From Levilactobacillus humaensis (GTDB taxonomy: Bacteria > Bacillota > Bacilli > Lactobacillales > Lactobacillaceae), in contig NZ_BROB01000010.1 of NCBI RefSeq assembly GCF_024345185.1, positions 1 through 64,000 on the forward strand: a stretch of DNA of 64,000 nucleotides, read 5' to 3'. Positions 1 through 64,000 of the stretch are shown piece by piece. The position numbers and the translations under genes were made by a program. Below the pieces are notes generated by a model. That model made no database searches. It saw nothing but the letters and a program-made list of their open reading frames with translations, and was not told the DNA's origin. Within the stretch, counting starts at the first letter, position 1; every line of letters begins with the position of its first letter.

Positions 1-38
1 AGCGTTCGTCCTGAGCCAGGATCAAACTCTCATCTTAT
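1..38 (-). rRNA. 16S rRNA, 5' end only
   Basis: The reverse complement reads GAGTTTGATCCTGGCTCAGG followed by ACGAACGCT, the universal 5' end of bacterial 16S rRNA. Only about the first 30-38 nt of the gene are inside the window; the rest lies beyond position 1. It is transcribed on the minus strand, away from dusB. The exact mature 5' end is uncertain by a few bases. Confidence 0.96.
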
Positions 39-224
39 GATGATGGCTTGAATAGCTCATCGATTGTTGTTACTTTTTGTTATAAAAGCGAATTGACTTC
101 GCAAATATTGTTTGGGTTTGATATAAATATCAAACCGCCCTACACATATTTGGTTTGTCGAAACAATGTTCAGTTTTCAAAGGTCTACCTTGTCAGGAGA
201 TAACTACCTCGTGACAACTATATT

Positions 225-254
225 AGAATAACATATCTAACGTTTAGTCGTCAA
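225..254 (-). promoter_or_regulatory. rrn promoter P2 (proximal)
   Basis: On the minus strand a TTGACG -35 box (249-254) is separated by 18 bp from a TATTCT -10 box (225-230). It lies about 190 bp upstream of the 16S gene, where the proximal promoter of a tandem rrn pair is expected. Inferred from sequence only. Confidence 0.6.
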
Positions 255-314
255 GAACTAATTTATCTTTTCTTTCAACGCACAACGCTCTGTGCTGTCG
301 TGACAACGTTTATA

Positions 315-343
315 AATATACCAACAATTGGCCAATGGGTCAA
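315..343 (-). promoter_or_regulatory. rrn promoter P1 (distal)
   Basis: On the minus strand TTGACC (338-343) and TATATT (315-320) are separated by exactly 17 bp, and the sequence upstream is A/T-rich, as in an UP element. With the box pair at 225-254 this makes a tandem promoter arrangement typical of rRNA operons. Confidence 0.7.
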
Positions 344-417
344 GCGTTTTTTGCATAAAATTTGAAAAAATCGATAAATAACCACTTTTGTAAAAAGACA
401 GTCCCCCAACAAATAGC

Positions 418-451
418 AAAACGGGCACCAGTCATCTAGCCCCAGTACCCG
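418..451 (-). terminator. terminator after dusB
   Basis: A 10-bp stem with G-U pairs (442-451 with 422-431) followed on the minus strand by TTTTGC. It ends the hslO-dusB unit and separates it from the rrn promoters. Confidence 0.65.
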
Positions 452-460
452 CTCCTTAAA

Positions 461-1477
461 TTAACGATCATTATATCTTACTATCGACGCCTGCTGTGTT
501 CTTGCCGTTAACTGGCTTAAGAAGTCATCCAGCAGCGTCATCATCGTCGTTTCATCCTTAGCATTCGTGACCGCAACCTTCGTCCGAGCCGCATGGGGAA
601 TTCCCTTCAGGTAATAAGCCACCTGATTGCAGAAATCCCGGGGACCTTCCTGTGGGCCACGGGCCACACATAATTCATGAAGGTGTGTCTTAGCCAGACT
701 AATCTTATCCGCTGGTGTTGGTTCCGGTAGTAGTTCTCGTGTCTCCAGGTAATGATTGACGCGTTGCAGTAACCAGGGATTCCCCATCACTGCTCGACCA
801 ATCATCGCCGCATCGGCGCCAACCTCATGAATCATCTTCCAGGCATCCTCAGGCGTCCGGACATCCCCATTACCCATAAAGGGCACCGTCAACCGTTCGG
901 CAACACGATGGAGAATCTCCCAGTCAGCGTGTCCTTGATACATCTGTTTACGGGTCCGACCGTGCATGGCAATCGCTGAGGCTCCCGCGGACTCTGCCGC
1001 CAAAGCATTTTCCACCGCATAGAGGTGGCGGTCATCCCAGCCCGTCCGCATCTTCACCGTAACCGGCTTATCAACCGCAGCGACGACCGCCGCCACCATA
1101 TGATGCACCTTATCGGGATCCAGGAGCCATTTGGCCCCAGCCTCCGTATTGACGACCTTATTCACCGGGCACCCCATATTGATATCAATAATATCTGCAG
1201 CTGTCTGTTGATCAACATACTGGGCTGCTTGCACCAAGGTTTCCTCTGTTCCCCCGAATATCTGAATACTCATGGGGTGTTCATTAGCGGCCACGGCCAT
1301 CATCTTCAGGGTCCGCTGATTCTGGTAGTGGATTCCTTGGCCCGAGATCATCTCACATTCAACCAGTCCGGCGCCAAATGACTTACAGATCTGGCGAAAG
1401 GCCACGTTCGTCACACCAGCCATGGGCGCAACGACAACCTGATTGGCAATCTCGACGTCCCCTATCTTCCAAGTCAT
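461..1477 (-). CDS. dusB: tRNA-dihydrouridine synthase DusB
   Basis: FMN-dependent, NADPH-using enzyme that reduces uridine to dihydrouridine in the D-loop of tRNA; cytoplasmic. The 338-residue length is normal for DusB. The N-terminal TIM-barrel shows the APMAGVTN opening, and the motif NMGCPVNK places the catalytic acid at Cys103; MRTGWDD and MIGRAVMGNPW are the FMN-phosphate segments of the family. The ATG follows AGGAGG by 8 nt, and this site overlaps the stop of hslO 12 nt upstream, so the two genes are co-transcribed. In many relatives lysS follows dus; here the next gene is 16S rRNA. Confidence 0.96.
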   Translation of the reverse strand: MTWKIGDVEIANQVVVAPMAGVTNVAFRQICKSFGAGLVECEMISGQGIHYQNQRTLKMMAVAANEHPMSIQIFGGTEETLVQAAQYVDQQTAADIIDINMGCPVNKVVNTEAGAKWLLDPDKVHHMVAAVVAAVDKPVTVKMRTGWDDRHLYAVENALAAESAGASAIAMHGRTRKQMYQGHADWEILHRVAERLTVPFMGNGDVRTPEDAWKMIHEVGADAAMIGRAVMGNPWLLQRVNHYLETRELLPEPTPADKISLAKTHLHELCVARGPQEGPRDFCNQVAYYLKGIPHAARTKVAVTNAKDETTMMTLLDDFLSQLTARTQQASIVRYNDR

Positions 1478-1489
1478 CTTGTCAGCCTC

Positions 1490-2377
1490 CTACTTCTCTT
1501 GGGCGTGGGCTAAGATCGCTCTGAGATCATCTTCCGAATATTCATACTTGGTCCCACAGAAGTGACAAACCGCCTCGGCACCATGGTCCTCATCAATCAT
1601 TTCCTGTAAGGCTTCCGGTTGAATTGAAGCGAGCGAAGCTGCGAACCGGTCCTTGGAGCAGTCACACTTAAAGCCGACAGGCATCTTCTGTAAAATCTTC
1701 ACCGTCTCGTCCTTAAATAGCAGATTCAAGATATCTTCCGGTGTCTGGCCATCTAATAGAAGTTCCGAGACCATTGGCATTTCCTTGATACGCTTCTCCA
1801 AACGGGAAATCGCCTCGTCGGAAGCACCCGGCATGACCTGAATCATGAACCCACCGGCCACTTTAACCGTGTTGTTGGGTTGCACGAACACTGAAACCCC
1901 CACGGCACTCGGGATCTGTTCTGATTTAGCCAAGTAGTAGGTAAAGTCTTCACCTAATTCACCGGAAACCAAGGGCACTTGTCCTGTATAGGGTTGACCA
2001 AGACCCTGGTCCTTCGTCACCGTTAACATCCCTTGGACCCCCACGGCCTTACGTACGTCAATCTTATGCTTTTCATTTAACGGCAAACTGATGTGGGGGT
2101 ACTGCAGGTAGCCCTTCACCGTGCCATCGGCATTCCCATCAGCCACAATGGCGCCAACTGGTCCATGACCATTGACCTTAACCGTTAACTTCTCGTCACC
2201 CTTCAAGAGCGACGTCGACAGTAACATAGTCCCAATCAGGGTCCGACCTAAAGCGGCGGTTGCTGATGACCACGTGTCGTGTCGTTGTTGGGCTTCCGCT
2301 ACCGTCTCGGTCGCATCGACCACGTAGGCCCGAAACATCCCATTATCAATCAAACTTTTAATTAAGTAATCTGCCAT
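1490..2377 (-). CDS. hslO: Hsp33 redox-regulated chaperone
   Basis: Holdase chaperone of the cytoplasm, activated by oxidative unfolding. The protein is 295 residues, the usual size. The C-terminal zinc/redox switch is intact: Cys238 and Cys240 (CDC) and Cys271 and Cys274 (CHFC), spaced as in the family. The start is an ATG preceded by AAAGGA. It is the first gene of a two-gene unit with dusB; a terminator after ftsH lies upstream. Confidence 0.97.
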   Translation of the reverse strand: MADYLIKSLIDNGMFRAYVVDATETVAEAQQRHDTWSSATAALGRTLIGTMLLSTSLLKGDEKLTVKVNGHGPVGAIVADGNADGTVKGYLQYPHISLPLNEKHKIDVRKAVGVQGMLTVTKDQGLGQPYTGQVPLVSGELGEDFTYYLAKSEQIPSAVGVSVFVQPNNTVKVAGGFMIQVMPGASDEAISRLEKRIKEMPMVSELLLDGQTPEDILNLLFKDETVKILQKMPVGFKCDCSKDRFAASLASIQPEALQEMIDEDHGAEAVCHFCGTKYEYSEDDLRAILAHAQEK

Positions 2378-2442
2378 TCTTAACGTCCTTTCATCTCCGC
2401 GACTGCTTCACGCACGCTCCGCGGGACCTTTTTCCATGCCCT

Positions 2443-2470
2443 ACCTTACCAGAAACTGAGCCGTTTGCAA
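2443..2470 (-). promoter_or_regulatory. putative hslO-dusB promoter
   Basis: Minus-strand TTGCAA (2465-2470), 16 bp, then TAAGGT (2443-2448) preceded by TGG, an extended -10. It sits between the ftsH terminator and hslO, where a promoter is needed. Boxes are only moderately close to consensus. Confidence 0.4.
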
Positions 2471-2483
2471 ACAGAACCGACAA

Positions 2484-2516
2484 AAAAGGGCCGAGACCAA
2501 CGTCTCAGACCCTTTC
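2484..2516 (-). terminator. terminator after ftsH
   Basis: Hairpin AAGGGTCTGAGAC / GTCTCGGCCCTT with a 4-nt loop, then TTTTTT on the minus strand. It shows that ftsH and hslO are separate units although adjacent. Confidence 0.9.
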
Positions 2517-2528
2517 CTAACGCAATGA

Positions 2529-4631
2529 CTATTCAGAATGGTCGGTATCATCTGGATCATCCGGTGCGGCAGAACTTGCCGGTGCTGCCTCAGGGGCATC
2601 ACTCGACGCACTCGAAGCCAACTTAGCTTCCGTAGAAGCTTGACGTTCAGCCTCGCGTCGTTCTAATTCGCGCTTGGATTCTTCAAAAGTTGCCGCCTTT
2701 TCACTTGGAAATTCGGCGTCGCCGTCCTTATCCGGCATCTTCCCAGTGTTAAACAAGCTGAGAATTTGCTTTTCGTCCAGCGTTTCGTATTTCAGTAAGG
2801 CATCTGCAATAATCTTGTGTTCAACCTTGTGTTCTTCCAAGATCTTCCGGGCAGTCTCGTGGGCTTCCCCGATGATCCGGCGAACTTCACTATCAATTAA
2901 GTTAGCGGTATGTTCCGAGTAACTTGGTTGGTTATAGTAACCAGCACCTGCGAATGGTTGGCCGCCAGCACTTTCCAGTGCGACAGTCCCCACAGCATCA
3001 CTCATCCCATATTGGGTAACCATGGAACGGGCAATTTGCGTTGCCTGCTCGAAGTCGTTGGAAGCTCCAGATGATTCGGAATGGAAGATTAACTCTTCAG
3101 CAGTCCGACCACCCATCAACCCAGCGATCTGTTCCATAGCATCCTTCTTGGACATCAGCATCTGGTCCTCACGTGGCAACATGATGGCGTAACCGCCCGC
3201 ACGGCCTCGTGGAACGATGGTAACCTTGTGCACAACCCGCGCATCGTTTAGGACTAACCCAACGATGGTATGGCCAGCTTCATGGTAAGCCACAGTCTTC
3301 CGTTCTTCCGAACTGATGACCCGATCCTTCTTAGCAGGCCCGGCGATAACTCGGTCCTCGGCTTCATCTAAGTCAGAAGCGTCAACCTGTGTCTTATTCC
3401 GTCGTGCCGCCAATAAGGCAGCTTCGTTCAAGAGGTTTTCCAAGTCAGCCCCAACGAATCCAGGCGTTTGCTTGGCAATTTCCTTCAAATCAACATCGTT
3501 AGCCAAAGGCTTGTTCTTGGCGTGAACCTTCAAGATAGCTTCACGACCCTTGACGTCTGGACGGCCAACCAGAATCTTCCGGTCAAACCGACCTGGACGT
3601 AGCAAGGCAGGGTCCAAGACGTCGGAACGGTTGGTAGCGGCCATCACAATGACGCCTTCGCTTCCAGTAAACCCGTCCATTTCAACCAGTAATTGGTTCA
3701 ACGTTTGTTCCCGTTCATCGTGGCCACCACCCATGCCGGCACCACGTTGACGACCAACCGCATCAATTTCATCAATGAAGATGATCGATGGTGCAGCCTT
3801 CTTGGCCTGTTCAAACAGATCCCGGACACGACTGGCCCCGACACCAACGAACATTTCCACGAAATCCGAACCGGAAATCGAGAAGAATGGTACCGAAGCT
3901 TCACCAGCAACGGCCTTAGCTAGCAACGTCTTACCAGTACCAGGAGGACCCTCCAGTAACACACCGGATGGAATCCGGGCACCTAACGCCACAAATTTAC
4001 GTGGATTCTTCAAGAACTCGACAACTTCGACCAGTTCTTGTTTCTCTTCTTCCTCACCAGCAACGTCGGCAAAGCGAACCTTGTTCTCTTTGCTATCGGC
4101 TGGTTTGGCCTTGCTCTTCCCAAAGTTCATGACACGGCCATTGCCGCCGCCTTGGCCGGCTTGACCCATCATCATGTAGAAGAAGAAGAAAAAGATGACT
4201 AGTGGTGCAGCGTACACCAGCAAGTTAATCCAGAAGCCACTTGACTCTTCTGCTTTGGTATTGACTTTTACATTGTGGTTCTTGGCAACCTTATCAATCT
4301 CGGAAACCGTCGAATTATTCGTCAAAACTTGAGTGCTAAAGCCAGTCACAGCTGTGCTCTGTGAGCCGCCGAGACTGAAACCGGTATTGGTCGTCCGCTT
4401 TTGCGCGTTACGATATTCCCCGGTGATCTTGTAAACTCCTCCTGAAGGTTGAATGGAGAATTTCTTGATCTTATTTGCGTTCAAGTCCTTAACAAATTGA
4501 CTCGATTGGATTTCTTGGGATTGTGAGCTGCTGTTATTACCATTAAACAGGTAAACAACACCGATGATCAACAAGAAGATCACAATGTAAAACAGACTAT
4601 TTCTGAACAGTCCATTTCGTCGATTATTCAT
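2529..4631 (-). CDS. ftsH: ATP-dependent zinc metalloprotease FtsH
   Basis: Membrane-anchored AAA+ protease that degrades misfolded membrane proteins and short-lived regulators. Two membrane segments (about residues 12-30 and 134-155) flank a 100-residue outside domain. Walker A GPPGTGKT is at 228-235, Walker B IIFIDEID at 283-290, the second region of homology around 333-351, and the zinc motif HEAGH at 450-454. The tail after about residue 640 is Ala/Ser/Glu/Asp-rich and is probably disordered. The start ATG has AAGGAGG 6 nt upstream. It lies 108 bp after hpt, in the tilS-hpt-ftsH order conserved in Firmicutes. Confidence 0.98.
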
Positions 4632-4739
4632 GTCGTGCCTCCTTACCCACAGTTCCCAGCATTACGATAGGAACAAATTTTAGAGCTTATGCCCCTTTAA
4701 CTAAATAAGATGTTATCACAATTGACTATCGTTGACTAA

Positions 4740-5282
4740 TTATTTATCTGAATAGACGGATGGCTTTAAAACACCGACATACGGAAGGTTACGATACTTT
4801 TCTTCGTAGTCCAAACCATAACCCACGACGAATTCACTTGGCACGTTAAATCCAACGTAATCTGCCTTGGCTTCAACGACCCGGCCACTTGGTTTGTCCA
4901 TTAAGGTACAAACGCGAATTGAGTTCGCCTTGCGGTCCTTCAGCAGGTCTTCGAGATACTTCAATGTCCGTCCAGTATCAATGATATCTTCGACTAAGAT
5001 GATATCGCGTCCGGCAACATCCGTGTCCAAGTCCTTCAATAAACGAATGGTTCCAGAAGAAGCGGTACCACCGTTATAACTGGAGACGTCGATGAAATCA
5101 ATCGTGGCGTAGATGTCCATGTCCCGAATCACATCGGTCATAAACAAAATGGCCCCCTTTAAGACACAGATAATCAAAGGCGTCTTGTCCCGGTAATCCT
5201 CCTCAAGCTGCGTCCCTAAACGTCTGCAGGCTGCGGCAATGTCTTCCTCACTATAAAGGACTCTTTCGATATCGTTATTCAT
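4740..5282 (-). CDS. hpt: hypoxanthine phosphoribosyltransferase
   Basis: Purine salvage enzyme that makes IMP/GMP from hypoxanthine/guanine and PRPP. The PRPP-binding loop [14 protein letters not shown] is present, with the usual length of about 180 residues. An upstream in-frame ATG would add eight residues, but the ATG at 5280-5282 (protein MNNDIERVL) has AAAGGGGAA upstream and matches the family start. The gene begins 16 bp after tilS ends, which is the common tilS-hpt pairing; in Bacillus and Listeria the two proteins also interact. Confidence 0.96.
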
Positions 5283-5298
5283 GCTGTTCCCCTTTCGC

Positions 5299-6666
5299 CT
5301 ATTCATGTTTGATGACTACGTGGTAGTGATTGGTCCGTGGTTGTGCGGCAAGAACCGCCCACTTCACCCCAAGGACTGTCAAAACTTCGTCTCCTGCAGT
5401 GACCAAGACTCGCTGACGATCACGCTGATCGCGGGGAACCTTGGCATTGATGAGAATCCGCCGCACCGATTGATGATGACCATCAGCCAGTCGTAGCTGG
5501 TCAGATGACCGCCACGGGCGCACCTTTAAAGGTAATTGATCCGCCCGCAACGCCACCTGATCGGCCGGCGACAATTCTTGTTCAGCAGTCACGGTGAAGC
5601 AACCGATCTGCCAGCCGTCACCCAACGGTTGCCATTGGTTCAATACTACCATAAATCGCTGGTCTTCCAGCGAATTTTCACGCATTTTTTTAACCTGAGT
5701 AAACTGAAATTGTTGATAGCGTTTGCTAAATCGCCAACCGGCCCCAAATTCCACGATACCCGTAGGATGTTGTGGATTCGCCAACAGCTGTAAACACTGG
5801 TCCAGCATGGCGGCATTCGTCGCCACCGTGGGTGAAGCTCGCTTCAAAAGTCGGGCCAGTAACAGCCGTTGGTCGGCGATTGAAAAGCTTAACAAACGAG
5901 CACCATCCCCCACTAGTGGTTCGGTCTGCGTCAGAATTGTGGCTAACTGCCGATCCAAGACGTGATCCGTCACCTGGAGCGTCGCCGCTAGCTGGTCGGC
6001 ATACGCAATCAGATGGCGATCAACCTGGGGGTTCTCCCGCCGTAGCAGGGGCATAATCTCATGACGGACGCGGTTACGACTCGCCTCCAACTCCTGATTT
6101 GTGACATCCTCGTACCAAGGAATGTGTTGCTCGCGGGCATAGGCTTTGAGTTCCGACTTGCGAAAGGGCAGGAGGGGATGAATCACCGCACCGCCGCGAA
6201 ACGGCCGCTGAGGCGCCATCCCCGTCAGTTGATCCAATTGCCCCCCACGAATAAGCTTCAATAGAATCGTTTCCGCCTGTTCATCGGCCTGGTGGGCTGT
6301 TGCCACCCAATCCGCGGACTGGGCCGTCAGTTGGTCCCCGAAGAACGCATAGCGAAACTCGCGAGCCGCCGCTTCCGTGCCGTGATCCGGGTGCTGGTCA
6401 ATCGTCCAGTCTGCCACCGTCACCGGAATTTGACGATCCGCACACCATTTTTTCAAAAAAGCTTCTTCTGTGCGGCTCTGCTCACGGAGGTGATGGTTGA
6501 CATGAACCACGGACAGTTGGGGCCGTTCATTAGCCGGTAACCGCGTAAATAGGGTCAGTAACACCATCGAGTCCACCCCTGTCGACACCGCAATCAGGCC
6601 GTGTTGCTTGGGATCGGCCCAGCCCCACCGCTGACAGTTCTGTCGAAATCTCGTTTCTAACGTCAC
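5299..6666 (-). CDS. tilS: tRNA(Ile)-lysidine synthetase TilS
   Basis: ATP-dependent enzyme that converts the wobble C34 of the CAU-anticodon tRNA-Ile to lysidine, changing its specificity from AUG to AUA; essential. The PP-loop is seen as [12 protein letters not shown] near the N-terminus. The middle and C-terminal TilS domains follow, giving about 455 residues. I place the start at a GTG (6664-6666) with GAAGGGG upstream. The longer reading frame begins at a codon with no ribosome site. It is followed by hpt. Confidence 0.93.
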
Positions 6667-6694
6667 GTCTGTCGCCCCTTCGTTTCTGGTTAAC

Positions 6695-6722
6695 AAAAAA
6701 GGCCGCAACAAGTGCGGTCCTT
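6695..6722 (-). terminator. terminator after S1-domain gene
   Basis: Hairpin GGACCGCA / TGCGGCC with a 5-nt loop followed by TTTTTT on the minus strand, 13 nt after the stop of the S1 gene and before tilS. Confidence 0.88.
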
Positions 6723-6734
6723 AGTGTTTACAGA

Positions 6735-7286
6735 TTAGCTACGCCGGCCACCACGGCCACCACGTTTGCCTTCTGTGTTACGTTTGATAGTTGCCAGACG
6801 ATCCTCGCTTTGCTTGAGGAAGCCTGACATCAAGTCGTCAAAACTTTCTTCATGGTTTTCCGAGTGATGTCCTGAGAAACGGCCATTTGCTGACCCTCTG
6901 TGGGGCCGGGAACCATTATTCTCGAATCGTCGACCATGACTGTGATTTTCACCACCGTGAGGGGCACTGCTACCGCGACGCGCATGATCACCATGTTCGT
7001 TGTGATCACGATGCGTGTTGTGGGCATGATGTTCCTGCTCGCCAGCTGGACGGTCAACGGCCTTTCGAATCGAAAGCCCAATCTTCCCATCGTCACCAAC
7101 GGTCAGAACCTTCACCGTCACTTCATCACCGACTGATAAGACGTCATGGATATCCTTGACGTACCCATCTGAAATTTCACTAATGTGGACCAAACCGGTC
7201 TTGTGGTCGCCTAAATCAACAAATGCACCAAAGTTCGTAATTCCAGAGACCTTTCCGGAAACTTTAGCTCCAACCTCGATTGCCAT
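6735..7286 (-). CDS. S1-domain RNA-binding protein (YabR-like) with His-rich tail
   Basis: Small cytoplasmic RNA-binding protein of the general-stress-13/YabR type. Residues about 1-75 form one S1 fold (GAKVSGKVSGITNFGAFVDL). The rest is low-complexity: a stretch of about 65 residues holds 14 histidines, followed by an acidic patch, and the protein ends in a basic Arg/Gly segment. The start at 7284-7286 (MAIEVGAKV) is supported by AAGGAGG 12 nt upstream; the longer frame has no support. The position next to divIC matches yabR of Bacillus. The precise role is unknown; the His-rich tract could bind divalent metal, which is inference only. Confidence 0.9.
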   Translation of the reverse strand: MAIEVGAKVSGKVSGITNFGAFVDLGDHKTGLVHISEISDGYVKDIHDVLSVGDEVTVKVLTVGDDGKIGLSIRKAVDRPAGEQEHHAHNTHRDHNEHGDHARRGSSAPHGGENHSHGRRFENNGSRPHRGSANGRFSGHHSENHEESFDDLMSGFLKQSEDRLATIKRNTEGKRGGRGGRRS

Positions 7287-7451
7287 AAACAAGAAGTTCC
7301 TCCTTAAAATAAGTGTTTTCAGTATAACACAATTCCACCCGCTCCCACACGCCAAACGCTAAAAAGAACCCTGGAGCGGCGATCTTTTTTATCGCTTAGA
7401 AAAGGGGCTAACTTAACCAGCCCAACAAAGGGTATGCGCTGTTCCCAATCA

Positions 7452-7484
7452 AAAACCGTCAGTTCTCAATGAACTGGCGGTTAG
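7452..7484 (-). terminator. terminator after divIC
   Basis: Perfect 12-bp stem (one G-U) AACCGCCAGTTC / GAACTGACGGTT with a 5-nt loop, then TTTTT on the minus strand, just after the divIC stop. Confidence 0.88.
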
Positions 7485-7494
7485 TCATCATCAA

Positions 7495-7905
7495 TTATTT
7501 TGCGGTCACGTCACTGGCGTGGTCCCCAGGGAGACTGTAAATCGTCTCACCGGACTTCGAATAATAATACTTCGAGCGAATCAGCCGACCCAAATAATCT
7601 TGGTTGTTCAGCTGTTTAATCTGACCCTGCAGGTCTCGACTCTCAGCCTTCGTCGTCTTCAGCTTCGCTTCGCTAGTGCTCACCTCTTGGCGAACGTGAT
7701 GCAAACTGGCATTGGTTCGCACCAGTTGCACCCCAAGGAAAATGGCAAAAACAGCAAAACAGGCGAGAATTCGCGTGGCCCGACGCATCCGCCGCTTCCC
7801 CAACCACTGTGTGTGTTTGGCAGAAGCCTGCTGGTGGTCTAACCGACGTGTATAGTCGTTCTCTAACCGTTCAATTTTTGCCGGCTTCGGTTTTACATCA
7901 GCCAT
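7495..7905 (-). CDS. divIC: septum formation initiator DivIC/FtsB family
   Basis: Bitopic membrane protein of the divisome that works with FtsL and DivIB. A basic cytoplasmic N-terminus of about 45 residues is followed by one membrane segment (ILACFAVFAIFLGVQLV) and a coiled-coil region, then a short C-terminal region, 136 residues in all. The start ATG has AGGAG 9 nt upstream. It sits between rqcP and the S1 gene, its place in Bacillus, and has its own promoter. Confidence 0.93.
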   Translation of the reverse strand: MADVKPKPAKIERLENDYTRRLDHQQASAKHTQWLGKRRMRRATRILACFAVFAIFLGVQLVRTNASLHHVRQEVSTSEAKLKTTKAESRDLQGQIKQLNNQDYLGRLIRSKYYYSKSGETIYSLPGDHASDVTAK

Positions 7906-7945
7906 TTCTGCTCACTCCTAAGTTTTCACCAGATAGTTTAACTTG

Positions 7946-7974
7946 AGTATAGCAAGTTTCGAATTGCCCGTCTA
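7946..7974 (-). promoter_or_regulatory. putative divIC promoter
   Basis: Minus-strand TAGACG (7969-7974), 17 bp, TATACT (7946-7951), about 40 bp before the divIC start. Confidence 0.5.
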
Positions 7975-8018
7975 GAGCGTTTGGCATAATGTAAAACATT
8001 CGTCATATTTAATCGAAA

Positions 8019-8288
8019 TTACTTCCGAAAATCCTGTGCGTAGTCTTCACTGACGATGGTGTACATCCGTTCAGCGTCGTCCTTCTTCGTCGTTTCCAAC
8101 AACTCATTAACTTTGACCGTTAATGTTTTGTTACCGAACTTAATAACCAACTCATCATTTGTGGCCACATCAGTCGATGATTTAGCGACCTTACCGTTAA
8201 TTTCAATCCGACCCTTGTCCGCAATTTCCTTGGCGACAGAGCGCCGTTTGATAATCCGTGAAACTTTCAAATATTTATCTAATCGCAT
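8019..8288 (-). CDS. rqcP: S4-domain ribosome quality-control protein RqcP (YabO)
   Basis: 89-residue Hsp15-like protein with an S4 RNA-binding fold ([20 protein letters not shown]). In Bacillus it binds the stalled 50S/peptidyl-tRNA complex and helps RqcH add alanine tails. The longer reading frame upstream runs into the flippase gene and is not real: the ATG at 8286-8288 has GGAGG just upstream, overlapping the end of the flippase gene, so translation is probably coupled. Only 2 bp separate the two genes. Confidence 0.95.
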
Positions 8289-8290
8289 AA

Positions 8291-9871
8291 TTAATTTCCT
8301 CCGTGTCGCTTCAGTTGTTGCCATAATCTTAACATACTCTTGGCGTGGGGGATGGCTAACCACTCCCGAATACTCAGGAGATGCCACCAAATGGCCAATC
8401 CCAAGAAGAGTGCCACCCCGACCGGAATACCGATCAGGAGGCCGCCACCAGCCGCCAGGCGTCCCGTACCAATCGCGGGCCACCAACGTTCCAGAATGGT
8501 CATCGCGAGTCGCACGCCAAACACCATGATCGCCGTGATCCCGGCTAATTTGGGAAGAAACGCCCCGCGCCAAATTCCAGCTCGCAAGTCTCTCTCCGAG
8601 CCCCACCAGACGATACCCAGTATCACCAGCAGACTGATGACGGTGAGCCAACTGGCCCCAATGGCCCCCGACTCACGGACTAACCACCCGTTACCGATGA
8701 TTTTAACTGCTAAACCAGCTAACAAGGCTACCACCGTCAGACGATACTGGTCTTGGCTTTGGAGCACACTGTTATAGGTCTGAATCAGCGTTGCTAAGAC
8801 GATGCTTAGCATGTACACGGCCAGCATGGTTGACCCCTGCGTGTCGCCAAATAACAGACGGTTAATCCAGGGCATCAGTCCCATGAGACCGGCCGTAGCG
8901 GCCACGGCAATCATCATGGCAATTCGCATCATGGTCGTCGTCAGCCGTTTAAAGGTCTGGGGATGTTCTCGCCGGCGCGTGGCAGTCAGTGCAGGTAAGA
9001 GGGAGGTAGCAAAGGCCACCGCCACAACCAAACCCAGCTGAACCAGCGGTTGCGCCCGATCGTAGACCCCTTTCAGCGATTTGGCAGCATCGGCACTCAT
9101 CCCACCGGCGACGAGTCCCTTCATCACCGTGAAGGAATCCACCAGTTGTAACAGCACTAACATAGCTGTCAGGAGGCACAGGGTGCCCCCCTCAACCAGT
9201 AGCCGCCGACCAACATGTGGGATCGGACGTCGTGGTTCCACGTCACGTTGTCGCCATTGGGGCAGAACCAACAACGCCGCTAATGCGGCAATGGTCCCCC
9301 CACTGAGGGCCCACGCCCCCATAGTATATACCGACCACTGTTGATGCGTGGCCCAGGCCGCCGCGGTCAGAATCACCACCACCCGAACGAGTTGTTCGAC
9401 CACCTGAGATCGCGCGGTCGGCAGCATTTGAAACCGCCCCTGGTGGTAGCCACGGTTAACCGAGAGGGCTGGCATAAAGAGAAACATTGCCGCCACGACT
9501 CGAATCAAAGGGGCCAACTGCGGATCTCCCATCCCCCGAGCTAACGCCGTGGCCGCCAACATCAGAAAACCAAAGATGCCCAGCGCAACCACCCAGAGCC
9601 AACGTTCGACCTGACGTGCCACCTGTTGTTGACTTGCCAAGTCTGGCGCTTCAGCCACCAATTTAGAAATAAAAACCGGCAGGCCACTCAATGCAAAGGT
9701 CATCCCAATCCCATAGATCGGATAAACCTGCTGATAAACGTAGAACCCCGTATTGCCCACCATGTTCTGGAAGGGCACCCGATACACCGCACTCAAAAGC
9801 TTCGCGATAAACGCCGAAATTGAGAGAATGAGGGCCCCCTGCATGGCTGTATTCACATTGCGGTTGCCCAT
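8291..9871 (-). CDS. MOP-superfamily polysaccharide/lipid flippase (YabM/SpoVB-like)
   Basis: Polytopic membrane protein of about 526 residues with 14 or so hydrophobic segments, of the MviN/SpoVB/RfbX class that flips lipid-linked sugars across the membrane. The opening ([21 protein letters not shown]) and the QVYPIYGIG segment are typical. Its place between mfd and rqcP is that of yabM in Bacillus. I choose the ATG at 9869-9871, 6 nt after GGAGG; the preceding GTG is too close. The substrate is not known: a peptidoglycan (lipid II) or exopolysaccharide precursor are both possible. Confidence 0.88.
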
Positions 9872-9882
9872 CACTGACCTCC

Positions 9883-12800
9883 TCAGTCGTCCGTTGCCTT
9901 CGCCTTATCGGCGGCTGGCTTCGTGGTCTTGAGAACAATGTCTCGTAAGGCCGCCATGAATTGTTGAACCTGTGGCAACCAGTCTGTCACCGTCATTTGT
10001 GGTTGAATAACCAACTTGATATGGAGCCGGTCGTCATTGACGGCCACGGTTGCCTTGAGCTTGGTGGCAGCAAGCGCCTTGAAGACGTCCTCACCACCTA
10101 AAATATTGGTGCCGCGCTTAGAGATCGTCACGAAGACATCCCCATTGACCCGCCGAATCTTATCGACCAGCGCCAGGTCTGCGGCTAATTTCAATTGACC
10201 AATCGTGAGAAGCTGACCAACTGCCGTTGGGTAATCCCCAAACCGGTCGATCAGATCGGCTTGAATCTCACTGACCTCGTCATCACTCTCCAGTTGGCGA
10301 ATCCGTTTGTACATTTCAATCTTCTGTTGTTCGTCCGCGATGTAGTCACTTGGCAAGTACGCCTCGACACCCAACTCGACGGTGGTATCCGTCTTCGGCT
10401 GCGTCTTCTTACCCCGCTTCTTCGCCACGGCATCACTCAACATCTGGGTATAAAGGTCATACCCTACGGAATTAATGAATCCGTGTTGTTGCTTACCCAA
10501 GAGGTTCCCGGCTCCCCGAATGGAGAGATCACGCATGGCGATCTTGAACCCGGAACCTAGTTCGGTAAAGTCCTTGATGGCCTCCAACCGTTTTTCACTG
10601 ACCTCGGTCAGCACCTTGTTGGGCTGGTAGGTGAAGTAGGCGTAAGCGACCCGATTACTCCGGCCGATCCGTCCCCGCAGTTGATACAGCTGAGAGAGCC
10701 CCATACGGTCCGCATTTTCGACGAACAGCGTGTTGGCATTCGGAATATCAATCCCAGTTTCAATGATGGTCGTCGTGACCAAGACATCGTAGTCCCCTCG
10801 TAGAAAGTCAAAGAGCACCCCTTCGAGCTGGGCTTCCGTCATCTTCCCATGAATATAGCCCACTTGGGCCTCAGGAACCAACGCCTGAATCTGACTGACG
10901 GTCTTCTCAATATCCTCCACCCGATTGTGCAGGTAGAAGACCTGACCGCCCCGCTGCATTTCGCGCCGAATCCCATCCTGAATGGCTCCCGCGTTCTGTT
11001 CCATCACATAGGTCTGGATGGGGAAACGGTTAGCCGGTGGCGTTTCGATCACCGACAGATCCCGCACACCCAACATTGACATGTGCAGCGTCCGGGGAAT
11101 CGGGGTCGCCGTTAGCGTCAGGACATCGACGTTGGCCTTCAACTGCTTGAGGCGTTCCTTATGCTTCACGCCAAATCGTTGTTCCTCATCGACCAACACC
11201 AGACCCAGGTTCTTAAACTTCACGTCCTGGGAAAGTAACCGGTGCGTCCCGACCACGATGTCGAGTTGCCCGGCTTCCAGGTCGTCAATCGACTGGCGAA
11301 TCTGTTTAGCCGTTCTGAAACGCGAGAACATCTCGACGTTAATCGGGTAGCCTTCGAAACGATTCATCATGGTGTCATAGTGTTGTTGGGCCAGAATGGT
11401 CGTTGGCACCAGGAAGGCCACCTGTTTACCCGCTTCAACCGCCTTAAAGGCAGCTCGTAAGGCTACTTCGGTCTTCCCATAACCAACATCCCCGACTAAG
11501 AGACGGTCCATCGGTCGGGGCTTCTCCATGTCATGTTTCACTTCCTCGATCGTCCGCAATTGATCGGGCGTCTCGGCATAGGGAAAGTCATTTTCAAAAT
11601 CATGTTGTAGACTGTCATCCTTTGGAAAGGCAAAGCCCTTCTCGGCGGCACGCTTGGCGTAAAGATCCACCAACTCATCGGCAATGTCTTCGATCTTGGC
11701 GGCCACTTTACTCTTGGTTTTAGCCCATTCGGACCCACCGAGCTTGTTAATCCGGGGTTTCTTATCCTCAGATGACACATACTTCTGAATCAGATTTAAC
11801 TGAGTAACCGGGATAAACAACTGCGCGTTGTCCTGGTAATCAATGGTCATGTAATCCTGATGAACCCCATCGACCGTCAACGTCTGCATCCCGATAAACT
11901 TCCCAATCCCGTGGTTGACGTGAACGACGTAATCCCCAGGCTTCAGGTCGGTATAACTCTTCAGCCGTTCGGCATTGGCCATCGTTTGACGACGGGCCCG
12001 CTTCTTCGTGACCTTCTGGAACATTTCAGCTTCCGTGATGACGACCAAGGAAGCTTCTGGTAATTCAAATCCAGTCCGTAAGCGTTCCGGCACTAACTGG
12101 GTCAGGCCACCTTGTAAATTGTCGGCCTTGGTTAACACCGATTGAATTTCAAAGTCATCTAAGGTCTGTTCAATCTTAGCGAGCCGTTCCTCGTCCTGAA
12201 CTAGCAAGACAATCGTCTGTTTCTGCTTACGCCAGCGGTCAATCTCCGTCTTCATGACGGGGAGTTGGCCGAAGAACTGTTGCATAGCCCGAGTGGTAAT
12301 GTTCGTTACCGCCTGGAACCGCAGACTCCCCATTCCCTTCTGAAATAGGGCCAGCATGACCTGTGCATGCCCGTCGTCTTTAACAATAGGTCGTAACTCC
12401 CCACCGAAGACCTGTTGCGAGAAGATTTGATGATGGGTCAGTTTATCCGTGGCCCAGTTGGCCTCGTCTTCCAGCAATTGCTGTTCGGCATCCTGAAGAC
12501 GCGAATAGTCCCCAAACAACGCCAACCCATTATCCGGTAAGTAATCCAGCAGTTGGTGATGTTCCGGGAATAAATAGTCCGCGAATTCCATAAGTTGGGG
12601 ATCAACCGATCCTTTGCGTAACCCATCGATCAGCGGTTTCACTTGATTAGTTAACGTTTCAGTGGCATCCGCATCCAGCTTAGCCACTTGACTGGCCAGC
12701 TCCGCGGTTAAGCGATCGGCACCGGCCGTTCGCTCATCTGCGGTGAGAATGAAGTCGGTGGCTGGCAAAATTTCGACAGCGTCCACGTTCTCAATACTCC

Positions 12801-13431
12801 GTTGGGTGGCAGGGTCAAAATACCGTAAGGAGTCAATCTCGGTGTCGAAGAAATCCAGCCGCACGGGATAGTCGGCGGCTAATGGATAGATATCGACAAT
12901 CGACCCCCGTACGGCGAAGTCACCGGGACCAGCAACTAATTTCTGGTGGGCATAGCCCATGGCAAACAGCCGTTGTTGCAAGTCCTCGAGGTCGAACTCG
13001 CCGCCGACTTTGACACTAAAACGGGCCGCAGCAAAGTTACTTGGGGCCGGCAAGAATCGCCGTAGCCCTGACAGCGACGCCACAATCACGACTGGTCGGT
13101 CGCTCTGTAAGGCGCGTAGGGCATCGATCCGATCCGACCGGTATTCTGGTGAACTCGTGGCAACCTCGGCGGCCAGAAGTTCTTCGACAGGAAATTCATA
13201 CAGCTCATCGTCCCGTAATAAATTGGCGAGATCTTCAACCAACTGCCCCGCATGATACAGGGTATCCGTCACGTAGACAATGGACCGCCGTTGCTCGTGT
13301 AGGAGACTGGCAATAAACAAGGTCTCTGCCGACCCATTCAGCCCGGTCACGAGTTGGCGCTGCCCGCGCCCGAGGGTCTGCCGCACCGTTGCATATTGCG
13401 TTGTCTGCGTCATAAATGCTTCTAAATTCAC
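9883..13431 (-). CDS. mfd: transcription-repair coupling factor Mfd
   Basis: ATP-driven DNA translocase that displaces stalled RNA polymerase and recruits UvrA. The 1182-residue protein has the UvrB-homology N-terminus, the RNA-polymerase interaction domain (GDYVVHVNHGIGKFIG), then RecG-like helicase lobes with Walker A GDVGYGKTEVALR and the DEEQ box LVDEEQRFGVKHKE, and a C-terminal TRCF domain. The first codon is GTG, with AGAGGACA upstream; a second ATG 6 codons later is possible. It lies 16 bp after pth. Confidence 0.97.
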   Translation of the reverse strand: MNLEAFMTQTTQYATVRQTLGRGQRQLVTGLNGSAETLFIASLLHEQRRSIVYVTDTLYHAGQLVEDLANLLRDDELYEFPVEELLAAEVATSSPEYRSDRIDALRALQSDRPVVIVASLSGLRRFLPAPSNFAAARFSVKVGGEFDLEDLQQRLFAMGYAHQKLVAGPGDFAVRGSIVDIYPLAADYPVRLDFFDTEIDSLRYFDPATQRSIENVDAVEILPATDFILTADERTAGADRLTAELASQVAKLDADATETLTNQVKPLIDGLRKGSVDPQLMEFADYLFPEHHQLLDYLPDNGLALFGDYSRLQDAEQQLLEDEANWATDKLTHHQIFSQQVFGGELRPIVKDDGHAQVMLALFQKGMGSLRFQAVTNITTRAMQQFFGQLPVMKTEIDRWRKQKQTIVLLVQDEERLAKIEQTLDDFEIQSVLTKADNLQGGLTQLVPERLRTGFELPEASLVVITEAEMFQKVTKKRARRQTMANAERLKSYTDLKPGDYVVHVNHGIGKFIGMQTLTVDGVHQDYMTIDYQDNAQLFIPVTQLNLIQKYVSSEDKKPRINKLGGSEWAKTKSKVAAKIEDIADELVDLYAKRAAEKGFAFPKDDSLQHDFENDFPYAETPDQLRTIEEVKHDMEKPRPMDRLLVGDVGYGKTEVALRAAFKAVEAGKQVAFLVPTTILAQQHYDTMMNRFEGYPINVEMFSRFRTAKQIRQSIDDLEAGQLDIVVGTHRLLSQDVKFKNLGLVLVDEEQRFGVKHKERLKQLKANVDVLTLTATPIPRTLHMSMLGVRDLSVIETPPANRFPIQTYVMEQNAGAIQDGIRREMQRGGQVFYLHNRVEDIEKTVSQIQALVPEAQVGYIHGKMTEAQLEGVLFDFLRGDYDVLVTTTIIETGIDIPNANTLFVENADRMGLSQLYQLRGRIGRSNRVAYAYFTYQPNKVLTEVSEKRLEAIKDFTELGSGFKIAMRDLSIRGAGNLLGKQQHGFINSVGYDLYTQMLSDAVAKKRGKKTQPKTDTTVELGVEAYLPSDYIADEQQKIEMYKRIRQLESDDEVSEIQADLIDRFGDYPTAVGQLLTIGQLKLAADLALVDKIRRVNGDVFVTISKRGTNILGGEDVFKALAATKLKATVAVNDDRLHIKLVIQPQMTVTDWLPQVQQFMAALRDIVLKTTKPAADKAKATDD

Positions 13432-13447
13432 GGCTAATGTCCTCTTC

Positions 13448-14005
13448 CTAATTGTATTGATTCATTAACTGGGTAAACTCGGTACCCCCAATCCAGTCAT
13501 CCAATGCGGCCACAGCCTGATCGGTTGCCTGGTTAAAAAGTGGGGCCTGTTCCGTGGTAAATTTCCCTAAAACATAATCTACCACAGAATGTTGTTGGGG
13601 ATGGGCGATGCCCACCCGTAAACGCTTGAATTTCTCGCTAGAAACGTGGGCAATGATACTCTTGATCCCATTGTGCCCACCGGCTGACCCATGGTCTCTG
13701 AGGCGGATGCGACCAACTGGCAAGTCCATGTCATCTTGAATGACGAAGATATCTTCCAGGTCAATCTTGAAGTAGTCCATCAGGGGGTGAACTGCTCGAC
13801 CAGATTCATTCATAAAGGTTGTGGGTTTAACGACCAATACCTTTTCACCGTTGACGAAGCCACTTCCAAAGCGGGCGTCGAACTTCCGAATCGTCATCGT
13901 GATCTGGTGTTCCTTGGCAAAGGCATCTGCCACCATAAAGCCGGTGTTATGCCGCGTTCCCGTGTACTGGGGGCCAATGTTGCCTAATCCAACGATCATT
14001 TTCAT
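13448..14005 (-). CDS. pth: peptidyl-tRNA hydrolase
   Basis: Releases tRNA from peptidyl-tRNA dropped by ribosomes; essential. The 185-residue protein shows GLGNIGPQY, the catalytic histidine in GTRHNTGF, and IQDDMDLPVG with the conserved Asp. The ATG at 14003-14005 has GGGAG 12 nt upstream; the TTG three codons earlier sits only 3 nt from that site. It heads the pth-mfd-flippase-rqcP operon and carries a leader of about 170 nt. Confidence 0.96.
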   Translation of the reverse strand: MKMIVGLGNIGPQYTGTRHNTGFMVADAFAKEHQITMTIRKFDARFGSGFVNGEKVLVVKPTTFMNESGRAVHPLMDYFKIDLEDIFVIQDDMDLPVGRIRLRDHGSAGGHNGIKSIIAHVSSEKFKRLRVGIAHPQQHSVVDYVLGKFTTEQAPLFNQATDQAVAALDDWIGGTEFTQLMNQYN

Positions 14006-14173
14006 TTTTAACAATTACTCCCTTATATAAATCCTAATTTACTGGTTAGTGACGTCGCTCTCGCCGACCTATCTGGCAGGCCTCCTGGGGCTTCCCCAGG
14101 TGAAACAAAATGGCTGGACGGGATCCGGATCCCCGTTCAGCTGGCTCAGTCAATTTCACAAATCTAATCAACG
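14006..14173 (-). promoter_or_regulatory. structured 5' leader of pth operon
   Basis: Between the inferred transcription start (about 14173) and pth lies a GC-rich leader that differs from the usual short AT-rich UTRs here. On the minus strand it folds into hairpin 1 (GCTG-ACGGG-ATC / GAT-CCCGT-CAGC, about 14110-14140), hairpin 2 (CCTGGGG-AAG-CCCCAGG, about 14085-14101) and a third stem near 14050. No U-run follows, so it is not a simple terminator. I do not recognise it as a known riboswitch. Function unknown. Confidence 0.45.
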
Positions 14174-14179
14174 CTCTAG

Positions 14180-14185
14180 AGTATA
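14180..14185 (-). promoter_or_regulatory. pth promoter -10
   Basis: Minus-strand TATACT preceded by TGC, an extended -10; no good -35 box is seen. Confidence 0.45.
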
Positions 14186-14298
14186 GCATAGTCCCACCAC
14201 CCCTGCACTGATCCGGCCTACAAGCATTGCAATGGTGGCGTTTTCAAGCTAAAAAGTTCACAAATTTAAGGCCGTCACGTAGTCGCTACCTGGTGAAC

Positions 14299-14308
14299 AT
14301 GGTATACT
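14299..14308 (+). promoter_or_regulatory. ldh promoter, extended -10
   Basis: TGGTATACT on the plus strand, about 57 bp before the ldh start; the -35 is weak, so the TG extension probably matters. Confidence 0.5.
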
Positions 14309-14353
14309 AAGCACTGGGTATTACTGCGTACCTTGATGTCTAAAATTTATTAG

Positions 14354-15319
<966 letters not shown>

Positions 15320-15339
15320 TCAGCTAACTTTTTAAAATG

Positions 15340-15374
15340 AAGGGCCTGAGACAAAAGTCTCGGGTCCTTTTTGT
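15340..15374 (+). terminator. terminator after ldh
   Basis: GGGCCTGAGAC / GTCTCGGGTCC stem with AAAA loop and a TTTTT tail. Confidence 0.9.
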
Positions 15375-15390
15375 GCTCCGAACGTCTATA

Positions 15391-15511
15391 GTCGAAACGT
15401 GTGACAAAAGGCAGTCAACTCCGCTTAACCCCGATAGACAAACAATCCAAGCCCGGGATTGTTCGTCTATCGACGTTAATGCTCATTGACTAAGCGCCTT
15501 TGGTCACACTC
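15391..15511. repeat. 121-bp hairpin repeat, copy A
   Basis: Imperfect palindrome whose two halves pair along most of their length. It matches the element at 17964-18085 in inverted orientation: both begin GTCGAAACGTG, contain AGGCAGTC.ACTCCGCTTAA and TTAATGCTC, and end GTCACACTC. The apical stem (GATAGAC-A-AACAATCC) differs between copies by paired changes. It lies between the ldh terminator and the L,D-transpeptidase. No coding capacity. Confidence 0.85.
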
Positions 15512-15723
15512 TTTTGTTGGGTAAATCACCTATCTAACAGTTAAACTCGTTATCCCCAGTGACGGTTAACTATATTCGCAGTCAATTAATTTTATAGAAA
15601 GCGTTAACAAATGGGCAACTACATTGTTATTTAAGGTTGTTTGAAGTAAGCTGGAGGTATGCTATTCTGTGAGCGAAAGGACGACGACTTTCCTGTCACT
15701 GACTTACTTAGGAGGTCACATTA

Positions 15724-17112
15724 ATGAAAAAGAAGAAAGCCTTCACCATCGGGCTCGTGACCGCAATCGTCGCGGTCGGAGCCTTATATGTTGGGCGAGT
15801 TTATCACTATGCCAACGCACAAGTCTTCTTCAAAGATACCCAAATTGCTGGCGTTAACGTTGGGGGCAACACTGCCGCTCAGGCCGCTGCAAAACTGAAG
15901 TCGACCCTCAAAGATCAACAACTGACGTTAAAGGATGGCCACAAGACCGTGGCTTCCTTTAGAACTCAATCCGTCGATCTCAAGGTCACGTCACAACAGG
16001 CGCTGCGCAAACTGATCACGAAACAAAACGCCTGGGCTTGGCCGGTTCACATTACCACGGCCACGGCCGATACCATCAAATTAAATGCTAGCAACGCCAA
16101 TGAACAGAGTGTTCGGACGCTAGCCAATACCATTACGACTAAAGCCAACCAGACACGGACAGCGTCAACAGACGCTTCGTTCACTTACCAAGATGGCGCC
16201 TACGTGGTGACCAAGCAGAAGACCGGTAACCAACTGGACGCAGCCAAGGTCGCGAAGTCCATTACGAATGCGATTGAGGTTGGCGACAGCACCGTCGACG
16301 TTTCCGGTGACTATCTGAAGCCTGCCGTCAGCACCACCGATACCAGCTTCAAGCAAGCCAAGACCAAGGCTGAGTCGATTGCCAAGCAAGATTACATCTA
16401 CAAGCTAAGTGGTCACACCATTGCCATTCCGAATCAAACGTTGGCTTCGTGGCTGACATTTAAGAATGGTAAACTTAGTGCCGACAATCACGCCATGAAG
16501 GTTTACCTGACGAAGCTCAGTAAGAAGTACGGAACGATTTACAAGACCCGGAGTTTCAAGTCCACGAAACGTGGAACCGTTTCGGTAGCACCTGGACTGT
16601 ACGGCTGGAGCATTAAGGTCAAGAGCGAGTTACCAAAGCTCAGCGCCTCGGTTCTAGCCGGTAAAGGCATGTCGCGAACCCCTGTGATTCAGGGGAGTGG
16701 TTACCACAATAGTGGAACCGACATCGGTGACTCCTACGTCGAAGTCGACAAGGTTAACCAACACATGTGGGTCTACAAGCACGGCAAGCTCGTCGTCTCG
16801 ACCGATGTCGTCACTGGTCTGCCAACCACGGCACACCACACGCCAAGTGGTGTCTGGGTCATCTGGAGCAAGCAACGTAACACCACCCTTCGTGGTAAGA
16901 ACGATAACGGCTCCAAGTATTCTTCCAAAGTGAAGTACTGGATGCCAATCGATGATACTGGTGTTGGGATTCATGACTCGTCATGGCAACCAACCTATGG
17001 CGGATCCTGGTACAAGACTCACGGATCACACGGCTGTGTGAACACGCCACCTTCCAAGATTAAGTCGGTCTTCGACAACGTGAGTGTCGGGACCCCCGTC
17101 ATCGTCTTCTAA
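15724..17112 (+). CDS. L,D-transpeptidase with YkuD catalytic domain
   Basis: Cell-wall enzyme that can form 3-3 cross-links or attach proteins to peptidoglycan. A short basic N-terminus and one membrane segment (residues about 7-27) anchor it outside the cell. The middle holds two peptidoglycan-binding-4-like regions rich in Lys/Thr. The C-terminal YkuD domain (about 335-462) has the motif THGSHGCVNTP with the catalytic Cys and an upstream His (GVGIHDSSW). Start ATG with AGGAGG upstream. Monocistronic, with a terminator after it. Confidence 0.93.
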   Translation: MKKKKAFTIGLVTAIVAVGALYVGRVYHYANAQVFFKDTQIAGVNVGGNTAAQAAAKLKSTLKDQQLTLKDGHKTVASFRTQSVDLKVTSQQALRKLITKQNAWAWPVHITTATADTIKLNASNANEQSVRTLANTITTKANQTRTASTDASFTYQDGAYVVTKQKTGNQLDAAKVAKSITNAIEVGDSTVDVSGDYLKPAVSTTDTSFKQAKTKAESIAKQDYIYKLSGHTIAIPNQTLASWLTFKNGKLSADNHAMKVYLTKLSKKYGTIYKTRSFKSTKRGTVSVAPGLYGWSIKVKSELPKLSASVLAGKGMSRTPVIQGSGYHNSGTDIGDSYVEVDKVNQHMWVYKHGKLVVSTDVVTGLPTTAHHTPSGVWVIWSKQRNTTLRGKNDNGSKYSSKVKYWMPIDDTGVGIHDSSWQPTYGGSWYKTHGSHGCVNTPPSKIKSVFDNVSVGTPVIVF

Positions 17113-17125
17113 TGAGATTTTTAAT

Positions 17126-17167
17126 AAGTGGTTATGGGATTGGTAACGACCCCGTAACCACTTTTTT
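17126..17167 (+). terminator. terminator after L,D-transpeptidase
   Basis: AAGTGGTTA-(T)GGG / CCC-(G)TAACCACTT stem followed by TTTTT. Confidence 0.88.
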
Positions 17168-17321
17168 ATGGCGACAAATCAGCCCCCAACTTGTTTTCAG
17201 TAAGTCCCGCCTTTTCGCTAATTTTCGGAAAATTAACCAAATTTGCCCCCACTTAATTGGGAAACTATGTTATTATGGGAAGAGATTATTAGAAGTTTCT
17301 AATTTTAGGAGGTCATCAGCC

Positions 17322-17963
17322 ATGCTGTTAAAATCCCTAGTGAAACCGAAAGAACGCTTAGTTACGGTTCGCGAGGATGTCACCCTGGAACAAGCCCTCA
17401 AGATTTTGGAAGACTCGGGCTACCGATGTGTTCCAATCCTGGATGAGACCGGGCAAATCTTCCGCGGAAACATTTATAAGATGCACATTTACCGTCACAA
17501 GTCTCGTGGCGGAGACATGCAGCTGCCGGTGACGTCATTACTTAAGAATGCCACCAAGTTTATCTCGGTAAACGCCGCTTTCTTTAACGTCTTCTTCTCC
17601 ATCAAGGACTTGCCATACATCGCAGTTCTCGATAACAAGAATGCCTTCTACGGCATCTTGACACATACGCGTCTGATGGACATGCTGTCCCAGTCGTGGA
17701 ACGTTAACATTGGTAGCTACGTGTTGACGGTTGTTTCCGCCGGCGAACGTGGTGACTTAGCTGGAATGGCCAAGGTCATCACCAAGTACACGTCCATTGC
17801 TAGTGTCATTAGCCTGGACGCCCAGGAAGGCGAACTGGTTCACCGAACCATGTTCACCCTCCCCGCTGAAGTCAACGAAGAAAAACTCGACCGGATCGTC
17901 AAGGCGTTGGAACGAAAAGAATTCCACGTGCCTGAAATTGAAGATTTGCGCCACGAAGGTTAG
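17322..17963 (+). CDS. CBS-domain protein, CbpA-like (CBS plus ACT)
   Basis: Cytoplasmic protein of 213 residues. The first 130 residues form a CBS pair (VTLEQALKILEDSGYRCVPI and YIAVLDNKNAFYGILTHTRL); the last 75 residues resemble an ACT fold. This layout matches the c-di-AMP-binding protein CbpA of Listeria, so a second-messenger sensor is plausible but not proven. The reading frame is open further upstream, but ATG 17322 has TTTTAGGAGG 9 nt before it. It is monocistronic; the second 122-bp hairpin repeat abuts its stop codon. Confidence 0.8.
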   Translation: MLLKSLVKPKERLVTVREDVTLEQALKILEDSGYRCVPILDETGQIFRGNIYKMHIYRHKSRGGDMQLPVTSLLKNATKFISVNAAFFNVFFSIKDLPYIAVLDNKNAFYGILTHTRLMDMLSQSWNVNIGSYVLTVVSAGERGDLAGMAKVITKYTSIASVISLDAQEGELVHRTMFTLPAEVNEEKLDRIVKALERKEFHVPEIEDLRHEG

Positions 17964-18085
17964 AGTGTGACAGAAGGCGGTTAGTCGTCGAGCATTAAGG
18001 CTGATAAGCAGATAATCCCGTTTTTTGGATTATGTGCTTATCAGGTTTAAGCGGAGTCGACTGCCTTCTTGTGCACGTTTCGACA
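17964..18085. repeat. 122-bp hairpin repeat, copy B (inverted relative to copy A)
   Basis: Starts at the first base after the stop of the CBS gene. Its reverse complement aligns end to end with 15391-15511. The apical stem reads GATAAGC..ATAATCC paired with GGATTAT..GCTTATC, where copy A has GATAGAC..AACAATCC paired with GGATTGTT..GTCTATC, so three pairs changed on both sides. It could serve as a 3' stability hairpin for the CBS transcript. Confidence 0.85.
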
Positions 18086-18108
18086 CCGTAAATTCAAAGC
18101 GCCACCCA

Positions 18109-18137
18109 AAAGGTCGTGACCAAGTCACGGCCTTTTC
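18109..18137 (+). terminator. terminator after CBS gene
   Basis: GGTCGTGAC / GTCACGGCC, 9 bp, 3-nt loop, then TTTTC. It is usable from both strands. Confidence 0.75.
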
Positions 18138-18173
18138 TGATCCCCAAAATTCCGATAAAATCCGATAGACAAA

Positions 18174-18208
18174 AAAGGCCACGACAAAATTGTCGTGACC
18201 TTTCTAAA
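18174..18208 (-). terminator. terminator after mazF-like gene
   Basis: AAGGTCACGACA / TTGTCGTGGCCTT followed by TTTT on the minus strand. Confidence 0.88.
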
Positions 18209-18223
18209 AGTCTCGCTATTGAG

Positions 18224-18622
18224 CTATGTAGTGGATCTTCTGGGTTTATTCTTTTTCTTGCGTGACTTATCCACCAGGCCAATACTCGTCGCTAAAGCGG
18301 TATCGACTGCTGCCATTGTTTTAACATCCAGGTGGGTCACTTGCTCCCTTAACCGTTGCTTATCAATCGTTCTAATTTGTTCAAGCAAAATGACGGAATC
18401 CCGCTCAATACCGGTTCGTTCCGCCGAGATACCGACATGAGTCGGCATCTTTGGTTTCTCGATCCGTGCGGTGATTGCCGCCACGATTACGGTCGGACTG
18501 TAATGGTTCCCCACGTTGTTTTGGATAATTAACACGGGGCGCATGCCACCCTGCTCCGAACCAACGACTGGTGATAGGTCGGCGAAGAAAACGTCACCGC
18601 GTTTAACTTCAACACGGGCCAT
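18224..18622 (-). CDS. mazF: MazF/PemK-family endoribonuclease toxin
   Basis: Type II toxin that cuts mRNA at specific short sequences. The N-terminal [28 protein letters not shown] is the MazF/NdoA signature region, and the S...I..EQ.RTID segment follows. At 132 residues it is slightly longer than NdoA because of a Lys/Arg-rich tail. It follows alr and the antitoxin gene by 30 bp, the order conserved in Firmicutes (acpS-alr-ndoAI-ndoA). A terminator ends the unit. Confidence 0.92.
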
Positions 18623-18652
18623 GGGCCGCCATCCCCTATCCTCATAAATTAA

Positions 18653-18889
18653 TTACTGTTTAACTTGTTGTGCGTTACGAAAGGTTGTTAACCGCCGTTC
18701 TGCTTCCTCTTCACATGGTGTAAATGCTCGGACGAGATCCCGGTTAATCAAAGCCATTGCCTGGTAGCCAACAATGAGTGCCAGCTTCCGGGCTGCCGCG
18801 GCGTGCATCGGAATCAATGCCTGTCGCCGAACCGTCTTGGAAATATGCAATCGGATCTGTGGACGTTTGATTTGTTGCGAACGGATCAT
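18653..18889 (-). CDS. putative MazE-type antitoxin
   Basis: A 78-residue basic protein (MIRSQQIKRPQIRLHIS...) just before the MazF-like toxin and after alr. This is the position of the ribbon-helix-helix antitoxin EndoAI in relatives, but sequence likeness to known MazE is weak, so the assignment rests mainly on context. The start ATG (18887-18889) lies 6 nt after GGAGG; a GTG two codons upstream is too close to that site. Confidence 0.7.
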   Translation of the reverse strand: MIRSQQIKRPQIRLHISKTVRRQALIPMHAAAARKLALIVGYQAMALINRDLVRAFTPCEEEAERRLTTFRNAQQVKQ

Positions 18890-18973
18890 GTTCACCCTCC
18901 TAGGTTGTTAACGTTCTTACCTCATACAGTTTACCACGAATCCCTTAACCTGGACACTATTAACCCGTCCAAA

Positions 18974-20098
18974 TTAGTGAATGTATCGTCGTGGCAACCG
19001 GCTGGTAAAGCCGCAAGCAATCTCGTAATGAATTGTCCCACAATAGGTCGCCACGTCTTGCAATGTAATCTCCTGATCGCCATCTTTACCGATCAAAGTG
19101 ACCTTTGTTCCTCGGGGACAATTGTGTGGTAACCGAACCATTAACTGGTCCATGCAAACCCGGCCAATGATTTCACAGATCTGGCCATCGACCAGCACAT
19201 GAAAGCCTTGAAGACGGCGTTCGTAGCCATCAGCATAACCAATTGGTACCGTGCCAACCCATTCCGCCTCTTTAGCCGTGTAAGTGGCGCCGTAGCTAAC
19301 CGATTCACCGGCCGCCAAGCGCTTGGTATAAACCAGCTCACTAGTCAGACTCAGGGCTGGTTGCAGGTGGAAAGGTTCTTGAATGGCCGTTCCTGAAGGA
19401 TTCAAACCATAGCCCGCGACCCCATACCGCACGAGATTGTCGTTACAAGCCGCGTGCCAGAGGCTCGTCGCCGAGTTCGAGACGTGAACGTAGCGTGGGC
19501 GCCTTGGTAAAGCCTTGGTGAGCGTCTGCCATTTGGCAAATTGCTGCTTGAAGTACGTGTCATCCGGATCGTCGGCGGTTGAAAAGTGGGTAAAGACCCC
19601 TTCAAACGCAAAGGCCGTCGCGTGCTTTGTCAGGTAATCGACAGCTGCCACTAAGTCTGGGGCGTTGCGGAAGCCAATCCGCCCCATCCCGGTATCGAGT
19701 CCCAAGTGAACGCGTAATGGGTCTGGTGTTCCTGCTAACGTCAGATAAGCTTCAGCCTCAGTCAACCAGTCCATCGCGGCTACCGTGGCCGAGAGGTGTT
19801 CCTTAGCCATCAGTGGGGCATCGGCCGGATTAGTAACCCCCAAAATCAGAATGGGTTCATTGAATCCAGCGGCCCGTAATTCCAAAGCCTCGTCTAAAAT
19901 GGCGACACAAAAGCCACGGGCCCCCGCGTCCTTGGCGGCCTGCGCCACCTGAACCGCACCGTGACCGTAACCATTAGCCTTAACCACCATAAACAAATCA
20001 CACCCAGGGGCCAGACGTTCAACCTCCGCGTGAATGTTTTGGCGTAAAGCTTGTCGATCGATGACCAGCTGTGTTGGTCGATGTTCCCCAATTGCCAT
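18974..20098 (-). CDS. alr: alanine racemase
   Basis: PLP enzyme that makes D-alanine for peptidoglycan and teichoic acids. The PLP lysine is Lys40 in [10 protein letters not shown], and the catalytic Tyr lies in [10 protein letters not shown]. The 374-residue length is normal. The ribosome site AGAGGG lies inside the 3' end of acpS, whose stop is only 5 bp upstream, so the two genes are translationally close. Confidence 0.97.
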
Positions 20099-20103
20099 GA
20101 CAC

Positions 20104-20460
20104 TTACCCTCTTTCTAAGATGACTTCCGTCATTACCATGGTATCCGTATGCGAAATGGATACGTGGGCAATCCCCTCAAACGGTTGGCGTGTGACAATT
20201 GGTTGCCCTTGATCGTTGTCGCGAATTTCAATATCTTGAAAACCAACTGTGGACCCAATCCCGGTGCCCATGGCCTTGCTATATGACTCCTTAGCCGACC
20301 AGCGGCCACCAATAAACTCCACGGCCCGTCGTTGACTGAGTTGACGATAATCCGCCATTTCATTGGGCGTTAGCACCTTTTCTAAAAACTTCGGTTGCTT
20401 CGCCACGACTTGGGCGACGCGATCTAAATCTGTAATATCAATGCCGATCCCATAAATCAT
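20104..20460 (-). CDS. acpS: holo-[acyl-carrier-protein] synthase
   Basis: Transfers 4'-phosphopantetheine from CoA to acyl carrier protein. The 118-residue protein begins [15 protein letters not shown], with the conserved Asp of GIGIDITD, and has the second metal motif [13 protein letters not shown]. The longer frame upstream lacks a good site; the chosen ATG has AGGAG 10 nt before it. First gene of acpS-alr-antitoxin-mazF. Confidence 0.95.
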
Positions 20461-20625
20461 GACTTCTTCGCTCCTGTCTACTCTCAAGTCTGTCAATTGT
20501 CACACCACTGCTGGAATGTCTAGGTTATATTCTAGCACAGGGCAGACCGATTGACCCCCACAACTTGATCGGTTAAGGGAAAACGTAAACTAATTCAAAG
20601 AACTTCGTGTGACTTAAATCTAAAA

Positions 20626-20655
20626 AGAGCGGTAACGCTGAATGCGTTATCCCTC
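20626..20655 (-). terminator. terminator after BspA-like surface gene
   Basis: GATAACGC-ATTCA-GCGTTAC stem, then CTCTTTTTAG on the minus strand. Confidence 0.75.
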
Positions 20656-20691
20656 CTGATTATCATTTTAGCTTTAAACTCATACTGTCAT

Positions 20692-22812
20692 TTAGTCCTG
20701 ACGCTTGTACCAGTGGAAACTCAAGATCCCCAGCATCACTGCACCAATTGCCACCCACAGACTCGACTTCTTTTCGGTCGTCCGCGGTAACGTTGTCTGC
20801 TCGGACTGACGGTCCAGGTGACCCGTCGTGGTCGTCGAAGTCGTCTGATTATTAGCTGCATTATGAGTCTGGTCATGCGACTTGTTCAGAACACCCGCTG
20901 CCCCCTGACCACTTCCAAACTTCAGTAACTTGTCAGCAGTAGCGGCTGACTCTTTATTGGACTTAACTGGTAATTGTGGGTTCTTAACCGGGTTCTCAGG
21001 TTTCTTCTGCGGATTCTTATCAGTTGTCACAGTTCCACCACCATTCTCACCGCCATCAGCGGTAGCGCCATTACCACCGTCCGTGTTCGGATTGGTATCA
21101 GGATCAGTTGGTTCAGTCGGGGTGCCGGGGTTATCGGTTGACGACCCGGGGTTTTCCGGGGTCGTACCCGGATCCGTTGGCGTCGAGCCTGGGACTTTCT
21201 GCCAAACGTAGGTGTCAGCCTTCATTGCGCTCGTGTTTAACTGTGCGCTGGTGTATGTCTCCCCATTAGGCTTGTCCGCAGTTCCAGTCCCGACAGCTTG
21301 CCATAAGCCGGTATACATATCTGTAACTGGAATGTCAGGTAGTGCAACATTACCAGCGTCAGTTCCCTGAAACGTGTTGGGTCCGAGAACCAGTTCATGC
21401 AATCCCGTCGTGTTCTCTAAAGCTGAATTGGCTTGACCACTAGAGATCGTATCAAATCCTGACAGATCCAGTGAATTTAAGGATGCGTCATCAAAAAACA
21501 TTTGGAGCATTTGGAGATCCGTCTTAGGGTGCCAGTTGCTTAAATCAAGAGTCGACAGAAGCGGGTCACCATAGAACATTCTGGTAAATTTTTGTGAGCC
21601 AGAGACGTCCCACCGACTAACATCAACGGTCTTCAGTAGCGGATCATTCTCGAAAGTCTGAACAAAAAGCGTCACTTTCCCGGTCTGAAGCCCTGCAACA
21701 TCGAGTGAGCTCAAATTAGGCATATCCCCAAAAGTCGCCCTCAGGTTCTGCAGTTCAGGTGTCTGCCACTCACTGAGATCTAGGTTACTAATCGCTGTAC
21801 CTTGAAAGAGACTGTCAGCGGACTTTAAGCTTGAGACATTCCAATCTGCCGCATCGACATCCGTTAAGGATGTATCCCAAGACAACATGTTCGACATATT
21901 CGTGGCTTTGTTAGTGCTCGACCCAAGCTTGAAGCTCGTAATGCTCATTGGACGGCTGGCTGAGCCTCCTAGCAAACTTGACAGATTAGTCACATGACTG
22001 AGATCCAAAGAACTCAGATCCAGGCTCTCCAATGAAGTATCACCGCTAAACATTTCTGACATGTTTTGTACATTAGAAGCATCTACGTTCTCCCAACCGT
22101 CGATTTCGGTGAGATTCGGCATTAGTGCAAACAATAAACTGCTATCTTCTGGAAGCACAGTTACTGAATTATCCGCAAAAACTAACTTTGTGGCACTTTG
22201 TATAAGCAACATGCCATCCATGACACCACCAGTAATTGTCACCACACCATTGCTATCTTCGGTCCATTTAGCCTTACCATTTGCACCACGTTTCGTGATC
22301 GTTGGAACGGTATCCCGCAACAAACTCATGCGAGACATCATCTTACGTGGCAAATTAGCCATGACTTTCTCCGTCGAATCTGTCAGTTTATCTGCATCTG
22401 TTGCCGACTTATCAGTCAACGACTCCAAATCAACCGGAACAACGCTCGATGTCACTGATTCATCTGTCTTCTTCGTTACCGGTGGTGTTACTTTTACCGG
22501 TTCAGTCTGGCCTTCTGTTTCCTTAGTTGTTTTCCCAGAGGTGACTGTTTCATCTGACGCACTTGGCTTGGTATCCGTCTCATCAGTCTTGGATTCTGTT
22601 TCAGGTGCTGGTGTCCCCTTTGACAGAACGGCTTGCTTGGCCGTCGGGTCGTCAGCCGTAGTCTGAGCTTTCGTGCTACTGTCAGTACCATTGCCCTGAT
22701 CTGTCGTATCTGCATGGATGGTATCAACCTGTAACCCCATGCCGGCAACAACCCCAAGAATTGTCAATGTCGTTAACTTCTGTTTAGTTGTGATCCTCAA
22801 CTTTTTTGTCAT
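20692..22812 (-). CDS. BspA-type leucine-rich-repeat surface protein with LPRTTE sorting signal
   Basis: Large cell-wall protein of 706 residues, probably an adhesin. A signal peptide covers about 1-34. A Thr/Ser/Asp-rich stretch (35-150) follows. A central domain repeats a 23-25-residue DUF285/BspA LRR unit (for example NMSEMFSGDTSLESLDLSSL, ADSLFQGTAISNLDL). A Pro/Thr/Asp spacer comes next, and the anchor LPRTTE, a hydrophobic segment and KRQD end it. The LPxTxE signal agrees with the other anchored proteins here. Own promoter and terminator; inserted between acpS and the baeRF gene. Confidence 0.9.
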   Translation of the reverse strand: MTKKLRITTKQKLTTLTILGVVAGMGLQVDTIHADTTDQGNGTDSSTKAQTTADDPTAKQAVLSKGTPAPETESKTDETDTKPSASDETVTSGKTTKETEGQTEPVKVTPPVTKKTDESVTSSVVPVDLESLTDKSATDADKLTDSTEKVMANLPRKMMSRMSLLRDTVPTITKRGANGKAKWTEDSNGVVTITGGVMDGMLLIQSATKLVFADNSVTVLPEDSSLLFALMPNLTEIDGWENVDASNVQNMSEMFSGDTSLESLDLSSLDLSHVTNLSSLLGGSASRPMSITSFKLGSSTNKATNMSNMLSWDTSLTDVDAADWNVSSLKSADSLFQGTAISNLDLSEWQTPELQNLRATFGDMPNLSSLDVAGLQTGKVTLFVQTFENDPLLKTVDVSRWDVSGSQKFTRMFYGDPLLSTLDLSNWHPKTDLQMLQMFFDDASLNSLDLSGFDTISSGQANSALENTTGLHELVLGPNTFQGTDAGNVALPDIPVTDMYTGLWQAVGTGTADKPNGETYTSAQLNTSAMKADTYVWQKVPGSTPTDPGTTPENPGSSTDNPGTPTEPTDPDTNPNTDGGNGATADGGENGGGTVTTDKNPQKKPENPVKNPQLPVKSNKESAATADKLLKFGSGQGAAGVLNKSHDQTHNAANNQTTSTTTTGHLDRQSEQTTLPRTTEKKSSLWVAIGAVMLGILSFHWYKRQD

Positions 22813-22855
22813 ATGAATAGCCCTCTCAATGTGACATCCCTAGTCTTCTGAGTAA

Positions 22856-22884
22856 AGTATAATCGTGGCTAATCTCGAAGTCCA
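22856..22884 (-). promoter_or_regulatory. putative promoter of BspA-like gene
   Basis: Minus-strand TGGACT (22879-22884), 17 bp, TATACT (22856-22861), about 45 bp before the start codon. Confidence 0.55.
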
Positions 22885-23021
22885 CAGCTTAGCACAATTA
22901 TTTTCATGTGAAATTATTCCGGCCATTATATGTCGGCCTCTAAGCTATTCCTACCAACCATCTAGTATTTTATTTGTTTTTTAGCCTGCCAACCACAGCT
23001 CAATAGTCAAAGCCGTCACAC

Positions 23022-23050
23022 AAAAAGGACTGGTCACCCCAGTCCTTTCT
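23022..23050 (-). terminator. terminator after baeRF gene
   Basis: AAAGGACTGG / CCAGTCCTTT stem, TTTTT tail on the minus strand. Confidence 0.88.
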
Positions 23051-23083
23051 CGCACTCTGTGAACTAATTCCTCCAAACATCCA

Positions 23084-24226
23084 TTAGCTCACAACGGCCT
23101 CACGGAACCGTAACTGGGCAGCGATGATGCTCCGGGTTGGCATTTCAGCCGCTGGCAGGACTTGAATCTTGCCACCTTGCTTGGCCACTAATAGTGCCAA
23201 GTCATTGTATAAATTGTTCTCCCGGCTCAACGCCGTGGCAGTCGTCACCTCACCCGTCTCTAGCAGGTGACCCGGATGCTTAGCGCCAGCTTGTAGCCAC
23301 AGGGTCCCTAGTTGGCCCTGAACCGCAGCTGTTGCCAATGCCCCAACGTCCTGAACCACCCGGTCACGTGAACGGGCCTTGGCATAGGCATCCTGACGAA
23401 TCTGGGTCGCCTGCTCATGACGCAGGGCATTCACCTTCACCGCCAGTTCTGCCAGGGATTGATTGGCTGCCGCCAGATTGGTTCCTTGAACCAGACGAAT
23501 CATCGGGTCCAGGTAGGCATTCTGGGAGAGCTTCCGGAAGTTCCCTTGGTCGGCAGCACCCGCCACCAGAATCAATGGCACTTGGTCCACATTTGAGAAA
23601 TGCTGACTCACATAGTTATCAACGGCCATGAAGTAGTTCCGCTGATCCGCGGCCTTCCCCGCATCGACAGACCCGGTACCACTATAATGTGTCCCAACCC
23701 CAGCGGACCGTTGCCAGCGGCCACTGTCACGTAACTCGCTGCCCAACGCTTGTTTCAATGTTACTGGTGCGTCCACCGGTAAGTTCACTAACTCTGCGCG
23801 GCCGCCCCGAACTTGCGCGAACTCGAACCCTTCCCCATTGAGCAACAGAAGGTCATAATCCCCAGTCAAGTCCCGTGATTCCAAGATTGGCAAGACATTG
23901 GGCCGGGTGGTCACAGTAATGGTTGGCCCAATCGCCGTGTGTAACCAGTAGTGATAACTATCCGTGGCGCCCGCCATAATCACGAGCCCTTGAGCACCAC
24001 CGTTGGTCAGCGGACCATGTTCGTATGGTTCAAATGCGTCCTCATAAGTCGACCACGCACGGTTAGGGGCGACTGCTATTAACTGTTTCTTCCCAGCTGA
24101 GAGTAAGCTATTGAACTGGGTCCGATCAATCGCGGGGACCCCGGTGATGGGTAAGGTCATGGTGACAAAAGGACCTGGCTTAGCGGCGAGCGTCAGTGCA
24201 GCGTGTAAGTCGAAGTGATTTGCCAT
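23084..24226 (-). CDS. baeRF-family protein (bacterial eRF1-like)
   Basis: A 380-residue soluble protein. I recognise the pattern of the bacterial archaeo-eukaryotic release factor families: an N-terminal domain with a QFNSLL helix, a central segment (YDLLLLNGEGFEFAQVRGGRAELVNLP) and a C-terminal eRF1-domain-3-like part (VADNYVS..., ILVAGAADQGNFRKLS). Such proteins are predicted to act on ribosomes or peptidyl-tRNA, but no reaction is established for this one, and a GGQ tripeptide is absent. The start ATG has GGAGG 10 nt upstream. Monocistronic. The family call is from memory of the pattern. Confidence 0.6.
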   Translation of the reverse strand: MANHFDLHAALTLAAKPGPFVTMTLPITGVPAIDRTQFNSLLSAGKKQLIAVAPNRAWSTYEDAFEPYEHGPLTNGGAQGLVIMAGATDSYHYWLHTAIGPTITVTTRPNVLPILESRDLTGDYDLLLLNGEGFEFAQVRGGRAELVNLPVDAPVTLKQALGSELRDSGRWQRSAGVGTHYSGTGSVDAGKAADQRNYFMAVDNYVSQHFSNVDQVPLILVAGAADQGNFRKLSQNAYLDPMIRLVQGTNLAAANQSLAELAVKVNALRHEQATQIRQDAYAKARSRDRVVQDVGALATAAVQGQLGTLWLQAGAKHPGHLLETGEVTTATALSRENNLYNDLALLVAKQGGKIQVLPAAEMPTRSIIAAQLRFREAVVS

Positions 24227-24445
24227 AGTATGAAAACCTCCGTGGTTTTGTGAGTTGAGTTCTTTGCAATAAGTTATTTCATATTGTTTCGATAAGCTAA
24301 TAATAGCACACAGAATAAACTAATGCAACTAGAATTGTGAATTTAATAACTAAATAACCCTATTACATAAATTATTAGCCGCTTTCAAAGGCCTGTCACC
24401 GGCCTTTATCAACCAACTATTAAGAAAATCTAAATCTCAAATCAC

Positions 24446-24489
24446 GTAAAAAAAGCGTTAGCCGACCTGCCTAGTCGACTAACGCTTCC
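24446..24489 (-). terminator. terminator after cshA
   Basis: AGCGTTAGtCGAC / GTCGgCTAACGCT stem, then TTTTTTT on the minus strand. Confidence 0.92.
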
Positions 24490-24512
24490 TTCTAATCAAT
24501 TAACTTTTTAAT

Positions 24513-26078
24513 TTAGTCTTTTTTCCGAATGGTAAACCCACGGCCACCCTCGGAACGCCGACCACCATTATTGCTGTGTCGGTTACGATCGCCGCCACCA
24601 TGGTTACGTGAATCATGGCTACGAGAACCGTGACGGTCATGATCGCCACCACGACGGTCTTGACGTTGACGGTAGCCGCCACCACCATTACCGCTACGAC
24701 GATAGTTACTGCCACCACGGTGGTAACCCCCACCGCCGTGACGCTTGCCGCCGCGCTTAGGTAATGGCCGTTCTGGCGTAATCTTAACTGGAACCTGGCT
24801 ACTGTCATCCTTGGTCAAATCGTTTAACAACGCTGCAACCAAGTCTTCAGCATCAAATTCGTTTAAGAGGCCTTCAGCCGTCTTGGCAAACTTTTCAGTA
24901 TCCGTTTTGTTCACAAGGTCAGTAACCTTGTCCTTAGCGGCACCTAATTGGCTAACCAATGCTTCTTCATCCGAAGGTGGCTTCAATGGAAGCATACGCA
25001 CCTTCGTCAGTTTTTCGATTTCACGCAAGTAATCCATTTCGTTAGGCGTCACGAAAGTCATGGAAACCCCATGCTTCCCGGCACGACCGGTACGGCCGAC
25101 ACGGTGAACGTAACTATCTGGATCTTGTGGAATATCGTAGTTATACACGTGGGTCACGTCGTTAATATCGATACCACGAGCAGCGACGTCAGTCGCAACT
25201 AAGATATCTAACTTACCGTGACGGAATTGGTTCATGATTTGTGTCCGACGCTTTTGCGTCAAGTCACCATGAATTCCGGCGGCGTTGTAACCCCGGGCTT
25301 GTAACCCGCTAGAGATTTCATCCACCCGACGCTTAGTCCGAGTGAACACGATGGTCAAGTCTGGCGACTGAACATCGAAGAAACGCGTCATAACATCGAA
25401 TTTTTCAAAGTCACGAGCGCGAACGTAGAATTGATCGATCAAGTCGGTCGTTAATTCCTTTGCCTTAATCTTCACGTGCTTAGGGTCTTTCATGAATTGA
25501 ACCCCAACCCGTTTGATTTCGGGTGGCATCGTTGCGGAGAAGAGCATCGTTTGACGCGCTTCTGGCAATTGCTTGATGATGTCTTCAATATCGTCCAAGA
25601 AACCCATGTTTAACATTTCATCGGCTTCATCGAGGACTAACATTTGGACATGGTCCAACTTCAAGGTCCGACGCCGGATGTGGTCGAGTAAACGACCTGG
25701 CGTCCCCACAATAACTTGTGGGTGGTTCTTCAGGGATTTAATTTGGCGACGAATGTCCGCCCCACCGTAAACGACTTGGACGTTTGCCCGTTCGTTACGG
25801 CCTAATTTATAAATTTCTTCTTGGGTTTGAATGGCTAATTCCCGTGTTGGGGATACAACCAATGCTTGAACATTTGGATTGCTCTTATCAATCTTCTCTA
25901 AGATTGGTAAGGCAAATGCCGCAGTCTTCCCTGTCCCGGTTTGGGCTTGTCCAATAACGTCTTGACCAGCCAAAACCATGGGGATTGTCTCGGCTTGAAT
26001 TGGGGTCGCTTCTTCATAACCTGCTGTCGTAACAGCCTTCAGTAGGTCTTCAGAAAGACCCAGTTCTTTAAACTTCAA
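24513..26078 (-). CDS. cshA: DEAD-box RNA helicase CshA
   Basis: ATP-dependent RNA helicase of the RNA degradosome and ribosome assembly, with a role in cold adaptation. Motifs in order: Q motif (ATPIQAETIP), I (AQTGTGKT), Ia (PTRELAIQ), II (LDEAD), III (SAT), and VI (HRVGRTGRAG). The C-terminal 90 residues are rich in Gly, Arg and His (an RGG-like RNA-binding tail). The start is TTG at 26076-26078, with AGGAGG 9 nt upstream. Strong terminator after it. Confidence 0.96.
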   Translation of the reverse strand: MKFKELGLSEDLLKAVTTAGYEEATPIQAETIPMVLAGQDVIGQAQTGTGKTAAFALPILEKIDKSNPNVQALVVSPTRELAIQTQEEIYKLGRNERANVQVVYGGADIRRQIKSLKNHPQVIVGTPGRLLDHIRRRTLKLDHVQMLVLDEADEMLNMGFLDDIEDIIKQLPEARQTMLFSATMPPEIKRVGVQFMKDPKHVKIKAKELTTDLIDQFYVRARDFEKFDVMTRFFDVQSPDLTIVFTRTKRRVDEISSGLQARGYNAAGIHGDLTQKRRTQIMNQFRHGKLDILVATDVAARGIDINDVTHVYNYDIPQDPDSYVHRVGRTGRAGKHGVSMTFVTPNEMDYLREIEKLTKVRMLPLKPPSDEEALVSQLGAAKDKVTDLVNKTDTEKFAKTAEGLLNEFDAEDLVAALLNDLTKDDSSQVPVKITPERPLPKRGGKRHGGGGYHRGGSNYRRSGNGGGGYRQRQDRRGGDHDRHGSRSHDSRNHGGGDRNRHSNNGGRRSEGGRGFTIRKKD

Positions 26079-26229
26079 AAATAATTTCCTCCTAATGGGT
26101 ACATCGCCCTAGTGCCTCGCAAATCTTGGAAAAAATCCGTTTTCCGTGAGACGGTTTACGATTGGCTAGAGCGGAGTAAGTTCGTTTCTTCAAATAAGCA
26201 ACTAAACCATCATACATCGTGCCTACAAA

Positions 26230-26264
26230 ATAAGCAACTCCCACGACTCGTGGAAGTTGCCTTG
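26230..26264 (-). terminator. terminator after murF
   Basis: GCAACTTCCACGA / TCGTGGGAGTTGC stem, then TTATTTT on the minus strand, just after the murF stop. It lies inside the 194 bp between murF and cshA. Confidence 0.8.
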
Positions 26265-26272
26265 TTATTGAC

Positions 26273-27658
26273 TTATTCTTGTACCGGATCCTGTAAGGCC
26301 GCTAACACTTGCTCCAAATGAATCCCGTGAGATCCCTTTAATAAAATCTGATCGGCAGCAGTTAACGAACCCTGTAAGGTCGCTGAAAGCGATGCCAGGT
26401 CATCTGCGGCAAAATGAGTCACGGCGAGGCCTGGATAACGCTGTGCTAAGCGCTCCTGTAGGGCCACCATGTGGGGGCCAACCAGGTAAACGTGGCTGAT
26501 CGCTTGCGGATCAACCGCATCCGCTAATCCAGCGTGCATGGCGTCGGATTGGTCACCCAGTTCGAGCATGTCACCCAGGACGACAACCCGTTGGCCGGTA
26601 ACTGGCGTCTTCGAGAAGGCCGCCAATACCTGTTTAACCGCCGTCGGATTAGAGTTGTAGACATCACTCAAGATATCCTCACCATTGCTCCCCTTGAGCC
26701 ATTCTGCCCGGTTCTCGGTCAGCGTGACGTTAGCCAAGGCCTTCTGGGCGTTTTCGGGACGAATCCGATAGACCGTGGCCACTGCCAACGCAGCCAAGGC
26801 GTTGTTGACATTGTAAGTCCCAATCATCGGAATCGTAAAGGTTGTGTCTGGCCACTCATTAGTGGTAAAGGTCGTTGCGGTTGACGTTCCGGCAACGTTA
26901 GTAGCAAAGAGATCGTTGTCTTCACCCTGGCCAAAGGTGACTTGGCTTTGACTTAAATCCGTGACCCGTTCACGTAACAGGGGTTCATCCCCGTTGTAAA
27001 CTAAGGAGCCATCCTCGCTCAGCCCATGGGTAATCTCCATCTTAGCATCCGCAATCTTGTCACGGGTCCCGAAGAATTCGATATGGGCCTCACCAATCAT
27101 GGTGATGATGGCCAGGTCTGGTGAGACCAATTTACTGAGGAAGTCAAGCTGTCCAGGACGGTCCATCCCCATCTCAACCACTAACATCTCAGTATTGGGT
27201 TCCATGGAAAGAACCGTCATGGGGACGCCAATCTCGTTGTTAAAATTGGCATGCGTCTTGGTGACATTGAACTGCGTTGCTAAGATACTGGCAACCATAT
27301 CCTTAGTCGTCGTCTTCCCATTACTGCCAGTGATGGCAACAACTCGAGGGTTAATCTTCATCAGATAGTATTGCGCCAATGCCTGTAAGGCCTTCAATGA
27401 ATCCGCAACCTGAATGATTGGAAAATCAGCGGGGGCTGTCGCTAAGTCACGAGCCCAGAGGGTTGCAACTGCGCCATGGTCAATCGCCGATTGAATAAAC
27501 TGGTGACCATCGTTTTCACCTGTTAAGGGAATAAAGAGTCCCCCCGGTTGGAGGTGGCGACTATCGAACGCCACACTCGTGACGCTCACATTTTCCCATT
27601 CTTTATAATCATTGATTGCTCCCACTGCATGAGCAATTTCAGCAAGTTGCATCTTCAT
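26273..27658 (-). CDS. murF: UDP-MurNAc-tripeptide:D-Ala-D-Ala ligase MurF
   Basis: Last cytoplasmic step in making the UDP-MurNAc-pentapeptide: adds D-Ala-D-Ala with ATP. Seen: the Mur-ligase P-loop ITGSNGKTTTKDM, the carbamoyl-Lys region, and the C-terminal GDMLELG segment. About 461 residues. The ATG at 27656-27658 (MKMQLAEIA) has AGGAG 10 nt upstream; the upstream extension is not supported. Confidence 0.96.
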   Translation of the reverse strand: MKMQLAEIAHAVGAINDYKEWENVSVTSVAFDSRHLQPGGLFIPLTGENDGHQFIQSAIDHGAVATLWARDLATAPADFPIIQVADSLKALQALAQYYLMKINPRVVAITGSNGKTTTKDMVASILATQFNVTKTHANFNNEIGVPMTVLSMEPNTEMLVVEMGMDRPGQLDFLSKLVSPDLAIITMIGEAHIEFFGTRDKIADAKMEITHGLSEDGSLVYNGDEPLLRERVTDLSQSQVTFGQGEDNDLFATNVAGTSTATTFTTNEWPDTTFTIPMIGTYNVNNALAALAVATVYRIRPENAQKALANVTLTENRAEWLKGSNGEDILSDVYNSNPTAVKQVLAAFSKTPVTGQRVVVLGDMLELGDQSDAMHAGLADAVDPQAISHVYLVGPHMVALQERLAQRYPGLAVTHFAADDLASLSATLQGSLTAADQILLKGSHGIHLEQVLAALQDPVQE

Positions 27659-27762
27659 GTTATTAAGGCTCCTATATTCCGGGGACAATTGCACCATCCC
27701 CGCTTTAGTTTCGAGGGGTCGTCAGCCGCCTCGTTAATCCTGTTTTTGAAATTCTGAAATTC

Positions 27763-27771
27763 ATTATACCA
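27763..27771 (-). promoter_or_regulatory. murF promoter, extended -10
   Basis: Minus-strand TGGTATAAT, a consensus extended -10; -35 weak. Confidence 0.6.
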
Positions 27772-27801
27772 TGGATCACTAAGTCCTCGCTTAAACCGAC
27801 A

Positions 27802-27841
27802 AATAAAAACCACCGGAAACCTAACGTCCCAGTGGTTTATT
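27802..27841 (-). terminator. terminator after unidentified gene
   Basis: AAACCACTGG / CCGGTGGTTT stem followed by TTATTT on the minus strand. Confidence 0.75.
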
Positions 27842-27846
27842 CACGG

Positions 27847-28632
27847 TTAAATTAAATCCATCACGTCGCTAAAGACTTGGTTATCGTGGATACTGAGCGC
27901 CCATTCACGGGTGGTCAGATCGTAACGCAGACTAGCTACTTCTCGGGAGTCAGCGTAAACCTCTTCCTGAGAATACCAAGTCGCTTGCCGTTCAGGGTGG
28001 GTGATTGCCCGCACCGGAATCACGTAGATCCGATGACGTTCCACCAATTGGTCAAAGGCAATGATCATGCCATCCACCAGGCCCTGAATCAGCTGCAACA
28101 GAATTTCCTGAGGCACATCGCTGATGGCTAACGGACGAGCAAAGACCCACCGGTTATTGTGCATCGCCCGCAGGTGACGTTTGATGCTGACTTCCAACAC
28201 GTGGTCAAAACTGTTGAGGTGCCGGTAGTAGGTCTTATAAAACCCATCGCGTAGCGTCAGATACACATAGTCGTTCTGCAACTTCGCGTAGAACGGCGTT
28301 CGGATGTGGGTGTCCATGTGAGCCAGATAGAGCAACTCGGCAATTTCATTAGGCAAGAGAAAATCTAAATCATCGCCATGCGTATAGTCGAGCCACTTGA
28401 CGGGATGCTCATGCTTGCCCAGTAAATACCGACGAATCTGGGTCTGTCCAGTCAGCGTCTGGAGCCGTGTATGCGGATTAATTTCGGTATCACTGTCGGA
28501 TTCTGCATTAAGCAAAAGGAGCTGATTGGGAATGGCGGGAACGCCGTTCAAAAAATCAGCTGGTGATATCCCTAACGAATAAATCATATTCGTTACGGGT
28601 TCTAAACTTAAGTAAACAAAATTTCCGCGCAT
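27847..28632 (-). CDS. conserved protein of unknown function
   Basis: I do not recognise this protein. It has about 261 residues, is soluble, has no signal peptide or membrane segment, and is rich in Leu, His, Tyr and Asp. The ATG at 28630-28632 (MRGNFVYLSLEP) has GGGGAAGAG 9 nt upstream and is preferred to the one nine codons earlier, which overlaps that site. It lies 69 bp after htpX on the same strand and has its own terminator, so it may be the last gene of lemA-htpX. Confidence 0.8.
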   Translation of the reverse strand: MRGNFVYLSLEPVTNMIYSLGISPADFLNGVPAIPNQLLLLNAESDSDTEINPHTRLQTLTGQTQIRRYLLGKHEHPVKWLDYTHGDDLDFLLPNEIAELLYLAHMDTHIRTPFYAKLQNDYVYLTLRDGFYKTYYRHLNSFDHVLEVSIKRHLRAMHNNRWVFARPLAISDVPQEILLQLIQGLVDGMIIAFDQLVERHRIYVIPVRAITHPERQATWYSQEEVYADSREVASLRYDLTTREWALSIHDNQVFSDVMDLI

Positions 28633-28701
28633 ACGCTTACACTCTTCCCCTGGTCTCATGTTAATTGTACTACGAAACGGCCAATTAGCCGCGACTATTT
28701 T

Positions 28702-29595
28702 TTACATTTTTTCGAGGCGGGCAATCCGATCGGCAATCGGGGGATGGGTGGCGAACAAGTCACCCATTTTCTTCTTATTCTTAAACGGATCGCCGATGTA
28801 TAAGGCCGAACTATTTGGATCGGCTGCCTGCATCGGTTGGCTGTCATCAATCTTCCTCAAGGCGCCAATTAGGCCCTGAGGGTTCCGTGTGAGCTCGACA
28901 CTCGACGCATCAGCCAGATACTCCCGATTACGCGACAAGGCCATCTGCGCGATACTAGCGGCCAATGGTGCCAAGATAATCAAGAGGATCGAGATGACAA
29001 TACCGATGACGTTGCCACCGGAATCGCGATCGTCACTCCGCCGTCGACTGCCACCCCACCAGAACCAATTGTTGGCAAAGCTGACCAGCAGGCCAATCGC
29101 CGCAGAAAGGGCCAGGGCAATCGTTTGTAGCCTGATGTCGTAGTTCCGCACGTGAGAAATCTCATGCCCGATAACCCCTTCAAGTTCCTCACGGTCGAGT
29201 CGATCCATAATGCCTGTGGTCACAGCCACTGCAGCATGCTCTGGATCGTTACCCGTCGCAAAGGCATTGGGACTGGGATCATTAATAATGAAGACTCGTG
29301 GCATGGGCACCTTGCCCACCATTGCCATGTCTTCAATCATATGCCACAATTGTGGCGCCTGATCCACGCTGGTAATCTCCTTGGCATGGTTCATGCTCAT
29401 GACCACATTGGTCGACTGGCTAATCATGATCGCCATGTAAACCCCGGCGACCACGGCGGCAATGACCGTGCCAGAAACCCAGTTCGACCAGAACACGTCG
29501 CCTAGCGCCGCTCCCAGTGCCAAGACGAGCAGGCCAAAACCAAACATGACGTACCATGTTCGTCGTTTGTTACTGGCAATTTGTTCATACAGCAT
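28702..29595 (-). CDS. htpX: membrane zinc protease HtpX
   Basis: M48 metalloprotease of the cytoplasmic membrane that acts in membrane-protein quality control beside FtsH. Four hydrophobic segments; the zinc motif HEISH lies on the cytoplasmic side, with the third ligand Glu in NREYLAD. 297 residues, normal length. It follows lemA by 19 bp, a pairing seen across lactobacilli. The ribosome site is weak (GTAGG), so coupling to lemA is possible. Confidence 0.96.
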
Positions 29596-29614
29596 GTTAT
29601 CGCCTACTTACCTG

Positions 29615-30181
29615 TTATTTAAAATCGTCAAAGTTAACCTTAGGTGTTGTCTTTTCTTCTTCAGGGACTTGAAGATATTCGCTACCTTGGAAATTGTGAA
29701 TTTTGGCAACAATGTTACTTGGGAATGATTGAATCTTAACCGTCATGCTGGCTACGGAACTGTTGTACAGTTGCCGGGAGTAAGCAATCTTGTTTTCAGT
29801 GTTCGTCAATTCTTCCATTAAGTTGGTGAATTGGGTGTTCGCCTTCAAGTCCGGATAGTTTTCGGAAAGCGCAAACAATGACCGCAACGTGGTCGACAGC
29901 TCGTTAGAAACTTCCATCGTCTTCTGGTGATCATCGGCCGGAACCGCCGTTAACTGATTCCGTAATTCGACAACCTTCTTCAGCGTCCCTTGTTCATAGT
30001 TGGCGTAGCCCTTGGTCGTTGAGACCAGGTTCGGAATCAAGTCATTCCGTCGTTTCAATTGCACGTCAATCTGACTCCATGACTCTTGTACGTAAGTCCG
30101 CGTCTTAACCAGTCCGTTGTAAGAACTCACATACCAAATTGCTAAAATTGCGATGACCACAATTAAAATTATCCAACCCAT
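29615..30181 (-). CDS. lemA: LemA family protein
   Basis: Small membrane protein: one N-terminal membrane segment (MGWIILIVVIAILAIWYVS), then a helical-bundle domain with YNGLVKTR, WSQIDVQLKRRNDLIPNLV and the GSEYLQVPEEE end. The role is not settled. The ATG at 30179-30181 has AAGGAG 8 nt upstream; the longer frame is discarded. It forms a unit with htpX. Confidence 0.95.
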   Translation of the reverse strand: MGWIILIVVIAILAIWYVSSYNGLVKTRTYVQESWSQIDVQLKRRNDLIPNLVSTTKGYANYEQGTLKKVVELRNQLTAVPADDHQKTMEVSNELSTTLRSLFALSENYPDLKANTQFTNLMEELTNTENKIAYSRQLYNSSVASMTVKIQSFPSNIVAKIHNFQGSEYLQVPEEEKTTPKVNFDDFK

Positions 30182-30284
30182 TCTAATCACTCCTTGTCCA
30201 GTTTCTGGTAAACTCATCATAACAAATGGTTTTGGCCGAGGCCAGTATGTCCGCCTGCCTTAACCAATAATTAGGAGGTTTCCC

Positions 30285-30743
30285 ATGCAACACATTCTAT
30301 TTGTTTGCCTTGGTAACATTTGCCGTTCTCCCATGGCCGAGGCCATCTTCAATGACTTGCTGGAACAACGTCATCTGACCCAAGAATTCAGTGTCGCTTC
30401 TGTGGCAACGAGCACCGAAGAAGAGGGCAATCCCCCACATCCGGGTGCACTAGCCGCTATGCGGGCTCACGGACTGGATGCCAGTGAGCATCGTTCGCGT
30501 CCGATCACCGACGAGGACTTCACCTGGGCCGATACCATCATTACCATGGACCATGCCAACGTCGCCAACCTTCAGCGTATGGCCCCAACCGCGGCTGATC
30601 AGGCTAAGGTTAAGCTCTGTCTGGATATCTTCCCTGACCGGCAAGGCGAAGCCATCGATGATCCTTGGTACACCCACAAGTTCGAATTAACCTATCAGGA
30701 ATTAGCCACGGCACTCCCAGCATGGCTGGACGCCCTGGCCTAA
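30285..30743 (+). CDS. low-molecular-weight protein-tyrosine phosphatase
   Basis: Cytoplasmic phosphatase of 152 residues. The P-loop CLGNICRS begins at Cys8, and the general-acid Asp lies in the DDPWY loop near residue 125, so both catalytic elements are intact. Start ATG 6 nt after AGGAGG. Divergent from lemA. Such enzymes often act with tyrosine kinases of polysaccharide clusters, but none is visible here, so the substrate is open. Confidence 0.95.
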   Translation: MQHILFVCLGNICRSPMAEAIFNDLLEQRHLTQEFSVASVATSTEEEGNPPHPGALAAMRAHGLDASEHRSRPITDEDFTWADTIITMDHANVANLQRMAPTAADQAKVKLCLDIFPDRQGEAIDDPWYTHKFELTYQELATALPAWLDALA

Positions 30744-30744
30744 A

Positions 30745-30782
30745 GTGAAGCGGACCCAGCCACCCAGGCTGTGGTCCGCTTG
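30745..30782. terminator. bidirectional terminator-like hairpin
   Basis: AGCGGACC-CAGCC / GGCTG-GGTCCGCT stem between the convergent phosphatase and WxL genes. U-runs are poor on both sides. Confidence 0.6.
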
Positions 30783-30789
30783 GTTCGTT

Positions 30790-32973
30790 CTAGGGCGTAT
30801 TCATTAATAGCCAAGATACCTGACCGGAATAGTCGCCGGAAATGGCGCCACCCTCGACCTGCAACACCAGGCCCTGATTGGTTTCAGAAGAGAGATGCGT
30901 CATGGTCGTCACCCCATCATTCGTGTGACTAGCCACCGTTTGTGCGGCATCCAAGGACAAGAATTGACCGTCCTTAAAGTATTGCAAGTCGCCGTCCAGT
31001 GATTTACCATCAGCCCGCTTGAGTTGACTGGCTACGGCCTCCAAGTGCCAGCCGTTACCTTTCTCACGCGTGTCGGTAATCGTCAGGTCCAGCGGCTGGG
31101 CACAGGCTAGTCGCTGCATCGTTCCCGTTAACTTGCCTTTGAAGGTGACCTGAGGCGTCGCCGAGGTGAAGGCTAACTCTCCAATGTAAATGGTCATCGT
31201 TTTCGTCTGTGAGTTGTGCGTCGGATCGGGTCCGGTAGCGGTGACTGTCAGTGTATTGGTTTTCTTAGTAATAAAGGAAGCCGGGAGATCAACATCAATC
31301 ACACCACGTTCGTCACTATCTTTGAGTGGTTCCTCAAGGGACTGGCCATTGATGCTCATCTGAAGATGCACGTCCGAATTATGCCAAGCGGGATCCCCAA
31401 TTTGGACTTTACCGGTAATATGCGCTCCTTTACCTGGGTCGACGTACAAGCTGTTCGGTATGGCCAACTTCAGATCGAGGGTTGGATCAACCGTAAATTC
31501 CGGCGTCGAAGTCTCTGCCACGGCTTCCTTCCCCCGAAATTGACTTGTCAGTGGTGCTACCGACCCCGTGCCATCCTTAACCTTACCCGTAAAAGAAAAC
31601 GTTGCCCCGGTTGACGTTGCCGACAAGCCTGCGGTAATCGGACGGGTCACTTCATTGTTTTTCAGATCCGCCTCATCAATAGTTGTGGGATGATCCGGAT
31701 CACTTGCCAATGTCATCGATCCCGATGATAACGTAATATTCTTGGGAACCTTCAGATCCGCAATCACGTCGTTCCACTGTTCCTTACCGTTTAGGTATTT
31801 AACCTGGTAATTCAATTGAACCTGATCACGTTCACGAACCATTTGTGTCTTCGCAACATTAGTTCCCTGGGTGAGATCGGCCATGTGGGTATTTGCTGAC
31901 ACCTCAACTAAATCGGGGACTTGGTCGAACACAACCAAATTATTTTCCGAAAGGGAGCCCGTTGCACCAGTGAATCCCCACTGCGTCTCATGGGTACCAT
32001 TGTCGACCTTGGACTTGTCCAATTCAACCGTTTGCTTCAGACCTGGGAGTGTGACTCCCGTCTTGGGATCTTTGTCATTAAACGTGTAGCTAATTTGCCC
32101 CTTACTTGTATCCGTGCCAACCTGTGGTTCATAACGTAACGTGAAGTGGTGCCACTGGTGGTCAGATAAGAATTGGAAATTGTTTCCTTGAATCAGGCCG
32201 TTATGGTTTAGGGACGTAAAATAAGCAGTATTCACTCCCCAGCCTAAGATTCCGCCTTCTCTCAGTTGTTTTTTCTGATAGCTATTGCGATCTCCGGGAT
32301 AATTGGATGCGATATGAGGGAACTTAATCGGATGATCCGGGTCTTGAGAAACATCAAATGAATTCCACTTGCCGGCACCTCCAAAAGAAGTGTCGTTGTT
32401 GATGTACGAGTCGAACTCAACGGCCCAACTCTTCTGAATGGCCGAACTAGCTACCTGACCAGTATTTGAATCTTGGGGTTCGGTATCTGCTCCCCAAACA
32501 CCTAATGTCTCTCCTAACGGTTTGTCTCCGGGCATTTGGGTCGTCGCACTGACACCCCTCTGATCGTTCTGTAGTACGAATGCCATGCCATCGCCCGTTG
32601 GCGCCTTCATGGGGTCAACATTGGTCATCCAACTTGCTGCGCCACCGAAGTATAGCCACATGGAAACCGTCTGTGGTTCATTCAGCTTAAAGGTATTTTT
32701 CGGTGTCGACCAAATACTGCCGACCTGACTCTCACTATTCGTCAGCCGAACCGCTTGTGTGTTATGTACCAGTGGGTTCTGACTATCAACGATCTTCGCA
32801 TGATTATTCAAAGACGTTCCCGGTACAAAGTAATCTTGAAGTTGAATTCCCTGAGGCGTGGTTGCCAACGCATGGTGTAAGTCTTCCGTGTCTCCAGCAA
32901 ACGCCTGCGTGCTTCGTCCCCAAAGCACACACCCCAATAAAAAGCTGATCATGACGAGCCCGATCGTCTTCAT
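30790..32973 (-). CDS. WxL-domain surface protein with L-type lectin-like region (CscC-type, copy 1)
   Basis: Secreted 727-residue protein. Signal peptide about 1-27. Residues about 40-360 resemble an L-type (legume-like) lectin domain (GSIWSTPKNTFKLNEPQTVSMWLYFGG, DGMAFVLQND, WAVEFDSY). Ig-like middle regions follow, and the C-terminal WxL module has both hallmarks, GWHLEA and VSWLLMNTP. WxL domains bind peptidoglycan non-covalently. The paralogue at 35043-37301 has the same layout. The ribosome site before ATG 32973 is weak. The frame is intact. Confidence 0.87.
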   Translation of the reverse strand: MKTIGLVMISFLLGCVLWGRSTQAFAGDTEDLHHALATTPQGIQLQDYFVPGTSLNNHAKIVDSQNPLVHNTQAVRLTNSESQVGSIWSTPKNTFKLNEPQTVSMWLYFGGAASWMTNVDPMKAPTGDGMAFVLQNDQRGVSATTQMPGDKPLGETLGVWGADTEPQDSNTGQVASSAIQKSWAVEFDSYINNDTSFGGAGKWNSFDVSQDPDHPIKFPHIASNYPGDRNSYQKKQLREGGILGWGVNTAYFTSLNHNGLIQGNNFQFLSDHQWHHFTLRYEPQVGTDTSKGQISYTFNDKDPKTGVTLPGLKQTVELDKSKVDNGTHETQWGFTGATGSLSENNLVVFDQVPDLVEVSANTHMADLTQGTNVAKTQMVRERDQVQLNYQVKYLNGKEQWNDVIADLKVPKNITLSSGSMTLASDPDHPTTIDEADLKNNEVTRPITAGLSATSTGATFSFTGKVKDGTGSVAPLTSQFRGKEAVAETSTPEFTVDPTLDLKLAIPNSLYVDPGKGAHITGKVQIGDPAWHNSDVHLQMSINGQSLEEPLKDSDERGVIDVDLPASFITKKTNTLTVTATGPDPTHNSQTKTMTIYIGELAFTSATPQVTFKGKLTGTMQRLACAQPLDLTITDTREKGNGWHLEAVASQLKRADGKSLDGDLQYFKDGQFLSLDAAQTVASHTNDGVTTMTHLSSETNQGLVLQVEGGAISGDYSGQVSWLLMNTP

Positions 32974-33221
32974 CTATCCCTAACCCCTTTCTCTCCCTAG
33001 TCACTCGAGAAAATACTGTCACAGTCTTCTAGCCAAGACCACGAAAGCGCTATTACTATTAAAATTATAGTTTCACTCATTTAATAATAACAGCATGTAT
33101 TGTTTTAGGATAGTATAACACGATTGTCACCAATTACCAGTAAAAATGCTGATATAACAATATTTATGAGGGGTTATGTTGTGCCTAATTGCCCAATAAT
33201 CACGCAGTAAGAATTCAAAAA

Positions 33222-33869
33222 TTACCGATAATAAACAAAATAATCTCCATCAACTTTGGGCTCAGGGTGATCGCCACTAGCAAATGGATCATCTACGTCC
33301 ATTTCATCAAGATCATTATAACTATAGCCATAGTATGTGTTAGCATTGATTTGTTTGTCAGCAATATCAGCTTTAGTCAAAATTGACTCTATTTTGTTAT
33401 GCTTGACTGGAATGAGATATACCTTGAACTTTTCCCCCTTGATTCAAGCATATATCGCATAGACTGGGATGACCTTTCCCTTGAACGTATAATTAAACAC
33501 ATAGCGCTTGGTCTTGGGATTTTCCATAACTTGAATCGCATCTTCATCATCCATATCTCTGTCAAAACCCGAAGCAATTGTAGATTCATAGCTCATCATA
33601 GATTGCTCCATTCCCGCCTCTATTACTTCAGCGTGAGTGGAAACTCCTTTTGGCAGCGGATGTGAAACCTTATGTGGCTTGACGGGAGTGGTAGGTATCT
33701 CTGAGCCCGAGATAGCCGATGATAGAACAGAGGTCCCACTGGCCGTCCCAACGCCCACAAGAATGATAAAGACACCAATGCCAATTAATGTCACTTGACG
33801 CGGCTTGGCAATCCCGCGCCAAGTAACATATGCCCCTATTGCGATAATTACTGCTGCAATGAAATCCAT
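33222..33869 (-). pseudogene. membrane protein gene interrupted by one in-frame TGA
   Basis: Two N-terminal hydrophobic segments (FIAAVIIAIGAYVTW and VTLIGIGVFIILVGVGT) and a 170-residue outside part of unknown family. Codon 142 (33444-33446) is TGA, but the same frame stays open for 73 more codons (IKGEKFKVYLIPVKH...) to a TAA at 33222-33224; 648 bp is exactly 216 codons. The downstream part has coding character (VDDPFASGDHPEPKVDGD). So this is one gene with a nonsense change, or a readthrough product, or a base error. The region is AT-rich. It is third in an operon after two tiny membrane proteins. Confidence 0.75.
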
Positions 33870-33941
33870 TATCTTACTCCTCCTAAGTTCCCAGCTGGCC
33901 TGTAAAAAAGCGCTTGCATTTTTCTCGATGTCAAAATTGTT

Positions 33942-34070
33942 TTAGATGTAAATTGAAGCAATAATAAGGAACCCAATAATCTTAAGTATCCACATAAGCG
34001 TCTTATTATCATCTCCAACGAGGCCTGAAAATACAAAGACCACGAATGCTAACAAGAACTTCAAAATCAT
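33942..34070 (-). CDS. very small membrane protein (42 residues)
   Basis: An open frame too short for most gene finders: MILKFLLAFVVFVFSGLV, a short DDNKT turn, then ILKIIGFLIIASIYI. It is a helical hairpin of two hydrophobic stretches. GGAGG lies 10 nt before the ATG at 34068-34070. It sits between the 54-residue gene and the interrupted gene on the same strand. Function unknown; family not recognised. Confidence 0.6.
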   Translation of the reverse strand: MILKFLLAFVVFVFSGLVGDDNKTLMWILKIIGFLIIASIYI

Positions 34071-34141
34071 GACGACTGCGCCTCCAAAATCCCAATATTG
34101 TTTTCAAAGAACTATCTGTTATTTCTTAAATTCACAGTCGA

Positions 34142-34306
34142 TTATAAATAACTAAAGAAACTAAGCGTTTGCAAAAAAGTTAGAACGGCCCCAACAGCAC
34201 TAACGGCTACGAACGCACTTACCCCGTTTTTTTGATAAGAACTGTAAGCAAAATATCCCAATAATATCGACAAAAGCAAGTTTCCAATAATATCAATACC
34301 CACCAT
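34142..34306 (-). CDS. very small membrane protein (54 residues)
   Basis: MVGIDIIGNLLLSILLGYF, a YSSYQKNG turn, then a second hydrophobic segment to SFFSYL. The ATG at 34304-34306 has AAAGGAG 8 nt upstream; upstream in-frame ATGs overlap that site. First gene after a good promoter (34433-34461), divergent from the XRE regulator. Function unknown; could be a toxin-like, holin-like or bacteriocin-immunity-type protein, but nothing decides it. Confidence 0.65.
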   Translation of the reverse strand: MVGIDIIGNLLLSILLGYFAYSSYQKNGVSAFVAVSAVGAVLTFLQTLSFFSYL

Positions 34307-34432
34307 AACCATCGCTCCTTTCACACCAAATTTTTAGTACCAACAGAATTAGGTTCATACCCAAAGTCTAATAATGGCAAAATCAACAAACCTCGCCCCA
34401 TATTTTGTAAACTTCTTGCAGTCCTAACTACC

Positions 34433-34461
34433 ACTATATTACAGGCTTGAAAGTGTTTCAA
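34433..34461 (-). promoter_or_regulatory. promoter of small membrane operon with overlapping palindrome
   Basis: Minus-strand TTGAAA (34456-34461), 17 bp, TATAGT (34433-34438). The -35 is one arm of a perfect dyad TTGAAA-GTG-TTTCAA at 34447-34461. That is where a repressor such as the adjacent XRE protein would bind. Confidence 0.65.
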
Positions 34462-34533
34462 TAATAACTTTTTTTTAGGCTGAATATTCGATAAAGTCAC
34501 CATTAGAAGCACTAAGAAGGAAGAGGAACACAA

Positions 34534-34962
34534 ATGAACACATCAGAATACGGCCCATTAGGCGAGCGGATTCGGTCACGGCGGAAACAGCTCGGCATGA
34601 CCCAAGAGGAACTTGCCGAACAAAGCAATCTGTCCGTAAACTACATTTCAAAAATCGAACGGACGCAGGACCAAAATATCAGTTTTGACGTTCTAGCCAA
34701 GATTGCCCACTCATTAAACATCACCATTGCGGAGCTCATTGGGAAACCACCAATTACCCCATCCAATGCGGATATCGAAACGGTTCAGGAACGTAAGCTG
34801 TTGACGCGGCTCCGGCAAATGGACCGCGAGTCTCGTGACAAGGCCATCGACGCCATTCTTCAATTGCTCGATCTCCAAACACCACAGCAAAACAATCGTG
34901 GGAGCCGTGCGGGCAGACCTTTGGGGCATGACAAAGGCAAAAAAGGCAACGCTCGTCAATAG
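34534..34962 (+). CDS. XRE-family transcriptional regulator
   Basis: A 142-residue protein with a helix-turn-helix of the Cro/CI type at about 11-66 (IRSRRKQLGMTQEELAEQS, LSVNYISKIER). A helical region (KLLTRLRQMDRESRDKAIDAI) may mediate dimers, and the tail is basic. The start has GGAAGAGG upstream. It faces the small-membrane-protein operon across a 226-bp AT-rich gap that holds a perfect TTGAAA/TTTCAA dyad, so it likely regulates that operon or itself. Confidence 0.88.
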   Translation: MNTSEYGPLGERIRSRRKQLGMTQEELAEQSNLSVNYISKIERTQDQNISFDVLAKIAHSLNITIAELIGKPPITPSNADIETVQERKLLTRLRQMDRESRDKAIDAILQLLDLQTPQQNNRGSRAGRPLGHDKGKKGNARQ

Positions 34963-34993
34963 TCACGTTCCCAACGTTAAAATACACAACAAC

Positions 34994-35026
34994 GCAAAAA
35001 GCCAGCCCTTGCAGGCTGGCTTTTAA
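34994..35026. terminator. bidirectional terminator
   Basis: AAAAGCCAGCC-CTTGCA-GGCTGGCTTTT between convergent genes; U-runs on both strands. Confidence 0.92.
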
Positions 35027-35042
35027 CATACTTCTATTCATT

Positions 35043-37301
35043 TTAATTACCTGGAGCATCATTCAAGGACCAGTGAACTGTGGTCACGTAGGAGCCCTGA
35101 ACGGCCCCCGCATTCGCTTTTAGCAAGATCCCATTATCGCTGTTCCAATCACCGGTCACGTTGACCTGATCGTTGTTAGAATCTGTCGTATGCGTATCAA
35201 TCGTGGCTGAGCCTTGCGTCAGACTTTGTTGCCCATAGATTAAATCACCATCTAAGCTTCCACGAAGCCGACTAATAATCGGATCAGCTGTTGCGGTCAA
35301 TTTCCATTTGCTCCCAGTCCCCCGAGTATCACTGACCTGAACACCCCAACTACTGTCAGCGGCATAAGTCATCGCAGAACCCGTCAGGTCCTTGGGATGG
35401 TCCACGTTAAACGTGGCACTAGGATTAGCGACCAGAGCCAACGTCCCATCCTTCAACGTCACCGTGTAGCCAACATCATTGGAGACAACGCCGTTATTGT
35501 CAGTGGCGTACATCACAAATTGATTATCACCCTTAAAAATGTTGGTGATGCTGGACACTGGAATCGTGTAGGTGAAGTCACCAGCAGGATCGGAATCACT
35601 CAACATCTGAGTCGGTAAATCAACCCCATTCATTTGTGGGTGCAACCTAATTTGACTGTTAGCTGTGGCAGTTCCAGTCAAATATTTAATATGGCCAGTT
35701 ATCGTAATATCCTTCTTGGCATTAATGGTTTGACTTCCTGTCGTACCACCAGCATCAATGTTATCACCAGTTAAAGCCATAATCATAGAACCAACAGCTT
35801 TTTTAACCGTAAACCCGCTCACATCCGCAGTTGCCATGGCATTCGATCCGTTAAACGTACTATTGGTAGCGGCGACAGTTGCGTCCGAAGTCCCAGAAAT
35901 TGCCACACCCTTCAGAGTAATATTAGCAGAACCATTTGGTGCCGTTGAGCCATCCTGTTCAGTATTTAAATTTTCAAGTGATTTGCTAAGCGTCTGACCG
36001 TTCTGGTTGCTCGTATCGAGCCCATCGATCGTGTCAGTATCACCATTGGCATAGGTGATCTTAGCACTCTTGTAAATGATATTTGATGGCAAGTTCAGCT
36101 TAGCAACAATATCTTTCCACGACTCACGTCCACTCGTGTACTTAACATTGTAGTTCAAGGACATCCGATCACCACTATTTACAGTGTCTGAACTATCATT
36201 GATTTGTTTGTCAGGCTGTGACTCATCCGTCAAGGTTGCTGAAGCATCCGCATCTACTAATCCTGGAACCTGCTCGAAAACCACAGCATTGGTTTCATAG
36301 CTAGTACCAGTCGTACTGGTAAACCCCCACCGAATCATCTTATCGGCCCCTAAACCAAGGTTCTTGGTTTCAACGTCCACAGTTCTAGTTGTACCCGTCT
36401 TAGGTTTTCCTGTAGCCGCATCCTTGTCGTCAAATGAATACGTCATCTGACCGACGCTACTACCACTTGGTGCAGGCGTCCACTTCATGGTCAAATGCCG
36501 CCAAGAACTACCGTTTAATCCACTCTTCCCCTCACCAATATAACTGCTTGTTGGATGATTTAACGTCGCGTAATAGTGAGACTTTTGGCTAAAAATTAGC
36601 CAGCTATATGTTTTCTTTACTAAGTTGTAACTACTTGACTGTCCGGGATAATTGGCTGCAATGTGTTGATCATCAGGTTGGCCTTCATCAAACTGGGTTG
36701 ACAAGTTGGCCGAATCGTTAAAATAATTATCCCAGTCCGTACCCAGACTCAGTTGGGGTAACCGATTGGCATACGTATCAAATTCCAGTGCCCAACTGTT
36801 TTGAATGGCATTTTTAGCTACAGTAGCCGGGTCTGTCTCATCAATACTATCATCCACACCCCAAACACCTAACGTCTGGCCAACCGCTGGGGTTTGAGTT
36901 CCTGGAAGAGTCGCACTTGCCCCAAGCCCACGGTCATCATTTTGCATCACAAAAGCCATGCCATCACCACCAGAGCTAGTGTTACCAAAGTACATCCACA
37001 TCGAAGCAGTTTCTGGCTTTGCCAAACTCATCTTAGCATCGTCTGACGACCATATTGTCCCAATGCTCTTATGATATTCAGTCAATCTTACCGCTTGATT
37101 GTCACCTTGATCAGTGTTGACAACAGCAGCAGAGTTAGGCGAAATAGTTCCTTTGCTAAAGTAGTTATCAATTTGAATACCCTTAGGGGCTGTTGATGAG
37201 ACAGCAGACCAATCTTCTGCTTTAACAGTCAAAGCCTGACTGCATGCTACAATTCCTGCCACGACAGCCAACATCCCTAGTAAAATTGATTTAATCTTCA
37301 C
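35043..37301 (-). CDS. WxL-domain surface protein with L-type lectin-like region (CscC-type, copy 2)
   Basis: Secreted, about 752 residues. Signal peptide about 1-28 (IKSILLGMLAVVAGIVACSQALTVKA minus its ends). The lectin-like part has SIGTIWSSDDAKMSL, MWMYFGN, GDGMAFVMQND and NSWALEFDTY, matching copy 1 motif for motif. The C-terminal WxL module shows SKWKLTA and VHWSLNDAP. The GTG start at 37299-37301 has GGGAGAG 6 nt upstream; the longer frame starts before that site. It is the last large gene of the csc cluster, 660 bp after cscA. Confidence 0.87.
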   Translation of the reverse strand: MKIKSILLGMLAVVAGIVACSQALTVKAEDWSAVSSTAPKGIQIDNYFSKGTISPNSAAVVNTDQGDNQAVRLTEYHKSIGTIWSSDDAKMSLAKPETASMWMYFGNTSSGGDGMAFVMQNDDRGLGASATLPGTQTPAVGQTLGVWGVDDSIDETDPATVAKNAIQNSWALEFDTYANRLPQLSLGTDWDNYFNDSANLSTQFDEGQPDDQHIAANYPGQSSSYNLVKKTYSWLIFSQKSHYYATLNHPTSSYIGEGKSGLNGSSWRHLTMKWTPAPSGSSVGQMTYSFDDKDAATGKPKTGTTRTVDVETKNLGLGADKMIRWGFTSTTGTSYETNAVVFEQVPGLVDADASATLTDESQPDKQINDSSDTVNSGDRMSLNYNVKYTSGRESWKDIVAKLNLPSNIIYKSAKITYANGDTDTIDGLDTSNQNGQTLSKSLENLNTEQDGSTAPNGSANITLKGVAISGTSDATVAATNSTFNGSNAMATADVSGFTVKKAVGSMIMALTGDNIDAGGTTGSQTINAKKDITITGHIKYLTGTATANSQIRLHPQMNGVDLPTQMLSDSDPAGDFTYTIPVSSITNIFKGDNQFVMYATDNNGVVSNDVGYTVTLKDGTLALVANPSATFNVDHPKDLTGSAMTYAADSSWGVQVSDTRGTGSKWKLTATADPIISRLRGSLDGDLIYGQQSLTQGSATIDTHTTDSNNDQVNVTGDWNSDNGILLKANAGAVQGSYVTTVHWSLNDAPGN

Positions 37302-37911
37302 GTTAATCTCTCCCTCAACCACTAAAAAATCGTCAACTACTAGTCATCGTCGAGTCATTATTAGTATTTATTCGATTCATTTGTAAGCTTTATGCATACA
37401 GTCAAGCTAGATTGCGCCGTTAATTAAATAATCTGTGGTGCCCGTAGTTAAGCTCCTGTGCAACCGGTTGAACCCGAATGATTGTTCACATTGAGTATGA
37501 CCTTCAGAAAAGCCAATACCTATGTACTACTTTTACTATTAATTAAGGTTATTATAGGCTGTTTAGCCCCAAAACTCAACCTTAATGTTTAGAATAGCGG
37601 GGAAGTATAACCTTTTACTAACTCTTGCAATGTATAATTTGCCGGTTACCCACTTTACTAGATTTGTCCCAAATGCAGAAAATCGCTAAAAAATATAAAT
37701 GGAATCGATCTCACACTTCCGTTTAAAATTATGTCAATGTATAATTATCCGAATACTTGAATTTTTATTAGTCATCAAAATTTTTCATTTTCCCCATATG
37801 ACCTGTGCAATAGTTGATTCTTTAGCCTTCCTAGCACATCGTTTGAGACTGGTCCGAAACCACAAGACTTCTGCCAAAAATACAGCCATTTCGTAACCTT
37901 CACAGCAACAC
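37302..37911. other. AT-rich intergenic stretch, no gene seen
   Basis: About 610 bp between CscA and the second CscC-type gene. I see no convincing gene; a 65-codon frame on the plus strand lacks a ribosome site. Two near copies of CAATGTATAATT occur (about 37629 and 37736). The promoter of the 35043-37301 gene should be here but has no clear boxes. Confidence 0.5.
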
Positions 37912-37943
37912 AAAAAAGCCGCCAATCATTTCTGATCGACGAC
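37912..37943 (-). terminator. terminator after cscA
   Basis: 11-bp stem with G-U pairs (GTCGTCGATCA / TGATTGGCGGC), then TTTTTT on the minus strand. Confidence 0.75.
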
Positions 37944-37962
37944 CCTCTAAATCCAGTGACGT

Positions 37963-38997
37963 TTATTTCTTGTCTTCGTCATCCTTGCGACGATTCTTCC
38001 ACAGTAGGTAGATGATAATCGCAATGAGAATCAGAATGAGCAGACCACCGGCAACGAACCACCAGAAGTAACTCTTCTTTTGTGGCGTGTTGTACTTGTT
38101 TTGAAGTTGGCCGATCCGTTTCTGAGTCAGCTTGAAGTTCTTCACAAAGTGCCAGTGGTAACCACCCTTGGCGTAGGCATCCAGCGTTAACGTGTAAGTC
38201 CCCGCCTTCATCTGCGTATCACCAAATGGGATAGCATAATCAAAGTTACTGTTTGGCGCCATGGCTAGGTTAGACTTCTCATTACTCAGGACGGTCTTGG
38301 TACTACCTTCCTTAGTCACCTTCGTCTTCACCCGGAGTTGGTTCATCAGACCTGGACGTGGGTTCTGTAAGTTAGCTTCAACTTGGTTGTACTTGTTGAA
38401 TTGGCCGACCTTAACCGTGTTCATCAACATGTCTGGCGCAACGTCGACACTGTCTTCACGCAAACGAACCCCAATCACATAAGCGAAGGCATTCTTGATA
38501 CTGACACCCTTCTTCGAATTAGAATTATCGTTTGAAGTCAGCTGCTTAACGTTGATCCCACCTAAAATCATCCCATTAATCTTCTTAGCAGGCATCTTGT
38601 AGGTAACGTAGACGGTCTTCTTACCCTTGGCAGGAACAGAAACCTTCTGGGTCTTACCCCCGAAAACATCTTTAATACCGACTTTTAACGTACTGTCCCG
38701 CTTAGGGTTCTGTTGGCTGTAATCCACGACCCCGTTAGGATTGGTAATCGCTTGATTGACGCCAACCTGATACTCTTTAGTCTTCTTCCCCGTGTTACTG
38801 ATGACAACCCCTAATTTTTGCTTCTGGTTGGGCTTTACCCGTAAGGCAAAGTACGTGACCTTCTTGTCGTCTTGATTCTTGGGCAAGATAGCACTTACCG
38901 TGTATCCAACACTTTCAGCATGGGCAACTTGTGATAAGCCACCGGCTGCGAGGAGTAACGTCCCAACTGCTACTAATAACCGTAACCACTTTTTCAT
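37963..38997 (-). CDS. CscA: DUF916/DUF3324 WxL-associated surface protein
   Basis: A 344-residue protein. Signal peptide about 1-27; then the DUF916 region (GYTVSAILPKNQ, YFALRVKPNQKQKLGVVISN), DUF3324 region (INGMILGGINVKQL), a C-terminal membrane segment and a basic tail KNRRKDDEDKK. This is the layout of CscA (also called WxL-interacting protein), which holds WxL partners at the wall. The ATG at 38995-38997 has GGAGG 11 nt before it. Confidence 0.92.
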   Translation of the reverse strand: MKKWLRLLVAVGTLLLAAGGLSQVAHAESVGYTVSAILPKNQDDKKVTYFALRVKPNQKQKLGVVISNTGKKTKEYQVGVNQAITNPNGVVDYSQQNPKRDSTLKVGIKDVFGGKTQKVSVPAKGKKTVYVTYKMPAKKINGMILGGINVKQLTSNDNSNSKKGVSIKNAFAYVIGVRLREDSVDVAPDMLMNTVKVGQFNKYNQVEANLQNPRPGLMNQLRVKTKVTKEGSTKTVLSNEKSNLAMAPNSNFDYAIPFGDTQMKAGTYTLTLDAYAKGGYHWHFVKNFKLTQKRIGQLQNKYNTPQKKSYFWWFVAGGLLILILIAIIIYLLWKNRRKDDEDKK

Positions 38998-39043
38998 GAT
39001 TATTTCGGCCTCCATATTCAATTGTTAATAGGTTCATTGTAAC

Positions 39044-39078
39044 AAAGAAAGCGGTGGCTGTCGCCACCGCTTTCTTTA
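39044..39078 (-). terminator. intra-cluster terminator between WxL gene and cscA
   Basis: A nearly perfect long stem AAAGAAAGCGGTGG / CCACCGCTTTCTTT with a 6-nt loop sits between two genes of the csc cluster. It should lower cscA expression from the upstream promoter. Confidence 0.8.
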
Positions 39079-39087
39079 AGATTCGTT

Positions 39088-39798
39088 TTATGGCGTATCA
39101 GTTAACTGCCAAGTGAACTCCCCCGCATATTGCTGCGATTTGGTCACCTGGTCCGCGTTAACAAACAAACGCGTTAATAACTTTGGTTGATAGTTCAGTC
39201 GCATGATCCAAGTTCCAAGACCTGTGTCCTTTTGGGCTCGTGCAACCAGTGCTGGAATGCCTAACGGTAACTCTTGGTCACCATCGACAGTCACACTTGG
39301 CTTGCCACTCACCGTATCGGCATAGCTTGGTGTAAACTTTGACCGCCCTAAGGTGATCGATGCCGCAGAAATCACTGACCGATCCTTTTGACCAATCATG
39401 AGACTTGGTGTGACATAAAGTTTCCACCCATGTCCGTTGTACCGGCGATCACTAACCTGAACGAAAGCCTTGGTATTGACCGCTGTCGCGGTAATTAGCC
39501 TTCCGTTCAACCCATCATCCTGCTTAAATTTGATGTTCGACACATAATCCAAGGTCAGAGGACCGGTTGACCCAGTCCCTGGATTATCAGGATCCTCGGG
39601 GTCACCCGTGAAGTTGCCACCGGGGTTATCCGGATCGACAGGCTTAACATCAGTATCCGTATCACCAGGCGCTAAGATCGTCGACGTCGTCGTTTTGGAC
39701 GGATCAGCGGCTGAAGCAACTTCCTGTGGCGACGCAAATGCTAGGCTCGGGCCCAGCACTAAGGCAGCCACAACTGAAGCAAGCGTCTTAGTCACCAC
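39088..39798 (-). CDS. WxL-domain surface protein (236 residues)
   Basis: Secreted protein: signal peptide about 1-23 (VAALVLGPSLAFA), an acidic Pro/Asp/Gly linker (VDPDNPGGNFTGDPEDPDNP), then a WxL domain with GWKLYVT and the closing FTWQLTDTP. It lies in the csc cluster between the other small WxL gene and cscA. The first codon at 39798 is accepted because AAGGAGGGC lies just upstream. Confidence 0.9.
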   Translation of the reverse strand: MVTKTLASVVAALVLGPSLAFASPQEVASAADPSKTTTSTILAPGDTDTDVKPVDPDNPGGNFTGDPEDPDNPGTGSTGPLTLDYVSNIKFKQDDGLNGRLITATAVNTKAFVQVSDRRYNGHGWKLYVTPSLMIGQKDRSVISAASITLGRSKFTPSYADTVSGKPSVTVDGDQELPLGIPALVARAQKDTGLGTWIMRLNYQPKLLTRLFVNADQVTKSQQYAGEFTWQLTDTP

Positions 39799-39838
39799 AC
39801 AGCCCTCCTTTGCTTAAAAGCAACGGATCATTGACAAC

Positions 39839-40477
39839 TTAGGCTGGCGTGTTAGTCAACGTCCAAGTCAAATTTGAAGTGTACGTGTCAGCCTTGTTAC
39901 CAGCGGCAACCACAAAGGATGCATCCTTGGCAGCATAGTTAGCCATCCAAGTTCCGACACCCTCACCAGCTGCTGCCTTGAAGACCAACAGGTTATCATT
40001 TTTTTCGTCAGCTGCAAAGGTCAAGGCAGTTCCTGGAGTAGGAGCACCAGTTTGGGTGCTGTCCTTAGGAGAAACAGCTGGGGTTCCAAAAATCATCTGA
40101 CTGGCATTTAAACTACCCTTCGTGGTGGCACCAACAAAGGGAGTTGATGCAACTTGGACGTTCCAACCAGAAGCAGTACCTGGGTCGTTAACCGTAACAG
40201 TACCAGCACTAGCTTTTGTATCTTCTGAACTAGCATTAGTAGTGAATACGCCGTCAGTAAAAGTTTGCTTGTCCCCATTGAGTTGACCACTGAAGGAAAC
40301 ATCAGGAGCTGAAAGTAATTTGATACCACCAGCACCAGTAGTCGTGTCTCCAGGGGTTAAGTTAACAGTTGCCACAGTGTCTGATGACGTTGACGCGGCA
40401 TTAGCCGTAACGGTAGTGAAACCAAATCCAGCAACGATAGCAGCAGTAGCAAGTAATTGTAAAGTCTTCTTAGTCAT
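39839..40477 (-). CDS. WxL-domain surface protein (212 residues)
   Basis: Signal peptide about 1-27 (MTKKTLQLLATAAIVAGFG), then a single WxL domain: GWNVQVAST and the end LTWTLTNTPA. The ATG at 40475-40477 follows GAGGGAGA by about 9 nt. It is the second gene of the csc cluster, right after the small anchored protein, as in CscB-type genes. Confidence 0.92.
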   Translation of the reverse strand: MTKKTLQLLATAAIVAGFGFTTVTANAASTSSDTVATVNLTPGDTTTGAGGIKLLSAPDVSFSGQLNGDKQTFTDGVFTTNASSEDTKASAGTVTVNDPGTASGWNVQVASTPFVGATTKGSLNASQMIFGTPAVSPKDSTQTGAPTPGTALTFAADEKNDNLLVFKAAAGEGVGTWMANYAAKDASFVVAAGNKADTYTSNLTWTLTNTPA

Positions 40478-40496
40478 AATAAATTTCTCCCTCAAC

Positions 40497-40883
40497 TTAG
40501 TTATTTTGTTTTTTCATCCTAGTTTTAATAAAGCCTATCCAAACCAACAACATTAAGATAATTCCTGCCATGGCCCCTAGACCAAGCGTGGTCTCAAAAG
40601 TCTGAGGCAACCGACCGGTCAGGCCATGGTTGGTTGAAACTGGTTGACTTGAGCCGTTAGCAGTCTGTGTAACGGTCGCTCCGGCACCGCCGGAGTTGTT
40701 ATGGGAATGACTTGGTGTTGTAATCAAGTCCCCATCCCCACCGGAACTCGGCGGGGTTAACGTTACTGAATAATTCGACTGTTGAACGTCACCGGTCTGG
40801 GTTGATGCCCGAGCAGCTGTTGGGAAACCCCAACCGATGATGAGTAGGCTCAGTACCAGCAATCTCATTTTCCGTAATTGCAT
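40497..40883 (-). CDS. CscD: small LPQTFE-anchored surface protein
   Basis: About 128 residues: signal peptide (MRLLVLSLLIIGWGFPTAARA), a short Gly/Ser/Thr-rich passenger, then LPQTFE, a membrane segment and KTRMKKQNN. The sorting signal is of the LPxTxE type. It heads the csc cluster. The start is uncertain: ATG 40883 has only GGATGG upstream, and ATG 40868 is possible. Confidence 0.85.
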   Translation of the reverse strand: MQLRKMRLLVLSLLIIGWGFPTAARASTQTGDVQQSNYSVTLTPPSSGGDGDLITTPSHSHNNSGGAGATVTQTANGSSQPVSTNHGLTGRLPQTFETTLGLGAMAGIILMLLVWIGFIKTRMKKQNN

Positions 40884-41350
40884 CACTGTCCATCCACACA
40901 TCCTGTTCTCGCAAACCTAAAGCCAATCGCAACAGAACACCTACATGAAGCTTGTTCAAATAAAAAGTTCATATCAGCTGATTACAGATAGTATCTTAGC
41001 ATGTTTTTTAAGTTCTGTCCACAATTAATGATGTGTGGGGAAGAATATTTACTTGGAAACCGTTACATAGTCTGTACTTCTGTTTACAGGGTGGAAATAT
41101 AACACATAAAAATCCCGTCACATGGCGGTTTAGAGACCGATTTTCTTTCAGAAACATTTTATGTGTTTGGGTAATAATTGTCGATCACATTTTATGAAAC
41201 CGCATCCGTAATAACCGTTCATACCGTGATTTCTTACACAATCCCATCATGGGATGAACGAGATACAGCATTCAAACCCTTGTGAACCCTACGTTTCCCG
41301 CCACTGTAGCCGCTTCCGATTTTACTGAACTTTCACAATCTCATTTTTCG
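40884..41350. other. intergenic region with the csc cluster promoter
   Basis: Minus-strand TGGACA (41016-41021), 17 bp, TAAGAT (40993-40998) preceded by TGC gives a fair promoter for the csc cluster, leaving a leader of about 100 nt. From 41040 to 41345 I see no gene, RNA or repeat. Confidence 0.5.
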
Positions 41351-41351
41351 A

Positions 41352-41395
41352 AAAAAAAAGCACTTTTTACAATTTTTTTGTAAAAAGTGCTTGGA
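41352..41395 (-). terminator. terminator after sortase
   Basis: AAGCACTTTTTAC / GTAAAAAGTGCTT stem followed by eight or more T on the minus strand. Confidence 0.93.
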
Positions 41396-41400
41396 ACGCC

Positions 41401-42117
41401 TTAATTTTTATTATTGAACCCACTGTGGAAGCCCTTTTGAACTGAAACTGGGGCATCCTTGTACGCCATCTGCTTCACGTATTTACCCCGAATCATCAAC
41501 CGGTTGGCACCGGTGGCATCACAGGTAATCAGTGTGACCAGCTTCTGCTTGGTCTGATCGACCACCTGAACGTCCGTAGCCGGAATGAATTTCCGAACGC
41601 TAACCTTGTAGACAAAGACCTTCTTGGCATTCGTCAGATAAATAGTCTGGCCAACCCGTGTCTTCCAATAGAGTGGACTGAAGAGAATCGTCTGCGAGGT
41701 CATATGGTGTCCCGCTAACGGATAGTTTCCCTCACCCATCTTCTGGTCGGCCCGCATCGTCCCGGCGGTCAGCGCCAAGACCTCATTGCTGACCCCTTTA
41801 GCGATCGGCAAATGAATCTTAGATTGCGGCATCAGGATCTCCCCGACCACGTGAATGTTGGCGGTGTTCCATCGGGCATTCGCGACCGTTGAGAAGTCCA
41901 AGGACTTCACTTTACTAAAGTCGTAGGAGGCCTTCTTACCTTCATTTTTCTTCACTGACTTCTTGGTGATCTGTGGTTGATAGGAAGAAATTAACCAGTT
42001 CTTGATCTGCTCATTAAAGATTAAGCCGAGCGAAATGATAATTAAGATGATAAAAATCGTTGTCCAGAACCAGCGCCAGCGATGCTTCTTGGGTTGCTGC
42101 TGCTTTTTCTCTGCCAT
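41401..42117 (-). CDS. srtA: class A sortase
   Basis: Membrane transpeptidase that joins sorting-signal proteins to the cell wall. One N-terminal membrane segment (WFWTTIFIILIIISLGLIF), then the sortase barrel with the catalytic His in LAGHHM, Cys in TLITCDATG and Arg in NRLMIRG. 238 residues. The ATG at 42115-42117 has GGAG 8 nt upstream. It lies between cscD and the large anchored adhesin, so it may serve those LPQTxE proteins; it may also be the only housekeeping sortase. Confidence 0.93.
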   Translation of the reverse strand: MAEKKQQQPKKHRWRWFWTTIFIILIIISLGLIFNEQIKNWLISSYQPQITKKSVKKNEGKKASYDFSKVKSLDFSTVANARWNTANIHVVGEILMPQSKIHLPIAKGVSNEVLALTAGTMRADQKMGEGNYPLAGHHMTSQTILFSPLYWKTRVGQTIYLTNAKKVFVYKVSVRKFIPATDVQVVDQTKQKLVTLITCDATGANRLMIRGKYVKQMAYKDAPVSVQKGFHSGFNNKN

Positions 42118-42159
42118 AGTGATTACTCCATTCCCCAAACTCGTAGTCTTCGTTATCGA

Positions 42160-42187
42160 ATTTTACCCCAAATGCTGACAAAAACAA
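42160..42187 (-). promoter_or_regulatory. putative sortase promoter
   Basis: Minus-strand TTGTTT, 16 bp, TAAAAT, about 45 bp before the start. Confidence 0.4.
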
Positions 42188-42256
42188 AGTAAAACAGACT
42201 TCTCAACAAAGGATGATTACCCAATAATGCCAACTCTGGACAACATTTCTAATAGA

Positions 42257-42312
42257 AAAGGCATGACTGTTAGCTAGTCGTCATTCCGGACAATCTAGCA
42301 GTCACACCTTTA
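42257..42312 (-). terminator. terminator after LRR adhesin
   Basis: TGACTGCTAG / CTAGCTAACAGTCA stem with a long loop, then CCTTTTC on the minus strand. Confidence 0.6.
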
Positions 42313-42351
42313 AAAATTCACTTCTTAATCGATACTTCTAGCCACTAATGG

Positions 42352-45300
42352 TTAAAAGTCCCGTTTCCGAAAACCAAATAGGCCAGCTAATAGACTCAAC
42401 AACATTAACCCCAGCAACACGAACCCATGCGCAGACTTTTCACTGGTCTGTGGTAATTCGGTACGCTGTGCTTGCTTTGAAGCCGTCGCCAAATTTTGAA
42501 CCTTGGCTCCCTGCCCACCAGCAACAACGTCCGGTGTCTTGACTGGTTCTTGGCCATTGGTACCTGGCTTACCAGGCTTGCTAGGCTTCTTATCTGGCTT
42601 TACTTGTGCCCCCTTAGCACCTGTCGATGGCTTATCTGGCTCTTTTGGTGGTGTCACTGTGCCGCCACCATTATCACCGTTGCCCCCAGCTGTCACATTA
42701 GGCGCATAGGTCACAACAACTGCCAAATCCGTACTTTCAGGCGTTACTGACTGCGCCGTCGTCTGTGTCAGATCGTTAGCAGCATCAGTCGTTGCCTTGA
42801 CGTGCATCCCCGAAACAGCCGGATCGGCGACAGCGTCAAATGCCACTGCATCACCATCTTTGTAGGCAGCCCAACTGCTATCAGTTGGTTGTCCCGTCGT
42901 ACTCAACTCAGTGTCCGCCGTTGTATCTGCCTTCCAGTAAGTTAAGGCTTCATTGGTCACTTGATCGGTCACCGTTGCGAAAGAAATCGTCTTGGAAACC
43001 GGGTCCGCCACAGATTGTTGTTGGGCATTCTGATAATTAATCTGCTCGTGAACCACCTTGGTAGCCGTCTTGAAGGCATGCGCCAAGGTAATCGTGTAGT
43101 CGAGACTAGCCGAGGGATCATCGGTAAACGTGATGGCACTGGTGCCATCGGCCTTCTTCGTGGTGTCACTGACCAAGGTGTACCCCTTGGCAAGCGCAGG
43201 ATTAATCACCGTCGCTGAATCGAAGGTACTCGTGGTACCCAAAGCACCCTTCAACTCCGGATTAGACTGATCGTCTAAGACCTGAATTGTCTTACCCGTC
43301 GTGGCATCCTTCACTGTAACAGTGGCATGTGCGGCTTTCTTATAGACCATCAGCAACATCTGCTTTGGCCCAGCGAAAGGCACATTCGTGTCCTGACTAA
43401 TATCCGTCCAAGACTGACCATCATCCACACTGGTTTGAGCACTAGTGTATACATAATCAGGTAAGTCCTTTTGGTAACTACTCAATACTAATTGTTCATC
43501 TGACGTTCCATTATGACTATCGGTCATTGGTGTCCCATCAGCATTTGTTAGCTGTGTCACGGTCCCATCAGCATTCTGCACGCCATAAACCACTGAAAGA
43601 TTCCAAGGCATAACATCTTTATAGAGTAGAATTGTCCAGCTCTTTGAATCTTGGTCGAGAGTAGTCGTCCACGACTGCGGTTTAGCCTTACCATTATCAG
43701 CCAAATAATCGGAATAGAGTCCGGTACCATCCAGGATCCCCAAGAAGGTGTACCCCTTAGATATTTCTTGGTTCAGGAAGGTCATCACCGTTGCATTTTG
43801 CTGGACGTCAACGGTAGACCCAATCTCCCCCGAAATTAAGGTTGATGGCGCCAACGTGAGCTGCTGTCCATCAGCCTGAAGAAGTTGGATGTTCACATTC
43901 AAATCACTGACATTTTCAGCTAAATCATAAGGCTGAATGATGTACCCCGCGAAGGAACTGTTGGGATCAGACCAGATTGTCGATAAACTCCCATAGTCTG
44001 TGTTGGTACTATCTTTTTGGAGGTTGTACCAAGATAACGTATTGTCGTTAACATTACCGGCATCTGCACTTGATGGAAACAGGCATGGGTACAAAGTCTT
44101 ATCTGGATTATCAAATCCCTTGATTGGTAAATTACTAGAAGTCAAATCCTTAATAATAAACGAGGGTGTGACGTAAGCCAAGTCTTCACTAGGAGTTGTA
44201 CTTTGATCTTTTCCAACTTTGTTGCTAATCGTAATTGGCGTTAACAGAACGTGTTGATCATTCAAACCTACTTTACTGATATCCAAGTTTTTATCGGTTG
44301 CTAATGGTGAAATATCTGTAATCTGGTTATATCCCAAATCCGCTGAAATTAAACTATCTTTATTACCAAGTGCTGAAATATCGTTGACTGAAGACATGGT
44401 GATGGTGACGTGCTGTAGGTTTTTCAATTCACTTAATGCTCGAATATCCCATAGATTTCCATTTTTCAGCCCTGTTCCAAGGTTGTTCATACTAACCATT
44501 GGATCGGGATAGAGGTAAAGGGTTTGAAGATTAGTGGCATTTTGTAGCCCTTCCAAAGTGTGCATTCCCATCAATGCGCTGTAGTAACTGGTCGGGGTTA
44601 CTCCATTCCCATTTTCGGATTGTAACTTTTCATCCGTCACGATACTAGTGACCGCCGCTAATTGCGCTTTCGTAAAGTTATTCCGGAAGTCAGCAAATGT
44701 CGCATATTCTTTGGAAAAGTTGTTTTGCCACAGAAGAAACTGAAGAGCTCCATCTGGTAACCATTGGTCGATATAATATCTAAAAGTTCCATCAGGATAT
44801 TTGGCCTGCGGATTGACGCCCTTGGCATCCTGAGCAATACTATCCGCATACCTCTTACCAATCCAAGAATAAGCTGATCCTGGAACCTGATAATCCGAGG
44901 AATAACCATCAATAGCTCTTAGATCGGTGTTTAACCATTTGCCAGCGGCTTGGTCGTAAACCGTATGGTCGTATGTATATTGAAGCTGGTCCGTCTTACT
45001 AACATTAAATACTGGTTGACCGGAGACCTTGTCCGTCAGGTTCGTTGGATCTTGAACAGTGACCCCCGTCTGTACGTTAGTCTTAGGAGCAGTCTGAGTC
45101 TGTTCAGCGCTGACATCTAAGTTCTCCACTTCGGGTGTTGTCACACGAGCCGCGGGCTTTTTCTCACCCTTATCAGGAGAATCTGTAGTTTGCGACGTAG
45201 TCTCCTCATTTTGAGGTGCTTGGGGTACTGGGGCCGGTGCCTTCTCAGTTGTTGTCTTCGACGGTGTAGGCACAGCGGTTGTCTTCAAAGAAACCTTTTG

Positions 45301-45495
45301 TTGGTCACTCGTCGATTGCTTCTGATCAACAGATTCTGTTCCCGGTGTGTCGTCGGCCGCCTTGGCAGTCTGTGTTGCCTGTGGTCCAGCAATCATCCCC
45401 ACTGCCAAACTCGCGACGGTAACACCCGCAACCAGCCAGCCTTTATGTGATTTGTACATCTTATAATGTGTCTTACGCTCAAAGTCTCTTATCAT
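42352..45495 (-). CDS. large LRR/MucBP-like cell-wall adhesin with LPQTSE sorting signal
   Basis: 1047 residues. The N-terminus (KMYKSHKGWLVAGVTV) is a KxYKxGKxW-type signal peptide. A Thr/Ser/Pro/Lys-rich stretch to about 160 follows. Then comes an internalin-like LRR block (LQTLYLYPDPMVSM, LQHVTITMSSVNDISAL, LGYNQITDISPLA), and three MucBP-like modules (ATVTVKDATTGKTIQVL; YTITLAHAFKTATK...). A Gly/Pro/Lys spacer and LPQTSE with a membrane segment and RKRDF close it. Start ATG 4 nt after GGAGGG. Likely binds host or plant glycans or mucin; inferred. Confidence 0.9.
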   Translation of the reverse strand: MIRDFERKTHYKMYKSHKGWLVAGVTVASLAVGMIAGPQATQTAKAADDTPGTESVDQKQSTSDQQKVSLKTTAVPTPSKTTTEKAPAPVPQAPQNEETTSQTTDSPDKGEKKPAARVTTPEVENLDVSAEQTQTAPKTNVQTGVTVQDPTNLTDKVSGQPVFNVSKTDQLQYTYDHTVYDQAAGKWLNTDLRAIDGYSSDYQVPGSAYSWIGKRYADSIAQDAKGVNPQAKYPDGTFRYYIDQWLPDGALQFLLWQNNFSKEYATFADFRNNFTKAQLAAVTSIVTDEKLQSENGNGVTPTSYYSALMGMHTLEGLQNATNLQTLYLYPDPMVSMNNLGTGLKNGNLWDIRALSELKNLQHVTITMSSVNDISALGNKDSLISADLGYNQITDISPLATDKNLDISKVGLNDQHVLLTPITISNKVGKDQSTTPSEDLAYVTPSFIIKDLTSSNLPIKGFDNPDKTLYPCLFPSSADAGNVNDNTLSWYNLQKDSTNTDYGSLSTIWSDPNSSFAGYIIQPYDLAENVSDLNVNIQLLQADGQQLTLAPSTLISGEIGSTVDVQQNATVMTFLNQEISKGYTFLGILDGTGLYSDYLADNGKAKPQSWTTTLDQDSKSWTILLYKDVMPWNLSVVYGVQNADGTVTQLTNADGTPMTDSHNGTSDEQLVLSSYQKDLPDYVYTSAQTSVDDGQSWTDISQDTNVPFAGPKQMLLMVYKKAAHATVTVKDATTGKTIQVLDDQSNPELKGALGTTSTFDSATVINPALAKGYTLVSDTTKKADGTSAITFTDDPSASLDYTITLAHAFKTATKVVHEQINYQNAQQQSVADPVSKTISFATVTDQVTNEALTYWKADTTADTELSTTGQPTDSSWAAYKDGDAVAFDAVADPAVSGMHVKATTDAANDLTQTTAQSVTPESTDLAVVVTYAPNVTAGGNGDNGGGTVTPPKEPDKPSTGAKGAQVKPDKKPSKPGKPGTNGQEPVKTPDVVAGGQGAKVQNLATASKQAQRTELPQTSEKSAHGFVLLGLMLLSLLAGLFGFRKRDF

Positions 45496-45935
45496 TGGTC
45501 CCTCCTCAAAATATGACCAAATAACAACCTAACAGCGAACAAATCCTCGTTATTAATGCGAAAGTTATCCTGTTACTATCCAGTATAGTCAAGTTGTGAG
45601 AAACAATCAACGTCCTACATCTTTGGAGGGAATAAAGATTTTTATGAGCAATTACATCCGTTGGTCTATCAATGATTGTACCAACTTATTTCACAATTTT
45701 ATTTTGATATATATTCTTGTGAAAGCCCTTCATAAGCGTTTCATCGTACACGATCTGAACGACTTTTCATCAATTTTGGAGACACCTCAATTGCTTTAAA
45801 AATGGGCGTCTAGAATACTATTCCTACCTCACAGAATGTGGCTTCGTCATATCAAAGTGCGCTCATCACCAAAAAAAACGGCACAAAAAAACCGGCGACA
45901 ATCAAGCCACCGGCGACAAATCATATTTTTTATAA
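45496..45935. other. 440-bp intergenic region
   Basis: Holds the promoter of the adhesin: minus-strand TTGATT (45605-45610), 17 bp, TATACT (45582-45587). A plus-strand frame of 51 codons from about 45644 has GGAGGG 13 nt upstream but no recognisable family, and I leave it uncalled. The terminator of rpmE2 is at the right end. Confidence 0.5.
45885..45926 (-). terminator. terminator after rpmE2
   Basis: CCGGTG / CGCCGG stem with a 10-nt loop followed by TTTTTTT on the minus strand. Confidence 0.75.
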
Positions 45936-46187
45936 TTAGTCGTTTGATAAACCATACTTCTTGTTGAAACGGTCCACGGCACCATCGGCCTGAGTAAACT
46001 TTTGCTTACCAGTGTAGAATGGGTGTGAATCTGAAGAAATTTCGACACGGATCAATGGGTAGGTGTTACCATCTTCCCATTCAACCGTTTCGTCAGAAGT
46101 TGCAGTCGAACCAGACAAGAACTTGAAACCAGTACTTGAGTCTTGGAAGACAACTTCATGGTAATCTGGATGAATTCCTTGCTTCAT
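45936..46187 (-). CDS. rpmE2: 50S ribosomal protein L31 type B
   Basis: 83 residues starting [16 protein letters not shown]; contains [13 protein letters not shown] and FNKKYG. It lacks the CxxC zinc pairs of the type A protein, so it is the zinc-independent form. The ATG at 46185-46187 has AAAGGAG 11 nt upstream; the frame ten codons longer is not used. Confidence 0.96.
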
Positions 46188-46255
46188 AATGTATTTCGCT
46201 CCTTTGCCCTGGTCCATTGACTGAACCAGAGATTGATTTAATCGTCAACCGTTGA

Positions 46256-46284
46256 ATTATACCATGAATTTCGATACTCATCAA
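46256..46284 (-). promoter_or_regulatory. rpmE2 promoter
   Basis: Minus-strand TTGATG, 17 bp, TGGTATAAT (extended -10). The -35 region lies next to the murA stop codon. Confidence 0.6.
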
Positions 46285-46287
46285 TGA

Positions 46288-47577
46288 CTAATCTTGGCCG
46301 TTTTCCACCAAACTGGCGTCGCCAACAATTTCGACATCCGCATTTAAGGCGGTGAGCTTCCCCGCAATCCGGTCATAGCCCCGTAAGATGTTGTCAGCAT
46401 GGGTGATCACGGTGTCCCCGTCGGCCATCAAACCGGCGATAACTAACGCGGCGCCGGCCCGGATTTCTCCAGCCTGAACCTCGCTGCCTACCAGTTCCGT
46501 CGAAGGATCAACCACAATGGTGTCATCCTCCGAGCGAATGCTGGCACCCATCTTCCGCAATTCGGAGATGTGCTTGATGCGTTTGGGATAGATCGTATCG
46601 ATCACCACGCTACTCCCGGAAGCCCGGAACAACAGCGGTGTTAAGGGCTGCTGAAGATCCGTAGCGAAACCTGGAAATGGCATCGTTTTAATCTTAATTG
46701 GTTTTAAATTATCGGTATGTGGCACGTAGATGCTGTCTTCGTTAATCTCTAACGGCACACCCATCTCGATCATCTTGGCGGTAAAAGCCTCCAAGTGTTC
46801 TGGGATCACGTTCTTAATCGTGATCCCATCCCCAACGGCCGCTGCCATTGACAGGTAAGTGCCGGCTTCGATCCGGTCAGGGATAATCGTGTGGGTATTC
46901 ATTGCCCGCAACGTTGGCACCCCTTCGATCCGGATGACGTCGGTCCCGGCACCCCGGACATGCGCCCCCATGTTGTTCAGGAAGGTGGCGATGTCGATGA
47001 TTTCTGGTTCCTTGGCGGCATTTTCAATCACTGTCGTCCCGACGGCCTTAACGGCTGCCAAGATGGAATTGATTGTGGCCCCGACGGAAACCATGTCGAG
47101 AAAGATCGTGGCCCCGTGCAACCCGGTTGGTCCGGTGGTAATCCGCACAGTTCCGTCCTCTTCTTCCACATTGGCACCCAAGGCTTCGAAGGCCTTGATG
47201 TGCTGGTCAATCGGCCGTGGGCCAATATTGTCACCACCAGGGAAACTCAGCGTGGCCCGTTGGAACCGCCCCAACAAGGACCCCATAAAATAATAAGATG
47301 CGCGCAAGCTCTTGATAGCCTTACTTGGTAGTGGTGCTTCAACAATTTCAGTTGGATCGATAGTCAGCACGCCATCCTCGAAGGTGGAGTGCACGTTCAT
47401 TGATTTCAAAATTAACATTAAGTTGTGAACATCCAGAATATCCGGCACCATATCAAAACGAACCGGTGTATCAGCGAGAATTGCTGCCGGAATTAAAGCT
47501 ACGGTACTATTTTTAGCGCCGCCGATCGTTACTTCTCCAGAGAGACGTCGGCCGCCATGAATTATCATTTTTTTCAT
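46288..47577 (-). CDS. murA: UDP-GlcNAc enolpyruvyl transferase MurA (MurZ type), Cys-to-Asp
   Basis: First committed step of peptidoglycan synthesis: transfer of enolpyruvate from PEP to UDP-GlcNAc. The start is [16 protein letters not shown] (ATG 47575-47577); [11 protein letters not shown] carries the conserved Lys-Asn. The active-site loop reads [15 protein letters not shown], where the usual sequence is PGGCxIGxRPxDxH: the catalytic Cys (Cys115 in E. coli) is Asp, encoded by GAC near 47240. This change is known to make MurA insensitive to fosfomycin. 429 residues, intact otherwise. Confidence 0.95.
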
Positions 47578-47705
47578 TATGAAGCGATCCTCACTTATTC
47601 TAACTTCCATTATAATTCCATACAGTCAGATACCATGATAAATAAATCGGCGGTAAAAGACAACTGTTTCACGGTATTTCGGGCAAAATGTAATATTTGC
47701 CTCCC

Positions 47706-48242
47706 TTATAAGGGGGTCGTACGCAAGTTATCCAGGTTACGAGCCAAAATGGTGTCGATAATAATCTGGGTCATTTCATGGGGAGATTCGACCATGCCGC
47801 CCTTCACCCAGGTCTTCAACACGCTCTGAATACCGGCACCAATATAGGCACCCTGATAAGCCGTAATCTCTGGTGGTCGGGATCCGCTCTGGTTCATCAG
47901 CTCCTGCATCCGATCCAGAACTTTGGTCTTCCCTTCTACAAAGACTAAGTTACTAAGCTTCTTATCCCGGTAGAAGGCCGTCAATAGATGTTCTAGGGCC
48001 TTGCTAGGGGTCGACTCCTGAAATGGCTGTAGCGACGCCACAAAGGCCTTCTCGATGCTAGCCACGCAGTCGTAAACGTCCGTGTAGTAGCGATAAAAGG
48101 TCGTGCGATTCACGTCCGCCAGTTCACAGACCGCCGTCACGGAGATGGCTGTAATCGGTTGATTCTCCAATAACGACAGGACCGTCTCCTGAATGACGCG
48201 CTGGGTATATTGTGCGCGTCGATTATTCTTAACGCCAACCAT
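47706..48242 (-). CDS. TetR/AcrR-family regulator
   Basis: 178 residues. N-terminal helix-turn-helix (TQRVIQETVLSLLENQPITAISVTAVCELADVNRTTFYRYYTDVYD, positions about 12-58) and a ligand-binding helical domain. It is divergent from the ABC exporter at 49197, with three palindromic elements between them. AGGAG lies 8 nt before the ATG. It likely represses itself and perhaps the exporter, where two dyads overlap the promoter region. Confidence 0.9.
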   Translation of the reverse strand: MVGVKNNRRAQYTQRVIQETVLSLLENQPITAISVTAVCELADVNRTTFYRYYTDVYDCVASIEKAFVASLQPFQESTPSKALEHLLTAFYRDKKLSNLVFVEGKTKVLDRMQELMNQSGSRPPEITAYQGAYIGAGIQSVLKTWVKGGMVESPHEMTQIIIDTILARNLDNLRTTPL

Positions 48243-48270
48243 CCTTCACACTCCTAAACTCTCAAGTCTG

Positions 48271-48449
48271 CCGCCGCGGGTGGTCAGGGACGCCATCCTG
48301 TGGGGCACGGTCGAAGCCAAAGAACGGTCTTCAACCTCGCCTCCAAGCCCCACCAAAACCGTGGGTCTTGCAGACGTCCCGTGCTGTAACCCCGGAAGAA
48401 CACCGGGCTAACACCACCGACACAGGATTCTGCCCTAACCACCCACGGC
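48271..48449 (+). repeat. structured palindromic element, class I, copy 1
   Basis: About 178 bp. Outer stem: GCCG-GGGTGGT-ATCCTGTG pairs with CACAGGAT-ACCACCC-CGGC. Inside are three hairpins: GGTCGAAG/CTTCAACC with the conserved loop part CCAAAG..CGGT; CTCCAAG-CCCAC/GTGGG-CTTGCAG; and CCCGG/CCGGG. Conserved unpaired parts: GACGTCCCGTGCTGTAA and AACACCACCGACA. Strand is given as the sense that reads GTCCCGTGCTGT. No open frame of note. Confidence 0.85.
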
Positions 48450-48511
48450 TAACTTATCGGAACGTCTTTCCCGACAGCACGTATATTCTAAAACATGCAT
48501 AACCAACCCAG

Positions 48512-48687
48512 CCACAGACAAACAGGGGTGGAACCCCGTGTCGGTGGTGTTAGGTTGGCGAACTTTCCAACCTTACAGCAGGGGACGCTTTGAAGACCAC
48601 AATCTTAGACCTTCAAAACGACTTCGAAGACCGCTCTTTAGCTTCGAACGGACCCCACAAGGTGGAATCCCCCGGTTGTCTCCGGCT
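48512..48687 (-). repeat. structured palindromic element, class I, copy 2
   Basis: Reverse orientation. Same plan as copy 1 but the most diverged in sequence: the third hairpin is GGTTGG/CCAACC where other copies have GGCCGG/CCGGCC, and the second hairpin arm is TTTGAAG/CTTCAAA. The pairing is kept although bases differ. The outer stem includes AGCC..AGACAA / TTGTCT..GGCT. Confidence 0.8.
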
Positions 48688-48755
48688 AGTACTTCATAAT
48701 CTTAAAACTTCGGATATCTAAATCATGACACCTCATCACCTACTAATTTTCAATA

Positions 48756-48933
48756 GCTGGTGATGGTTCGGGACGGAGTCCTGTGTCGGTGGTGTTAGGT
48801 CGGCGATTTGCCGGCCTTACAGCACGGGACGTCTTCAAGACCCACGGACTTTGTGGGGCTTGGAGGCGAGACCGAAGACCGCCTTTTGGCTTCGGCCGTG
48901 CCCCACAGGATGGAGACCCGAGCCACCACCGGC
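48756..48933 (-). repeat. structured palindromic element, class I, copy 3
   Basis: Reverse orientation, 178 bp. Hairpins GGCCGAAG/CTTCGGTC, CCAAG-CCCAC/GTGGG-CTTGAAG and GGCCGG/CCGACC; conserved GTCCCGTGCTGTAA and AACACCACCGACACAGG. It is the copy nearest to the ABC exporter promoter. Confidence 0.85.
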
Positions 48934-49033
48934 GATCACGAAAACTTTCAGGTGAGATTACGTGCCGTTAGGCAGCTGGTCTGGTAAAGTAATAGCCGAC
49001 AGTTAGCCGGGCACCCGCCATGTTTGCAACACC

Positions 49034-49093
49034 CTGTTGAAATGTGTTGCATTCACAACAGTTCTGTTGACATTGGCGGTTGCCAACTGACAG
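49034..49093 (+). promoter_or_regulatory. candidate operators upstream of ABC exporter
   Basis: Dyad 1 (49034-49061): CTGTTG-A-AATG / CATT-CA-CAACAG. Dyad 2 (49064-49093): CTGT...TTGGC / GCCAA...ACAG, which overlaps the -35 at 49080-49085. They are good candidates for the binding sites of the divergent TetR protein. Confidence 0.45.
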
Positions 49094-49108
49094 TACAATT
49101 TTTATGAT
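49080..49108 (+). promoter_or_regulatory. ABC exporter promoter
   Basis: TTGCCA, 17 bp, TATGAT; about 90 bp before the start codon. Confidence 0.55.
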
Positions 49109-49196
49109 ATAAGACACAGTGTTGCAGTAATGACAATTTTACCAGAAAAAGCCCTGTAACACCAACACTAGTCAAATAATGAAAGGATTATTTCGA

Positions 49197-51527
49197 ATGC
49201 TGGAACTCAAACATATTAAAAAATATTACTACGTGGGGGATTCCGTCACCAAGGCACTTGATGACGTCTCCGTCGCCTTCCGTTCCCAGGAGTTCGTGGC
49301 CATTCTCGGACCTAGTGGTTCCGGGAAGACCACCATGCTGAATGGTATTGGTGGCTTAGACATCTACGACTCCGGTGATCTTGCCATCGAAGGGAAATCC
49401 ACCAAGGACTTCTCCGCTTCCGATTGGGATGCCTACCGAAACAATTCCGTCGGGTTCATCTTCCAAAGCTATAACATTATCGGTCACCTCAGTATCCTCG
49501 ATAACGTGGAAATGGGGATGACACTGAGTGGTGTACCTAACGCCGAGAAGAAGGAAAAGGCCCGCAAGGCTCTCGACCGGGTTGGCCTGACGCCTCACAT
49601 TAATAAGAAACCCAACCAACTTTCCGGGGGTCAACTTCAACGGGTCGCTATCGCGCGAGCCATTGCCAACGAACCCGAAATTCTTTTGTGTGACGAACCC
49701 ACCGGTGCCCTCGATACCGAGACCAGTGAAGAAATCATGCAACTGATCAAGGAACTTTCCGCAGAGCGCCTGGTGATCATGGTCACCCATAACCCTGACC
49801 TGGCTCACCAATATGCGGACCGGATCATCGAATTTGCCGATGGGAAGATTCAACACGACTCGAACCCTTACGACGACCATGCCGATGCCGAACAATTCAA
49901 ATTAAAAAAGACCAAGATGACCTTCTGGACGGCCTTGAAGCTATCCTTTAACAACATCCGAACCAAGAAGGGTCGGACCGCGTTAACGGCCTTCGCCTCC
50001 AGTATTGGGATCATCGGCATCGCCGTGGTCTTGGCGTTATCCAACGGTTTCCAAACACAAATCAACAAGACTCAGGCCAACACACTGGCTCAGTTCCCCG
50101 TCACCATTTCACAGACGGCGACGAGTACCACGGGAGCTCAGAACAGTAATGACAAGGTCAAGTCGTCTAACGCCAAGCAAGTCACGGCTAAGGTCAGTGA
50201 CCAAGATAAGGCAACTCATACCAACAAGCTTACCAAGGATTACTTAAACTATGTTAAAAAACTCGATCCAAAATTAAGTAAGAACGTCACTTACACCTAC
50301 TCCACTGGGATGAACCTCCTGCGGCAAGTCGATGGCAAGACCAAGACGGTCTCCTTCTCCAACGCCGACAGCAACAATAACTCCGGTGCCATGCAGGCCG
50401 CGATGTCCGCCTCAACTGGAGTCGGCGGTTCCGTTTATCCCAGTGCTAATGATGGCGGCTTAAACTTCCTGAAGAAACACTACAAGCTCGTTTCCGGAAG
50501 CTATCCTAAGAAGGCCACCGATGTCATCCTGATCGTCGATCGCGATGGGTCAACCAACATCAATGCCCTGAAGAACTTAGGGTATTCAGTGAAGGCCAAC
50601 CAAAAGTTTAGCTACAACAAGATTGTTGGCACATCGATTAAAATTGTGAACAACAATGACTACTACCAGAGCCTTCCTACTGGAAACTACGTGCCAAATA
50701 AGGCCACGAACTCCCTGTACAACAACAGTAATAACACCACGCTGAAGGTTGCCGGGATCGTGAAGGTGAAGTCCAAGTCTTCCGAAAATGTTTTGGCTTC
50801 AGGGATTGCCTACAGCGACAAGCTCACCCAAGACATTATCCAGAAGAACAAAGATTCCAAGATTGTGAAGGCCCAGAAGAAGGCCAGTGACAACGTGATG
50901 ACCGGCCAAAGCGTCGACAGCACCACGAAGAAGTCCCTGGTCAGCTACCTTGGTGGGTCCACCACGCCAGCTAGCATCCTAATCTACCCGAACACCTTCA
51001 AGAACAAGGACAAGGTTCTCTCTTACCTCGACAAGTACAACAAGGGTAAGTCCAAATCGGACAAAGTCATCTATACCGATATGGCCGGTACCGTGTCTGA
51101 CCTGACCGGTGGCCTGATGGACGCGATTACCTACGTCCTCGTTGCCTTTGCTGGTATCTCGTTGGTAACCAGTATGATTATGATTGCCATCATCACCTAC
51201 ACGTCAGTTCTCGAACGGACCAAGGAAATCGGGATTCTCAAGGCCTTAGGTGCCCGGAAGAAAGATATCACCCGCGTCTTTGATGCCGAAACATTCATTC
51301 TTGGGGTTGGTTCCGGGGTCTTAGGGGTCGTCATTGCCTGGCTCCTGACGTTCCCAATCAACGTCGTTTTGAAGAATATTACCGACCTGAGCAACGTCGC
51401 CCACCTCAACCCGGTTCACGGGATTATCCTGATTATCATCAGTACGGTTCTGACCATGTTGGGTGGCCACATTCCAGCACGGATGGCTGCGAAGAAGGAC
51501 GCCGCTACGGCCTTACGTTCTGAATAA
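49197..51527 (+). CDS. MacB-type ABC exporter, fused ATPase and permease
   Basis: 776 residues in one chain. ATPase domain about 1-225: Walker A GPSGSGKTT, signature LSGGQLQRVAIARA, Walker B LLCDEPTGALD, H-loop VTHNPD. Then a membrane helix (ALTAFASSIGIIGIAVVLAL), a 400-residue outside domain rich in Lys/Ser/Asn, and three C-terminal membrane helices with the FtsX/MacB core (VLERTKEIGILKALGARKKDI). Such proteins export antimicrobial peptides or act in envelope stress. The ATG at 49197 has AAAGGA 9 nt upstream. Likely under the TetR gene. Confidence 0.92.
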   Translation: MLELKHIKKYYYVGDSVTKALDDVSVAFRSQEFVAILGPSGSGKTTMLNGIGGLDIYDSGDLAIEGKSTKDFSASDWDAYRNNSVGFIFQSYNIIGHLSILDNVEMGMTLSGVPNAEKKEKARKALDRVGLTPHINKKPNQLSGGQLQRVAIARAIANEPEILLCDEPTGALDTETSEEIMQLIKELSAERLVIMVTHNPDLAHQYADRIIEFADGKIQHDSNPYDDHADAEQFKLKKTKMTFWTALKLSFNNIRTKKGRTALTAFASSIGIIGIAVVLALSNGFQTQINKTQANTLAQFPVTISQTATSTTGAQNSNDKVKSSNAKQVTAKVSDQDKATHTNKLTKDYLNYVKKLDPKLSKNVTYTYSTGMNLLRQVDGKTKTVSFSNADSNNNSGAMQAAMSASTGVGGSVYPSANDGGLNFLKKHYKLVSGSYPKKATDVILIVDRDGSTNINALKNLGYSVKANQKFSYNKIVGTSIKIVNNNDYYQSLPTGNYVPNKATNSLYNNSNNTTLKVAGIVKVKSKSSENVLASGIAYSDKLTQDIIQKNKDSKIVKAQKKASDNVMTGQSVDSTTKKSLVSYLGGSTTPASILIYPNTFKNKDKVLSYLDKYNKGKSKSDKVIYTDMAGTVSDLTGGLMDAITYVLVAFAGISLVTSMIMIAIITYTSVLERTKEIGILKALGARKKDITRVFDAETFILGVGSGVLGVVIAWLLTFPINVVLKNITDLSNVAHLNPVHGIILIIISTVLTMLGGHIPARMAAKKDAATALRSE

Positions 51528-51545
51528 TCTCTAAACTAGAATTTC

Positions 51546-51584
51546 TAAAGGGACTGCTAACCTGTGAGTTAGTAGTCCCTTTTG
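51546..51584 (+). terminator. terminator after ABC exporter
   Basis: AAGGGACT-CTAAC / GTTAG-AGTCCCTT stem followed by TTTTG. Confidence 0.88.
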
Positions 51585-51595
51585 TTTTGGAGATC

Positions 51596-51782
51596 GGCAA
51601 CCGTGGTGGTACTGGACGCCTTACCGGCCGGCAGCTAGGGGCTGGAACGGTGCGAACACAACTTGAAGCCTCGAAGCCCACGAGTCTTCAAGCTTGGTTT
51701 TCTCCTAAGCCAGTGAGAAGCTCACTCACTGACTAAGGAGAACGACGCGCCTGAGCCCCTATCTGCCGACCTCACGGCTTAG
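51596..51782 (+). repeat. structured palindromic element, class II, copy 1
   Basis: 187 bp, about 91 percent identical to 55297-55483 by my hand count. A closing stem (GGCAG-TAGGGGCT / AGCCCCTA-CTGCC) encloses hairpin CTTGAAG-CCTCG / CGAG-TCTTCAAG and a long stem GTTTTCTCCTAAG-CAGTGAG / CTCACTGACTAAGGAGAAC. Non-coding. The strand given is arbitrary but the same for both copies. Confidence 0.85.
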
Positions 51783-51994
51783 GTGGAAGCACCGAAGCAA
51801 CTTCTATCGACACCATTGAAACGAGTAGGATAGTCCTGTTTAAACATTTGGAACCACTGTTCTCCTTCCCCACTAACGATGATTTCGACAATCACTAGAC
51901 ACTGAGACACTCGAATATACTGGACAACCTCAATTAGAACGCCGCCAAGCTCTGAATAATTAAGAAACGCAACTTCGTTATTGTCGAGTACTAA

Positions 51995-52182
51995 CCTAGC
52001 CGGAGGAGGCCAGGGATGGAGCCGGCCGTGGCGGTGGTGTTAGCCGAGTGCTTTTCTCGGCCTTACACCACGGGCGGCTTTGAAGACTCGCGCCTCTGGC
52101 GGGGCTTCAAACCGAGCGAGAAGCCCACAGGGCTGAAGCGTCCCCACAGCAGGCGGAATCCCTGGCAGCCGCAGGCGGCCAA
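51995..52182 (-). repeat. structured palindromic element, class I-prime, copy 1
   Basis: 188 bp. Ends GCCGGAGGAGGCCAGGGAT / ATCCCTGGCAGCC...GGCGGC pair. It shares the class I core in the reverse sense (GGTGGTGTTAG-hairpin-CCTTACACCACGGG) and the CCCCACAG part, but the outer arms differ. Follows the class II element by 212 bp. Confidence 0.8.
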
Positions 52183-52195
52183 TCTAATTCAATCC

Positions 52196-52237
52196 ATAAA
52201 AAAACTCGCAGTCCAAAATGGATTGCGAGTTTTGAAT
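52196..52237 (-). terminator. terminator after alsD
   Basis: AAACTCGCA-TCC / GGA-TGCGAGTTT stem followed by TTTTT on the minus strand. Confidence 0.9.
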
Positions 52238-52246
52238 TCTAAGTCA

Positions 52247-52963
52247 TTAACCCTCGGCCTGATGCAGATCGCCCATGATGTCATCTTGTGAGAAATCATG
52301 TTGTTGGTAATCAGTATCACCGACGGGTAAGTGTTGTTCCAGGGTGTCGAAGATCTGAATCTGAACCTCTCCAGTCACGCGACCGCAACCCAGGAGGTGA
52401 CCCCCAAAGGTATGGTCGTCATCCAAGAAGTGGTCGTGATAGCCCCCGACCGCAACGCCGTCAAATATCTGTGGGGAGTAGTATCCCAACAAGGTCCCCT
52501 TCACCGTGTCGCGAGTGAAGATACTCTGGTTCTCAGCGGTTTCAGCCAAGGACTTGAATGGTCGACTGGATTTGGCTACCGCGCGGGTTTTCACATCCGT
52601 AAAGGTCCCGGTCACCATGATCGAGAAAAATGTATTCGCGCCGTGAGTCAGGGCCAAGACTTGGTCATGGACCTCTTCACGCGTGGCATTTTCCACCGTG
52701 AGTAATGGCCGATAGTCGGCGAAGTGACTGTTGGCAAATGGCAACGTAAAGTCGTCACCAACGACCGTCACTTTCCCCGCGCTGTTAACCTGGTAAGGCT
52801 TGCCGTCTAAGATAATCAGCTCACCATCCAGGCCTTCACCCGTCCCAATTCCGGTATCCCCGTGGGCCAATAGGGTCCGCATTGGCAAGGTTCCCGTCAA
52901 TAATCCTGGCACCAATAAGGCCAGCGTTCCGTGTTGATATAAGGTTGTTGTCTTCATCGTCAT
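52247..52963 (-). CDS. alsD: alpha-acetolactate decarboxylase
   Basis: Converts acetolactate to acetoin, second step of the pyruvate-to-acetoin route that disposes of excess pyruvate without acid. Seen: FQHGTL-like opening LYQHGTLALL, TGIGTGEGLDGE, and the zinc-site segment VGGYHDHFLDDDHTFGGHLL. 238 residues, normal. It follows alsS by 9 bp, so the two form an operon ended by a terminator. Confidence 0.96.
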   Translation of the reverse strand: MTMKTTTLYQHGTLALLVPGLLTGTLPMRTLLAHGDTGIGTGEGLDGELIILDGKPYQVNSAGKVTVVGDDFTLPFANSHFADYRPLLTVENATREEVHDQVLALTHGANTFFSIMVTGTFTDVKTRAVAKSSRPFKSLAETAENQSIFTRDTVKGTLLGYYSPQIFDGVAVGGYHDHFLDDDHTFGGHLLGCGRVTGEVQIQIFDTLEQHLPVGDTDYQQHDFSQDDIMGDLHQAEG

Positions 52964-52972
52964 GACTTCCTT

Positions 52973-54655
52973 TTAGCTTAAGACATCTTCGAGTAACAAG
53001 GACTTTAATTGTAAATTGTCGCGGTAATCCACGGGGATTTCCACCACGACTGGGCCATTGGCGGCCGTCGTAAAGGCTTCACTCAGGGTGCTTGCCAGAT
53101 CGGCGGCGTGATCCACGCGCAACCCAGTAGCGCCAAAGCTTTCGGCATACTTCACGTAGTCCACGGGACCAAAGCTAACCGCGGCATCATGACCGTATTT
53201 GGCAATTTCTTGGAACCGGACCATGTCATAGTAACCGTCAGTCCAAATGATCTGCACAATCGGCAAGTTCAACCGCACAGCCGTCTCGAGTTCCTGGCTG
53301 GAGAACAGGAAACCACCGTCACCGGCAACCGAAACAATCGGCTGGCCGGGTCGTTCGAGTGCGGCCGCAATCGCCCATGGAAAAGCGACGCCCAACGTTT
53401 GCATCCCGTTACTGAATAGCAGGTGCCGAGGTTGGTAGCTCCGGAAGTAACGCGCCATCCAAATGTAGAAACTCCCGACGTCTACCGTCACGGTTGTCTC
53501 GTCATTCACTTGAGCCTGTAAGGCCTGGATGATCGCTAATGGGTGAATCCCATGGTCGTCATCTGGTGTTGGGGCTTCCGCCTGGGCAGCTAATTTGTCA
53601 CCCAAATCGGTCAATTTTGCTTGAACCTCACTGGATAAGGCCCAGTCGCTTGGCAAGGCCTGACCCAACGCATGCAGGGTCTTGGCAATGTCGGCGTGAA
53701 TCACTAATCCTGGTTGGTAATCGGTGGTAATTTCTGGGGCAACGCTATCGAGACTGACCACTTCGCCCGTCCGATCGGCATTCCAGATCCGCGCTTCGTA
53801 TTCCACGGGATCGTAGCCCACCGTGATCACCAGGTCACTTTCCTTTAGAAGGTTATCCCCGATTTGGTTTCTGAAGAGACCCACGCGCCCAAAGTAGTTG
53901 CGAACCAGGTCACGAGAAACAACACCGGCCCCCTGGAACGTTTCAACCACTGGGATCTCGGCGTGACCTAACAACTCGCGAATCGCGGTCGTCACGTCAC
54001 TGGCTGAGGCCCGCATACCGGCTAAAATCACTGGTAATTTGGCATGCGTCATCTTGTCAACCAGCGCACTGATCGTTGCGGGATCGGCAACCCCCTGGTC
54101 AATAGTTGGTACGGCCTTAATTTCTGGGCGGTCAACCTCACCGTTTAACACGTTTTGTGGTAAGGAGATGAACGTTGCCCCCGCCTTAGGTGCTCGCGCC
54201 GTTTGATAGGCGTTGGCAAAGGCTTCGGAGAGGCTGTTAGCGTTCTGAACTTCGACACTGGACTTGGTGGCCGAACTCAGGAGTTCCTTACTAGGAATAC
54301 TCTGGTGCGTCAGACGGCCAATGTCGTCTTGGGGAACCTGTCCACCCAGGGCAACGACGGGATCGCCTTCCGCGGTCGCCGTAATCAAACTAGTGGTCAA
54401 GTTGGAAACCCCAGGACCCGAGGTGGTTGCCACCACACCAGGTTCCCCGGTGATCCGACCAATCCCGGACGCAATCAAGGCGGCATTCTGTTCGTGCCGA
54501 GTCACAATGACCTTTGGTGCTCGTGGGTCCTTGCTGTACGCCAGGCCTTCGAAGAGTTGGTCAACCTTCGCGCCCGGAATACCGAACACGTACTTGATAC
54601 CCTGATTAATCATGCTTTGAATTAACGCTTGTGCGCCAGTCTTGGTTTTTGTCAT
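52973..54655 (-). CDS. alsS: catabolic acetolactate synthase AlsS
   Basis: TPP enzyme that condenses two pyruvates to acetolactate. Seen: the N-terminal GIPGAKVDQLFEGL with the catalytic Glu in VTRHEQNAA, the GPGVSNL segment, and the TPP motif GDGGFLFSSQELETAVRLN. About 560 residues; no FAD-type extension, in keeping with the catabolic type. The ATG at 54653-54655 has GGGGGA upstream; the frame 7 codons longer overlaps that site. Operon with alsD, divergent from the MarR gene. Confidence 0.96.
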   Translation of the reverse strand: MTKTKTGAQALIQSMINQGIKYVFGIPGAKVDQLFEGLAYSKDPRAPKVIVTRHEQNAALIASGIGRITGEPGVVATTSGPGVSNLTTSLITATAEGDPVVALGGQVPQDDIGRLTHQSIPSKELLSSATKSSVEVQNANSLSEAFANAYQTARAPKAGATFISLPQNVLNGEVDRPEIKAVPTIDQGVADPATISALVDKMTHAKLPVILAGMRASASDVTTAIRELLGHAEIPVVETFQGAGVVSRDLVRNYFGRVGLFRNQIGDNLLKESDLVITVGYDPVEYEARIWNADRTGEVVSLDSVAPEITTDYQPGLVIHADIAKTLHALGQALPSDWALSSEVQAKLTDLGDKLAAQAEAPTPDDDHGIHPLAIIQALQAQVNDETTVTVDVGSFYIWMARYFRSYQPRHLLFSNGMQTLGVAFPWAIAAALERPGQPIVSVAGDGGFLFSSQELETAVRLNLPIVQIIWTDGYYDMVRFQEIAKYGHDAAVSFGPVDYVKYAESFGATGLRVDHAADLASTLSEAFTTAANGPVVVEIPVDYRDNLQLKSLLLEDVLS

Positions 54656-54692
54656 CGGTGGGTCCCCCGTTTTCATTTTTTAGTTTAATTGT

Positions 54693-54744
54693 GTTGACAA
54701 GTCAACTTAGAATCATCATAATAGCCTTAAGTTGTTTTGTCAAC
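54693..54744. promoter_or_regulatory. overlapping divergent promoters and paired operators, alsS/marR
   Basis: Minus: TTGACA (54738-54743), 17 bp, TATGAT (54715-54720) for alsS. Plus: TTGACA (54694-54699), 17 bp, CATAAT (54717-54722) for the MarR gene. The -10 boxes overlap. Each -35 is inside a dyad: GTTGAC-AA-GTCAAC (54693-54706) and GTTGTTTTGTCAAC (54731-54744). Confidence 0.75.
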
Positions 54745-54778
54745 ATAGAACCTTTTTCACAACAGAAAGGAGTGCGCC

Positions 54779-55216
54779 ATGATCGATTTAGGTTATCTGG
54801 CTCAGGATATTTCTATCCTCCACCGTAAATATTACAAGGACACCAGCCCGATATTTAAGGACTTGGGGCTGAATCCAACGGCCGCCTGTGTCCTACTGAC
54901 GGTCCACGAGCACCCGGCCATCAATCAAAGCCAAGTTGCCAAGACGCTGGTCATTGATAAAGGCCTCACCACCCGTGAGGTCAACAAGATTCAGGGTCTC
55001 GGCTACCTGACCAAGACTGCCGGGAGTGGCAAAACGCAACTCCTCAGCCTCACCCCGGATGGTGAAGCCGTCGTGGCCCAGGTTCAAGACATTCGTCGTA
55101 GCTGGTGGCAAGCCCGCTTCGACCAAACGGGCATCGATGCCAACAGCCCGTTGATCCCCGCGATCCAAGCCGCGGTGACCAACATCATCGACGATCCCAA
55201 CGTTCCAGCAAAATAG
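54779..55216 (+). CDS. MarR-family regulator
   Basis: 145 residues with a winged helix (INQSQVAKTLVIDKGLTTREVNKIQGLGYL, then the TPDGE wing LLSLTPDGEAVVAQV). ATG 6 nt after AAAGGAG. Divergent from alsS; the 100-bp gap holds two dyads over the two -35 boxes. It likely represses both genes, possibly in response to an acid or a pathway metabolite; the effector is not shown by sequence. Confidence 0.9.
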   Translation: MIDLGYLAQDISILHRKYYKDTSPIFKDLGLNPTAACVLLTVHEHPAINQSQVAKTLVIDKGLTTREVNKIQGLGYLTKTAGSGKTQLLSLTPDGEAVVAQVQDIRRSWWQARFDQTGIDANSPLIPAIQAAVTNIIDDPNVPAK

Positions 55217-55222
55217 AAGATT

Positions 55223-55272
55223 AACGCCTGTCGCCATTCCTTTTTGGGAGTGCGGACAGGCGTTTTATTTTA
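55223..55272 (+). terminator. terminator after marR gene
   Basis: AACGCCTGTC / GACAGGCGTT stem, long loop, then TTTATTTT. Confidence 0.85.
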
Positions 55273-55296
55273 CTTGTATAAATGTGTCCACTAACA

Positions 55297-55483
55297 GGCA
55301 ACCATGGTGGTACGATTCGCCTTACCGGCCGGCAGTTCGGGGCTGGAACGGTGCGAACACAACTTGAAGCCTCGAAATCCCCGAGTCTTCAAGCTTGGTT
55401 TTCTCCTAAGCCAGCGAGAAAAACACTCACTGACTAAGGAGAACGACGCGCCTGAGCCCCGAACTGCCGGCCTCACGGCTTAG
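55297..55483 (+). repeat. structured palindromic element, class II, copy 2
   Basis: 187 bp, same orientation and layout as 51596-51782. The closing stem is CAGTTCGGGGCT / AGCCCCGAACTG here and CAG-TAGGGGCT / AGCCCCTA-CTG there, so the change is paired. Confidence 0.85.
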
Positions 55484-55639
55484 TATAGTAACATTATGGC
55501 AACAATTATCGATACCAACGCAGTTAAGTCAGATTGAAGTTACCTCGGATCATTTCAACTCAAACAACTTGAAACATCACTTCAGAGCAGCTGATAGTAG
55601 CCTGTCCGACGTATCTAAGAATCAAATTGTTAGATACTA

Positions 55640-55688
55640 AAAACGGGTAAGCACCACTTGGCCTCAGCCAGGTGATACTTACCCGTTC
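55640..55688 (-). terminator. terminator, probably for pyrG
   Basis: ACGGGTAAG..CACCTGG / CCA..GGTG.CTTACCCGT hairpin followed by TTTTT on the minus strand. It lies beyond the class I-prime element, so the pyrG transcript would include that element. Confidence 0.75.
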
Positions 55689-55730
55689 AGTACTTCAATT
55701 CAGTTATCTTTAGTTATGGTAAAGCACAGT

Positions 55731-55923
55731 CCTAGCCGGAGGAGGCCAGGGATGGAGCCGGCCGTGGTGGTGATGTTAGACCGAGTGCTTTTCTCGGCCT
55801 TACATCACGGGCGACTTTGAAGACCCGCGCCCCTGGCGGGGCTTCAAATCGAGCGAGAAGCCCGGGTCTCAGGCTGAAGCGTCCCCACAGCAGGCGGAAT
55901 CCCTGGCAGCCGCAGGCGGCCAA
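55731..55923 (-). repeat. structured palindromic element, class I-prime, copy 2
   Basis: 193 bp, very close to 51995-52182, with GCCGGAGGAGGCCAGGGATGG and the paired right end. Starts 247 bp after the class II copy; it lies just downstream of the pyrG stop and before its terminator. Confidence 0.85.
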
Positions 55924-55942
55924 CTTGAACTAACCTAGAAAA

Positions 55943-57586
<1,644 letters not shown>

Positions 57587-57590
57587 CTAT

Positions 57591-57622
57591 AAAAAAACTC
57601 CCTATTCATTCGGAATAGGGAG
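57591..57622 (-). terminator. pyrG leader attenuator hairpin
   Basis: 10-bp perfect stem CTCCCTATTC / GAATAGGGAG and TTTTTTT on the minus strand, inside the pyrG leader. The 5' arm CUCCCU can pair with added G residues at the transcript's 5' end. Confidence 0.9.
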
Positions 57623-57663
57623 CTACTTCACCGTTCAGTTGTCCTCACTACAAGTAGCAAGGA

Positions 57664-57703
57664 GCCCAAAAAACATACTAACTGTTTTTCGACTGTAGGT
57701 CAA
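57664..57703 (-). promoter_or_regulatory. pyrG promoter with GGGC start site
   Basis: Minus-strand TTGACC (57698-57703), 17 bp, TAGTAT (57675-57680), then 7 nt to GGGCTCC (start about 57667). It matches the Bacillus pyrG promoter and start. Confidence 0.85.
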
Positions 57704-57718
57704 GCAAACATTTTCAAT

Positions 57719-58369
57719 TTACTTTTGATCGCTGTCTTCTTCGTCATCGTCGGCTTCATCATCGTCATCAGAGAAGTCGAGATTGTCGGTGTCATCGTCG
57801 TCCGGGGCTTCCATCTGAGAAAGCTGGTCTTCGATACCATCTGGGATGTCTTCCGAAGCATCTTCTTCGTCATCGTCATCGATGCCTAAGCCGGTCTGTA
57901 ACTTGCCCAGGTCTGGCGTTGAACCGGTTGAATCGTCATCATCGTCGTCATCACTGGCGTACGAGGTGTCGTCATCTTCTGGATCATCGTCATCGTAATC
58001 GATTACGTCGTCGTCATCGGTCGTGTCAGCGAGGAAGGCGTTAACCTTCTTACGCTTCTTACGCTTAGGTTGATCTTCATCTTCCTCAGCGTGAACCGTC
58101 GCTTCATCGATGGATTCAAACGGATACCAAGTTCGCAGTCCCCAGAGGTTATCACCCAGAGAAATGAAACTACCATCGACATTTAAATCCGTATAGAATT
58201 GGGACAGCCGGTTACGAACTTCTGCGTCACTGTCGCCCAAATAGGCTTGCACGGCGTTTGCTAAGTCGGCAAATGCCATCACGTCACCGTGTTGAGACAA
58301 AATGGCGTGAGCAACTTCGATCATTGATAATTCCTTTTTATTCTGGCCCTCAAAGACTTTTAATTCCAA
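57719..58369 (-). CDS. rpoE: RNA polymerase delta subunit
   Basis: RNA polymerase accessory protein that raises recycling and specificity. The N-terminal HARE-HTH domain (LKVFEGQNKKELSMIEVAHAIL) is followed by a long disordered tail made almost only of Asp/Glu with one Lys/Arg patch (PKRKKRKKV). 216 residues. The start is TTG at 58367-58369, with AAAGGA upstream. The frame is open for seven more codons upstream, without support. It precedes pyrG, the conserved rpoE-pyrG order. Confidence 0.95.
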   Translation of the reverse strand: MELKVFEGQNKKELSMIEVAHAILSQHGDVMAFADLANAVQAYLGDSDAEVRNRLSQFYTDLNVDGSFISLGDNLWGLRTWYPFESIDEATVHAEEDEDQPKRKKRKKVNAFLADTTDDDDVIDYDDDDPEDDDTSYASDDDDDDDSTGSTPDLGKLQTGLGIDDDDEEDASEDIPDGIEDQLSQMEAPDDDDTDNLDFSDDDDEADDDEEDSDQK

Positions 58370-58413
58370 ACTGGTGCACGTCCTTTCCACAGTCTACGAA
58401 ATATGATACTCGT

Positions 58414-58854
58414 TTATGCCGTAAATTGCAATCGAATCTTGTAGTTCCCGACTAATTCTTCACCAGCATAGAGCAGGTAGTCAATCTTAACGTTTCCGCT
58501 AAATGGTCGCTCCTGAAAACTGGTCTCCAGATATGGCGTCACGGTCTCGATTGGCATGATGCCATAAGGCGTCTTGTAGCGCGCCGTGACCCGTTTGCCA
58601 CTGATGAAATGTAACCGAAGCTCGGCCTCCGCGTTTCGCGTCAGGTGGACCTCACCTTCTGGCGTGAACTTCATCGTCACGGGTGTTTCCTTCCCCGTCT
58701 CTTGATCGGGTTCCAGGTAGCGAAGATAGAGATTTAAGCCCATCTGAACGAGCTGACCCTCCACATCTAAGCGGTAGTCGGAAACGTCTCCATCCTGTTT
58801 AATATGCGTTTCCAAGTGAATCATCACGGGCACCCCCGTTGATAACTGATCCAT
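58414..58854 (-). CDS. DUF1934 protein (YwiB-like)
   Basis: 146 residues, a calycin-like beta-barrel by family. Seen: MIHLETHIKQDGD, LYLRYLEPDQETG, MKFTPEGEVHLTR and the end YKIRLQF. The ATG at 58852-58854 lies 7 nt after GGGAG. Upstream of rpoE on the same strand. Its biochemical role is unknown. Confidence 0.85.
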   Translation of the reverse strand: MDQLSTGVPVMIHLETHIKQDGDVSDYRLDVEGQLVQMGLNLYLRYLEPDQETGKETPVTMKFTPEGEVHLTRNAEAELRLHFISGKRVTARYKTPYGIMPIETVTPYLETSFQERPFSGNVKIDYLLYAGEELVGNYKIRLQFTA

Positions 58855-58888
58855 CTGCACACTCCCTTTCCGTGAATTGTCTGCGTTA

Positions 58889-58894
58889 ATTATA
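58889..58894 (-). promoter_or_regulatory. DUF1934 promoter -10
   Basis: Consensus TATAAT on the minus strand, 35 bp before the start; the -35 is weak. Confidence 0.45.
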
Positions 58895-58962
58895 GTTCAT
58901 TTTTCATGGAAAACCTATTCTTTATACTTTAATTCAAGGTGAATTATATGCGAAGAATCTCA

Positions 58963-59140
58963 CCTTCGGTGGGCAGGGATGACACCCTGTGGGGAACGGG
59001 CGAAGCCAAAGAACGGTCTTCGCCCTCGCCTGCAAGCCCCACCAAACCCGTGGGTCTCGCAGACGTCCCGTGCTGTAAGGCCGGAAACCCACCGGCCAAA
59101 ACACCACCGACACAGGGTGACATCCCCGCCCGCCTACGGC
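58963..59140 (+). repeat. structured palindromic element, class I, copy 4
   Basis: 178 bp with the best-formed outer stem: GGGCaGGGATGaCACCCTGTG pairs with CACAGGGTGaCATCCCcGCCC. Inner hairpins GGGCGAAG/CTTCGCCC, TGCAAG-CCCAC/GTGGG-CTCGCA, GGCCGG/CCGGCC. It lies between two divergent genes, so it is probably not in a 3' UTR. Confidence 0.87.
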
Positions 59141-59301
59141 TACGATCCAGCACTCAAGGTAATCTTAAATACCCTACCGTAATCAGCAAACTAATATTAA
59201 TCGCTAATGATATTGGTATTGATCATTCGTAGTAACTATCAAGTTTTCTCCAAACACACGGAGCACAAATCTAGTCTAACCCCACCCCTACATCCCCAAC
59301 C

Positions 59302-59330
59302 ATGACGGGGCCTAAGTTTTCTAGTATAAT
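59302..59330 (+). promoter_or_regulatory. promoter of lipL-like operon
   Basis: ATGACG, 17 bp, TATAAT (59325-59330), 40 bp before the start. Confidence 0.6.
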
Positions 59331-59369
59331 GAAAACATTGAACCTAGACGACTGAAAGGGGGATGTCTC

Positions 59370-60191
59370 TTGGCACCATTTAATTTAGCGACCAACCGGA
59401 TTCAGACGCTGACGACAGCCATTGCGGCCGAACAGAAGAATCAGGCTTTCGGCTACACCAATGCCCTGCTGGATCTAATCCCCCGGCTTAAACAGCCCAT
59501 ATTGCACTTCTGGACCATGCCGCCAACTGTCATCATGGGGATTAAGGATAAGCGGCTACCATACCTTACAGACGCTGTCAGCGCCATTCACAGCTATGGC
59601 TACGACCATGTTCTCCGGAATTCCGGCGGATTAGCCGTGGTGGCCGACGGCGGCATTCTAAATGTCTCGTTGTTTCAGCCCTTAACGACTCCTGCCCTTA
59701 GCGTGGCTGGGGCCTATGACCAGATGCTGGACCTGATGGCAGCCGCCTGGCCGGAACTCGACCTGGCCCATCACGAGATCACCCGTTCCTATTGTCCGGG
59801 TGACTACGATCTCAGCGTCAACAACCGCAAGATTGCCGGGATTTCGCAACGTCGAAGTCCGCACGCCATGGTGACCATGCAGTACCTCAGTGTCACCGGT
59901 GACCAGCTCACCCGGGGAAGTCTGGTTCGCGATTTCTACCGTGCGGGTCTTGGGGACCATCCCAACAATTGGAACTTTCCCGACGTCGATCCCGATGTCA
60001 TGACCACCGTGGCGGATCTCCTGGGTCTTCCATTCACCGTGGAAGACGCCCAGCAACGGATCCTTGGGGCCTGCACCACGGCTGGACTCGACATCGGCCA
60101 AGGCAAATTAACCGCGGCCATGGCGACCCCTTGGTTTCAGGATCGTTTAGCCCACGCGACCGCCCTCATGGCGCGCCGCCAACCCATTTAA
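59370..60191 (+). CDS. lipoyl/octanoyl transferase, LipL-like
   Basis: 273 residues of the BPL/LplA/LipB fold. The lipoate-family loop RNSGGLAVVADGGILNVSL is present, and RSYCPGDYDLSVNNRKIAGISQRR matches LipL, whose catalytic Cys lies in the SYCPGDYDL motif. LipL moves octanoyl/lipoyl groups from GcvH to the E2 subunits of 2-oxoacid dehydrogenases; an LplA-type ligase is the alternative. The start is TTG 59370 with GGGGG 7 nt upstream; the ATG just before is out of frame. Followed by the HD gene after 28 bp. Confidence 0.82.
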   Translation: MAPFNLATNRIQTLTTAIAAEQKNQAFGYTNALLDLIPRLKQPILHFWTMPPTVIMGIKDKRLPYLTDAVSAIHSYGYDHVLRNSGGLAVVADGGILNVSLFQPLTTPALSVAGAYDQMLDLMAAAWPELDLAHHEITRSYCPGDYDLSVNNRKIAGISQRRSPHAMVTMQYLSVTGDQLTRGSLVRDFYRAGLGDHPNNWNFPDVDPDVMTTVADLLGLPFTVEDAQQRILGACTTAGLDIGQGKLTAAMATPWFQDRLAHATALMARRQPI

Positions 60192-60219
60192 ACGTTTAAA
60201 TCAAGAAGGAGGAATCACT

Positions 60220-61599
60220 GTGAGTTACGCAACTGCTCGGTTACCCCGAGAAAAGGTCTTTCGCGACCCCGTTCACAACTATATTTACGTTCAACATCAA
60301 GTTATTTTAGACTTAATCAACACCCGTGAATTTCAACGGCTACGGCGTATCAAACAACTCGGAACCGCTTCGCTTATCTTCCATGGGGCCGAGCACTCGC
60401 GTTTCACCCACTCGCTGGGGGTCTATGAAGTCACCCGACAGATCTGTGATAACTTCCAACGCAACTATCCCATGGAAATCCCTGGTGACGGCGGTTGGGA
60501 CGACCGTTATCGGTTAACGGCCTTATGTGCCGCTCTCTTGCACGATATCGGCCACGGCCCTTATTCCCACACCTTTGAACACATCTTCCACACGGATCAC
60601 GAAGCCATTACCGCCGAAATCTTGACGTCACCGACCACCGAGGTTAACCAGGTCTTACGGCGCGTCAGCCCGACCTTCCCCGAAGAGGTTGCAAGTGTTA
60701 TTCAAAAGACCCATCCGAACCCCCAGGTGGTTCAGATGATCTCCAGTCAAATCGACGCTGACCGCATGGATTACCTCCTGCGTGACGCCTATTTCACGGG
60801 AACCGAATACGGAACCTTCGACATTACTCGAATTCTGCGGGTCATGCGCCCTTACAAGGACGGGATCGCCTTTGCCATGAACGGGATGCACGCCGTCGAA
60901 GACTACATCATCAGTCGGTTCCAGATGTATCAGCAAGTGTACTTCCACCCGGTTTCCCGGGCCATGGAAGTCATCTTGGATCACCTGCTGGCCAGAGCCA
61001 ATGAGCTCTACCAAAACGGTAATGAGGATGAGAGCTTCGTGCCCCATTTACTCTTACCATTCTTCAATCACGAGTTCGATCTCAAGGACTACCTGAACCT
61101 CGATGACGGAGTACTGACCACCTATTTCATTCACTGGCGTGATTCCGATGACGAGATTCTGGCCGACCTGGCTCACCGTTTCCTTGATCGAAAACCCCTG
61201 AAGAGTGTGATCTTCTCTGAAGAGACACAGGACCTGATTCCGCATCTCCGCGACCTCATCGCCTCGGCTGGATTCAACATCGACTACTACACGGCTACCG
61301 ACAACAGTTACGACCTGCCTTACGATGATGCCTACGACCCGCGGGTCACGCATCCCCTAACGCAGATCGAACTTCAGGAACCGGATGGATCACTGCGAGA
61401 ACTCTCAACAGTATCGGACCTGGTCAACGCGATTCGGGGTAAATTCTCTGGGGACCAACGTTTCTTCTTCCCTAAGGAAATGCTTAGCCCGGATAGTCAC
61501 GATCCCGAGTTGTTCCAACCCATTTACGATGAATTCAAACAATACATTCAAAACAACCAGTTGATTCAGCCGAAGGAGACTGATCACCATGACCATTAA
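60220..61599 (+). CDS. HD-domain phosphohydrolase (dNTPase-like, YwfO type)
   Basis: 459 residues. HD metal ligands: HSRFTHSLGVYEV (H), ALLHDIGHGPYSH (HD) and DADRMDYLLRDAYFTG (D), the pattern of the SAMHD1/dGTPase-like enzymes such as Enterococcus EF1143. It probably removes triphosphate from dNTPs. GTG start with AAGGAGG upstream. The 3' end overlaps the next gene by 11 bp, so they are coupled. Confidence 0.9.
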   Translation: MSYATARLPREKVFRDPVHNYIYVQHQVILDLINTREFQRLRRIKQLGTASLIFHGAEHSRFTHSLGVYEVTRQICDNFQRNYPMEIPGDGGWDDRYRLTALCAALLHDIGHGPYSHTFEHIFHTDHEAITAEILTSPTTEVNQVLRRVSPTFPEEVASVIQKTHPNPQVVQMISSQIDADRMDYLLRDAYFTGTEYGTFDITRILRVMRPYKDGIAFAMNGMHAVEDYIISRFQMYQQVYFHPVSRAMEVILDHLLARANELYQNGNEDESFVPHLLLPFFNHEFDLKDYLNLDDGVLTTYFIHWRDSDDEILADLAHRFLDRKPLKSVIFSEETQDLIPHLRDLIASAGFNIDYYTATDNSYDLPYDDAYDPRVTHPLTQIELQEPDGSLRELSTVSDLVNAIRGKFSGDQRFFFPKEMLSPDSHDPELFQPIYDEFKQYIQNNQLIQPKETDHHDH

Positions 61600-62398
61600 A
61601 CTCATCGCCGTGGATATTGACGGCACCCTCCTCAACGAAAATGACGAGCTGACGCCTGGTACCATTCAGGCAATTCAAACGGCCCGTGACCGGGGTATCA
61701 AGGTGGTCTTGTGTACCGGGCGGCCGCTCACCGGGGTCACGCCATATCTGGACGCCCTTGGCCTGAACGGTGATGACCAATACGTCATCACTTATAATGG
61801 ATCGATAGCCGAAACTGTCTCTGGTAAAGTGCTGACGAAACATTCACTCAGCTATAACGATTACGTTGATTTGGAAGCTCTCGCCCGAAAATTTCAGGTT
61901 CACTTCCAAGTTTTGACCCCCGATCACATCTACACCGCCGATCAGGACATCAGTCCCCACACAGTCACCGAGAGTCACTTCGTCCATCTCCCCCTCCGCT
62001 ATCGAGCGGCGTCGGACATGCCTCGCGACCTCTTGATGCCCACGGCCATCTTCATCGACGATGCCCCCGTCCTTGACCAAGTTGAGGACCAATTACCCCG
62101 CGAGATTTACGATCGGTTCTACGTGGTGCGCACCATGCCCTACTTTATCGAGGTGCTCAGCAAAAATGTCAGCAAGGGCAACACGCTGGCCGAGCTCGCT
62201 GCGACCCTAGGGTTCACCGCCGCCGAAGTCATGGCGATCGGTGATCAGAACAACGATCTCCCGATGCTGACCTACGCCGGCCTCGGGGTGGCCATGGGAA
62301 ACGCCAACGATGCCGTGAAGGCCGTCGCCGATACAGTGACGACGCCCAACACCGCCGATGGCGTGGCCACCGCAATTCAACGTTACGCCCTACCCTAA
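61589..62398 (+). CDS. HAD-superfamily Cof-type phosphatase, copy 1
   Basis: 269 residues. HAD motif [13 protein letters not shown], motif II CTGRP, motif III/IV SKGNTLAELA and AIGDQNNDLPM, with a Cof-type cap. These act on sugar phosphates or other small phosphates; the substrate is not known. It overlaps the HD gene and is a tandem paralogue of the next gene. Confidence 0.93.
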   Translation: MTIKLIAVDIDGTLLNENDELTPGTIQAIQTARDRGIKVVLCTGRPLTGVTPYLDALGLNGDDQYVITYNGSIAETVSGKVLTKHSLSYNDYVDLEALARKFQVHFQVLTPDHIYTADQDISPHTVTESHFVHLPLRYRAASDMPRDLLMPTAIFIDDAPVLDQVEDQLPREIYDRFYVVRTMPYFIEVLSKNVSKGNTLAELAATLGFTAAEVMAIGDQNNDLPMLTYAGLGVAMGNANDAVKAVADTVTTPNTADGVATAIQRYALP

Positions 62399-62425
62399 CG
62401 ACATGAAGGAGAATTGACGACTAAC

Positions 62426-63235
62426 ATGACAATTAAAATGATCGCCATTGATATCGATGGCACCTTACTCAATGAAAAGAACGAACTGGCTCCCGCCACT
62501 ATCGCCGCGGTTCAAGCCGCTACGGCCAAGGGCATTAAGGTTGTGCTATGTACTGGCCGGCCACTGACCGGAGTTCAACCCTACCTCGATGCATTGGAAC
62601 TGAGTGGTGACGACCAATATGCCATCACCTACAACGGATCGGTTTCCCAGACTGTTTCTGGGAAGATGATGACCAACCACTCTCTCAGTTACAACGACTT
62701 CATCGACTTGGAAGCTCTCGCCCGGAAACTCCAGGTCCACTCCCAAATCGAAACGCCCGACTACATCTACACACCCAACAAGGATATCTCGGCCTATACG
62801 ATCGCCGAAAGTATGCTAGTGAAGATGCTCATCCGTTACCGGGCCGTTGGTGAAATCAGCCGCGACCTAACGATTTCTAAGGCCATGTTTGTCGACCACA
62901 AGGACATCATTGACCGCGTCAATGCCGAGATTCCACAAGAATTCCGGGACCGGTTCTACGTCGTTCAAAGCACACCATTCTTCGTTGAAATCATGAACAA
63001 GCAAGCTAGCAAAGGGAACACGCTGGGTGAACTCGCAACCAAGCTGGGCTTTACCGCCGATGACGTCATGGCCATCGGGGACCAAGGTAACGATCTGACC
63101 ATGATCGAATACGCTGGTCTCGGGGTTGCCATGGGTAACGCCATCGACGAAGTTAAGGAAGCAGCACAGGTCACGACGCTTACCAACGTTGAAGACGGTG
63201 TCGCAGCCGCCATCCATAAGTACGTCTTAGACTAA
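62426..63235 (+). CDS. HAD-superfamily Cof-type phosphatase, copy 2
   Basis: 269 residues, same length and motifs as copy 1 ([51 protein letters not shown]). By eye about two thirds of residues are the same, so it is a tandem duplicate. I take ATG 62426; a TTG four codons upstream is closer to AAGGAG and cannot be ruled out. Confidence 0.92.
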
Positions 63236-63247
63236 ATTTGTTTGGGT

Positions 63248-63425
63248 GCCGCCTACGGTGGACAAGGTTCCGTCCTGTGGGGCCCGGAAGAAGCCAAAGT
63301 GCGGTCTTCTTCCTCGCTTTAAGCCCCACCAAAAACGTGGGTCTTAAAGTCGTCCCGTGCCGTAAGGCCGGAGGTTCACCGGCCAAACACCACTGACACA
63401 GGATTCCACCTTGTCCTCCTCCGGC
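63248..63425 (+). repeat. structured palindromic element, class I, copy 5
   Basis: 178 bp. Outer arms GCCG..GGACAAGGT..TCCTGTG / CACAGGA..ACCTTGTCC..CGGC. Inner hairpins GGAAGAAG/CTTCTTCC, CTTTAAG-CCCAC/GTGGG-CTTAAAG, GGCCGG/CCGGCC. The first two stems differ from other copies but pair perfectly. Lies between the end of the HAD gene and a terminator. Confidence 0.87.
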
Positions 63426-63452
63426 TCAAACTTAATATGCTACATGTAAAAT

Positions 63453-63504
63453 AAATAGACGCGTCACTATCAATTATTTCTGGTAGTGGCGCGTCTATTT
63501 TCTT
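63453..63504. terminator. bidirectional terminator
   Basis: AATAGACGCGTCACTA / TAGTGGCGCGTCTATT stem with U-runs on both sides, between convergent genes. Plus-strand transcripts from the HAD genes would include the class I element before ending here. Confidence 0.88.
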
Positions 63505-63513
63505 GTCATCACT

Positions 63514-64000
63514 TTATTTGATTGTCGCCGTTTTTCCTTTAACCGCCCGAATCACGTAACTGCCCTGCCAAGGCCCGGTCCACCAGCCATCAAACCCAGC
63601 CGACTTGGACAGCAAGACCTGACAACCAGCAGCCTCCAAAAAATTTTGGTAGCCGCGGCGGTGATGTTCTGTATCAACAATGAGCAGTTCACCACCCGGT
63701 TTTAAGACCCGAACGGCTTCCTCTAACGCCTGATAACGTTTAGCTTTGGGTTTAATATTGTGCACCGCAAAGCTGGTAGTGACGACGTCAAAACGGTTGT
63801 GATCATAAGGCAAATCCACCATATCCGCCGTCACCAAGGTTACGCGATCGGCAACCCCCAAAGCTGCCATATTTGCCATCGTTGCCTGTTGGGAATTCTG
63901 TGATTGGTCTCGTGACCGCCAGAGATCGACGCCCACGGCCCGACCGGTTACCGACAACTCTTGGGCCACGCGGCCCAATACGGCACCATGCCCACACCCC
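63514..64000 (-). CDS. class I SAM-dependent methyltransferase, N-terminus cut by window end
   Basis: The visible 161 residues carry motif I (GCGHGAVLGRVA), the acidic residue of AVGVDLWRS, motif around ADMVDLPYDHNRFDVVTTSFAVHNI, and LKPGGELLIVD. This is the UbiE/Methyltransf_11 pattern. The start is beyond position 64000. The substrate is unknown. Confidence 0.87.
   Translation of the reverse strand, partial: GCGHGAVLGRVAQELSVTGRAVGVDLWRSRDQSQNSQQATMANMAALGVADRVTLVTADMVDLPYDHNRFDVVTTSFAVHNIKPKAKRYQALEEAVRVLKPGGELLIVDTEHHRRGYQNFLEAAGCQVLLSKSAGFDGWWTGPWQGSYVIRAVKGKTATIK

What the first reader, a model, noticed from the sequence alone, without database searches (positions are those of the whole stretch)
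48271..63425. Class I structured elements: 178-bp repeats whose stems co-vary
Five class I copies (48271, 48512, 48756, 58963, 63248) share a long outer stem, three inner hairpins and constant unpaired parts (GTCCCGTGCTGTAA, AACACCACCGACACAGG, the CCAAAG..CGGT loop part). In the first hairpin the third pair is A-T, G-C, C-G and T-A in four different copies, and the fourth is A-T or C-G. In the third hairpin GGCCGG/CCGGCC becomes GGTTGG/CCAACC in copy 2. Such paired changes with fixed loops mean the fold itself is kept, more like a structured RNA family than decaying repeats. I do not recognise it as a described family. It could be a processed 3' UTR or sRNA element, a protein-binding cruciform, or an ERIC-like mobile palindrome.
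Basis: seen in the sequence. Interest (0 to 1): 0.85.

Follow-up and report, generated by a model that had tools for sequence, protein, structure and literature searches.

The report
Mobile cloverleaf DNA modules in Levilactobacillus
These repeats belong to a very large family of foldable, non-coding DNA modules scattered through the genomes of beer and sourdough bacteria; in some species they ride inside small jumping elements, and many copies change far more slowly than the DNA around them, so the fold seems to matter although its job is unknown.

Summary
Five class I copies lie where stated and fold alike; 30 copies from the same genome covary strongly (93.8% of cells paired, 79.9% after shuffling). 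The 'constant unpaired' parts in fact pair with each other. A covariance model finds about 129 sites in this genome and hits 32 of 35 Levilactobacillus genomes. Rfam has no match in the window. None of 85 mapped modules overlaps a called gene by over 60 bases. Neighbours lie +-, ++ or --, never -+ (0 of 84); the 5' end faces the nearer gene 182 to 12. In L. brevis modules sit inside 390-749-bp MITE-like units, six with 8-bp target duplications at 7 or 8 of 8 bases; a 1,559-bp IS4-family element with matching ends exists in a relative. No such ends were found at this genome's modules. In 35 of 46 shared sites the module survives in a sister species: median identity 0.947 against 0.855 in flanks. 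G.U is not favoured over A.C. Best reading: old MITE-borne cloverleaf modules kept by constraint on the fold; mobility shown in relatives, function inferred.

The parts
48267..48453 (+). class I module, copy 1; outer stem and three hairpins
   Evidence: cmsearch 185.8 bits; fold
48507..48692 (-). class I module, copy 2 (diverged)
   Evidence: 147.6 bits; alignment A1
48752..48939 (-). class I module, copy 3
   Evidence: 187.6 bits; fold
51596..51782 (+). class IV module, facing the class II module at 51995; the model hit covers 51612-51782, the start is taken from the direct repeat
   Evidence: 41.7 bits; fold; direct repeat D1
51995..52182 (-). class II module
   Evidence: 145.1 bits; fold
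55297..55483 (+). class IV module, facing the class II module at 55731; the model hit covers 55313-55483
   Evidence: 46.1 bits; fold; direct repeat D1
55731..55923 (-). class II module, 20 bp from the stop codon of the gene at 55943 (pyrG by my reading); relatives G008 and G042 have only a scar here
   Evidence: 150.1 bits
58956..59144 (+). class I module, copy 4; only about 25 bases of the 3' end remain in G045 and G008
   Evidence: 190.1 bits
63245..63429 (+). class I module, copy 5, 10 bp after a stop codon; ortholog in G045 96% identical
   Evidence: 187.2 bits

Best explanation
The five copies belong to a genus-wide superfamily of about 165-195-bp cloverleaf modules (a long outer stem, three hairpins, conserved bulges and junctions; at least five sequence classes in this genome). 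Shown in relatives: modules are carried one or two at a time inside MITE-like units (TIR CTAAAGGTTG[CA]AAGT, 8-bp target duplication), facing inward where there are two; an IS4-family element with the same ends exists in the genus and can be expected to move them in trans. Inferred for the window's genome: its modules arrived the same way long ago; TIRs, arms and spacers have decayed beyond recognition, while many modules are kept by constraint on the fold. Inferred function: a two-way device. Because the 5' ends face outward, a transcript entering from either flanking gene meets a module in the sense direction first, so I take the likeliest role to be insulation or end-processing of inbound transcription, or binding of a structure-specific protein at the folded DNA. 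The mobile origin is much better supported than this role.
For: Covariation. Genus range: 32 of 35 genomes by model at E 1e-5, the 50 listed pattern matches all Levilactobacillus, 0 of 16 genomes from eight other families; none on PLSDB plasmids for three queries, none in INPHARED for one class II query. None of 85 modules overlaps a called gene by more than 60 bases. Dyad rule: +- 61, ++ 13, -- 10, -+ 0; 5' end nearer a gene 182 to 12. L. brevis units: of 18 candidate TIR pairs in 33 loci, four have target duplications of 8/8 and two of 7/8, mean 4.7 against 3.0 across units; 8 of 23 units against 9.1% in the control. Autonomous 1,559-bp IS with the near-identical TIR, 8-bp duplication and a 450-aa IS4-family transposase, 470 bits against a cut-off of 250. 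TIR units with modules also in G014 and G018. Constraint: 35 orthologous modules, median identity 0.947 against 0.855 in flanks, higher in 33 of 35, p 4e-10; fourfold divergence 0.231; in 7 of the 10 fetched L. brevis pairs, modules 0.905 and 0.954 against spacer 0.759 and arms 0.794 and 0.672.
Against: No TIR with target duplication at the window genome's own modules: 1 of 55 units against a control rate of 0.025; 0 of 84 with a TIR trace at 3 or fewer mismatches. In four other named species 1 of 120 modules had one, and 1 of 86 units had TIR plus duplication, control 0.004. Three class II paralog pairs in G000 share the module but little or no flank, which also fits dispersal of single modules without a shell. 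Twelve modules lie 2-20 bp after a stop codon, leaving no room for a 75-100-bp arm unless it was deleted. Twelve of the 18 candidate TIR pairs show 6 or fewer of 8 duplication bases (some are alternative pairings at one locus). The role in transcription is not tested, and G.U is not favoured over A.C (16 to 17 among modules downstream of a same-strand gene). The constraint is measured on survivors: of 46 sites shared with G045, 35 were used, 9 were truncated, rearranged, lost or replaced and 2 had under 140 bases left. Of the five named copies only copy 5 is among the 35; copies 1-4 are partial in G045, while copy 1 has a 0.969 ortholog in G008.
Confidence: 0.6

Rival explanations
1. A multi-copy structured RNA family acting as RNA: modules are transcribed as 3' or 5' UTR parts or sRNAs and the RNA fold is selected.
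For: Strong covariation; RNA fold z-scores; slow evolution at orthologous sites; paired sites 0.0415 against unpaired 0.100 substitutions; many modules 2-100 bp after a stop codon in sense.
Against: G.U not favoured over A.C. Upstream gene on the same strand in only 48 of 79 (G000) and 60 of 117 (other species). No Rfam match. Transcription was not tested.
Confidence: 0.2
2. A REPIN-like sequence population: inverted pairs replicated by a RAYT (HUH, Y1) transposase and kept for mutual benefit.
For: Inverted pairs, extragenic, persistent across a genus, as described for REPINs (PMC3116915, passages read; PMC8049555, abstract read).
Against: Y1_Tnp is sporadic (23 of 35 genomes); G045, G002 and G011 have modules and no Y1 hit, G021 and G042 have Y1 and no modules. 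Modules are about 165-195 bp, not 20-60. Pairs join different classes.
Confidence: 0.07
3. Domesticated DNA architecture sites: the folded or bulged DNA binds a nucleoid protein or topoisomerase, as BIMEs bind gyrase (recalled), and the modules are now host functions.
For: Strand-symmetric changes in stems, retention at shared sites (35 of 46), modules on both sides of one 696-aa ORF in four species, the inward orientation rule.
Against: Three of 35 species have none at E 1e-5 (G015 had one at 1.3e-4), one of them (G042) a close sister, so the system is dispensable. No protein partner found.
Confidence: 0.2
4. No function: stems are kept alike by template switching between arms (quasi-palindrome correction) or by gene conversion between copies.
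For: Double changes come in blocks, for example three pairs of the third hairpin at contig 10, 71710, between G000 and G045; three class I sites look replaced, ortholog identity 0.81-0.82, and the facing pair at contig 5, 10150 and 10380, keeps its length but fails the identity filter.
Against: Orthologs are closer than the best paralog in 27 of 35, one of which has no paralog in its class, so conversion does not dominate; unpaired sites are below the fourfold rate too (0.100 against 0.231); outside the replaced sites doubles are few (8 kept, 2 broken).
Confidence: 0.1

Closest known systems
MITEs of IS4-type insertion sequences
   Same: In L. brevis, G014 and G018: short units, TIR nearly the same as that of an IS4-family IS, 8-bp target duplications, no transposase
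   Different: Carry one or two large cloverleaf modules that are more conserved than the unit's arms and spacer; in the window's genome modules persist without any detectable shell
Pneumococcal BOX elements (PMC3049150, passages read)
   Same: Structured, many copies, old spread with slow present insertion; built of modules
   Different: No sequence relation was tested; here modules face each other, occur across a genus and show measured constraint at shared sites
REPINs/BIMEs (PMC3116915, passages read)
   Same: Inverted pairs of extragenic palindromes, hundreds per genome
   Different: About three to ten times longer, three-hairpin fold, no RAYT partner found, ends of an IS4-family IS in the young units
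Efa-1 of Enterococcus faecalis (163 bp, intergenic; tables in PMC2267715, passages read)
   Same: Similar length, intergenic, folds
   Different: Sequence not compared; the term 'L. brevis' does not occur in that paper's main text

Membership tests
IS4-type MITE | terminal inverted repeats matching an IS of the same genus | tested here: met
   L. brevis CTAAAGGTTGCAAGT; IS in G018 CTAAAGGTTGAAAGT. Not met for the window genome's modules
IS4-type MITE | target site duplication | tested here: met
   8/8 at L249, L251, L258, L263; 7/8 at L265, L269; 6 or fewer in the other candidate pairs. Not met in G000: 1 of 55 units, control rate 0.025
IS4-type MITE | mobilised in trans by the IS transposase | not testable with these tools
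   needs a transposition assay
REPIN/RAYT | RAYT (Y1 transposase) in module-bearing genomes | tested here: not met
   PF01797 absent from module-rich G045, G002, G011; present in G021 and G042, which have no modules
Rfam families | match at the curated score | tested here: not met
   none in the 64-kb window; only matches far below threshold (MIR5635, mir-5615, ftsZ-DE) in two 801-base stretches
structured RNA element | covariation of stems | tested here: met
structured RNA element | G.U tolerated over A.C in stems | tested here: not met
   33 to 39 with G045, 20 to 36 with G008; 16 to 17 and 10 to 19 by context
structured RNA element | transcription | not testable with these tools
   no RNA-seq
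BOX/bcr1/ERIC | sequence homology | not tested
   no reference sequences were fetched

The most novel reading that the evidence does not exclude
A transposon-borne structured module has become a genus-wide host or element function: more than a hundred copies per genome, most of those that survive held by purifying selection on their fold, facing inward from gene ends, as a two-way insulator or structural site; a species can lose the whole set, which points to a trans-acting partner still to be found.
Probability: 0.35. Interest if true: 0.85.

Novelty: new variant of a known kind. Interest (0 to 1): 0.62.

Why it matters
Small structured repeats of bacteria are usually taken for decaying parasites. 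Here copies at shared sites can be followed between species: those that survive differ about four times less than fourfold sites, while the ends that move them in relatives are gone. That makes the question whether a repeat population is kept for a function directly testable in a harmless food bacterium, with a module-free sister species (G042) as a natural control.

Tried and rejected
RAYT partner: Y1_Tnp distribution does not follow the modules. Reverse transcriptase: RVT_1 absent from G000 and 24 other genomes of 35. SbcD as the cause of module loss in G042: present in 35 of 35. Target duplications at modules of G000 and other species by flank scan: no convincing signal among 115 modules. 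A gene flanked by modules as an autonomous copy: 12 genes in the held stretches; two recur, an ABC transporter gene (window and L. paucivorans) and a 696-aa ORF in four species that reads like lipoteichoic acid synthase (my reading, no family search), both orthologous loci. Plasmid and phage carriers: none for the queries tried. Viral contigs: none for the module core pattern; 44 stretches for the exact 15-base TIR, not followed. Paper searches showed no description of these elements in the titles and abstract starts listed; this is not proof of absence in print.
Full report
CHECK. The five class I copies are at the stated places. The fold is an outer stem with three hairpins; copies 1 and 3 are far more stable than shuffled sequence as RNA (z -5.2, -5.7), copy 1 less so as DNA (z -3.3). 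Thirty copies of the same genome, three classes, give 48 predicted pairs, 37 with double changes. Against 500 shuffles: 93.8% of cells paired (79.9), covariation score 0.433 (0.170); sliding the partners drops it to 0.099 or less.

EXTENT. Copy 1 as a BLAST query finds 36 places in the genome. A covariance model from 30 copies finds 135 matches at E 0.01, about 129 sites after leaving out 6 echoes on the other strand of the same place; only 150 of 636 candidates were scored. Sixteen genomes from eight other families of the order have none. An exact core pattern over one genome for each of 84,980 species listed 50 stretches, all Levilactobacillus; diverged relatives elsewhere would escape an exact pattern. 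Rfam has no match in the window.

PLACE AND ORIENTATION. Of 98 model matches in 445 kb of the genome, 85 remained after leaving out 13 echoes; none overlaps a gene called by my own codon-based caller by more than 60 bases; in the other named species 1 of 118 does. Neighbours within 600 bp: +- 28, -- 1, ++ 0, -+ 0 in G000 and +- 33, ++ 13, -- 9, -+ 0 in other named species. The 5' end is the one nearer a gene in 69 of 78 and 113 of 116. The rule does not follow gene direction: the upstream gene is on the same strand in 48 of 79 and 60 of 117. Classes, by my clustering threshold, pair freely. In the three ++ pairs that I aligned the homology runs beyond the module into flank or spacer, as in local duplicates.

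HISTORY AT EACH SITE. At several sites the relatives keep some 15-25 bases of a module end; G042 has such a scar at the pyrG site. So absence here is at least partly loss.

CONSTRAINT. Of 46 sites whose flanks match in G045, 35 hold a full-length module; 9 hold a truncated, rearranged, lost or replaced one and 2 have under 140 bases left. Over the 35 the median identity is 0.947, that of flanking non-coding DNA 0.855; the module is higher in 33 of 35 (p 4e-10). Fourfold sites on the window's contig differ by 0.231 and codon positions 1 and 2 by 0.026. Orthologs beat the best paralog in 27 of 35 (one has no paralog in its class), so gene conversion is not the main cause, though three class I sites look replaced (0.81-0.82). 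These figures are for survivors. Of the five named copies only copy 5 (0.962) is among them; copies 1-4 are partial or rearranged in G045, and copy 1 has a 0.969 ortholog in G008. With G045 paired sites change at 0.0415 and unpaired at 0.100; outside the replaced sites 8 double changes keep and 2 break a pair. Single changes go to G.U 33 times and to A.C 39 times with G045, 20 and 36 with G008 (the two sets are not independent), and 16 to 17 in modules downstream of a same-strand gene. Selection on one RNA strand should favour G.U; it does not, so the constraint looks like one on DNA, or on both strands.

MOBILITY. Ten facing pairs that I fetched have spacers of 72-101 bp, eight of them 81-86. 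Pairs and single modules sit inside units with terminal repeats CTAAAGGTTGCAAGT. Among 18 candidate pairs of such ends in 33 loci, target duplications are exact over 8 bases at four loci and 7 of 8 at two, the rest 6 or fewer; in a second scan 8 of 23 units against 9.1% in shuffled flanks. The six best units are 390-749 bp long and hold one or two modules. The TIR at one mismatch or less occurs 6 or more times in 14 of 35 genomes, mostly as CTAAAGGTTGAAAGT among the matches listed (the list of places is capped). In G018 this variant bounds a 1,559-bp element with an exact 8-bp duplication and a 450-aa transposase of the IS4 family, 470 bits against a cut-off of 250. Module-bearing units with this TIR occur in G014 and G018 too; the 384-bp unit of G014 has an exact 8-bp duplication. 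Among seven of the ten L. brevis pairs the modules are 0.905 and 0.954 identical, the spacer 0.759 and the arms 0.794 and 0.672: the modules are the constrained part of the mobile unit.

THE WINDOW'S GENOME. Here the same test fails: 1 of 55 units against a control rate of 0.025, and 0 of 84 modules with a TIR trace. One 224-bp unit with this TIR and an exact duplication does exist elsewhere in the genome, without a module match. I infer that the window's modules are old insertions whose shells are gone; dispersal of bare modules by another route is not excluded, since some paralogs share little beyond the module.

FUNCTION. Not shown. The outward 5' ends mean that transcripts entering from either side meet a module in sense first; the IS itself has a perfect palindrome a few bases inside one end. 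I therefore put insulation or end-processing of inbound transcription first, structure-specific protein binding to DNA second. The lack of a G.U excess weighs against the RNA version.

VERDICT. Its kind, MITE-like structured repeats, is known; the modular cloverleaf cargo, the orientation rule and the measured constraint at shared sites are the new part.

Noticed in passing
G042, whole genome: A close sister species has no module at E 1e-5 and at least one clear scar, so a whole repeat population seems to have been lost.
   Followed up: partly
71710-71899 of G000 contig 10 (outside the window) and its G045 ortholog: Three pairs of the third hairpin differ on both sides between orthologs that are otherwise 95% alike.
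   Followed up: partly
L101, L099, L063, L093 around a 696-aa ORF: Modules flank this ORF on both sides in four species, with doubled copies upstream close to its start.
   Followed up: partly
L327:711-2269: Autonomous IS4-family element with a perfect 40-base palindrome a few bases inside its right end.
   Followed up: partly
L336:1924-2147 (G000 contig 17): 224-bp unit with the same terminal repeats and an exact 8-bp duplication, but no module match.
   Followed up: no
window 48267-48939 in G045: The 5' half of copy 1 is replaced by sequence like that between copies 2 and 3, as if by an inversion between facing modules.
   Followed up: no
G000 contig 5, 10150-10567, in G045 and G008: A facing pair keeps its place and length but is too diverged to pass the ortholog filter, as if replaced by other copies.
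   Followed up: no
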